From a virus: DNA of 27,804 nt. The notes under the pieces are model-generated. The model saw only the letters and a program-made list of their open reading frames with translations, had not been told where the DNA came from and ran no database searches. The stretch lies in IMG/VR virus record IMGVR_UViG_3300010392_000362, positions 1-27,804 of that record; one strand, written 5' to 3'. Each line of letters starts with the position of its first letter. Position 1 is the first letter of the stretch. Below, in pieces: positions 1 through 27,804 of the stretch. Position numbers and translations under genes: made by a program.

Positions 1-450
1 ATCTATACTAAAATTCTTGCTGCAAGTAACTTAATTGCTACTAGAGGAAGAAGAGGACCTGCAACGTTTGCAGTAACAGGTGGAGAAATGGCAACTGCTC
101 TTCAATCTGTAGCTGGATTTATTGCATTCCCGTTATCTAACACAGTTAACCAAGCTGGTGGATCTTTATATCCAATCGGTGCAATTGCTGGGGTAACAAT
201 TTATGTAGATCCTAACAGAGCTTTTAATGACTACACAGTAGCTGTAGGACGTAAAGGTGATGGTAATTCTCCTGGTTTGGTATTTATGCCTTACTTAATG
301 GCTGAATCTGTTGAAACAATCGCAGAAGGAACTATGGCTCCTAAAATCGCGGTTAAATCAAGATTTGCTTTAGTAGATGCTGGGTTCAATCCTGAATTAA
401 TGTATTACACAATGAACTTTACGTTCGGTGGTGGAGCTCAACTTATCTAA
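1..450 (+). CDS. 23: Major capsid protein (gp23-like), C-terminal part
   Basis: This is the 3' end of the main head subunit gene; the reading frame is open from base 1, so the start lies outside the window. About 149 residues are visible. The order of blocks matches the C-terminal part of T4 gp23: a basic ATRGRRGP segment followed by a helix (compare TSRGKG in T4), then GVTIYVDPNR and DYTVAVGRKGD (compare YRVYIDQYAK and DYFTVGYKG), then a VFMPYLMAESVETI-like stretch and a KSRFALVDAGFNP tail. An internal ATG at 88 is not the start because homology continues upstream of it. In T4-like phages this protein is folded with GroEL plus a phage co-chaperonin and is N-terminally processed by gp21. A strong hairpin terminator follows 31 bases after the stop. 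Identification is by remembered similarity, not by a search. Confidence 0.88.
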   Translation: MYTKILAASNLIATRGRRGPATFAVTGGEMATALQSVAGFIAFPLSNTVNQAGGSLYPIGAIAGVTIYVDPNRAFNDYTVAVGRKGDGNSPGLVFMPYLMAESVETIAEGTMAPKIAVKSRFALVDAGFNPELMYYTMNFTFGGGAQLI

Positions 451-481
451 TAAGTAGAACCATTGTAATATTTTTATATAG

Positions 482-508
482 AAAGCCACTCTTCGGAGTG
501 GCTTTTTT
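482..508 (+). terminator. Rho-independent terminator after the capsid gene
   Basis: A 10-bp perfect stem (482-491 pairing with 496-505) is closed by a TTCG tetraloop with a C-G closing pair, an exceptionally stable loop, and ends in a run of T. It would stop transcription of the very highly expressed capsid gene. Confidence 0.92.
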
Positions 509-526
509 GTTCTTATAGCTCAAATA

Positions 527-534
527 TATAAAAC
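527..534 (+). promoter_or_regulatory. Late-promoter-like box TATAAAAC
   Basis: An AT box resembling the T4 late promoter (TATAAATA), 21 bases before the ATG at 556 and directly after the capsid terminator, so a fresh start of transcription is needed here. Confidence 0.5.
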
Positions 535-555
535 AATTAAAAACAATAATAGATC

Positions 556-1638
556 ATGTCAAAACTAAAAACATATTCTGAGTTTGTTAACGAAGCACTA
601 ATTGATGCCGTTAAGAATCCTATTAAGTGGAAAAAGATTAAAAACAATGCTAAGAAATATCAAAAAGCTAGAGTTGCACAAGCTCTTAACGATGTAGATT
701 ATGCTAAGAGAAAAGAAAAAGGTTCAGATACTCTTTCTAAAAAACAACAAGAAGTATTAACGCAGGCTAATAAAGCTAAGAATGCAGCACTAGCAGATAC
801 TGCTTCTAATATAGGACAAAGAATGGCTGATTTGGCTACAACTGATGGATTAAAGCAAGTTGTAAAATTAGCTAAGACAAAATCTTCTTTAGCTGCAAAT
901 AAGATTGTACTTAAAGCTGCTGACGGTGAAGAAGCAAAAAGATTAAAAATTAAACAAACTAAATTAACTGGAAGAGCCACAGATGCTCAAAAGGCATTAA
1001 AAGATTATGAAGCCGAAGGCGATGATAAACCAGCAGAAGACTCTGCAATGCCTACACCTGCTAAAACAGAAAAACCTGCTAAAACAGGAAAAACACCACC
1101 ACCATTACCAGCAGAAGATAAAGCTGCTAAAGAAGCTGCTGAAGCTGCAGTTACTAAAGCTAAAGCTGCATATGATGCTGTAAAAGACGGAGATGATGAA
1201 AAGGCTAAATTACAAGCAGAGATTAAATTTAAACAAGCTCAACAGAAAAAAGCTAAGCTTGATGGTAATGATGAATTATTTCAAGGATTAGGAAATGATA
1301 TTGGGGAGATAATGAAAAACATGCCAAAAGATGATCCATCTGCAAAATTAGAAGCTGATATTAAAGCTTTTAATGATAGAATAGAAGATGAGAGAACTAC
1401 GATGAATAACGCTACTAAAGAGTTAGAACAAGCGCAAAGAGATCTGAAAACTGGTAGAGGTTCTGAAGAAAAGGTTCAAAAGTTACAAAAGTCAATTGAA
1501 GATAGTAAAGAAGATATTGCAGAGCTTAAGAAAAAAGAAGCTGATGCTAAAAAGAAATTAGCTGCATTACCAGAATCTTTTGAATATGTAGCAGAATCTG
1601 TATCTGAGAAATTTGCAAGATTAAGACCAAACCTATAA
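556..1638 (+). CDS. Lys/Ala/Glu-rich coiled-coil protein, possible head core or internal protein
   Basis: The product has 360 residues and I cannot assign it to a named family. It is highly charged and rich in Ala, Lys, Glu and Asp, with long heptad-like helices at about residues 30-150 and 190-345, interrupted by a Pro/Thr/Lys linker around residues 155-190 (several PAK and PPPLP motifs). The N-terminus (KLKTYSEFVNEA) and the C-terminus (ALPESFEYVAESVSEKF) are separate short conserved-looking modules. LPE followed by S near the C-terminus fits the T4 gp21 protease rule (L/I-x-E before a small residue), so cleavage as a head core component is possible (inference). It lies immediately after the capsid gene, where T4 has gene 24, but it does not look like a vertex protein. 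It has its own promoter-like box, and a terminator separates it from the capsid gene. Confidence 0.75.
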   Translation: MSKLKTYSEFVNEALIDAVKNPIKWKKIKNNAKKYQKARVAQALNDVDYAKRKEKGSDTLSKKQQEVLTQANKAKNAALADTASNIGQRMADLATTDGLKQVVKLAKTKSSLAANKIVLKAADGEEAKRLKIKQTKLTGRATDAQKALKDYEAEGDDKPAEDSAMPTPAKTEKPAKTGKTPPPLPAEDKAAKEAAEAAVTKAKAAYDAVKDGDDEKAKLQAEIKFKQAQQKKAKLDGNDELFQGLGNDIGEIMKNMPKDDPSAKLEADIKAFNDRIEDERTTMNNATKELEQAQRDLKTGRGSEEKVQKLQKSIEDSKEDIAELKKKEADAKKKLAALPESFEYVAESVSEKFARLRPNL

Positions 1639-1651
1639 AATAATTATTAAT

Positions 1652-1717
1652 ATGAAATGTGATTGTAAAGTATGTAACTGTGGTTCATCATGTGATTGTA
1701 CATGCTGTAACTGTTAA
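1652..1717 (+). CDS. 21-residue Cys-rich, metallothionein-like peptide
   Basis: A micro-ORF (ATG at 1652, TAA at 1715-1717) encodes 21 residues of which nine are cysteine, arranged as CxC, CxxCxC, CxC and CxCCxC (core: CKVCNCGSSCDCTCCNC). Spacing of this kind, with no aromatic or bulky hydrophobic residues, is typical of metal-thiolate peptides; the CNCGSSC stretch recalls plant-type metallothioneins. It sits 13 bases after the upstream stop and 11 bases before the next ATG, with an A/T-rich leader like its neighbours, so it looks like a cotranslated operon member. The next gene encodes a four-Cys zinc ribbon. Metal binding or redox buffering is inference. It is also possible that it is a chance ORF, but nine Cys codons in 21 is hard to explain that way. 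Confidence 0.6.
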   Translation: MKCDCKVCNCGSSCDCTCCNC

Positions 1718-1728
1718 ATTAAAACTCT

Positions 1729-2220
1729 ATGTATAAAGTTCGTAAAATAAACTTTGGATGGTATAAAAGGCGGTATGGTATTCTTCTGGAAAACCTGCCG
1801 CCTTTAAAGCAAAAATTGCTTTTAAATAATCGTCATATGAAATGGCTGGATTCAGATACTCAAGCATTTGAGGTTATCTTTAAAGTAGAAGATATGAATC
1901 ACCATGAAAAGAATGTCAGTAAAGTTATATGGAATCCTTTTAGAGAAACCTTTACTACTCTTAAACAAATAGAAAAAGACGCAGACTTGGTTGAATGGAA
2001 TTGTGGAATATGCAAAGTTCCTATTAAATCTAGAATGGATTCAAAGAAAGTAGAAAATTTTGTATGTAGCAAATGTTCTAAAGCCCATAACTCACGGAAT
2101 AGAAGTGTAGATGGTAGAATTATAGATACATCAATCAAATTTACTAAACACTGTAAACACCTCCTTAAAAGAGAGCAGAAAGAGTTTATGACCTATGCAA
2201 AGAGATCATCTAAAGCTTAA
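1729..2220 (+). CDS. Zinc-ribbon protein of unknown function
   Basis: A 163-residue basic protein. Residues C92, C95, C113 and C116 form a CxxC-(17)-CxxC zinc ribbon; both knuckles are followed by Lys-rich sequence, consistent with nucleic-acid or RNA polymerase contact. The N-terminal 90 residues have mixed alpha/beta character with a WNPF motif at 68-71 and no family I recognise. The C-terminus (about 135-163) is a Lys/Arg-rich helix. The start has an A/T-rich leader and follows the Cys-rich micro-gene by 11 bases. Its 3' end overlaps the convergent minus-strand gene by 15 bases. A small transcription regulator is one possibility, but the sequence does not prove it. Confidence 0.75.
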   Translation: MYKVRKINFGWYKRRYGILLENLPPLKQKLLLNNRHMKWLDSDTQAFEVIFKVEDMNHHEKNVSKVIWNPFRETFTTLKQIEKDADLVEWNCGICKVPIKSRMDSKKVENFVCSKCSKAHNSRNRSVDGRIIDTSIKFTKHCKHLLKREQKEFMTYAKRSSKA

Positions 2221-3003
2221 TGCTTGCGCTAATGTAATTTTAGGGAAAGTGTTTAATTGACTATGTGTAGATGCATTAAAAACAGTTACACCAACTGTTC
2301 TTAAATCTTTTTCTAATTCTTTAAATCCTGGTAAAAATTTATCTCTGTATATATGATCACCCGCAGGTCGTGTTGGGTAACCGTCATGAAAATGAGTATC
2401 TTTATTAGTATTATGCATATCAAACCCTAATAAGACAATTCTGTTAGCTCCTAAATGATAAGCAAGATTAATTGCTGCATATCCACTATTATACCCATGA
2501 GCTAATGTATGAGGATCTTTTTCTAAACCATGCGCCACACCTTTTCGTAAAACTTTTATATCTTTAGTATATTGACTTCCAGGTTTTAAAGAAAACTTTA
2601 AACCGCTAAAATTATCTATGTCGTTTTTATACCAAGTATAAAATCTACTATCAGTCCAATATAATACGTCAGCTGTCTGATGAAAAAATACTGCTTTATT
2701 AATTACAATAGTTTTAAGCCCTTTTAATTGATCAAAGTTAAAATTCTTTAATGATGGACCTCCACCAATAATATAAATAGTTTCTCCTTCAAATTTTCTT
2801 GGAACAGCAGAGTACTCAACTGGTTTCCCGACAGGTACTTCTGAATTTTTAATTTCTAATTGTCTTTGTGAAAGTCCACGAGCAGGAGGTATGCTTTTAA
2901 TTTTATTAATGTTTCGATTAGGAAGAACCCTTCTGGTAATATTACTTGACCGTACACTTGCTATAGGTTCTTGTGTAATCTTTTTTAGTGCTCTTCTTTG
3001 CAT
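2206..3003 (-). CDS. MptE/DUF115-like protein (possible sugar or pterin transferase fold)
   Basis: A 265-residue protein, the only gene on the minus strand. Residues 1-74 are basic and probably disordered. Residues 75-86 (TIYIIGGGPSLK) form a glycine-rich nucleotide-binding start, and residues 170-196 contain GYNSGYAAINLAYHLGANRI followed by VLLGFDM. This combination is typical of the DUF115/MptE-like superfamily, which includes 6-hydroxymethylpterin diphosphokinases and flagellin-modifying MAF proteins, and resembles the GT42 sialyltransferase core (GNGPSL and a later SGIDF motif). A nucleotide-activated donor is therefore likely, but the acceptor is unknown; modification of a virion protein, DNA or host glycan are all open. 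The ATG at 3001-3003 has an A-rich leader and a divergent promoter region with the clamp loader gene. Confidence 0.75.
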   Translation of the reverse strand: MQRRALKKITQEPIASVRSSNITRRVLPNRNINKIKSIPPARGLSQRQLEIKNSEVPVGKPVEYSAVPRKFEGETIYIIGGGPSLKNFNFDQLKGLKTIVINKAVFFHQTADVLYWTDSRFYTWYKNDIDNFSGLKFSLKPGSQYTKDIKVLRKGVAHGLEKDPHTLAHGYNSGYAAINLAYHLGANRIVLLGFDMHNTNKDTHFHDGYPTRPAGDHIYRDKFLPGFKELEKDLRTVGVTVFNASTHSQLNTFPKITLAQALSFR

Positions 3004-3058
3004 TATTTTTTTGTATTTTAATATTTATTCTAGTGTAAACAACTCTCCTACTTTACCA

Positions 3059-3066
3059 TATAAAAA
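3059..3066 (+). promoter_or_regulatory. Late-promoter-like box TATAAAAA before the clamp loader gene
   Basis: TATAAAAA ends 11 bases before the ATG at 3078, inside the 74-base divergent gap with the minus-strand gene. A separate promoter is required here because the flanking gene runs the other way. Confidence 0.5.
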
Positions 3067-3077
3067 TAAATCAATTC

Positions 3078-4040
3078 ATGCGCAATATACAAAACATTTT
3101 ACTTACAGAAAAATATCGCCCTAAGGCATTAGAGGATTTAATAACTCCTAAGAGAGTAGGAGAAAAATTAAGCAAGGGCGTTTACCAACATTTATTATTA
3201 CACGGCAGCCCAGGTACAGGAAAAACATCTGCTGCTAAAGTTTTAGTAAAACATTTTAAACATCCATATCTTTATATTAATGCATCAACTGATACCTCGG
3301 TAGATGTTGTAAGAAACCGAATTACTGATTTCTGTGCTAATCGTTCTATTATGGATGAGCCAGGAAAAATGAAAGTAATTATATTAGATGAGATCGATGG
3401 AGTATCTGATCAATTCTTTAAAGCATTAAGAGCTACAATGGATCAGTTTGCAACTAATGCAAGATTCGTAGCAACATGTAATTATATTAATAAAGTACCA
3501 GATCCAATTCAGTCAAGGTTTGAGATGATTGATTTTGATTTTTCTAAAGATGAAGAAACTGAAATAATGAAACACTACATTATGAGGATTCTAAAAATCT
3601 GTAAAGATGAAAGTATTGGTATTGATAAACATGCAGCTGTAGAATTAGTAAAAAGAAAATTTCCAGATTTAAGGAACATGCTTAATCAGCTACAAGGGTT
3701 TCAGTCACAAGGTAAAGATACAATAACGGTAAATGATATAAAACAATTTAGTTCAGTTTATAAAGATATTTATGATTTAGTTATAGACGGAACAGATCCT
3801 GTAAAAAATTATCAATATATGTTATCAAATTATGCAAATAGATCTGATGATGTTTTATCTTCATTAGGTGCAGAGTTTATAGAGTTTGTCCAACAGGAAA
3901 GACAATCATATATTCAATTTATACCACAAATAATTATCACAGTAGCAAAGTATCAATCACAAAGGCAGCAAGTAATAGATCCTGCAGTATCAATGCTTGC
4001 ATGTATTTATGAACTGCAATCAATACTAAACGGAGTATGA
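3078..4040 (+). CDS. 44: Sliding clamp loader large subunit (gp44-like AAA+ ATPase)
   Basis: A 320-residue AAA+ protein, close to T4 gp44 in length (319). It would use ATP to open the phage sliding clamp and load it at primer-template junctions. Visible motifs: EKYRPK near the N-terminus (residues 11-16), Walker A GSPGTGKT at 43-50, Walker B VIILDEID at 100-107, sensor-type TCN at 133-135, and the SRF arginine finger at 146-148. The C-terminal 170 residues form the helical lid and collar. A 51-residue gene overlaps its stop by ATGA, and the RNase H gene follows. Unlike in T4, the probable gp62-type partner is not directly downstream but lies after the RNase H gene. Confidence 0.95.
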   Translation: MRNIQNILLTEKYRPKALEDLITPKRVGEKLSKGVYQHLLLHGSPGTGKTSAAKVLVKHFKHPYLYINASTDTSVDVVRNRITDFCANRSIMDEPGKMKVIILDEIDGVSDQFFKALRATMDQFATNARFVATCNYINKVPDPIQSRFEMIDFDFSKDEETEIMKHYIMRILKICKDESIGIDKHAAVELVKRKFPDLRNMLNQLQGFQSQGKDTITVNDIKQFSSVYKDIYDLVIDGTDPVKNYQYMLSNYANRSDDVLSSLGAEFIEFVQQERQSYIQFIPQIIITVAKYQSQRQQVIDPAVSMLACIYELQSILNGV

Positions 4041-4192
4041 GAGCCCAATTCTTAGAAAAATTAATTAAAAAATATCCTAATCATTATCAATTAGGGGCAG
4101 CAGTTAGTCATTATTATAATCTTAGACAAAAAGGCTATGATAAAGAATGCTGCGAAGAAAAAACATTAAAAACTACTTTCAATAATAACTAA
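4037..4192 (+). CDS. 51-residue protein translationally coupled to the clamp loader gene
   Basis: A short ORF starts in the ATGA overlap with the clamp loader stop (4037-4040) and ends at TAA 4190-4192. The product (starting MRAQFLEKLIKKYPNHYQLG) is a small, mainly helical, basic protein with an adjacent CC pair at residues 38-39 and an Asn-rich end. The start overlap is a typical coupling arrangement and argues that the gene is real. It occupies the T4 position of gene 62, but is far too short (gp62 is 187 residues) and I see no similarity to it. The function is unknown. Confidence 0.65.
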   Translation: MRAQFLEKLIKKYPNHYQLGAAVSHYYNLRQKGYDKECCEEKTLKTTFNNN

Positions 4193-4223
4193 AATTTGTT
4201 ATTATTATATTAAATACATTAAT

Positions 4224-5459
4224 ATGAGAAAAACAGGAAGGCATACGTTTGTAATAGACGGTAATTATTTTCTTTTTAGAACTCTTTATGTTCTACCTAG
4301 AAAATCTAAAAAAACAGAAATGCTTGCTACTGATGAAGATGCAATTGTCTTTATGAGAAAGCTAGCTACAGATTTTGCATATCAAATCCGACTATTCGAA
4401 GGCCTTATCGATAAAGTAGTATGGACTATTGATTCAAGATCATGGAGAAAGGATTTTTACCCAGATGCAGAATATAAAGGTAATCGTAAACAAGACAGTT
4501 CTATTAATTGGAAAAACTTTTCTAAAGTTACTGAAGAGTTTACCCAGCTACTTATTAAACAAGGTGTTATCTATTCTAAAATAAATGGCGCAGAAGGTGA
4601 TGATTTAATGTATGCATGGAATACCGAATCATTAGCAAATGACAAATCGGTTATTATGTTCACAGGTGATAGAGATTTAGTTCAATTAGTAAACAGGAGT
4701 CAAACTAATAGCACTCATACAATCTTATTCTCACCTGCTCATAAAAAAATGTATACGTATCAAGGCTTTTCTGAATGGCTTACTACCGAGGATGAGGTTT
4801 CCTCTAAAGATATATTTGATGTACTAAAAGTATCGGCTTCTCCAGAAGCACAATCAAAAAAATTACTTTCATCAATTATTGCAAAGAAAAAGGTATCAGT
4901 AATAGAAGTAGATCCAGAAGAATTCCGTTTTCGTAAAGTTCTTACTGGTGATTCCGGAGATAATGTACCTCCTGCATATTGGCATACATCAACTACAAAT
5001 GGAAAAACCAGAAGGTATGGTGTCAGTGAAAGCAAGGCTACTGCTATTATAGATGAATTTAAATTAAAACATGGTACCTTATCTCATATGTACTTATATG
5101 AAGATGGTTATATTACTGATTTAGCTAATATACTCATTAAACATATGAAAGCTAAACATATGAGTAGAGAGCAGATTATAACTAATCTTAAATCTAATGT
5201 TAATTTAATGGTTCTTAGTTCTCACACTATCCCAGAAGGCATATTAGATGAAATGTTCAAATCAGTAGAATCTCAAATAAATGTAAATGAATTAGTATTA
5301 CCTAATGTATCAACAATGAAAAAAATAGTTGAAGGTACTAAATATGATGGTGATGATAACTCTGCATTTAAAGCTAGCTTCTTCAAAGGTGAATCTGATG
5401 ATGATGCTGATAATATGTCCTTTATTACAAACAAAAAAACAAAAGGAAAGATTTTCTAA
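4224..5459 (+). CDS. rnh: T4 RNase H-type 5'-3' exonuclease / flap nuclease
   Basis: A FEN1/PIN-fold nuclease that in T4 removes RNA primers and adjacent DNA from lagging-strand fragments. Acidic metal-binding residues are in the expected places: D12 (FVIDGN), D70 (VVWTIDSRSWRKDF), E124, D126 and D127 (GAEGDDL), D149 and D151 (FTGDRDL), and D243 and D246 (LTGDSGDNV). A block FSPAHKKMY (169-177) parallels WSPMHKKW in T4 Rnh. The protein has 411 residues, about 100 more than T4 Rnh (305): extra sequence lies around residues 185-235 and in an acidic C-terminal tail (about 365-411, DDDADN) that may bind another replication protein (inference). It sits between the clamp loader gene and the probable small clamp-loader subunit. 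Confidence 0.9.
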   Translation: MRKTGRHTFVIDGNYFLFRTLYVLPRKSKKTEMLATDEDAIVFMRKLATDFAYQIRLFEGLIDKVVWTIDSRSWRKDFYPDAEYKGNRKQDSSINWKNFSKVTEEFTQLLIKQGVIYSKINGAEGDDLMYAWNTESLANDKSVIMFTGDRDLVQLVNRSQTNSTHTILFSPAHKKMYTYQGFSEWLTTEDEVSSKDIFDVLKVSASPEAQSKKLLSSIIAKKKVSVIEVDPEEFRFRKVLTGDSGDNVPPAYWHTSTTNGKTRRYGVSESKATAIIDEFKLKHGTLSHMYLYEDGYITDLANILIKHMKAKHMSREQIITNLKSNVNLMVLSSHTIPEGILDEMFKSVESQINVNELVLPNVSTMKKIVEGTKYDGDDNSAFKASFFKGESDDDADNMSFITNKKTKGKIF

Positions 5460-5488
5460 AAAAAGAAAACAATTACATTAATAAGTCG

Positions 5489-5496
5489 TATAAATA
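5489..5496 (+). promoter_or_regulatory. T4 late promoter consensus TATAAATA
   Basis: An exact TATAAATA, the T4 late promoter core, ends 10 bases before the ATG at 5507. This is the only perfect consensus match I found among the upstream boxes. Confidence 0.6.
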
Positions 5497-5506
5497 ATAA
5501 AAGGTA

Positions 5507-5917
5507 ATGAAATTATTTGATTACATAAAGGTCTTGTTTGGTCGAGATCCGCAATGGGAAAAATTAAAAGGGTATGATAAATCTAAAAACTCCTTTATGG
5601 TAAATAGGTTTATGAGTATTAAATTTCCTGTTCAAGCAAATATGTTTAATGCATTAAAGATTGATCCAGTAGGACAAGCAGAAGCATGGAGAATGGTTGC
5701 ATCAAAATTTAATAGAGTACCTGGTTTTATTTATACTAAAACCAAAGCCTCTAAGAAAATAAAACCATGGGTTCCTGAATCTAAAGCTTTAGAATTTTAT
5801 CTAAAGATTAATGAAATAGGTGAACGTGATTTTAAAGAAGCTATGAAGCACCACCCATCTGAAATTAAAAATGCAATAAAAGTATTAGAAAAACAGATGA
5901 GTAATGATGTTGATTGA
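5507..5917 (+). CDS. 62: Probable clamp loader small subunit (gp62-like)
   Basis: A 136-residue protein starting MKLFDYIKVLFG. The block with SFMVNRFMSIKFP at residues 29-41, followed by a helix and a V-P-G-F-I-Y-TKTK segment and a KKIKPW motif, matches the pattern I associate with short gp62-type clamp loader subunits of T4-like phages outside the enterobacteria (motif of the form pFMvNRflS, then a Lys-rich strand). It is shorter than T4 gp62 (187 residues). In T4 the small subunit completes the gp44 ring and contacts clamp and DNA. Its location close to the gp44 and rnh genes supports the assignment. The next gene overlaps its end by 14 bases. The function call rests on motif memory only. 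Confidence 0.65.
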   Translation: MKLFDYIKVLFGRDPQWEKLKGYDKSKNSFMVNRFMSIKFPVQANMFNALKIDPVGQAEAWRMVASKFNRVPGFIYTKTKASKKIKPWVPESKALEFYLKINEIGERDFKEAMKHHPSEIKNAIKVLEKQMSNDVD

Positions 5918-6572
5918 TAAACAATTTGAATTAGAAATACCTACGCATATCGCGTTTACTTTATATAAAAATGATTATGTTGATAATCTTATCATATCAA
6001 AAGTAAAAAAAGAATGTATAAATGAATCTGATAAGGATTCAGAATTTATTGTATCATTGGATCAATTCCAAAATGCAATAAAAACCTCAACATTTTTAAG
6101 AGGGGAAATGAAAAAAGTAATTGACCAAGATCTATTACCTAACCCTAACTTTAAACCAAATTCCATTTTCTTTTTGCAAGCTATAATTAATAGGCTTGTA
6201 AATTTAGAGACCATTACATTTAAGATATCAAATGAAAAGATATTTTCAAGGTTAGTAAAAGTTGGTGACGGTCGAGAAATTGTAAGTTTTCATTTTAATA
6301 TAATAGAAGGAACTTTTGATCTTACTAAAATATTAAACAGGGAGCAATTAGACATATTCAATAAAAGATTTATGGATGTAGGAATAATGAAAAACAAATA
6401 CTTAGAAAGAACTTCTTATTTTTATATTAAAGCAGTTACATTATTTGACATATTAGCTGAGATGGAAGAAGCACAAATCTTAGATGCTTTTGATATTATT
6501 ACAGCAGTTGATCCTAAAATAGAAGAAGACGATCCAATATTATTAGTTAAGACAGATTATACACCGTATTAG
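5904..6572 (+). CDS. Unknown 222-residue protein downstream of the clamp loader subunit
   Basis: I do not recognise this protein. It begins at tandem ATG codons (5904 and 5907) inside the end of the upstream gene, overlapping by 14 bases, which suggests translational coupling. The sequence is Ile/Phe-rich and mixed alpha/beta, with no Cys cluster, no P-loop and no membrane segment. The middle (about residues 75-110) is predicted helical and the end is acidic (IEEDDP near residues 206-211). Its coupling to a replication gene suggests a role in DNA replication or late transcription (T4 has gp33 and gp59 next to rnh), but no sequence similarity to those could be seen, so this is context only. 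Confidence 0.7.
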   Translation: MMLIDKQFELEIPTHIAFTLYKNDYVDNLIISKVKKECINESDKDSEFIVSLDQFQNAIKTSTFLRGEMKKVIDQDLLPNPNFKPNSIFFLQAIINRLVNLETITFKISNEKIFSRLVKVGDGREIVSFHFNIIEGTFDLTKILNREQLDIFNKRFMDVGIMKNKYLERTSYFYIKAVTLFDILAEMEEAQILDAFDIITAVDPKIEEDDPILLVKTDYTPY

Positions 6573-6582
6573 AACATGAATA

Positions 6583-6590
6583 TATAAACA
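6583..6590 (+). promoter_or_regulatory. Late-promoter-like box TATAAACA
   Basis: TATAAACA ends 14 bases before the chosen ATG at 6605 and follows the upstream stop, so it could start the membrane/structural protein transcription unit. Confidence 0.42.
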
Positions 6591-6604
6591 AATAATCTTT
6601 GTAT

Positions 6605-7033
6605 ATGAAATCATTTCTTAATCGTTGTTGTGAATCAAAGCGTGAATGCGTTACATACTTGGTAGTCTTTTTGTGGGTTGCTGTTGGTGTTACTGCTACA
6701 TTTTTTGATACTGACTTTACTCAATTAGCTGGATATTTTATTTCTTTAACTGGATTCGTGGCATCATACATATTTGGTGAAAGCATGAGACCAAGTAATG
6801 ATAGTTCTATTTTTAGAAAAGGAAAAAATAGTAAACGAGAAAATCTAATGTATATTACAATTGCACTATGGACCCTTATAGGAGTTTGTGTTATTGTTAA
6901 AAATGCTGATCTTATGGGTGCAGCTGCATATTTTGCTGCATTAACACCATTTGTAGGTTCTTATATAATTGGAGAAACTTTTAAAAAGGAAGGTAATTCC
7001 GAAAGTTCATATGAACAACAAATAAATTCATAA
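6605..7033 (+). CDS. Four-helix membrane protein made of two tandem repeats
   Basis: The product has 142 residues from the ATG at 6605; an upstream in-frame TTG at 6599 is less likely. Two homologous halves are evident: each begins with SKRE followed by a hydrophobic helix with a shared W (FLWVAVGV in the first, ALWTLIGV in the second), a short polar turn (FDTD or KNAD), and a second hydrophobic helix ending in SYIFGES or SYIIGET. This gives four likely transmembrane helices from an internal duplication. Between the halves is a short basic linker, and the C-terminus is polar. No family name is clear. A holin or another envelope-acting protein is possible, but a link with the downstream structural gene (1-base gap) is equally consistent. 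Confidence 0.75.
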   Translation: MKSFLNRCCESKRECVTYLVVFLWVAVGVTATFFDTDFTQLAGYFISLTGFVASYIFGESMRPSNDSSIFRKGKNSKRENLMYITIALWTLIGVCVIVKNADLMGAAAYFAALTPFVGSYIIGETFKKEGNSESSYEQQINS

Positions 7034-7034
7034 C

Positions 7035-9020
7035 ATGGCAATAACAGGATCCAGTACAGATGCTAATGGCGATCAGTTATTAGTTAGTCTACAGACACCT
7101 TATGAAAATGTAACCGAAGTATTAGGATTTACCGATTCTATAACAGGTGAGAGTACCTCTTGTTATTATAATAAAGATTTCAGGTGGGGTATTGATGGTG
7201 TAACATATTCTGATTGGGTTCAACTAACAGATGCTAACCTTGAATTATTAGTTTTAAATCCTGCAAATAAATTTTGGATTCAATACAGATATACACAAGT
7301 TGGTGATTGTACTTTAACATTTAATTCTATCGCATTAGAAATAGTAACAGATGGTGGTGTAATTTGTAAAATACCTCAAATTGATTGTGGTGGTGTTGAC
7401 GGTTGCTCAGGAGCGTTAAACTTAGCGTTCGATTGTTGTGAAGGTGGCTGGAACCCATATGACATATCAAGGGCTGGTCAAATGTATACACAGCTATCAG
7501 CAATGGCGTCTAACTTATTTGGATTTTGTGTTGATTATTATAAAACCAAAGCGGATCAAAGAAGTAGTGATGTTATCCTAAAAGAATATTCATTATTTGA
7601 TGTTATTAAATCTGGTGAGGTTAAGATAATGATACCTGATAATGAGCTTCCAACTAGAGACATTGCATTTAATCCATTAATGATGGATTTTCCTGTACAG
7701 TTTGAAATTCATATTGTAAAATCTGCATTTGAAGCAGTCTTTGGAATTGGTGCTAAACCACAGATGAGAGACTATTTACATTTTAAACAATTTTTAAATC
7801 GCATGTATGAGGTTGATGCAATGGCAGAGGCTGATGACTTTATGTACACTGGATCTTATTGGAGAGTAAGTCTTGTTACATATCAGCAGAGGACAAATGT
7901 TGGTTATGAAGATACTGTTGAGGGGCTGGCAGCCGAAGCTTCTACTGAAGCATTAATTTCAAGTGTAGAAGATAAGTTTAGAGTTGAAAGAGAAAATGAA
8001 TTTAAGGATGTTAGAAAGCCTAATGAGTATAATACTATAGGTAGCCAAGCAAATGATTATGTAAGAAGGGCATTAAATAAAAAAATGACTATTACGGAAG
8101 AGAATGTTTACAATCAGTGGACAATCATTTCTAAATATCATTATGCATTAGGAACTTTAGTTAATGGAGGAATAGGCGTTAAATATAAATATAATGGCGG
8201 ATGGGCTGATACTGAAAATAGAGCATTTACTTTCTGGTTTAGACCAACCTCCAAAGCACCAATAGGCAAAAATGTTGTAATATCATCAATAACTAATAAT
8301 GCAGGGTATCCTATGATAACTGCACCGGCTGGTGGTTTACCACTTGGAGAGGCTGTTGAAATAAGGGCAGGGGATTGGATTGCTATTAAAGGTACTACTT
8401 CATATAACGGAATTCAAAAAGTTAAATCTATTGATTATGCTACTAATACTCTTACATTAGATACTCCATATATTAATGGTACAATAACTAATACCGCTAA
8501 GTTTAATAAAGAAGTTAGTAATACGTTTATTTCATATGATACTGATGTTGTACCAAACTTAAGTTTTGTTCAATTAACTTATACTGCAAATTGGTTTATA
8601 ATTAAACTTAATGATACTTATTATAAATATGACTTATCTAAAAGTTCACTGGTACTTACAAAAGGTAAATGGTATGCTGCAACAATTAATTTAAATAACA
8701 TAGCAAACCAGTTATCATTATTTTTATATAATACTGTAGAATTAAGTGGTGCAATAAATCCAGATAAGTCTGCTGATCTTACTAGCATATATACTAATAC
8801 GCAAACGGTACCTAATATTAGTGTACCTAGTGATTATACTTGGAAGTTATTAGGATGTCCAACTGATTTAACTAATATAAGAATATGGAGTGAACCTATT
8901 GAAGAAGAATTACAAGAATTAGTATTAAGTCAGTATGTAGTTAAAGATTCTCACTTAGCTTTATTATTAGATAATGCTTCACCAGAATTATTGCTACCAA
9001 GAGTTACTAACCCGAGATAA
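7035..9020 (+). CDS. Large virion structural protein with LamG/concanavalin A-like C-terminal part
   Basis: A 661-residue protein placed one base after the membrane gene and just upstream of the terminase genes, the T4 position of neck and tail-completion genes (13-15). The first 115 residues look beta-rich. A Cys cluster follows (about 110-136, with CGGVDGC and DCCEGG). Residues about 145-340 include an alpha/beta block ending in a TGSYWRVSLVTYQQR motif. Residues about 360-645 look like a jelly-roll lectin domain of the LamG type: AFTFWFRP, a repeated strand-turn pattern, KGKWYAATINLN, and a closing NIRIWSEPIEEELQELVLSQ motif. Such domains often bind glycans. A neck, baseplate or fibre role is likely, but I cannot assign a T4 number. 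Confidence 0.75.
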   Translation: MAITGSSTDANGDQLLVSLQTPYENVTEVLGFTDSITGESTSCYYNKDFRWGIDGVTYSDWVQLTDANLELLVLNPANKFWIQYRYTQVGDCTLTFNSIALEIVTDGGVICKIPQIDCGGVDGCSGALNLAFDCCEGGWNPYDISRAGQMYTQLSAMASNLFGFCVDYYKTKADQRSSDVILKEYSLFDVIKSGEVKIMIPDNELPTRDIAFNPLMMDFPVQFEIHIVKSAFEAVFGIGAKPQMRDYLHFKQFLNRMYEVDAMAEADDFMYTGSYWRVSLVTYQQRTNVGYEDTVEGLAAEASTEALISSVEDKFRVERENEFKDVRKPNEYNTIGSQANDYVRRALNKKMTITEENVYNQWTIISKYHYALGTLVNGGIGVKYKYNGGWADTENRAFTFWFRPTSKAPIGKNVVISSITNNAGYPMITAPAGGLPLGEAVEIRAGDWIAIKGTTSYNGIQKVKSIDYATNTLTLDTPYINGTITNTAKFNKEVSNTFISYDTDVVPNLSFVQLTYTANWFIIKLNDTYYKYDLSKSSLVLTKGKWYAATINLNNIANQLSLFLYNTVELSGAINPDKSADLTSIYTNTQTVPNISVPSDYTWKLLGCPTDLTNIRIWSEPIEEELQELVLSQYVVKDSHLALLLDNASPELLLPRVTNPR

Positions 9021-9034
9021 CTTGGAATATATAT

Positions 9035-9042
9035 TATAAATT
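9035..9042 (+). promoter_or_regulatory. Late-promoter-like box TATAAATT before the terminase operon
   Basis: TATAAATT, one mismatch from the T4 late consensus, ends 9 bases before the ATG at 9052 and precedes the overlapping gene set 16, groES-like and 17. Confidence 0.52.
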
Positions 9043-9051
9043 TAGATAAAA

Positions 9052-9657
9052 ATGAAAGACTCGTCGAAAGGAAAATTTCGTGATAGCTTAGGAGATCTCT
9101 TAAATGATTTGCCAGATGAAGTAGAAGGTTTAAGTGAAAATTCAGAAGAATTACAACCAGTAAGAATAGAAAGTGGCCAAGCTCTACAATTAAATAAAGC
9201 TAAAAATAAAGCTGAAAAGGTAATGAATAGTTTATTAACCTTTTATTTAAGCGAGGAGATTATTGCCGAGCATGAATACATTAGAGCTAAAGCACAATTA
9301 GATGAATCAGCTTTATCTATGCTAATAAGACAAATGCAAAATAGTGAAACTGCTATTACTTTATTAATGGAGACTATTCATGAAGGTGATGTGTCACCAA
9401 GAATGTTTGAAGTACTTAGTGATTTACAAAGAACTCTTTTAGATATTATTAAAAGTCAAACAATGTATATGGTGGCAATTGAGGAAAATGCTAAAAAGAT
9501 ATCACGCGATGTAGATGTCTATCATAATACTGAGGGTTCATCCTCATCCAATAAACAAAGTGGTATTAAATCTCGAGGGACAAAAGATTTAATGAGAGCT
9601 TTACAAGACACAATTAAAGAAGAAGATATACAAGATGTTGATGGAGATGAAAAATAA
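9052..9657 (+). CDS. 16: Terminase small subunit (gp16-like)
   Basis: A 201-residue, mostly helical acidic protein. The layout follows T4 gp16 (164 residues): an acidic N-terminal tail with LGDLLNDLPDEVEG (compare the DISDLPGIDGEE region of T4), a QALQLNKAKNKAEKVMN segment, a central coiled-coil hairpin (about 60-155) that in T4 forms the oligomeric ring, and a C-terminal SRGTKDLMRAL block comparable to SPTELMDEIG. The small subunit recognises viral DNA and regulates the packaging motor's ATPase and nuclease. It begins a set of overlapping genes: the GroES-like gene starts within its last codons and the large terminase follows. The call depends on layout and context more than on identity. Confidence 0.82.
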   Translation: MKDSSKGKFRDSLGDLLNDLPDEVEGLSENSEELQPVRIESGQALQLNKAKNKAEKVMNSLLTFYLSEEIIAEHEYIRAKAQLDESALSMLIRQMQNSETAITLLMETIHEGDVSPRMFEVLSDLQRTLLDIIKSQTMYMVAIEENAKKISRDVDVYHNTEGSSSSNKQSGIKSRGTKDLMRALQDTIKEEDIQDVDGDEK

Positions 9658-9901
9658 TTATTTGTTAGTTCAAGAGATTGAGCAACAAGAGAGAACAACC
9701 GCCAGTGGTATTATTATGGCTAATGAAAAATATAATCGTAAAGTAAAGATTATTAATCCAGGAAATAATAAAGATTTAAAAGAAGGTGATGTTGTATTAA
9801 AAAATATGGGCAAAGGAACTATGGTAAAATTAGATAATGTTGAACATGAACTAATTCATATTACAGATCTTATTGCTATTTTAACAGAAGATAATGGCTA
9901 A
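9647..9901 (+). CDS. groES-like: GroES-like co-chaperonin (functional analogue of gp31)
   Basis: A small beta-barrel co-chaperonin that caps the host GroEL. From ATG 9647 it has 84 residues: MKNNYLLVQEIEQQERTTAS, then GIIM. The strand LLVQEIEQ, the mobile loop ERTTASGIIM (about residues 15-24; the GIIM takes the place of the GroES GIVL triplet that contacts GroEL), the EGDVVL strand, the VKLDNVEHELIHITDLIAIL end are all in GroES order. In-frame ATGs at 9635 and 9641 give a few extra residues; 9647 fits the family N-terminus best. It overlaps gene 16 by 11 bases and the large terminase gene by 8. In T4, gp31 has this role for the capsid protein but is encoded elsewhere and is diverged; this one is much closer to bacterial GroES. 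Confidence 0.9.
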   Translation: MKNNYLLVQEIEQQERTTASGIIMANEKYNRKVKIINPGNNKDLKEGDVVLKNMGKGTMVKLDNVEHELIHITDLIAILTEDNG

Positions 9902-11708
9902 ACCGCAAGCAGAATCAGCAGGATTTGAATTTAAGATATCGAAAGGTGCCGAGTCTTTTGCATGGACTAGTCATAAGGTTGAACAATTAATGCTAGCAAT
10001 TGATGAAGGTTATAAACCAAAGTCTACACCTTTTTATGAAGGTAATCCTAATTTAAGAAAGGGTAATATTGTATTTAATTATACTGATGAAGAGATAAGA
10101 GAAATTAAAAAGTGTGCAAAAGATATTGTTTATTTTGCTAATACTTATTGTACTGTAATGACCGATGAAGGTTTACAGACAATTAATTTAAGACCTTACC
10201 AAGAAAATATGTTAAGGCAATTTCAAGCCGAAAGATTTAATATATGTTTAGCCAGTAGGCAGGTTGGTAAAACGATATGCTCCTCTATTTTTATTGCTTG
10301 GTATTCAGTATTTAACTTTGATAAAAATTCGCTAATACTTTCAAATAAGGGTGCTACAACAAGAGAAATCATTGATAAAGGTAAAACTATATTAGAACAT
10401 CTACCGTTCTTTATCAAGCCCGGTACACTGAAATGGGATGTTTTTAATTCCAAGTTTGATAACGGTTGTAGAATTATAGGTCAGACAACAACCAAGAAAG
10501 CAGCAATCGGTTTTACTATTCATTTATTATTTATGGATGAGTTTGCGCATATACCTGCAAATTTTGTAAATACTTTTTATGAAAATGTATATCCAACAGT
10601 ATCCGCATCGGCTAACTCTAAAGTAATTATAACTAGTACACCTAACGGCTTTAATAAATTTTATGACATATATACTGCTGCCGATAAAGGCTTAAGTGAG
10701 TATATCCCATTTAGAGTTGATTGGTGGGATGTACCTGGTCGTGATGATGCATGGATGCGACAAGAAGTTGCTAACCTAGGAAGCGACGAGGCATTTAATA
10801 GACAGTATGGAAATCAATTTATAGCAGGATCTTCTTTACTATTAAATCCAGCTAGTTTAAAAAAGCTTACAGAGAATCAAGTAGAGTTTGAACATAAAGA
10901 AATACCAGAATTTGATGATGCTGAAATTAATTACACTGGTATGCTATGGCAACCAGGATTTAATTTAGATGAAATAGAAGAAGATTATAATTACTGGGTA
11001 TTCTCTGTAGATATTGCTGAAGGAACTGGTGGAGATTATTCTGTTATTAATATTTTCCAAGTAAAGATGCTAGATGAAAGTGATTGGAAATCTGTAACAA
11101 CACCAGGTAGCTTTGTTGACTTTTTTGGAATTAGGCAAATTGGAAGATTTAGAAGCAATGAGCATACTATTGAAGAATTTGCAAAAACACTTTATATTTT
11201 AGCATTTGATTTATTTTATTCTGAAAATGTAAAACTTATTATAGAATGGAATATGTTTGGTGGAGAATTAATAAAAAGAATGGAAACAGTATTTCCACAG
11301 AGAAATGATTTTGATGAAGAAAGTGTTGTTAAATTTAAACACCGAGTTGATGCTAAGACAAAATCTTTCGGTCTTAAAGTAAAGAAAGACAATAAACCTA
11401 TTTTTTGTCAAAATTTTAAAAAATACATTACTCAAAATAAAATTCAAATCTTTGATAGAGATACTGTTAAAGAATCTTCTACGTTTGGTAAACTTCCTAA
11501 TGGGTCATATGCAGGCCAATTAGGTAATGATGATTTAATTATGACTTGTATAAATAGTTCTGAATTCTTTACTACTTTAGATTTTTCTGATTTTGTCGAA
11601 GAAATATATGATGTAATTGATCCATCTATACAAAATCAAATAGAAGAAATACTAGAAAAAGATTCCAAAGGTGGTAATCTAAATTTTGATATCTATGACT
11701 TAGTATAA
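9894..11708 (+). CDS. 17: Terminase large subunit (gp17-like), packaging ATPase and nuclease
   Basis: A 604-residue motor protein, near T4 gp17 (610). It translocates DNA into the prohead and cuts the concatemer. N-terminal ATPase: Walker A SRQVGKT at 121-127 (T4 has SRQLGKT), Walker B LLFMDE at 211-216 with E216 the catalytic glutamate candidate, and a coupling motif TSTPNGF a few dozen residues later. C-terminal RNase H-fold nuclease: D373 and D381 (VDIAEGTGGDYS), E451 (LIIEWN) and D546/D547 (LGNDDL), corresponding to the T4 acidic triad. All catalytic residues seem intact. Start ATG 9894 overlaps the GroES-like gene by 8 bases, so the three genes are probably cotranslated. Confidence 0.95.
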   Translation: MAKPQAESAGFEFKISKGAESFAWTSHKVEQLMLAIDEGYKPKSTPFYEGNPNLRKGNIVFNYTDEEIREIKKCAKDIVYFANTYCTVMTDEGLQTINLRPYQENMLRQFQAERFNICLASRQVGKTICSSIFIAWYSVFNFDKNSLILSNKGATTREIIDKGKTILEHLPFFIKPGTLKWDVFNSKFDNGCRIIGQTTTKKAAIGFTIHLLFMDEFAHIPANFVNTFYENVYPTVSASANSKVIITSTPNGFNKFYDIYTAADKGLSEYIPFRVDWWDVPGRDDAWMRQEVANLGSDEAFNRQYGNQFIAGSSLLLNPASLKKLTENQVEFEHKEIPEFDDAEINYTGMLWQPGFNLDEIEEDYNYWVFSVDIAEGTGGDYSVINIFQVKMLDESDWKSVTTPGSFVDFFGIRQIGRFRSNEHTIEEFAKTLYILAFDLFYSENVKLIIEWNMFGGELIKRMETVFPQRNDFDEESVVKFKHRVDAKTKSFGLKVKKDNKPIFCQNFKKYITQNKIQIFDRDTVKESSTFGKLPNGSYAGQLGNDDLIMTCINSSEFFTTLDFSDFVEEIYDVIDPSIQNQIEEILEKDSKGGNLNFDIYDLV

Positions 11709-11729
11709 AAAGTAGATACTTGGTAGATA

Positions 11730-11737
11730 TATAAAAA
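11730..11737 (+). promoter_or_regulatory. Late-promoter-like box TATAAAAA before the tail sheath gene
   Basis: TATAAAAA lies 30 bases before the ATG at 11768, leaving an A-rich leader of about 25 bases, as expected for a highly expressed structural gene in hosts that do not use Shine-Dalgarno pairing. Confidence 0.5.
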
Positions 11738-11767
11738 AACTAATAAACAAAAAAAATATAATACAAG

Positions 11768-14700
11768 ATGGCACTAGATCCAAAAATCGCTTCTCTTAAG
11801 GCTGCAGGAACATACAGATTTGAATTTGACAAAAGTCAAGTAGTAAGTATTCCTGCTAATCAAACTCGACTAATTGTCGGTTTCTCTAAGACTGGCCCGT
11901 TTAATACACCTGTGTTTGTTCCTGATACTGCTTTCTTTAAGCAAGTATACGGAGACATAGACAGAAACTTAGAAAGAAAAGATTCTTTTTTCCACAGAAG
12001 CTGTTTAGCAGCATTGGAAAGAGGACCTATTCTTGCTTTAAATTTACTTAACTTAGATGCAGCTGATAAAGTTAGCGCTGTTAGGTTTTCAACATCAGCA
12101 ACACCAGAAGCACAAAAAAATGAAGGAGCTTTATACGAATACCAAAGATTTTATAACAGAGATAAATTTTGGTTCCCATCAACAGACGATTTTTTACTTA
12201 ACGTTGGAGCTGATGAAGATGCATTAAGTTCAACAACAGTTAACGATTTATTAGATGTTACTAATTTAGGACAGAATCCTATTTCAGTTATAGTTAAAAA
12301 ATCTGCACCAACAAATGTTTTACAATATGCTGTAACAGTAGAAGAATGGTATGGTGCTGCTAATGTACCAGGTTATTTAGATAAAGATAGTTTAATATCT
12401 GACTTCTTTGTAGATGTTTATGTAATTGAAGGAAACTTTGGTGGAGATTTTAATTCTGTTACTCCTTATGAAAGGTTTGCAGCAGATCCAACATTCCAAC
12501 AATACTTTGACCCAACACAAGGATTATTAAGAAAGAAATTTTCAACCGATAATACTGATACACAATTAGCTGAATTCTTTAATGAAACAGAAGTTAACTT
12601 AAGAGCTACATATACTGCTTGTTTACTTCCTGATTTTGTAGATCTATTAGGTAACAACCTTTTTGTTGAAAAACTTGTAAATGCTGATACTGCATCTACT
12701 GGATTATTTGTTACCGTTAATGAAAATTTATTTGATGGTGATACGTTAATAGATGGAGTTCCTGGTGGAATTGATATGGTAGGACATAATCTTGAAGCAG
12801 CTACTGCGTTTGGTAGCCAGGATGATGTTAACTTTTTATCATATAGTGGATCGATAGTTTCTGACTTATCTTTCCCAGGAGTCTTTGAACCTGGAACAAC
12901 TGTTGTAAATAGTACAAGTACAATTACAGTAGAAGTTCCAAGTAGTGGAGATGATATACAAATACAAGTAACAAACACAAATGCTGTTAAAGATGCTATA
13001 TGGACTGCATTCAGTACAATGACTGCTAATACAACAAGTGTAGTAGGTTCATTTATATTGGCTGCCGGAAAATATGTACCAGTAATATCAGTACAAGTAT
13101 CAGGTAACACTGTAACTTTATTATTATCTGATGTAGGTGGTATTATACCAGCAAACTTTGCAACAGGTGCTGCTGCGAGTTATACTTATATTAATGAAGC
13201 AGACTTTAATTTTGTAGTTGATGAATTCGGACCAATAAATGGTACTCCTGCAGGAATCATAGGTTCTTATGGATCAACGGTTCAAGCTCAATTTGCAAGC
13301 GGTGTATTAACTGATGGTGATGAAGCAGTTTTTGAAAAAGGTGGCCAACAATATCAATCATACTTAGTAATGAATGCTATTAGTTATGGATTTATTCATA
13401 CTGGAGCACCAACTGCAGCAATAAATAAAATTGCAATATCAGATCCTGATTATTTTATGCCAGCTGTTAGAATTACTCCTTATACTGAAGATAGTTATAC
13501 AAATATAACACCACATAATCAATTTACTATAGATGATCCAGCTGGAGTTTTTATGAAATCTACTAGTACTGCTTTAAATCCTGCTCCGTATGCTGCAGGT
13601 ATTTTAGGTGTACAAACTTTAAAAGGCGCTCTTAACTTAGGAATTGATATTATAGGTGATTCATTAAATGAGCCAACATTAAAACCTAATCAAATTTTAA
13701 TAAATTCTGATATAGCTGTAACACCAGAAATAGCTGATGTAATAGTAGGAAATTATTTCGTGCATTTAAATGGTACTGTCGCAGGCGCACCATCAAGGTT
13801 AACAAGAATTAATTCTGTTGTAGGTGATTTAACTTCTACAGAATATCCAATTATACCTGCAGGTCAATCTGCAGTATTGGTTACTTGCCAATCTGAAATT
13901 GATGTTGAAATATTAACAAACCCAGCACAAAGAAAAGTAGAATTATATTACCCAATTGATTCATGGATTGATTATCTTAATGTATTCCTTTTACCAGGAT
14001 TTTCATTAGATGCTTCTAAACATGTACCTACTGGAACAAATGCTCAACAAAATAAATGTTTATCTCCAATTTTAGGTGGTACTAATTTATATAAAGCGCT
14101 AACCGATAAAGAAACGATTAACTTCCGTTATGTAGTAGATACTTATGGAAATGGAATCGAAGCAAATTGTAAAGCTATCTATACTAACTTATGTGCAGGT
14201 AGAAAAAATGCTTTTGCAATAGTTAATGCTCCATCGGCTAAAGACTTTAAGAAAAATACTGATCCAAGCTTTACAGATGCAATTGGTGGTTTATCTTCCA
14301 AGTTTATATCTGAAGGTGGAAATCTTGCATTGAATCCAACAATTAGATTCTCGTTACCTTCATCTACAAGTGGAGGTTCATGGGGTGGTTATTATTATCC
14401 ATTTATGACTGTTAGAGATTTAGGTAAGAACATAAGTGTTCCACCTGCTGCATACGTATCCAATAATTTCATACTTAAATATGAAAACGCATTACCGTGG
14501 TCAATCGTGGCTGGAGTAAGACGTGGAGTTATAGGTGGTAATGGGGTTGTAGGTTTAGAATTAAATTTAGATCAAGAAGACCGTTATTACTTAGAGCCAT
14601 TCGGAATTAATCCGATTGTATTCCAAAGTGGAACAGGACCAACTATATTTGCAAATAAAACTGCACAACAGGTTCCAAAATCTGCTTTAAGTTCAATTAA

Positions 14701-15016
14701 CGTTAGAGAGGTTGTAATTTATATCCAAGATGGTATTGATGCAATTCTTAAAAACTACTTATTCGAATTTAATACAGCACAAACAAGATTAGAAATTAAA
14801 ACATTAGCTGATAACTTCTTATCTACCATTCAAAATGATGATGGTGTTTATGATTATAGAAATATAATGGATGAAACAAATAACACACCAGAAGTCATTG
14901 ATCAGAATGTTGGTATCCTAGATACCTATATTGAACCAACTAGAGGTATGGAAATTCTTGTACAAAGAACAACTATTTTAAGAACTGGTGCAATTAGTAC
15001 AGGAAACTTTCAATAG
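11768..15016 (+). CDS. 18: Contractile tail sheath protein (gp18-like), enlarged
   Basis: The outer sheath subunit of the contractile tail. The conserved C-terminal core is clear: SSINVREVVIYIQDGI, then LFEFNTAQTRLEIK, a DETNNTPEVIDQN motif and the closing IEPTRGMEILVQRTTILRTG. T4 gp18 has the same series (LNVRRL, FEFNDAFTR, DETNNPPAAIDRN, IKPARS, RTG). The N-terminus includes a strand-rich segment with TRLIVGFSKTGPFNTPVFV (residues about 33-51), also typical of sheath proteins. At 1082 residues it is over 400 longer than T4 gp18 (659). The extra sequence is in the middle, about residues 130-650, which is rich in Thr, Ser, Val and Gly and looks beta-sandwich-like, so it probably forms surface domains. 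The tube gene follows after 42 bases. Confidence 0.93.
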   Translation: MALDPKIASLKAAGTYRFEFDKSQVVSIPANQTRLIVGFSKTGPFNTPVFVPDTAFFKQVYGDIDRNLERKDSFFHRSCLAALERGPILALNLLNLDAADKVSAVRFSTSATPEAQKNEGALYEYQRFYNRDKFWFPSTDDFLLNVGADEDALSSTTVNDLLDVTNLGQNPISVIVKKSAPTNVLQYAVTVEEWYGAANVPGYLDKDSLISDFFVDVYVIEGNFGGDFNSVTPYERFAADPTFQQYFDPTQGLLRKKFSTDNTDTQLAEFFNETEVNLRATYTACLLPDFVDLLGNNLFVEKLVNADTASTGLFVTVNENLFDGDTLIDGVPGGIDMVGHNLEAATAFGSQDDVNFLSYSGSIVSDLSFPGVFEPGTTVVNSTSTITVEVPSSGDDIQIQVTNTNAVKDAIWTAFSTMTANTTSVVGSFILAAGKYVPVISVQVSGNTVTLLLSDVGGIIPANFATGAAASYTYINEADFNFVVDEFGPINGTPAGIIGSYGSTVQAQFASGVLTDGDEAVFEKGGQQYQSYLVMNAISYGFIHTGAPTAAINKIAISDPDYFMPAVRITPYTEDSYTNITPHNQFTIDDPAGVFMKSTSTALNPAPYAAGILGVQTLKGALNLGIDIIGDSLNEPTLKPNQILINSDIAVTPEIADVIVGNYFVHLNGTVAGAPSRLTRINSVVGDLTSTEYPIIPAGQSAVLVTCQSEIDVEILTNPAQRKVELYYPIDSWIDYLNVFLLPGFSLDASKHVPTGTNAQQNKCLSPILGGTNLYKALTDKETINFRYVVDTYGNGIEANCKAIYTNLCAGRKNAFAIVNAPSAKDFKKNTDPSFTDAIGGLSSKFISEGGNLALNPTIRFSLPSSTSGGSWGGYYYPFMTVRDLGKNISVPPAAYVSNNFILKYENALPWSIVAGVRRGVIGGNGVVGLELNLDQEDRYYLEPFGINPIVFQSGTGPTIFANKTAQQVPKSALSSINVREVVIYIQDGIDAILKNYLFEFNTAQTRLEIKTLADNFLSTIQNDDGVYDYRNIMDETNNTPEVIDQNVGILDTYIEPTRGMEILVQRTTILRTGAISTGNFQ

Positions 15017-15036
15017 GGAGTAACTAAAGATGAATA

Positions 15037-15044
15037 TATAAAAA
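15037..15044 (+). promoter_or_regulatory. Late-promoter-like box TATAAAAA before the tail tube gene
   Basis: TATAAAAA ends 14 bases before the ATG at 15059, in a 42-base gap between sheath and tube genes; it may give the tube its own transcript. Confidence 0.45.
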
Positions 15045-15058
15045 AACAAAAATAAACT

Positions 15059-15613
15059 ATGCCGTTACCACATTATACCCAATCAAGGGCCAGTAGCCAA
15101 AGGTTCGAGCCAATCCAACCTAACCTCTTTGAGCTGACTGTATTTTCGCCATTAGGGGATGACACAGGATTAATCTTAGAGCAAGTAAAATCCATTGGAG
15201 GATTAAATGCATTAAATCCATCGATTGATCCAATCGCGCAAAAATATAAATTTGCCGATAGATCTTTTGCAGGTATGCCAGCACAAACGTTTGTTGATTT
15301 ACCAGTTAACTTTACACTTAACTTAAATGATGCAAATGAAAATTACATATATAATACATTCCGTAACTGGACTAATTTAATCTATGATCCATTAACTGGT
15401 GAAATGGGATTAAAGAAGGATTATGTAGGTAGTATGATTTTAGTTCAGTATAACCGAGCAGGTGATATTTTTAGAAAGATTACATTTAAAGATGTATTCC
15501 CAATACAGCAAATGGATTTTGTTGATGAACTAGCCTATGAAAACCAAGATGCAGTAGAATTAACAATAACTTATCGTTGTGATCACTGGGTTGAGGAGAA
15601 TGTAGGAGCTTAA
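15059..15613 (+). CDS. 19: Tail tube protein (gp19-like)
   Basis: A 184-residue subunit of the inner tail tube through which DNA passes (T4 gp19 has 163). Features fitting the family: an N-terminal RFEPIQPNLFELTVF strand, the loop and strand with QKYKFADRSFAGMPAQTFVD, a central strand-helix block with IYNTFRNWTNLIYDPLTGE, a KDYVGSMILVQYNRAGDIFR strand pair, and a closing VFPIQQMDFVDELAYENQD then ELTITYRCDHW. Position directly after the sheath gene is the same as in T4. A strong terminator follows the stop. Confidence 0.92.
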   Translation: MPLPHYTQSRASSQRFEPIQPNLFELTVFSPLGDDTGLILEQVKSIGGLNALNPSIDPIAQKYKFADRSFAGMPAQTFVDLPVNFTLNLNDANENYIYNTFRNWTNLIYDPLTGEMGLKKDYVGSMILVQYNRAGDIFRKITFKDVFPIQQMDFVDELAYENQDAVELTITYRCDHWVEENVGA

Positions 15614-15631
15614 TACTAATTAATTAAAATT

Positions 15632-15666
15632 AAAACTGGGAATATTAATGTATTCCCAGTTTTTTT
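15632..15666 (+). terminator. Strong rho-independent terminator after the tail tube gene
   Basis: A 13-bp perfect stem (632-644 with 651-663 of this thousand) with a TTAATG loop runs straight into T residues. It ends the sheath/tube transcripts and isolates the following GIY-YIG gene. The A-run on its 5' side also makes it able to act in the opposite direction, though no minus-strand gene ends here. Confidence 0.92.
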
Positions 15667-15686
15667 GCCTTCACTCTAATATATAA

Positions 15687-15694
15687 TATAAAAT
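15687..15694 (+). promoter_or_regulatory. Late-promoter-like box TATAAAAT before the GIY-YIG gene
   Basis: One of several overlapping TATA motifs in the 15678-15704 AT tract, ending 15 bases before the ATG at 15710 and just after a terminator. Confidence 0.4.
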
Positions 15695-15709
15695 ATATAA
15701 TATAGAAAA

Positions 15710-16180
15710 ATGATAATCTATAAATTACAACAACAAAAAACGAACAAAGTTTATGTAGGGTATTCAGTAAATGATAATCCTAATAACTTTGGATCAGGTA
15801 AATACATTAAGAGAGCCGTAAAAGATTTTGGAACTACTTCATTTAACAGAGAAGTCTTAGAAGTTTTTAAAGAAGACGATTCATTAAGTGATATTTTAAA
15901 AAGAGTAGAATATTGGATTAATAAATTTAAATCTGATAATCCTAAATATGGTTTTAATGAAACTGTACAGGAGCTTATTCCACAAAAGAAAAAACTTACT
16001 AAAAAATTACAAGTATTATTAACGCCTGAGGATGAGGATAGTCTTAATGCAATTATTATACAAAAGTCAATGGAAAACAGGGTTAAGCCTGTTGCCATTT
16101 CAAGATATGTTAGACAGTTAATAGTAGAACATATTGTTGATGAAAACAAAATAGAAAAACAATTAATAAAAAATAATTAA
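15710..16180 (+). CDS. GIY-YIG nuclease fused to a ribbon-helix-helix-like domain
   Basis: A 156-residue protein. Residues 1-75 fit the GIY-YIG nuclease fold of the T4 Seg-like/homing type: IIY at 2-4, VYVGYS at 14-19, the FGSGKYIKRAVKDFGTTSF block at 27-45 (the GSGK...A..KYG signature of this subfamily) and a possible catalytic glutamate E67 in RVEYWI. Residues about 98-142 (KKLQVLLTPEDEDSLNAIII and PVAISRYVRQLIVEHI) read as a beta strand followed by two helices, as in Arc/MetJ/CopG repressors, and would bind DNA as a dimer. It sits alone between a terminator and the baseplate gene (3-base gap), a common location for free-standing homing endonucleases. An alternative is a regulator with an inactive nuclease domain. 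Confidence 0.72.
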   Translation: MIIYKLQQQKTNKVYVGYSVNDNPNNFGSGKYIKRAVKDFGTTSFNREVLEVFKEDDSLSDILKRVEYWINKFKSDNPKYGFNETVQELIPQKKKLTKKLQVLLTPEDEDSLNAIIIQKSMENRVKPVAISRYVRQLIVEHIVDENKIEKQLIKNN

Positions 16181-16183
16181 AAA

Positions 16184-17179
16184 ATGTCAGAGCACGAAGA
16201 TAACATTAAAAAGGAGTTTGCAGCTGCTGAAGGTATTTCAGTAGAAGCTACAGAAACCCCTAACAAAGTAATACAAGATTTAGGTAAAGTAGTTACACAA
16301 CAACAAAAAAATACCATAACTTCTGATGATCCTGAGATTAAAAGAATAAATGCAATGGTTGGGTATACTGCATTAGACCTTAGTGAGTTTCCTTCTAAAG
16401 GTAAATTTTATAGAGATGATTTTGAAATTCATATCAGACCTGCAAAAGTTGCAGAAGTTAGAACATTTTCAACTATCGATGAAAATAACTTAAGAGAAGT
16501 TGATGAAGGTTTAAATAATATAGTAGTATCATGTAGTAAAGTAATGTATGGATCTACTAGAGGTTCTTATAAGGATATTCTTGAGGAAGATAGAATTTAC
16601 TTAATACTTTCAATTAGAGAATTAACATTTAAAACTGGTGAACAAACACTAATGATGCCAGTTGGTAAAAAATCATGTAAATCTCAAGATTGTAAATCTC
16701 AAGATTCTATGGAGTTAAGAACTTCTAATTTACAATTTAATTCTGTTGTAGAAAAATTTGAAAAATACTATGATAACAGTGATAGATGTTATTCTGTAGC
16801 AACTAAAAGTTATGGAGTTATACAAATGGCACCTCCTACAATAGGTGTTATGAGGGCGATAACTGATTATATCAGAGATAGAGAAGAGAAAAACTTAGGG
16901 TGGGATAAATCTACACTGGCTATACTACCTTATCTACAGAGAGAATGGAGGGGCTGGAGTGAAAAAGATATATTTGCAAAGATAACATCCTTTCAAGGTT
17001 GGGATTCTACAAAATATACAATCGTCTACAGATTAGCTGAAGACATGAAAGTCGGCGTTAAGCCGGAGATGGTATTCCCATGTAAAAGCTGCGGTGAGGA
17101 GGTCAGTGTACCGCTCACGTTTCCCGGCGGTATCAAGGCTCTGTTCATTGTTTCAGATATCTCTGCTGAACTTCTTTAA
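16184..17179 (+). CDS. 26: gp26-like baseplate hub / tail assembly protein, probable upstream half of a frameshift pair
   Basis: A 331-residue protein with the pattern of the T4 gp26 baseplate family: LDLSEFPSKGKFY then EIHIRPAKVAEVRTFSTID (about 62-100), LEEDRIYLILSIRELTF (about 133-149), a MAPPTIGVMRAITDY block, and a terminal CxxC (C300, C303) followed by VPLTFPGGIKALF. Two further Cys (C165, C170) arise from a 15-bp tandem duplication and could complete a zinc site. Its stop lies at CTT CTT TAA G, resembling the RF2 +1 frameshift signal, and the +1 frame continues for 83 codons. The layout of this gene, short frame, tape measure gene is that of tail assembly chaperones G and G-T in other phages. 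The last 120 bases have about 50 percent GC, much above the surroundings. Confidence 0.72.
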   Translation: MSEHEDNIKKEFAAAEGISVEATETPNKVIQDLGKVVTQQQKNTITSDDPEIKRINAMVGYTALDLSEFPSKGKFYRDDFEIHIRPAKVAEVRTFSTIDENNLREVDEGLNNIVVSCSKVMYGSTRGSYKDILEEDRIYLILSIRELTFKTGEQTLMMPVGKKSCKSQDCKSQDSMELRTSNLQFNSVVEKFEKYYDNSDRCYSVATKSYGVIQMAPPTIGVMRAITDYIRDREEKNLGWDKSTLAILPYLQREWRGWSEKDIFAKITSFQGWDSTKYTIVYRLAEDMKVGVKPEMVFPCKSCGEEVSVPLTFPGGIKALFIVSDISAELL

Positions 17180-17180
17180 G
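17174..17180 (+). promoter_or_regulatory. Candidate programmed +1 frameshift site CTT TAA G
   Basis: The last sense codon CTT is followed by TAA G. In bacterial prfB the +1 site is CTT TGA C: peptidyl-tRNA(Leu) slips from CTT onto TTT while the stop codon waits in the A site. Here the same slip gives TTT AAG and enters the open downstream frame. There is no Shine-Dalgarno-like stimulator close by, in contrast to prfB. Confidence 0.5.
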
Positions 17181-17429
17181 ATTAGAGTATTATTATTAGA
17201 AAAGTTGCATCTCCAACCATCAGAGTTGGATTTGCTTCCTTTCTATGAATATGAGTATACCCTGGAAATCTATAATGATTTGTTAAAGGAGCGTAATAAG
17301 CAAGAGCAACAAAATACTAAAGACACACAGGATAAATACAATATGGATGGGATGAAATCGCAGGCTCAAAGAAATATGAGTTCTTATAAAACACCTTCAC
17401 TCCCTAAAATGTCCATGCCGAAATTGTAA
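17175..17429 (+). CDS. Downstream frame of a probable +1 frameshift (tail assembly chaperone-like extension)
   Basis: An open frame with clear coding character (PSELDLLPFYEYEYTLEIYN, an acidic helix, then KERNKQEQQN and a Ser/Pro/Met tail SYKTPSLPKMSMPKL) but no sensible start: the first ATG is at 17346, after the conserved part, and every other gene here appears to start with ATG. Frame +1 relative to the gp26-like gene. If the ribosome slips from CTT (17174-17176) to TTT (17175-17177) before the TAA, the fusion product has about 414 residues. A GTG at 17094 with an AGGAGG nearby would give a 111-residue free protein, but that stretch reads as the out-of-frame shadow of the conserved gp26 end. 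The tape measure gene follows after 13 bases. Confidence 0.6.
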   Translation, partial: FKIRVLLLEKLHLQPSELDLLPFYEYEYTLEIYNDLLKERNKQEQQNTKDTQDKYNMDGMKSQAQRNMSSYKTPSLPKMSMPKL

Positions 17430-17442
17430 AAATAAAATTTAA

Positions 17443-20400
17443 ATGGCTGCTGTAACTCTACAAGACTTAATGAATCCTTTAACTAAGATTCAAGCTGCAA
17501 CTGAATCATCAGCAGAATCTCTTGATGCATTAACAGTAGCAGTTGCCACAGGAAAGGGGCAGCGTAACGTTCAAACTGACATACTCAGAAAAATACAAGT
17601 ATCTCTTTCTAATAAGTTAAGTACTCTTGTTGGGGCAACACGTTCGTCTAGCGATAGCTTAGGTGCTGAATTGTCTAATATGCTAGGTCTTTTAATTGAA
17701 GCCGTTACTGAGTCTGATGAAACTGGTTTGAGTGGTGGTGAATTGCTAGCAATGAGAGAGCAGAAAATACAAACAAAGCTCTTACAACAAATAGCAGCCG
17801 GAAAAGGTGGTTCACCTAAAGGAAAAGCAGTTAAGGTAAAAAAAGGTGAAGGTAAAGTTTCAGATTCATTTAAAGAAGGTGGTGAAGCATTACAATTATT
17901 AGGTGCTGGTACAAAAGATTTAGCAATGGGTTTAGCTTTATTTAAAAAAGTACCTAAGAAAGCAATTACAAAATTTAATGATTTAATAACAGGAACTTTT
18001 AAAAGAATATCTGAATTTAAATCTAAAGATTTAAAGGATGGTGCTCAATCTTTTGAAATAATATCAAATTCTATTAGTAAATTTGCAAAAGGATTAGTAG
18101 TAGCTGCATTTCTATTACCAATAGGAATTGTTGGTGCAAAGCTTTTAAACGTTGCTCTTGGTATAATTACACCTGCTTTTGAAAAATTAAGTGAAAGTGG
18201 TAAGGATTTAAAACAAGCTGCTAAATCTTTCCAAATAATATCAAATTCTATTGGAACCTTTGCAAAAGCATTAGCTCTGTCTACAGTTCTATTACCAATA
18301 GGCATGGTTGGGGCAAAGCTTTTAACTGTTACTCTTGCTATGCTTCAGCCTGCTTTTGAAAAATTAAGTGAAGGTGGTAAGAAATTAAAGAAAGGTGCTG
18401 CAGCTTTTCAAATAATAGCAAATTCTATTGGCAAATTTGCAAAAGCATTAGCTATGTCTGCATTCTTATTACCAATAGGTATGGTTGGTGCAAAGCTTTT
18501 AAATACTGCTCTTGGTATAATTACACCTGCTTTTGAAAAATTAGGTAAAGAAGCTAAGACTGTAAAGAAAGGTGCAGAGGTTTTAGATTTAATAAGTTCT
18601 TCAATGTTAAAGTTTGCTAAAAATTTAGCTTTAGCTGGATTATTAGCTATTGTTGGACTTGTCGCAATTCCTTTTTTACTTGCTAGTTTAGTTTTAATAG
18701 GTGGTGCTATGTTCTTACTTGGTAAGATGAGCAAACCAATAAGAAAAGGCGCAAGGGCATTAGACAGAGTAGGCGATGCTTTAAAATCATTTGCAGTTGG
18801 TTTAGCTCTATTTGCAATAACTACATTTTTTATTATGATGCAACCTGAAATTCTTTTAGGAATGGTTGCAAGTATAGTTTTAATAGGTGGGGCTGTCGCT
18901 ATAATTGGATTATTAAATAAACAAATTAATAAAGGATCATTATCCCTTATGCTTATGGGCGCGGGTTTAATTGTCTTTGGAATAGGCTATGCAATATTTG
19001 CAACATTCGTAGCATCAACAGCACCTACTATTGGCGCAGTTGGTATACAATTGGCGGTCTTAGGTGGCATTGGTTTAGTAACTGCACTATTAGGGGCAGG
19101 TTTGAGTTTAATAGCGCAAGGTGCACTTTCTCTTTTCCTTATGGGAGTTGGGTTAGCTATATTTGGTATAGGTTATACTCCATTTGCTAAAGCTACAAAA
19201 GATGCAACATTAGACAGCGTAGCTGTTCAGGCTGGTGTATTAACTGCATTAGGTTTAGTATTCGCAGCAGCAGGACTTGCCGCGATTGCAATAATACCAG
19301 GTGCAGCTGCCTTTGGTGCAATAGGTTTAGGGTTACTAGCATTAGCACCAGGCCTAAAAGCAATGCAGGCTGTTAATTTTACTGAACAAGATGCTCTTAA
19401 TTTAACAACTACATTAGCAGGTGTAAAGACAGCATTTATAGGACCTCCTAATAAAGGTGGAGTAGTAAGTGGAATCTTTAAGAGTATAGGTGGTGCAATA
19501 AGTGGTGGAGCTGATGCGGTTGCAATGACAGCAGCGGCTGTAGGTTTTGGGGCGGCCGGTATGGCATTAACTAAATTATCTAAAGGATTAAAAGATTATC
19601 AAAAATTAGGCTGGACTGCTGATGAGAGTTTACAGCTAACAACCGTATTGACTGGTATAACAGGTGCATTCGCTGCTGCTGGCGGCGAAGCTGCAACACC
19701 AACTGGGTTATTTGGAGCAGTGTTTGGAAACGCATTCAGCCCTAATGCCACTAAGAAAGGTATTGATTCTGTAATGGGTGCAGGTAAAGCTTTAACTAGT
19801 ATAGTTGTTGGCTTAACTGAATTCCAAAAATTAGTTGATTCTAAAGTAGACTTTGATGTATTAGGTGAGGCTATTAGTAAAACAGTTGGTTTTATACAAA
19901 GAGCGTTTGCTGCTGTTGCCGAAGAAGGAAATGTTGATGCAGGTGGATTCTTTGGTTCTTTATTTGGAATTAAAAAGAATAAAGTTGCAGAAGGGCTTTC
20001 ATCCGTGCAAGGTGCAGGTAAAGCATTAAAAGATATTGCATTAGGTTTAGGTGAATTTCAAAAATTAGTAGAAAGTAATATAGATTTTGATGCAGTTGGC
20101 GCTGCTATCAGCAAATCTGTAGGATTTGTACAACAGGCCTTTGCCGCTGTTGCTGATGAAGGTAATGTGGATGCAGGTGGATTCTTCGGTTCTTTATTTG
20201 GAATTAAAAAGAATAAAGTACAAGAAGGCGTACAATCAGTACAAGGTGCAGGTAAAGCATTAAAGGATATCGCATTAGGTTTAAGTGAGTTTCAAAAATT
20301 AGTAGAAAGTAACGTAGATTTTGATGCAGTAGGTGCAGCCATTAGTAAATCTATAGGATTTGTACAAGAAGCGTTTGCTGCAGTTGCTGAAGAAGGCAAT

Positions 20401-21297
20401 GTTGAAGCAGGTGGGTTTTGGAGTAGTTTATTTGGAATTAAAAAAAATAAAGTTGCTGAGGGTGTTGCAGCTGTACAAGGCGCAGGTACCGAACTAAATA
20501 AAATTGCCACCGCATTAGAAACATTCGCTGGTCTAAAAGATCCAGAAGCCACAGCAAATAGTATTAAACAAGTATTAGGAATGGTTGGTTCTGCATTTGC
20601 TTCTATTGGTGGCGCAGAAGAAACTGATGGAAATTGGTTTATGTCTTGGGATGAAAACTTAGTTGAAAAAGGTATTGACGCAGTAGATGGTGCTGGTGAT
20701 GCATTAATTGATATAGCGGCAGGACTTAAGGCGTTTAGTGGAGATTTTGATCCTGTTTCGGTTGCAAAATCTATTGGTACATTATTAACTTCAATAGGAA
20801 CGGCATTTAGCGATCTTTATAAAACTAATCCTCTTATATCACCACAACTACACGACTTCTCATCATTCATTGTAACATTAGGAGATGTAGCAGAAAAAGG
20901 ATTATTAGATAAGGCAGCTGAAGGAATTTCTAAAATCGCAGATTCTATTAATAAAATAGATATTGATAAGACAGTAGCATTTGGTGATCTATTTAAATCA
21001 AGCTCTGAACTGTCAGATGATCGCGGAGCATATAAAGCATTAGCTAGAGCAGTAGAAGATATCAGAGATATGATGGCTGAGCCGGCTGATACTGGATTTT
21101 CAATCTTTGGACCAAAAACAGAAGGTGAGTCCGGTGGTAATTCTAGTGGTGCTCCTGCTGCAGCAAGATCTGGTTCATCTAACAAAGCATTAGAACGCCA
21201 GCTCGGTAAAGTTGCATCTGCAATATCTGGATTCCCTGCACAAATACAAACTGCAATGTTAAGTATACCTGATGGGGCATTTAAGGTTACCAGATAA
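17443..21297 (+). CDS. 29: Tape measure protein (gp29-like) with two families of internal repeats
   Basis: A 1284-residue protein after the chaperone-like pair, the normal place of the tape measure gene. It sets tail length and is thought to reach the host membrane on ejection. Residues 1-190 are polar/helical. From about residue 200 to 560, seven units repeat with exact spacing: five starts 177 bases (59 residues) apart (18040, 18217, 18394, 18571, 18748) and then two at 186 bases (18934, 19120); each has a polar helix plus a Gly/Ile/Leu-rich segment (for example LLPIGMVGAKLL), many long enough to span a membrane. Residues about 779-1100 contain a second family of 78-residue units (starts 19777, 20011, 20245, 20479), with near-identical GAGKALKDIALGL and FFGSLFGIKKNKV blocks, and a 70-residue partial at 20689. 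Residues 1195-1284 are Gly/Ser-rich. T4 gp29 is 590 residues. Confidence 0.9.
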   Translation: MAAVTLQDLMNPLTKIQAATESSAESLDALTVAVATGKGQRNVQTDILRKIQVSLSNKLSTLVGATRSSSDSLGAELSNMLGLLIEAVTESDETGLSGGELLAMREQKIQTKLLQQIAAGKGGSPKGKAVKVKKGEGKVSDSFKEGGEALQLLGAGTKDLAMGLALFKKVPKKAITKFNDLITGTFKRISEFKSKDLKDGAQSFEIISNSISKFAKGLVVAAFLLPIGIVGAKLLNVALGIITPAFEKLSESGKDLKQAAKSFQIISNSIGTFAKALALSTVLLPIGMVGAKLLTVTLAMLQPAFEKLSEGGKKLKKGAAAFQIIANSIGKFAKALAMSAFLLPIGMVGAKLLNTALGIITPAFEKLGKEAKTVKKGAEVLDLISSSMLKFAKNLALAGLLAIVGLVAIPFLLASLVLIGGAMFLLGKMSKPIRKGARALDRVGDALKSFAVGLALFAITTFFIMMQPEILLGMVASIVLIGGAVAIIGLLNKQINKGSLSLMLMGAGLIVFGIGYAIFATFVASTAPTIGAVGIQLAVLGGIGLVTALLGAGLSLIAQGALSLFLMGVGLAIFGIGYTPFAKATKDATLDSVAVQAGVLTALGLVFAAAGLAAIAIIPGAAAFGAIGLGLLALAPGLKAMQAVNFTEQDALNLTTTLAGVKTAFIGPPNKGGVVSGIFKSIGGAISGGADAVAMTAAAVGFGAAGMALTKLSKGLKDYQKLGWTADESLQLTTVLTGITGAFAAAGGEAATPTGLFGAVFGNAFSPNATKKGIDSVMGAGKALTSIVVGLTEFQKLVDSKVDFDVLGEAISKTVGFIQRAFAAVAEEGNVDAGGFFGSLFGIKKNKVAEGLSSVQGAGKALKDIALGLGEFQKLVESNIDFDAVGAAISKSVGFVQQAFAAVADEGNVDAGGFFGSLFGIKKNKVQEGVQSVQGAGKALKDIALGLSEFQKLVESNVDFDAVGAAISKSIGFVQEAFAAVAEEGNVEAGGFWSSLFGIKKNKVAEGVAAVQGAGTELNKIATALETFAGLKDPEATANSIKQVLGMVGSAFASIGGAEETDGNWFMSWDENLVEKGIDAVDGAGDALIDIAAGLKAFSGDFDPVSVAKSIGTLLTSIGTAFSDLYKTNPLISPQLHDFSSFIVTLGDVAEKGLLDKAAEGISKIADSINKIDIDKTVAFGDLFKSSSELSDDRGAYKALARAVEDIRDMMAEPADTGFSIFGPKTEGESGGNSSGAPAAARSGSSNKALERQLGKVASAISGFPAQIQTAMLSIPDGAFKVTR
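18040..19305 (+). repeat. Repeat family A inside the tape measure gene (59-62 residue units)
   Basis: Seven in-frame tandem units. Starts of the conserved G-A-x-x-F position fall at 18040, 18217, 18394, 18571 and 18748 (177-base steps), then 18934 and 19120 (186-base steps). Units 1-3 keep long identical stretches at DNA level (for example around AATTCTATTGGC...TTTGCAAAAGCATTAG), later units are diverged and more hydrophobic. Confidence 0.85.
19777..20700 (+). repeat. Repeat family B inside the tape measure gene (78-residue units)
   Basis: Units start with GAGKAL at 19777, 20011 and 20245, and with GAGTEL at 20479: steps of exactly 234 bases. A shorter related unit starts at 20689 (GAGDAL, 210-base step). 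The middle copies are almost identical in protein but differ at many synonymous sites. Confidence 0.88.
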
Positions 21298-21373
21298 TAA
21301 AAACTTTTTATTTTCTTAAAACTAATTTTATTTTTAGCTATATAATATTTATAACAGTTAAAGTTAAAATAGT

Positions 21374-22177
21374 ATGAAAAAGAATATAGTTTGGTTTGAC
21401 TTAGAAACCACAGGAATCAGCACAACAGCTGACCGCATAATTGAGATCTGTATGATTAAAACAGATTTTGATGGCAATGAGATTGAAACTTACAATCAAT
21501 TAGTAAACCCAGGAAATGTACAAATGAGAGCCGAGGCTGAAGACAAGCACGGCATATCTTTAGAGATGCTAAAGGATAAACCTACCTTTGAAATGATAGC
21601 ATCTGAAATCAATGACTTTATTGGTGATAGTGACTTAGGAGGGTATAATGCCTTATTCTTTGATGTTCCTTTCTTATGTGAGGAATTTATGAGATGTGGT
21701 ATTGTATTTAACCACAGAGGTAGAGCTGTAATGGATCCATTTCTTATATATAGTAATTATGAAAAAAGAGATCTAACAAATACTTATAAAAAATTCACAG
21801 GTAAAGATTTAGAAGGCGCTCATAGGGCTGAAGCTGATGTTAGAGCTACTATGGAAATATTTCAAAAACAAAGAGAAGTTTATGATATGCCACAAACTGC
21901 TGAAGAAATTGATAAGGTAGTAAATACTCGTAGAGCTGATCAAGTTGATTTAGGAAGTAAGTTAAAGTTTGATGAAGTAAATGGAAAGAGAACAATTGTA
22001 TTTAATTTTGGAAAGAATAAAGGTAAATCTTTTAAGGAAGTATTTGAAATGGACGGAAGATATATTGATTGGATTATTGATAAAGGTGAATTTTCAACAG
22101 AGTTAAAGGTTATTTGCAAAAAATTAGTTGCAAAGTTTAAAGCTGAAGAAAATAAAAATATAGAAATGCCATACTAA
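21374..22177 (+). CDS. DEDDh 3'-5' exonuclease (DnaQ/ExoX-like)
   Basis: A 267-residue exonuclease of the DnaQ superfamily. The four acidic metal ligands and the general-base histidine are in place: D9 and E11 (FDLETTG), D97 (NALFFDVPFL), H150 and D155 (AHRAEAD). The C-terminal part (about 208-255) carries FNFGKNKGKSFKEVFEMDGR and YIDWIIDKGEF, a module often found at the end of ExoX-type nucleases. It may play the role of T4 DexA (a 3'-5' exonuclease active in host DNA degradation or repair), but it could also be a separate proofreading or RNA-trimming enzyme. The 76-base AT-rich leader (21298-21373) contains TATA-like sequence but no exact late box. No similar polymerase domain is fused to it. 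Confidence 0.9.
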   Translation: MKKNIVWFDLETTGISTTADRIIEICMIKTDFDGNEIETYNQLVNPGNVQMRAEAEDKHGISLEMLKDKPTFEMIASEINDFIGDSDLGGYNALFFDVPFLCEEFMRCGIVFNHRGRAVMDPFLIYSNYEKRDLTNTYKKFTGKDLEGAHRAEADVRATMEIFQKQREVYDMPQTAEEIDKVVNTRRADQVDLGSKLKFDEVNGKRTIVFNFGKNKGKSFKEVFEMDGRYIDWIIDKGEFSTELKVICKKLVAKFKAEENKNIEMPY

Positions 22178-22196
22178 TCTTTCAGAAAGAGAAAAG

Positions 22197-22220
22197 ATTT
22201 GTTACTATTATAATATACTG
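22197..22220 (+). promoter_or_regulatory. Possible alternative (early/middle) promoter element
   Basis: ATTTGTTACTATTATAATAT and the following bases are closely matched upstream of the RNase H gene (4194-4217, ATTTGTTATTATTATATTAA) and just before the tmRNA (22551-22570, AGTTACTTATAATATATAAT). These genes lack the late box, so this may be a second promoter class. Chance similarity in AT-rich DNA is not excluded. Confidence 0.3.
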
Positions 22221-22239
22221 AACAATAACATTAGATAAA

Positions 22240-22569
22240 ATGACCAGATTAGAAAGACCAGATTTAGCAACAAACGTATCATTCCACGGCCATTATTTTA
22301 TGGCAACGAAACAAGACATAGAAAAAGTATGTGGCACTGTAATGTATACAGATAATGATGTTGATGAAAAAACTCAAAATGAATGGGAAATGCAAACCGA
22401 AGATGGTACTGCAATTACCATATATGATTACAAAGAATATCGTGAATATTCTGATGATGAAAAAATTGAATGGCACATAGGTGCAAATAATAGATTTGGT
22501 GCAAAAAAAGGTTATGATGAATTAAAAAGAGCATTTCATCTACATCCTAAAGTTACTTATAATATATAA
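22240..22569 (+). CDS. Unknown 109-residue protein before the tmRNA gene
   Basis: I cannot name the family. The protein has distinctive, probably conserved blocks: NVSFHGHYFMATKQDIEKVC near residues 12-31, then EWEMQTEDGTAITIYDYKEY around 48-67, and IEWHIGANN around 75-83, ending in an aromatic/His-rich helix. The mix of two antiparallel strands with an acidic turn (QTEDGT) and helices suggests a small globular alpha/beta protein. No Cys pair, P-loop or membrane segment is present. It lies between the exonuclease gene and the tmRNA, ending 19 bases before the tmRNA 5' end. Confidence 0.7.
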   Translation: MTRLERPDLATNVSFHGHYFMATKQDIEKVCGTVMYTDNDVDEKTQNEWEMQTEDGTAITIYDYKEYREYSDDEKIEWHIGANNRFGAKKGYDELKRAFHLHPKVTYNI

Positions 22570-22570
22570 T
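22551..22570 (+). promoter_or_regulatory. Possible promoter of the tmRNA/tRNA-Ala unit
   Basis: AGTTACTTATAATATATAAT ends 18 bases before the tmRNA 5' end and overlaps the last codons of the upstream gene. It resembles elements at 22197 and 4194. If real, RNA starts close to the mature 5' end. Confidence 0.3.
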
Positions 22571-22588
22571 AAAGTTCATTGAATTATT

Positions 22589-22931
22589 GGGGGTGAACGG
22601 TTTTTGACAATCTGATTGAAATAAGAACTACAGCACCGGGTGATGACCTACATCAACCTTAGCCGACAACGCTGAGTTAGCAATGGCTGCCTAACTAGGT
22701 AAGTAATGCACATCATGTTATTAGTATGCTTGTAAATAACTAAGATGTAAAAGGAAGCAGATTGCGGTTTTAGTAATGTACCCTAAACATTGCAACCAAT
22801 AGAGCCTTTATGATTTTGTGGCCATGGAATATCAAAATCTGATTTTGGAAGTTTAAATAAACTTATCCTAAGCTGTAAGAAATGTTTTTATGAATACTTA
22901 TTGGACGTGGGTTCGAATCCCACCACCTCCA
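22589..22931 (+). ncRNA. ssrA: Phage-encoded tmRNA (ssrA)
   Basis: A 343-nt transfer-messenger RNA for ribosome rescue and tagging. The 7-bp acceptor stem pairs GGGGGTG (22589-22595) with CACCTCC (22924-22930), with the G3-U70 wobble that alanyl-tRNA synthetase needs, and discriminator A22931. The T arm is GTGGG-TTCGAAT-CCCAC (22907-22923). Near the 5' end GGTTTTTGACA matches the tmRNA D-like consensus. AATAAG (22620-22625) pairs with CTTATT (22897-22902) as helix H2. A PK1-like hairpin GGTGATG/CATC-ACC (22639-22658) precedes the tag frame, which reads ADNAELAMAA and TAA (22662-22694); the stop lies in an H5-like stem AGTTAG/CTAACT. The 3' CCA is not encoded (CAA follows). The first one or two tag codons are uncertain. 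SmpB would come from the host. Confidence 0.93.
22662..22694 (+). other. tmRNA tag peptide reading frame (ADNAELAMAA)
   Basis: GCC GAC AAC GCT GAG TTA and GCA ATG GCT GCC then TAA. Most bacterial tags end ALAA; this one ends AMAA, with LA just before. The frame is open from 22647, so the resume codon might be one or two codons upstream (TTA 22659 or ACC 22656). Confidence 0.75.
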
Positions 22932-22935
22932 CAAA

Positions 22936-23009
22936 GGGGAATTAGCTCAGCTGGCTAGAGCGCCTGCCTTGCACGCAGGAGGTCATCGGTTCGACTCCGA
23001 TATTCTCCA
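22936..23009 (+). tRNA. tRNA-Ala (anticodon TGC)
   Basis: A complete 74-nt cloverleaf: acceptor GGGGAAT (22936-22942) with ATTCTCC (23002-23008) including a G3-U70 wobble, D arm AGCTCAGCTGGCTAGAGC, anticodon stem CCTGC/GCAGG around loop CTTGCAC (anticodon TGC, reading GCN), and T arm ATCGG-TTCGACT-CCGAT. CCA is not encoded (CAA follows the discriminator A). It starts four bases after the tmRNA, so the two are probably one precursor. Confidence 0.95.
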
Positions 23010-23041
23010 CAATAATAAAAATAAAAATAGTTAAATAAGTA

Positions 23042-23188
23042 ATGACAACAAATCAAGAAACAAACAACGGACAAACACAAGTTAACCAAACTAGGAACTC
23101 GTTTAATGGCAAAGTATCCAAGTATAAAATGTTAGGCTCTTCTAAAAAGGTACAGTGGGATAACGTAAGAAGAAACAGATCAATATGA
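23042..23188 (+). CDS. 48-residue basic, Asn/Gln-rich protein
   Basis: A short ORF (MTTNQETNNGQTQVNQTRNS and onward, ending NVRRNRSI) with a polar, probably disordered N-terminal half and a basic C-terminal half (FNGKVSKYKMLGSSKKVQW). No family recognised. Support for reality: an A/T-rich leader after the tRNA, ATG start, and an ATGA overlap with the next ORF at 23185-23188. Confidence 0.55.
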   Translation: MTTNQETNNGQTQVNQTRNSFNGKVSKYKMLGSSKKVQWDNVRRNRSI

Positions 23189-23370
23189 CAAATGATTATT
23201 CATATGTTATGAAGGTAATAAGAAATAAAAATAATACCCGCCGCCATTACCCTGCTCTTAAAAGATTAATATCTATCTGGGAAATTAAATGGCAACATTC
23301 ATACAAAGAAAAATACTTTGAACTTTATTTACATTCTCTTAACACTACACTCAAAAGATCATTTCAGTAA
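23185..23370 (+). CDS. 61-residue basic protein of unknown function
   Basis: Begins in the ATGA overlap with the preceding small gene, implying coupled translation. The product is helical and very basic with many aromatic residues (KRLISIWEIKWQHSYKEKYF around residues 26-45). No motif or family is recognised. It ends 35 bases before the topoisomerase gene. RNA or protein contacts are possible but not shown. Confidence 0.55.
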   Translation: MTNDYSYVMKVIRNKNNTRRHYPALKRLISIWEIKWQHSYKEKYFELYLHSLNTTLKRSFQ

Positions 23371-23390
23371 ACAAATAGATAAATTGACTA

Positions 23391-23398
23391 TATAAAAA
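23391..23398 (+). promoter_or_regulatory. Late-promoter-like box TATAAAAA before the topoisomerase genes
   Basis: TATAAAAA ends only 7 bases before the ATG at 23406. If used as in T4, the mRNA would have almost no 5' leader. Confidence 0.42.
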
Positions 23399-23405
23399 TA
23401 AAAAT

Positions 23406-25280
23406 ATGGCAGTAAACATTGAAAAGAAATACCAGAAACTAACAGACACAGAGCATGTATTGTTAAGGCCTGGTATGTATGTTGGATCTATTAAGCCACA
23501 TACTGAAGAAGTATTTTTACCAATGAAAGGTAAAGATCAATTTCAACTTACTGAAGTAACTTATAATCCAGGCTTCTTAAAACTCTTTGATGAAATCGTT
23601 TCCAACTCAGTAGATGAACATAAAAGAAATACTAAATTAAATAAAGTTAAGGTAAACATTGATATGTCTACTGGCCAAATATCAATTTGGGACAACGGAG
23701 GAATACCTGTAAAGATTCATAAAGAGTATGATGAGTGGGTACCTGAAATGATTTTTTCAAACTTAAAGGCTGGTAGTAATTTTGATGATACTGAAGATAG
23801 GGTCGTTGTTGGAACAAATGGTGTAGGTAGTACACTAACAAATATATTTAGTAAAGAATTCACTATTGAAACTTGTGATGGTAAAAAACAATTTGTTCAG
23901 ACTTTTAAAAATAATATGTCTGAGCGCTCTAAGGCTAAAATTACAAATAAGAAAACTGCATTTACAAAAATAACATATCTTACTGATTTTAAAAGATTTG
24001 ATTTAAAAGGTATTGATAAGAATCATTATTTAATGATTACTAAAAGACTTATTGATATTGCAGCATGTAATCCTACCCTTAAAATATTCTTAAATGATAA
24101 ACCTATTGCATTTAGAACTTTTAAAGATTATGCAAGTCGTTATGTAACTCCAGTATTTTATGATCAATCAGAACATTGGAAAATTGGAATAGGACATTCA
24201 ACGACAGGCTTTAAAGCAATATCATTTGTTAATTCAGTTGAAACTAAAGACGGCGGTACTCATGTTAATAATATAGACTGGCAAATTACATCTTATCTTA
24301 GGGATAAAATTAAAAGGAAATATAGAGTAGACGTAAAGCCTTCTGAATTAAGACAGCATTTATATTTGTTTATTAACTGTACTGTTATTAATCCAGCGTT
24401 CTCTTCTCAAACAAAGGAAAAATTAATTACTGCTCCTAAGGATTTTGGTACAAGCCATGTTTTAAGTGAAAAAGTGTTGAGGCAAGTTTTAAATTCTGAA
24501 ATCATACAATCAGTATTAGATTGGATTGAAAGAAAAAAAGATGCTGATGAAAGAGCAAAACTTAGAAAATTAAATAAAGGTTTAGATAAAACTAAAGTTC
24601 TTAAATTAATTGATGCAAAGAAAAGAGGTGATAGAGAAAAATGTACACTTGCTATATTTGAAGGCGATTCTGCATCCTCTGCATTTAGAAGATATAGAGA
24701 GCCACAGTACCAAGGAGCATTTCCATTAAGAGGTAAATTTATAAATGTTAGAGAATTAACGGCATCCAAGGTTGTGCAGAATAAAGAGGTACAATCTATG
24801 ATGGCTGCTATGGGTTTAAAGATCGGACATGAACCTAAAGATCTAAGATATGGTAAAATACTTTTGTATACCGATGCAGATGTAGACGGTAATTCTATTG
24901 CAGCACTACTGATTAATTTCTTAGGTAAATACTGGCCAGAATTATTTAGCGAAGGTAGAGTACTTAAAGTAGAAACACCTCTGATGGTTGCAAAGAAAGG
25001 TAAAGAATCTTTAAACTTTTATTCAGATAATGATTATCAAGAATGGGAATCTAAACAGAGAAATTTAAATTCTTGGTCAATCGAATATAAGAAAGGTTTG
25101 GCTGCATTGGAAGATGCAGAATATAAAGAGATCATTAGAAGCCCGAGAACTTTTACTCTTACTAAAGACAATGGATTTAATAATACATTAGATATCTGGT
25201 TTTCTAAAGATTCTACACCGCGTAAAGGAAAGATACTTGGGGAGACTGTAATAATTAAAAACAACAAATCATTATTTTAA
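23406..25280 (+). CDS. 39: Type II topoisomerase large subunit (gp39-like, ATPase plus TOPRIM)
   Basis: A 624-residue subunit with the GHKL ATPase, transducer and TOPRIM domains in one chain. Visible: LRPGMYVGS near residue 20, the N-box DEIVSNSVDEH (about 62-72), ISIWDNGGIPV (about 96-106), the ATP-lid GTNGVGS (about 139-145), then TOPRIM EGDSA at 419-423 with E419 the metal ligand and TDADVDG at 489-495 with D490, D492 and D494. It relaxes and decatenates phage DNA and aids replication start in T4. In T4 itself the C-terminal part is split off as gp60; here gp39 and gp60 functions are in one gene. The stop is directly abutted by the gp52-like ATG. Confidence 0.92.
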   Translation: MAVNIEKKYQKLTDTEHVLLRPGMYVGSIKPHTEEVFLPMKGKDQFQLTEVTYNPGFLKLFDEIVSNSVDEHKRNTKLNKVKVNIDMSTGQISIWDNGGIPVKIHKEYDEWVPEMIFSNLKAGSNFDDTEDRVVVGTNGVGSTLTNIFSKEFTIETCDGKKQFVQTFKNNMSERSKAKITNKKTAFTKITYLTDFKRFDLKGIDKNHYLMITKRLIDIAACNPTLKIFLNDKPIAFRTFKDYASRYVTPVFYDQSEHWKIGIGHSTTGFKAISFVNSVETKDGGTHVNNIDWQITSYLRDKIKRKYRVDVKPSELRQHLYLFINCTVINPAFSSQTKEKLITAPKDFGTSHVLSEKVLRQVLNSEIIQSVLDWIERKKDADERAKLRKLNKGLDKTKVLKLIDAKKRGDREKCTLAIFEGDSASSAFRRYREPQYQGAFPLRGKFINVRELTASKVVQNKEVQSMMAAMGLKIGHEPKDLRYGKILLYTDADVDGNSIAALLINFLGKYWPELFSEGRVLKVETPLMVAKKGKESLNFYSDNDYQEWESKQRNLNSWSIEYKKGLAALEDAEYKEIIRSPRTFTLTKDNGFNNTLDIWFSKDSTPRKGKILGETVIIKNNKSLF

Positions 25281-26630
25281 ATGAAAAAAACTAGAACTGT
25301 AACATCTTTTTTTGATAAAGAATATTTAGATTATGCAAGATATGTTGTAGAAAACAGAGCTATACCAAGTTGCATCGATGGACTTAAACCAACACAGAGA
25401 AAGGTTGTTTATATTGCAAATAAAATATGGAAAACTGGTAATGAAAAACCTATGAAGTTATTTCAGCTTGCAGGTAGAGTTGCAGCTGAAGCATTTTATC
25501 ATCATGGTAATACTTCATTAGAATCTTCAATGGTTGGAATGGCTCAAAAATTTAAAAATTCATTACCATTATTAGAAGGCGTTGGTCAGTTTGGTTCTTT
25601 AAGAAGCCCTGCTGCTGGTGCACCTCGTTACATTAGTGCAAAGCTACATCCTAACTTTAGATTACTTTATCAAGATTTTGATTTATTAGAAAATAAAATA
25701 GAAGAAGGTGAAAAAATAGAACCTGCATTTTTCTTACCAATTGTACCAACTGTTATATTAAATGGTACATCAGGAATTGCTGTTGGTTTTGCTACAAATA
25801 TTTTAAATAGAAATCCTAAAGATGTAGTAGATGCATGTATATCTACTCTTAATAATAAAAAGATGAAAGTATTAGCTCCGTGGATACAGGAATTTAAAGG
25901 AACTTTTATTAGAGATTTAGAAAATCCAAAAACATGGAAGATTAAAGGTCAGTATCAAATTATTAATACAACTACCGTAAAGATAACTGCAATACCACCA
26001 AACTATACATATGAAAGGTATGAAGAAATATTAAATCTTTTACAAGAAAAAGGTATCATAACTTCTTATGATGATAATTCATCTGAAACTATTGAGTACA
26101 TATTAAAGTTCAGAAGGTCTGTGTTAAATAGCTTAGTAAGCAGTGAAGGTAAATTGGAAAGAACTTTAAGATTAAATACACAAGAAACTGAAAACCTAAC
26201 AACACTAGATGAAAATGGCAAATTAAAGATTTTTGATAAAGCTGAAGATATTGTAAAACATTTTGTAGACGTAAGGTTAGGATGGTACCAAACACGAAAA
26301 GATTATTTAATTGATAAAACAGAAAAGCAATTATCATTAGTAACAAATAAAGCAAGGTTCATTAAAGATATTATTGATAGTAAGTTAAAAATTAATAATG
26401 TACCTAAAGAAAAAATTGTAACTTATTTAAAAACTAATGCGTATGATACTGTTCATGGTTCATATGATTATCTTTTATCAATGGCTATTCATTCTTTAAC
26501 AAAAGAAAGATATGAAAAATTATTATTAGAAAAAGAAGGGTGTATTATTGCACTCAAAACATTAAAAGCAACCGATCCTAAAGAAATGTATTTAACAGAT
26601 CTTAAAAAATTAAAGCAATCAATTAAGTAA
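25281..26630 (+). CDS. 52: Type II topoisomerase DNA-cleaving subunit (gp52-like)
   Basis: A 449-residue breakage-reunion subunit (T4 gp52 has 442), homologous to GyrA/ParC without the C-terminal wrapping domain. Motifs: YARYVVENRAIP then DGLKPTQRKVVYI (about 18-47, winged helix start), a long HGNTSLESSMVGMAQ block, GQFGSLRSPAAGAPRYISAK with the probable catalytic tyrosine Y117 after R116 (T4: Y116), and a FLPIVPTVILNGTSGIAVGF segment with the conserved G(T/S)xGIAVG (about 150-172). The second half is coiled-coil and tower-like. It starts on the base after the stop of the large subunit, so the two are produced as a stoichiometric pair. Confidence 0.93.
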   Translation: MKKTRTVTSFFDKEYLDYARYVVENRAIPSCIDGLKPTQRKVVYIANKIWKTGNEKPMKLFQLAGRVAAEAFYHHGNTSLESSMVGMAQKFKNSLPLLEGVGQFGSLRSPAAGAPRYISAKLHPNFRLLYQDFDLLENKIEEGEKIEPAFFLPIVPTVILNGTSGIAVGFATNILNRNPKDVVDACISTLNNKKMKVLAPWIQEFKGTFIRDLENPKTWKIKGQYQIINTTTVKITAIPPNYTYERYEEILNLLQEKGIITSYDDNSSETIEYILKFRRSVLNSLVSSEGKLERTLRLNTQETENLTTLDENGKLKIFDKAEDIVKHFVDVRLGWYQTRKDYLIDKTEKQLSLVTNKARFIKDIIDSKLKINNVPKEKIVTYLKTNAYDTVHGSYDYLLSMAIHSLTKERYEKLLLEKEGCIIALKTLKATDPKEMYLTDLKKLKQSIK

Positions 26631-26670
26631 ACTTTTTTTAAAAACAACATATAATAATAAATCAATCTAT

Positions 26671-26847
26671 ATGAACACTTATCAATTTTGTATAAAAAAC
26701 GATTGCCGAATAGCTTGTATTGCGAACAGCGAAGATAAAGCATGGAAATGGTTAGGAAAAACAAAAAACCTTACAACGGAGAGTGTAAAAAAACTTTATA
26801 AAATTAAATTAAAACAATATGATAAAAGAACAATCATCCACAGTTGA
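26671..26847 (+). CDS. 58-residue protein overlapping the KTSC gene
   Basis: A short ORF from ATG 26671 to TGA 26845-26847. The product (MNTYQFCIKNDCRIACIANS, then EDKAWKWLGKTKNLTTESVK) has a beta hairpin-like start with three Cys, then a Trp-containing helix and a Lys-rich end. The pattern of a strand, an SxDKAWKWLG helix and a TTESVKKL helix looks like a small phage protein with preserved core, but I cannot name the family. Its last 29 bases overlap the start of the following gene in another frame, which makes the precise 3' part of one of the two less constrained. Confidence 0.5.
   Translation: MNTYQFCIKNDCRIACIANSEDKAWKWLGKTKNLTTESVKKLYKIKLKQYDKRTIIHS
26797..26804 (+). promoter_or_regulatory. 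Late-promoter-like box TATAAAAT
   Basis: TATAAAAT ends 14 bases before the ATG at 26819, but lies inside the upstream small gene; it may separate expression of the KTSC gene. Confidence 0.35.
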
Positions 26848-27046
26848 TTCATCAATGATCAACAAATACGTTTATAACTTTGCCACTGGTACTCTCAAGG
26901 TAGAATTTACAGGTGGAGCTTTATATGAATATGCAAATGTAGATCCTGAATTATATAATAATTTATGTAAAGCAGATTCAATTGGCAAATTCTTTAACGA
27001 GAAAATTAAAAATAACTTTGAACACATACAACTTTTAACAGACTAA
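26819..27046 (+). CDS. KTSC-domain protein
   Basis: A 75-residue protein that consists almost only of a KTSC domain: SSMINKYVYNFATGTLKVEF followed by GGALYEYANVDPELYNNL and a closing ADSIGKFFNEKIKNNFEH. Key family positions are the S-S pair at the start, the Y-F/Y-x-V strand, the G-x-x-Y-x-Y and the S-x-G-x-x-F/Y-N. KTSC domains occur fused to lysyl-tRNA synthetase and in many phage and bacterial small proteins; a role in nucleic-acid or RNA metabolism has been proposed but is not firmly known. The gene lies 2 bases upstream of the next ORF. Confidence 0.85.
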   Translation: MIKEQSSTVDSSMINKYVYNFATGTLKVEFTGGALYEYANVDPELYNNLCKADSIGKFFNEKIKNNFEHIQLLTD

Positions 27047-27048
27047 AT

Positions 27049-27279
27049 ATGAATAAGAATATAATTTATGATGCTTTAAAATCTCAATTTGAAGCACAGA
27101 AGCAATTAGCTTTAGCAACACTAACAATTTATTTAACAAACCCAGTAGGTATAGGTGAACACCCTCAGCATATAGAGGAAATGATGACTTTAACTAGATC
27201 ATTGGCTGAAGCTGAAGATTGTCTATCAACATTAGAACGAACATTTGAATCTTCAGAAGAAGCTGTCCCGAATGAATAA
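27049..27279 (+). CDS. 76-residue helical protein of unknown function
   Basis: An all-helical, acidic protein without a recognised family. Two amphipathic helices (about residues 4-30 and 40-70) separated by a Pro/Gly turn (NPVGIGEHPQH) suggest a helical hairpin that could dimerise. Starts 2 bases after the KTSC gene and overlaps the guanylate-kinase-like gene by 8 bases, so the three look like one operon. No catalytic residues can be seen. Confidence 0.6.
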   Translation: MNKNIIYDALKSQFEAQKQLALATLTIYLTNPVGIGEHPQHIEEMMTLTRSLAEAEDCLSTLERTFESSEEAVPNE

Positions 27280-27751
27280 AGTTATACTAATAGGAAAGGC
27301 TGCTGCTGGAAAAGATCATATGAGAAAGGTTTTAGAAGGTAGAGGTTTTACATACGGTACTTCTTATACTACTCGACCGCCTAGAGAAGGTGAAATAGAT
27401 GGCCAAGATTATTACTTTATTTCTGAAAAGGATTTTAAAAGATTTGCAGATAATAATTATTGGTATGAATACGTAGAATTTAACGGTTGGTATTATGGTA
27501 CTAGCTATGATCAATTTATGAATACTTGTAATCTGTTTGTAATGACACCTAAAGGTGTGGAGGCAGTAAATCCTATTCATAGAAAAGATTGCACAATCAT
27601 TTATTTAGATATACCTTTAGAAACTAGAACAAAACGATTAAAAGAAAGAGGAGATCTTAATGATAAAATTCAAAGAAGAATAGATGCAGATGAAATTGAC
27701 TTTAAAGATTTTAAAGATTATGATATTCTCATAAACAATTCTAACTTTTAA
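27272..27751 (+). CDS. gmk-like: Guanylate-kinase-like nucleotide kinase
   Basis: A 159-residue P-loop kinase. The nucleotide-binding loop is GKAAAGKD at residues 8-15. The GMP-site signature SYTTRPPREGEIDGQDYYFI (about 32-51) is the guanylate kinase hallmark; the YEYVEFNGWYYGTSY block (about 69-83) follows, with VMTPKGV, a long Arg-rich helix (ETRTKRLKERG) as lid, and a DILINNSNF end, all in order. It would convert (d)GMP to (d)GDP. It is shorter than bacterial Gmk (about 200), and the P-loop ends in Asp instead of Ser/Thr. In-frame TTG at 27245 was set aside for ATG 27272. A gene starting MSKFIIIEGTDN, probably a thymidylate kinase, follows, pointing to a nucleotide supply cluster. Confidence 0.85.
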   Translation: MNKVILIGKAAAGKDHMRKVLEGRGFTYGTSYTTRPPREGEIDGQDYYFISEKDFKRFADNNYWYEYVEFNGWYYGTSYDQFMNTCNLFVMTPKGVEAVNPIHRKDCTIIYLDIPLETRTKRLKERGDLNDKIQRRIDADEIDFKDFKDYDILINNSNF

Positions 27752-27754
27752 TCA

Positions 27755-27762
27755 TATAAAAA
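27755..27762 (+). promoter_or_regulatory. Late-promoter-like box TATAAAAA before the last gene
   Basis: TATAAAAA ends 6 bases before the ATG at 27769, in a 17-base intergenic gap. Confidence 0.38.
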
Positions 27763-27768
27763 TAAAAC

Positions 27769-27804
27769 ATGAGTAAATTCATTATTATAGAAGGTACCGA
27801 TAAT
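27769..27804 (+). CDS. Start of a P-loop protein, probably thymidylate-kinase-like (partial)
   Basis: Only 12 codons are in the window: MSKFIIIEGTDN. The strand followed by EGTDN is how dTMP kinases begin (FIVIEGTDGSGKST or a close variant), with the P-loop lysine expected just outside the window. The preceding guanylate-kinase-like gene supports a nucleotide kinase. RNA ligases or other P-loop proteins are not excluded by such a short stretch. Confidence 0.55.
   Translation, partial: MSKFIIIEGTDN

Follow-up and report, generated by a model that had tools for sequence, protein, structure and literature searches.

Organization of the locus

The window, i.e. the whole stretch of DNA analysed, is a 27,804-base IMG/VR virus contig with T4-like genes for a terminase, a clamp loader and two topoisomerase II subunits. 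The terminase is closest to that of the huge phage LR756500 (50%), followed by those of Sphingomonas phage PAU and Tenacibaculum phages (about 35%). Because these relatives point there, the hosts of the phage are most likely Bacteroidota bacteria. A one-piece tmRNA (ssrA) gene is located on the plus strand at 22589-22934, in the same place as in related contigs. ARAGORN calls a tmRNA at 22589-22932 (+) with the tag DNAELAMAA*, and Rfam model RF00023 spans 22589-22934 over its whole length (1-374) with 76.2 bits (gathering 47) and E=3.6e-28. At the level of sequence the gene is thereby confirmed as a complete one-piece tmRNA, and the covariance-model check proposed with the sequence-only reading, which had claimed a phage-encoded tmRNA in a T4-like phage, gave a significant match.

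All features of the gene lie on the plus strand. The 5' strand of the acceptor stem, GGGGGUG (22589-22595), holds G3 of the alanine identity pair G3-U70, which is invariant across 14 aligned sequences. The 3' strand, CACCUCC, is followed by the discriminator base A73 at position 22931, where the sequence-only reading had placed the end of the gene (22924-22931 together); CAA comes next, so that CCA is not encoded. The T arm, GUGGG-UUCGAAU-CCCAC, occupies 22907-22923. The 5' strand of helix H2 (22608-22634) is paired with its 3' strand at about 22872-22903 in the RNAalifold consensus, with pairs kept despite changes on both sides. The place expected for PK1, from H2 to the resume codon, is taken up only by a hairpin, here called H (22638-22655; GGGUGAUGACCUACAUC followed by A), and a short linker. 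The motif UAGCC (22660-22664) stands just 5' of the resume codon and matches the UAG(UC) found ahead of the resume codon in Escherichia coli tmRNA (PMC4236655). The tag frame (22665-22694) reads GAC AAC GCT GAG TTA GCA ATG GCT GCC TAA and specifies (A)DNAELAMAA, the leading alanine coming from Ala-tmRNA or from the GCC preceding GAC. The stop codon is mostly inside the loop of an H5-like hairpin, GCCU-AACU-AGGU (22689-22700), seen in the sequence and in the consensus fold. The acceptor stem, G3-U70, the T arm, H2 and the stop-codon hairpin are conserved in relatives. The acceptor stem with G3-U70, T arm, H2 and tag ADNAELAMAA followed by TAA, all listed in the sequence-only reading, are thus present. 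Its pre-tag hairpin is present too, as H, but is not an ordinary tmRNA feature, since it replaces PK1.

One covarying helix lies 3' of the tag, followed by a very variable stretch in the PK2-PK4 region. Within the post-tag region (about 22755-22850) the sequence type switches abruptly between tmRNAs that are otherwise 80-90% identical, which suggests a swapping of pseudoknot modules. The single-sequence fold of the tmRNA, computed without pseudoknots, was no better than that of shuffled sequences (z -0.75).

Directly 3' of the tmRNA is a tRNA-Ala(UGC) gene (22936-23010, plus strand; ARAGORN, RF00005 with 69.4 bits), which likewise has G3-U70 and no encoded CCA. It is the one tRNA gene of the window; in the relatives L020 and L082, 22-24 tRNA genes are clustered beside the tmRNA. 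SmpB (PF01668) was not found in 15 related contigs, including ones of 181 kb and 462 kb, which are fragments and possibly incomplete; the controls were positive. A phage-encoded SmpB was set aside on this basis, and because none was found in the 15 contigs the phage tmRNA probably uses SmpB of the host. A glutamine riboswitch like that of phage Melnitz was also sought, with no Rfam match in the window.

Conservation of the tmRNA and its tag

Relatives were collected via the adjoining topoisomerase gene (23406-25280), which yielded 27 related contigs. A tmRNA is present in 24 of them, mostly at the same site; the earlier statement that tmRNAs are uncommon in T4-like phages is therefore wrong within this clade. 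The gene is absent from the site in L016, L022 and L028. In L016, with a topoisomerase 90% identical, both flanking genes are present with no tmRNA between them. Because of these three contigs the tmRNA is, by comparison of the relatives, a common but dispensable module. Another relative, L021 (topoisomerase 76% identical to that of the window), carries on its contig at 26663-27070 a different tmRNA (L039), which lacks hairpin H and whose longer tag ends in ...NAQVALAA.

The tmRNA is conserved over 70-100% identity, and in an alignment of 14 distinct tmRNAs 14 pairs are kept through changes on both sides. The tags among relatives include DNAELAMAA, DNAEYAMAA, GNTELAMAA, GNTSYAMAA, GETTLAMAA, GNTKLAMAA and GDTSLAIAA. 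The ARAGORN tag VHGRAIKNH... of L006 is a mis-call, the sequence reading DNAEYAMAA. Across 14 distinct tag ends, codon positions 1 and 2 of the last four codons (A-M/I-A-A) are invariant and third positions vary. As the variation in these codons is almost confined to third positions, the tag is, on this codon pattern, translated and selected.

For comparison, bacterial tmRNAs were sampled by Rfam search and their tags called by ARAGORN. Tags ending in MAA were found in 20 of 69 Bacteroidota tmRNAs (ANDYSYAMAA, GDYNYAMAA and DNSYSYRMAA are examples), versus 0 of 84 in three other phyla (0/26, 0/28, 0/30). The huge phage LR756500 has its own tmRNA, with the tag GNNAEMRMAA. The ending AMAA had previously been called unusual; the Bacteroidota survey corrects this and rules out AMAA as a phage-specific tag. 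Because AMAA and RMAA are a habit of Bacteroidota and the relatives of the phage point to such a host, the tag of the window is by this survey host-like, and unexceptional for the likely host. Its AMAA ending is accordingly a sign of a Bacteroidota host and of breakdown by the route which that host uses itself, rather than of an altered fate.

The hairpin in the place of PK1

Hairpin H has the stem UGAUG/CAUCA and the loop ACCUA. The 17-mer GGGUGAUGACCUACAUC has 68 exact matches in IMG/VR, versus one for the same 17-mer reversed. The matches lie in one-piece tmRNAs of the kind found in the window, in permuted two-piece phage tmRNAs (RF04321 matches, with tags such as ANNSDYTAYSYALAA), and in 5' leaders, where a Shine-Dalgarno sequence and a start codon follow immediately; a few are coding or in other non-coding sequence. 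In the tmRNAs 10-15 nt separate the end of H from the resume codon. In leaders it stands mostly 13-19 nt before the start codon, in many unrelated phages; L258, with ATG only 7 nt from H, is an exception. Among named isolates, BLAST located a leader-type H in Psychrobacillus phage Perkons (42388-42408, ahead of ORF99). Two stem variants of H sought in named phages gave no match, and when the tmRNA was compared with named phages by BLAST, just the T arm and short chance matches came back.

Evidence for pairing in H was taken from scans with free bases; an alignment pre-selected for pairing (100% paired) was not counted. With one stem pair free per scan, the non-coding changes among the matches listed either are compensatory or yield a wobble pair (A-U to G-C in L250, L258 and L264, U-A to C-G in L338, G-C to G-U in L366), and nearly all other pair combinations among these matches are in apparently coding sequences. 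With three pairs free (GGGTNNNGACCTACNNNAGAAA), 16 of 25 distinct matches pair at all three positions, representing eight different stems, where about 5% ((6/16)^3) would be expected to do so. In all 16 an ATG follows the stem at a distance of 13-19 nt, and in most of them a purine-rich, Shine-Dalgarno-like stretch lies in between. In four further matches the stem forms in a register that gives a six-base loop; three of these precede scaffold-like structural genes. The pairings GGGU/ACCU and GAUG/CAUC can both be drawn in H, but only GAUG/CAUC covaries; the competing GGGU/ACCU pairing could possibly let H act as a switch or fold into a very compact pseudoknot.

H is absent from all 70 Bacteroidota tmRNAs and from 88 other bacterial tmRNA loci examined, and none of 43 bacterial or archaeal contig matches to H was recognised as a tmRNA, which rules out H as an ordinary bacterial PK1. 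A covariance model found H in no more than 3 of 200 Bacillota genomes, and one of these three was the Veillonella among the earlier matches, so H is largely a phage element. The Veillonella magna match precedes a citrate-lyase/malonate-decarboxylase acyl-carrier-like gene. No credible Rfam match to H was obtained in two leader or non-coding contexts, nor any Rfam leader or riboswitch family at H in the other contexts searched, and H was accordingly rejected as a known Rfam element. No paper with the H sequence was found in a search mostly outside subscription journals, and a description under another name is possible.

Comparison with known tmRNAs

The gene shares with Bacteroidota-type bacterial tmRNA (RF00023) the acceptor stem with G3-U70, the T arm, H2, the resume motif, a tag ending in xMAA and an H5-like stop hairpin. 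It differs in having H for PK1, in its highly variable downstream pseudoknot region and in being phage-encoded. A tmRNA is reported in 402 of 18,146 phage genomes (about 2.3%; PMC9004378), among them permuted two-piece forms in methylophage Melnitz and pelagiphage Mosig (PMC9004378). These are likewise ssrA genes of marine T4-like phages, but theirs are permuted and two-piece, whereas that of the window is one-piece; the permuted phage tmRNAs in IMG/VR have the same H before the tag. Phage tmRNAs are also known in mycobacteriophages (Bxz1/Wildcat) and Bacillus phage G (PMC4131195) and in huge phages, some of which also encode SmpB (PMC7162821), a gene not found in the 15 contigs searched here. 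These last are full-length phage tmRNAs, as in the window, in phages with different hosts; the tag of LR756500 is a similar MAA tag. The tmRNA itself is thus a member of a known phage kind, and the replacement of PK1 by a recurrent phage leader hairpin looks new.

Interpretation

The reading preferred here, with a probability of about 0.8, is that of a functional one-piece tmRNA of a T4-like phage, likely Bacteroidota-infecting, which performs normal rescue with H replacing PK1. Ribosome rescue was also suggested in the sequence-only reading, and as an inferred function it is the best reading of the gene. A host enzyme would charge the phage tmRNA with alanine through G3-U70; together with host SmpB the tmRNA would enter stalled ribosomes, where the host-style tag A-DNAELAMAA would be added to the nascent chain, and the tagged chain would pass to host proteases of the ClpXP/ClpAP type. 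In this way the phage tmRNA may add to the tmRNA supply of the host at a time when ribosomes stall in numbers on phage mRNAs and on degraded host mRNAs.

The tmRNA could instead be a decoy or competitor that sequesters host SmpB or sits on stalled ribosomes, shifting quality control in favour of the phage. The lack of a phage SmpB in the 15 contigs would suit such a role, as would the TLD-only tmRNA of mycobacteriophage DS6A, which resembles tmRNA inhibitors and perhaps titrates SmpB (PMC4131195). However, the gene of the window is full length, unlike that of DS6A, and its tag is of the host type and under coding selection, whereas a decoy needs no tag; this explanation is considered improbable. 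More improbable still is that the tag is a phage innovation, redirecting proteins to a different protease or allowing escape from degradation. The penultimate region does depart from ALAA, a common form in other phyla, but AMAA/RMAA is frequent in Bacteroidota (20/69) and the last A-M-A-A (M or I) is kept in relatives, which is what a degron belonging to the host would predict. Redirection to another protease fate, also raised in the sequence-only reading, has no positive evidence in its favour, the tag being host-like. To the same very low degree the gene may be what is left of a bacterial ssrA that was acquired recently and is selectively neutral: it is present or absent between the same neighbours, as L016 attests with both flanking genes and no tmRNA, but the covariation, the codon pattern of the tag and the conservation over 70-100% identity all speak against neutrality.

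Phage tmRNAs are known but almost unstudied, and under the preferred reading of ordinary rescue the host-matched degron argues that phages keep a tmRNA for that function and not for escape from proteolysis. The use of the same H in mRNA leaders suggests that H does something at the ribosome, and we infer that it acts at translation start or resumption. It would assist the ribosome in engaging the start or resume site or in keeping hold of it, and may do so by holding the mRNA near the platform or by keeping the start region open. Tagging by E. coli tmRNA is not lost when its PK1 is cut down to a hairpin (PMC4236655), so H can be accommodated in the place of PK1. That H (GGGU-NNNG-ACCNA-CNNN-R) represents a so far undescribed phage RNA family acting at the ribosome is proposed tentatively, at a little below even odds. 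If true, phages have built a translation-start element into a rescue RNA in the place of PK1, and a shared ribosome or factor contact would be directly testable. By linking phage mRNA leaders and tmRNA, H provides a simple portable sequence for probing the job of PK1, and it also offers a way to ask how phages favour their own translation.

Additional elements in phages with H

Some gut phages carry two or three copies of H, chiefly before one family of small proteins (MTKREF...). These paralogues are about 110-135 aa long and have a helix-turn-helix-like C-terminal part with ..QKASALLRQ..; several occur per genome, and most of their genes are preceded by H with a different stem each time. The contigs concerned include L346, L250, L338, L456, L458 and L462. 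The six-base-loop sister leader (ACCUAC) is found in L460, L476, L477 and L479, three of which have it before scaffold or minor structural genes with products starting ...NLQLFADGG.... In L048/L091 and L062 a second conserved stretch (GGGGCAGCAATCCTCGTCGCAAC...GACTAACCAATAATGTCTT) with no obvious ORF follows H, and the two together may be a longer non-coding RNA. In L062 there is in addition a type-P1 twister-like match about 1.3 kb away. L064, L103 and L105 contain a conserved intergenic repeat, GCATAGCTAGAGYGGWGTGACAGNCCRCTCTATGGTGTGCTTAGC, between small ORFs, which looks like a structured RNA or terminator common to these phages.
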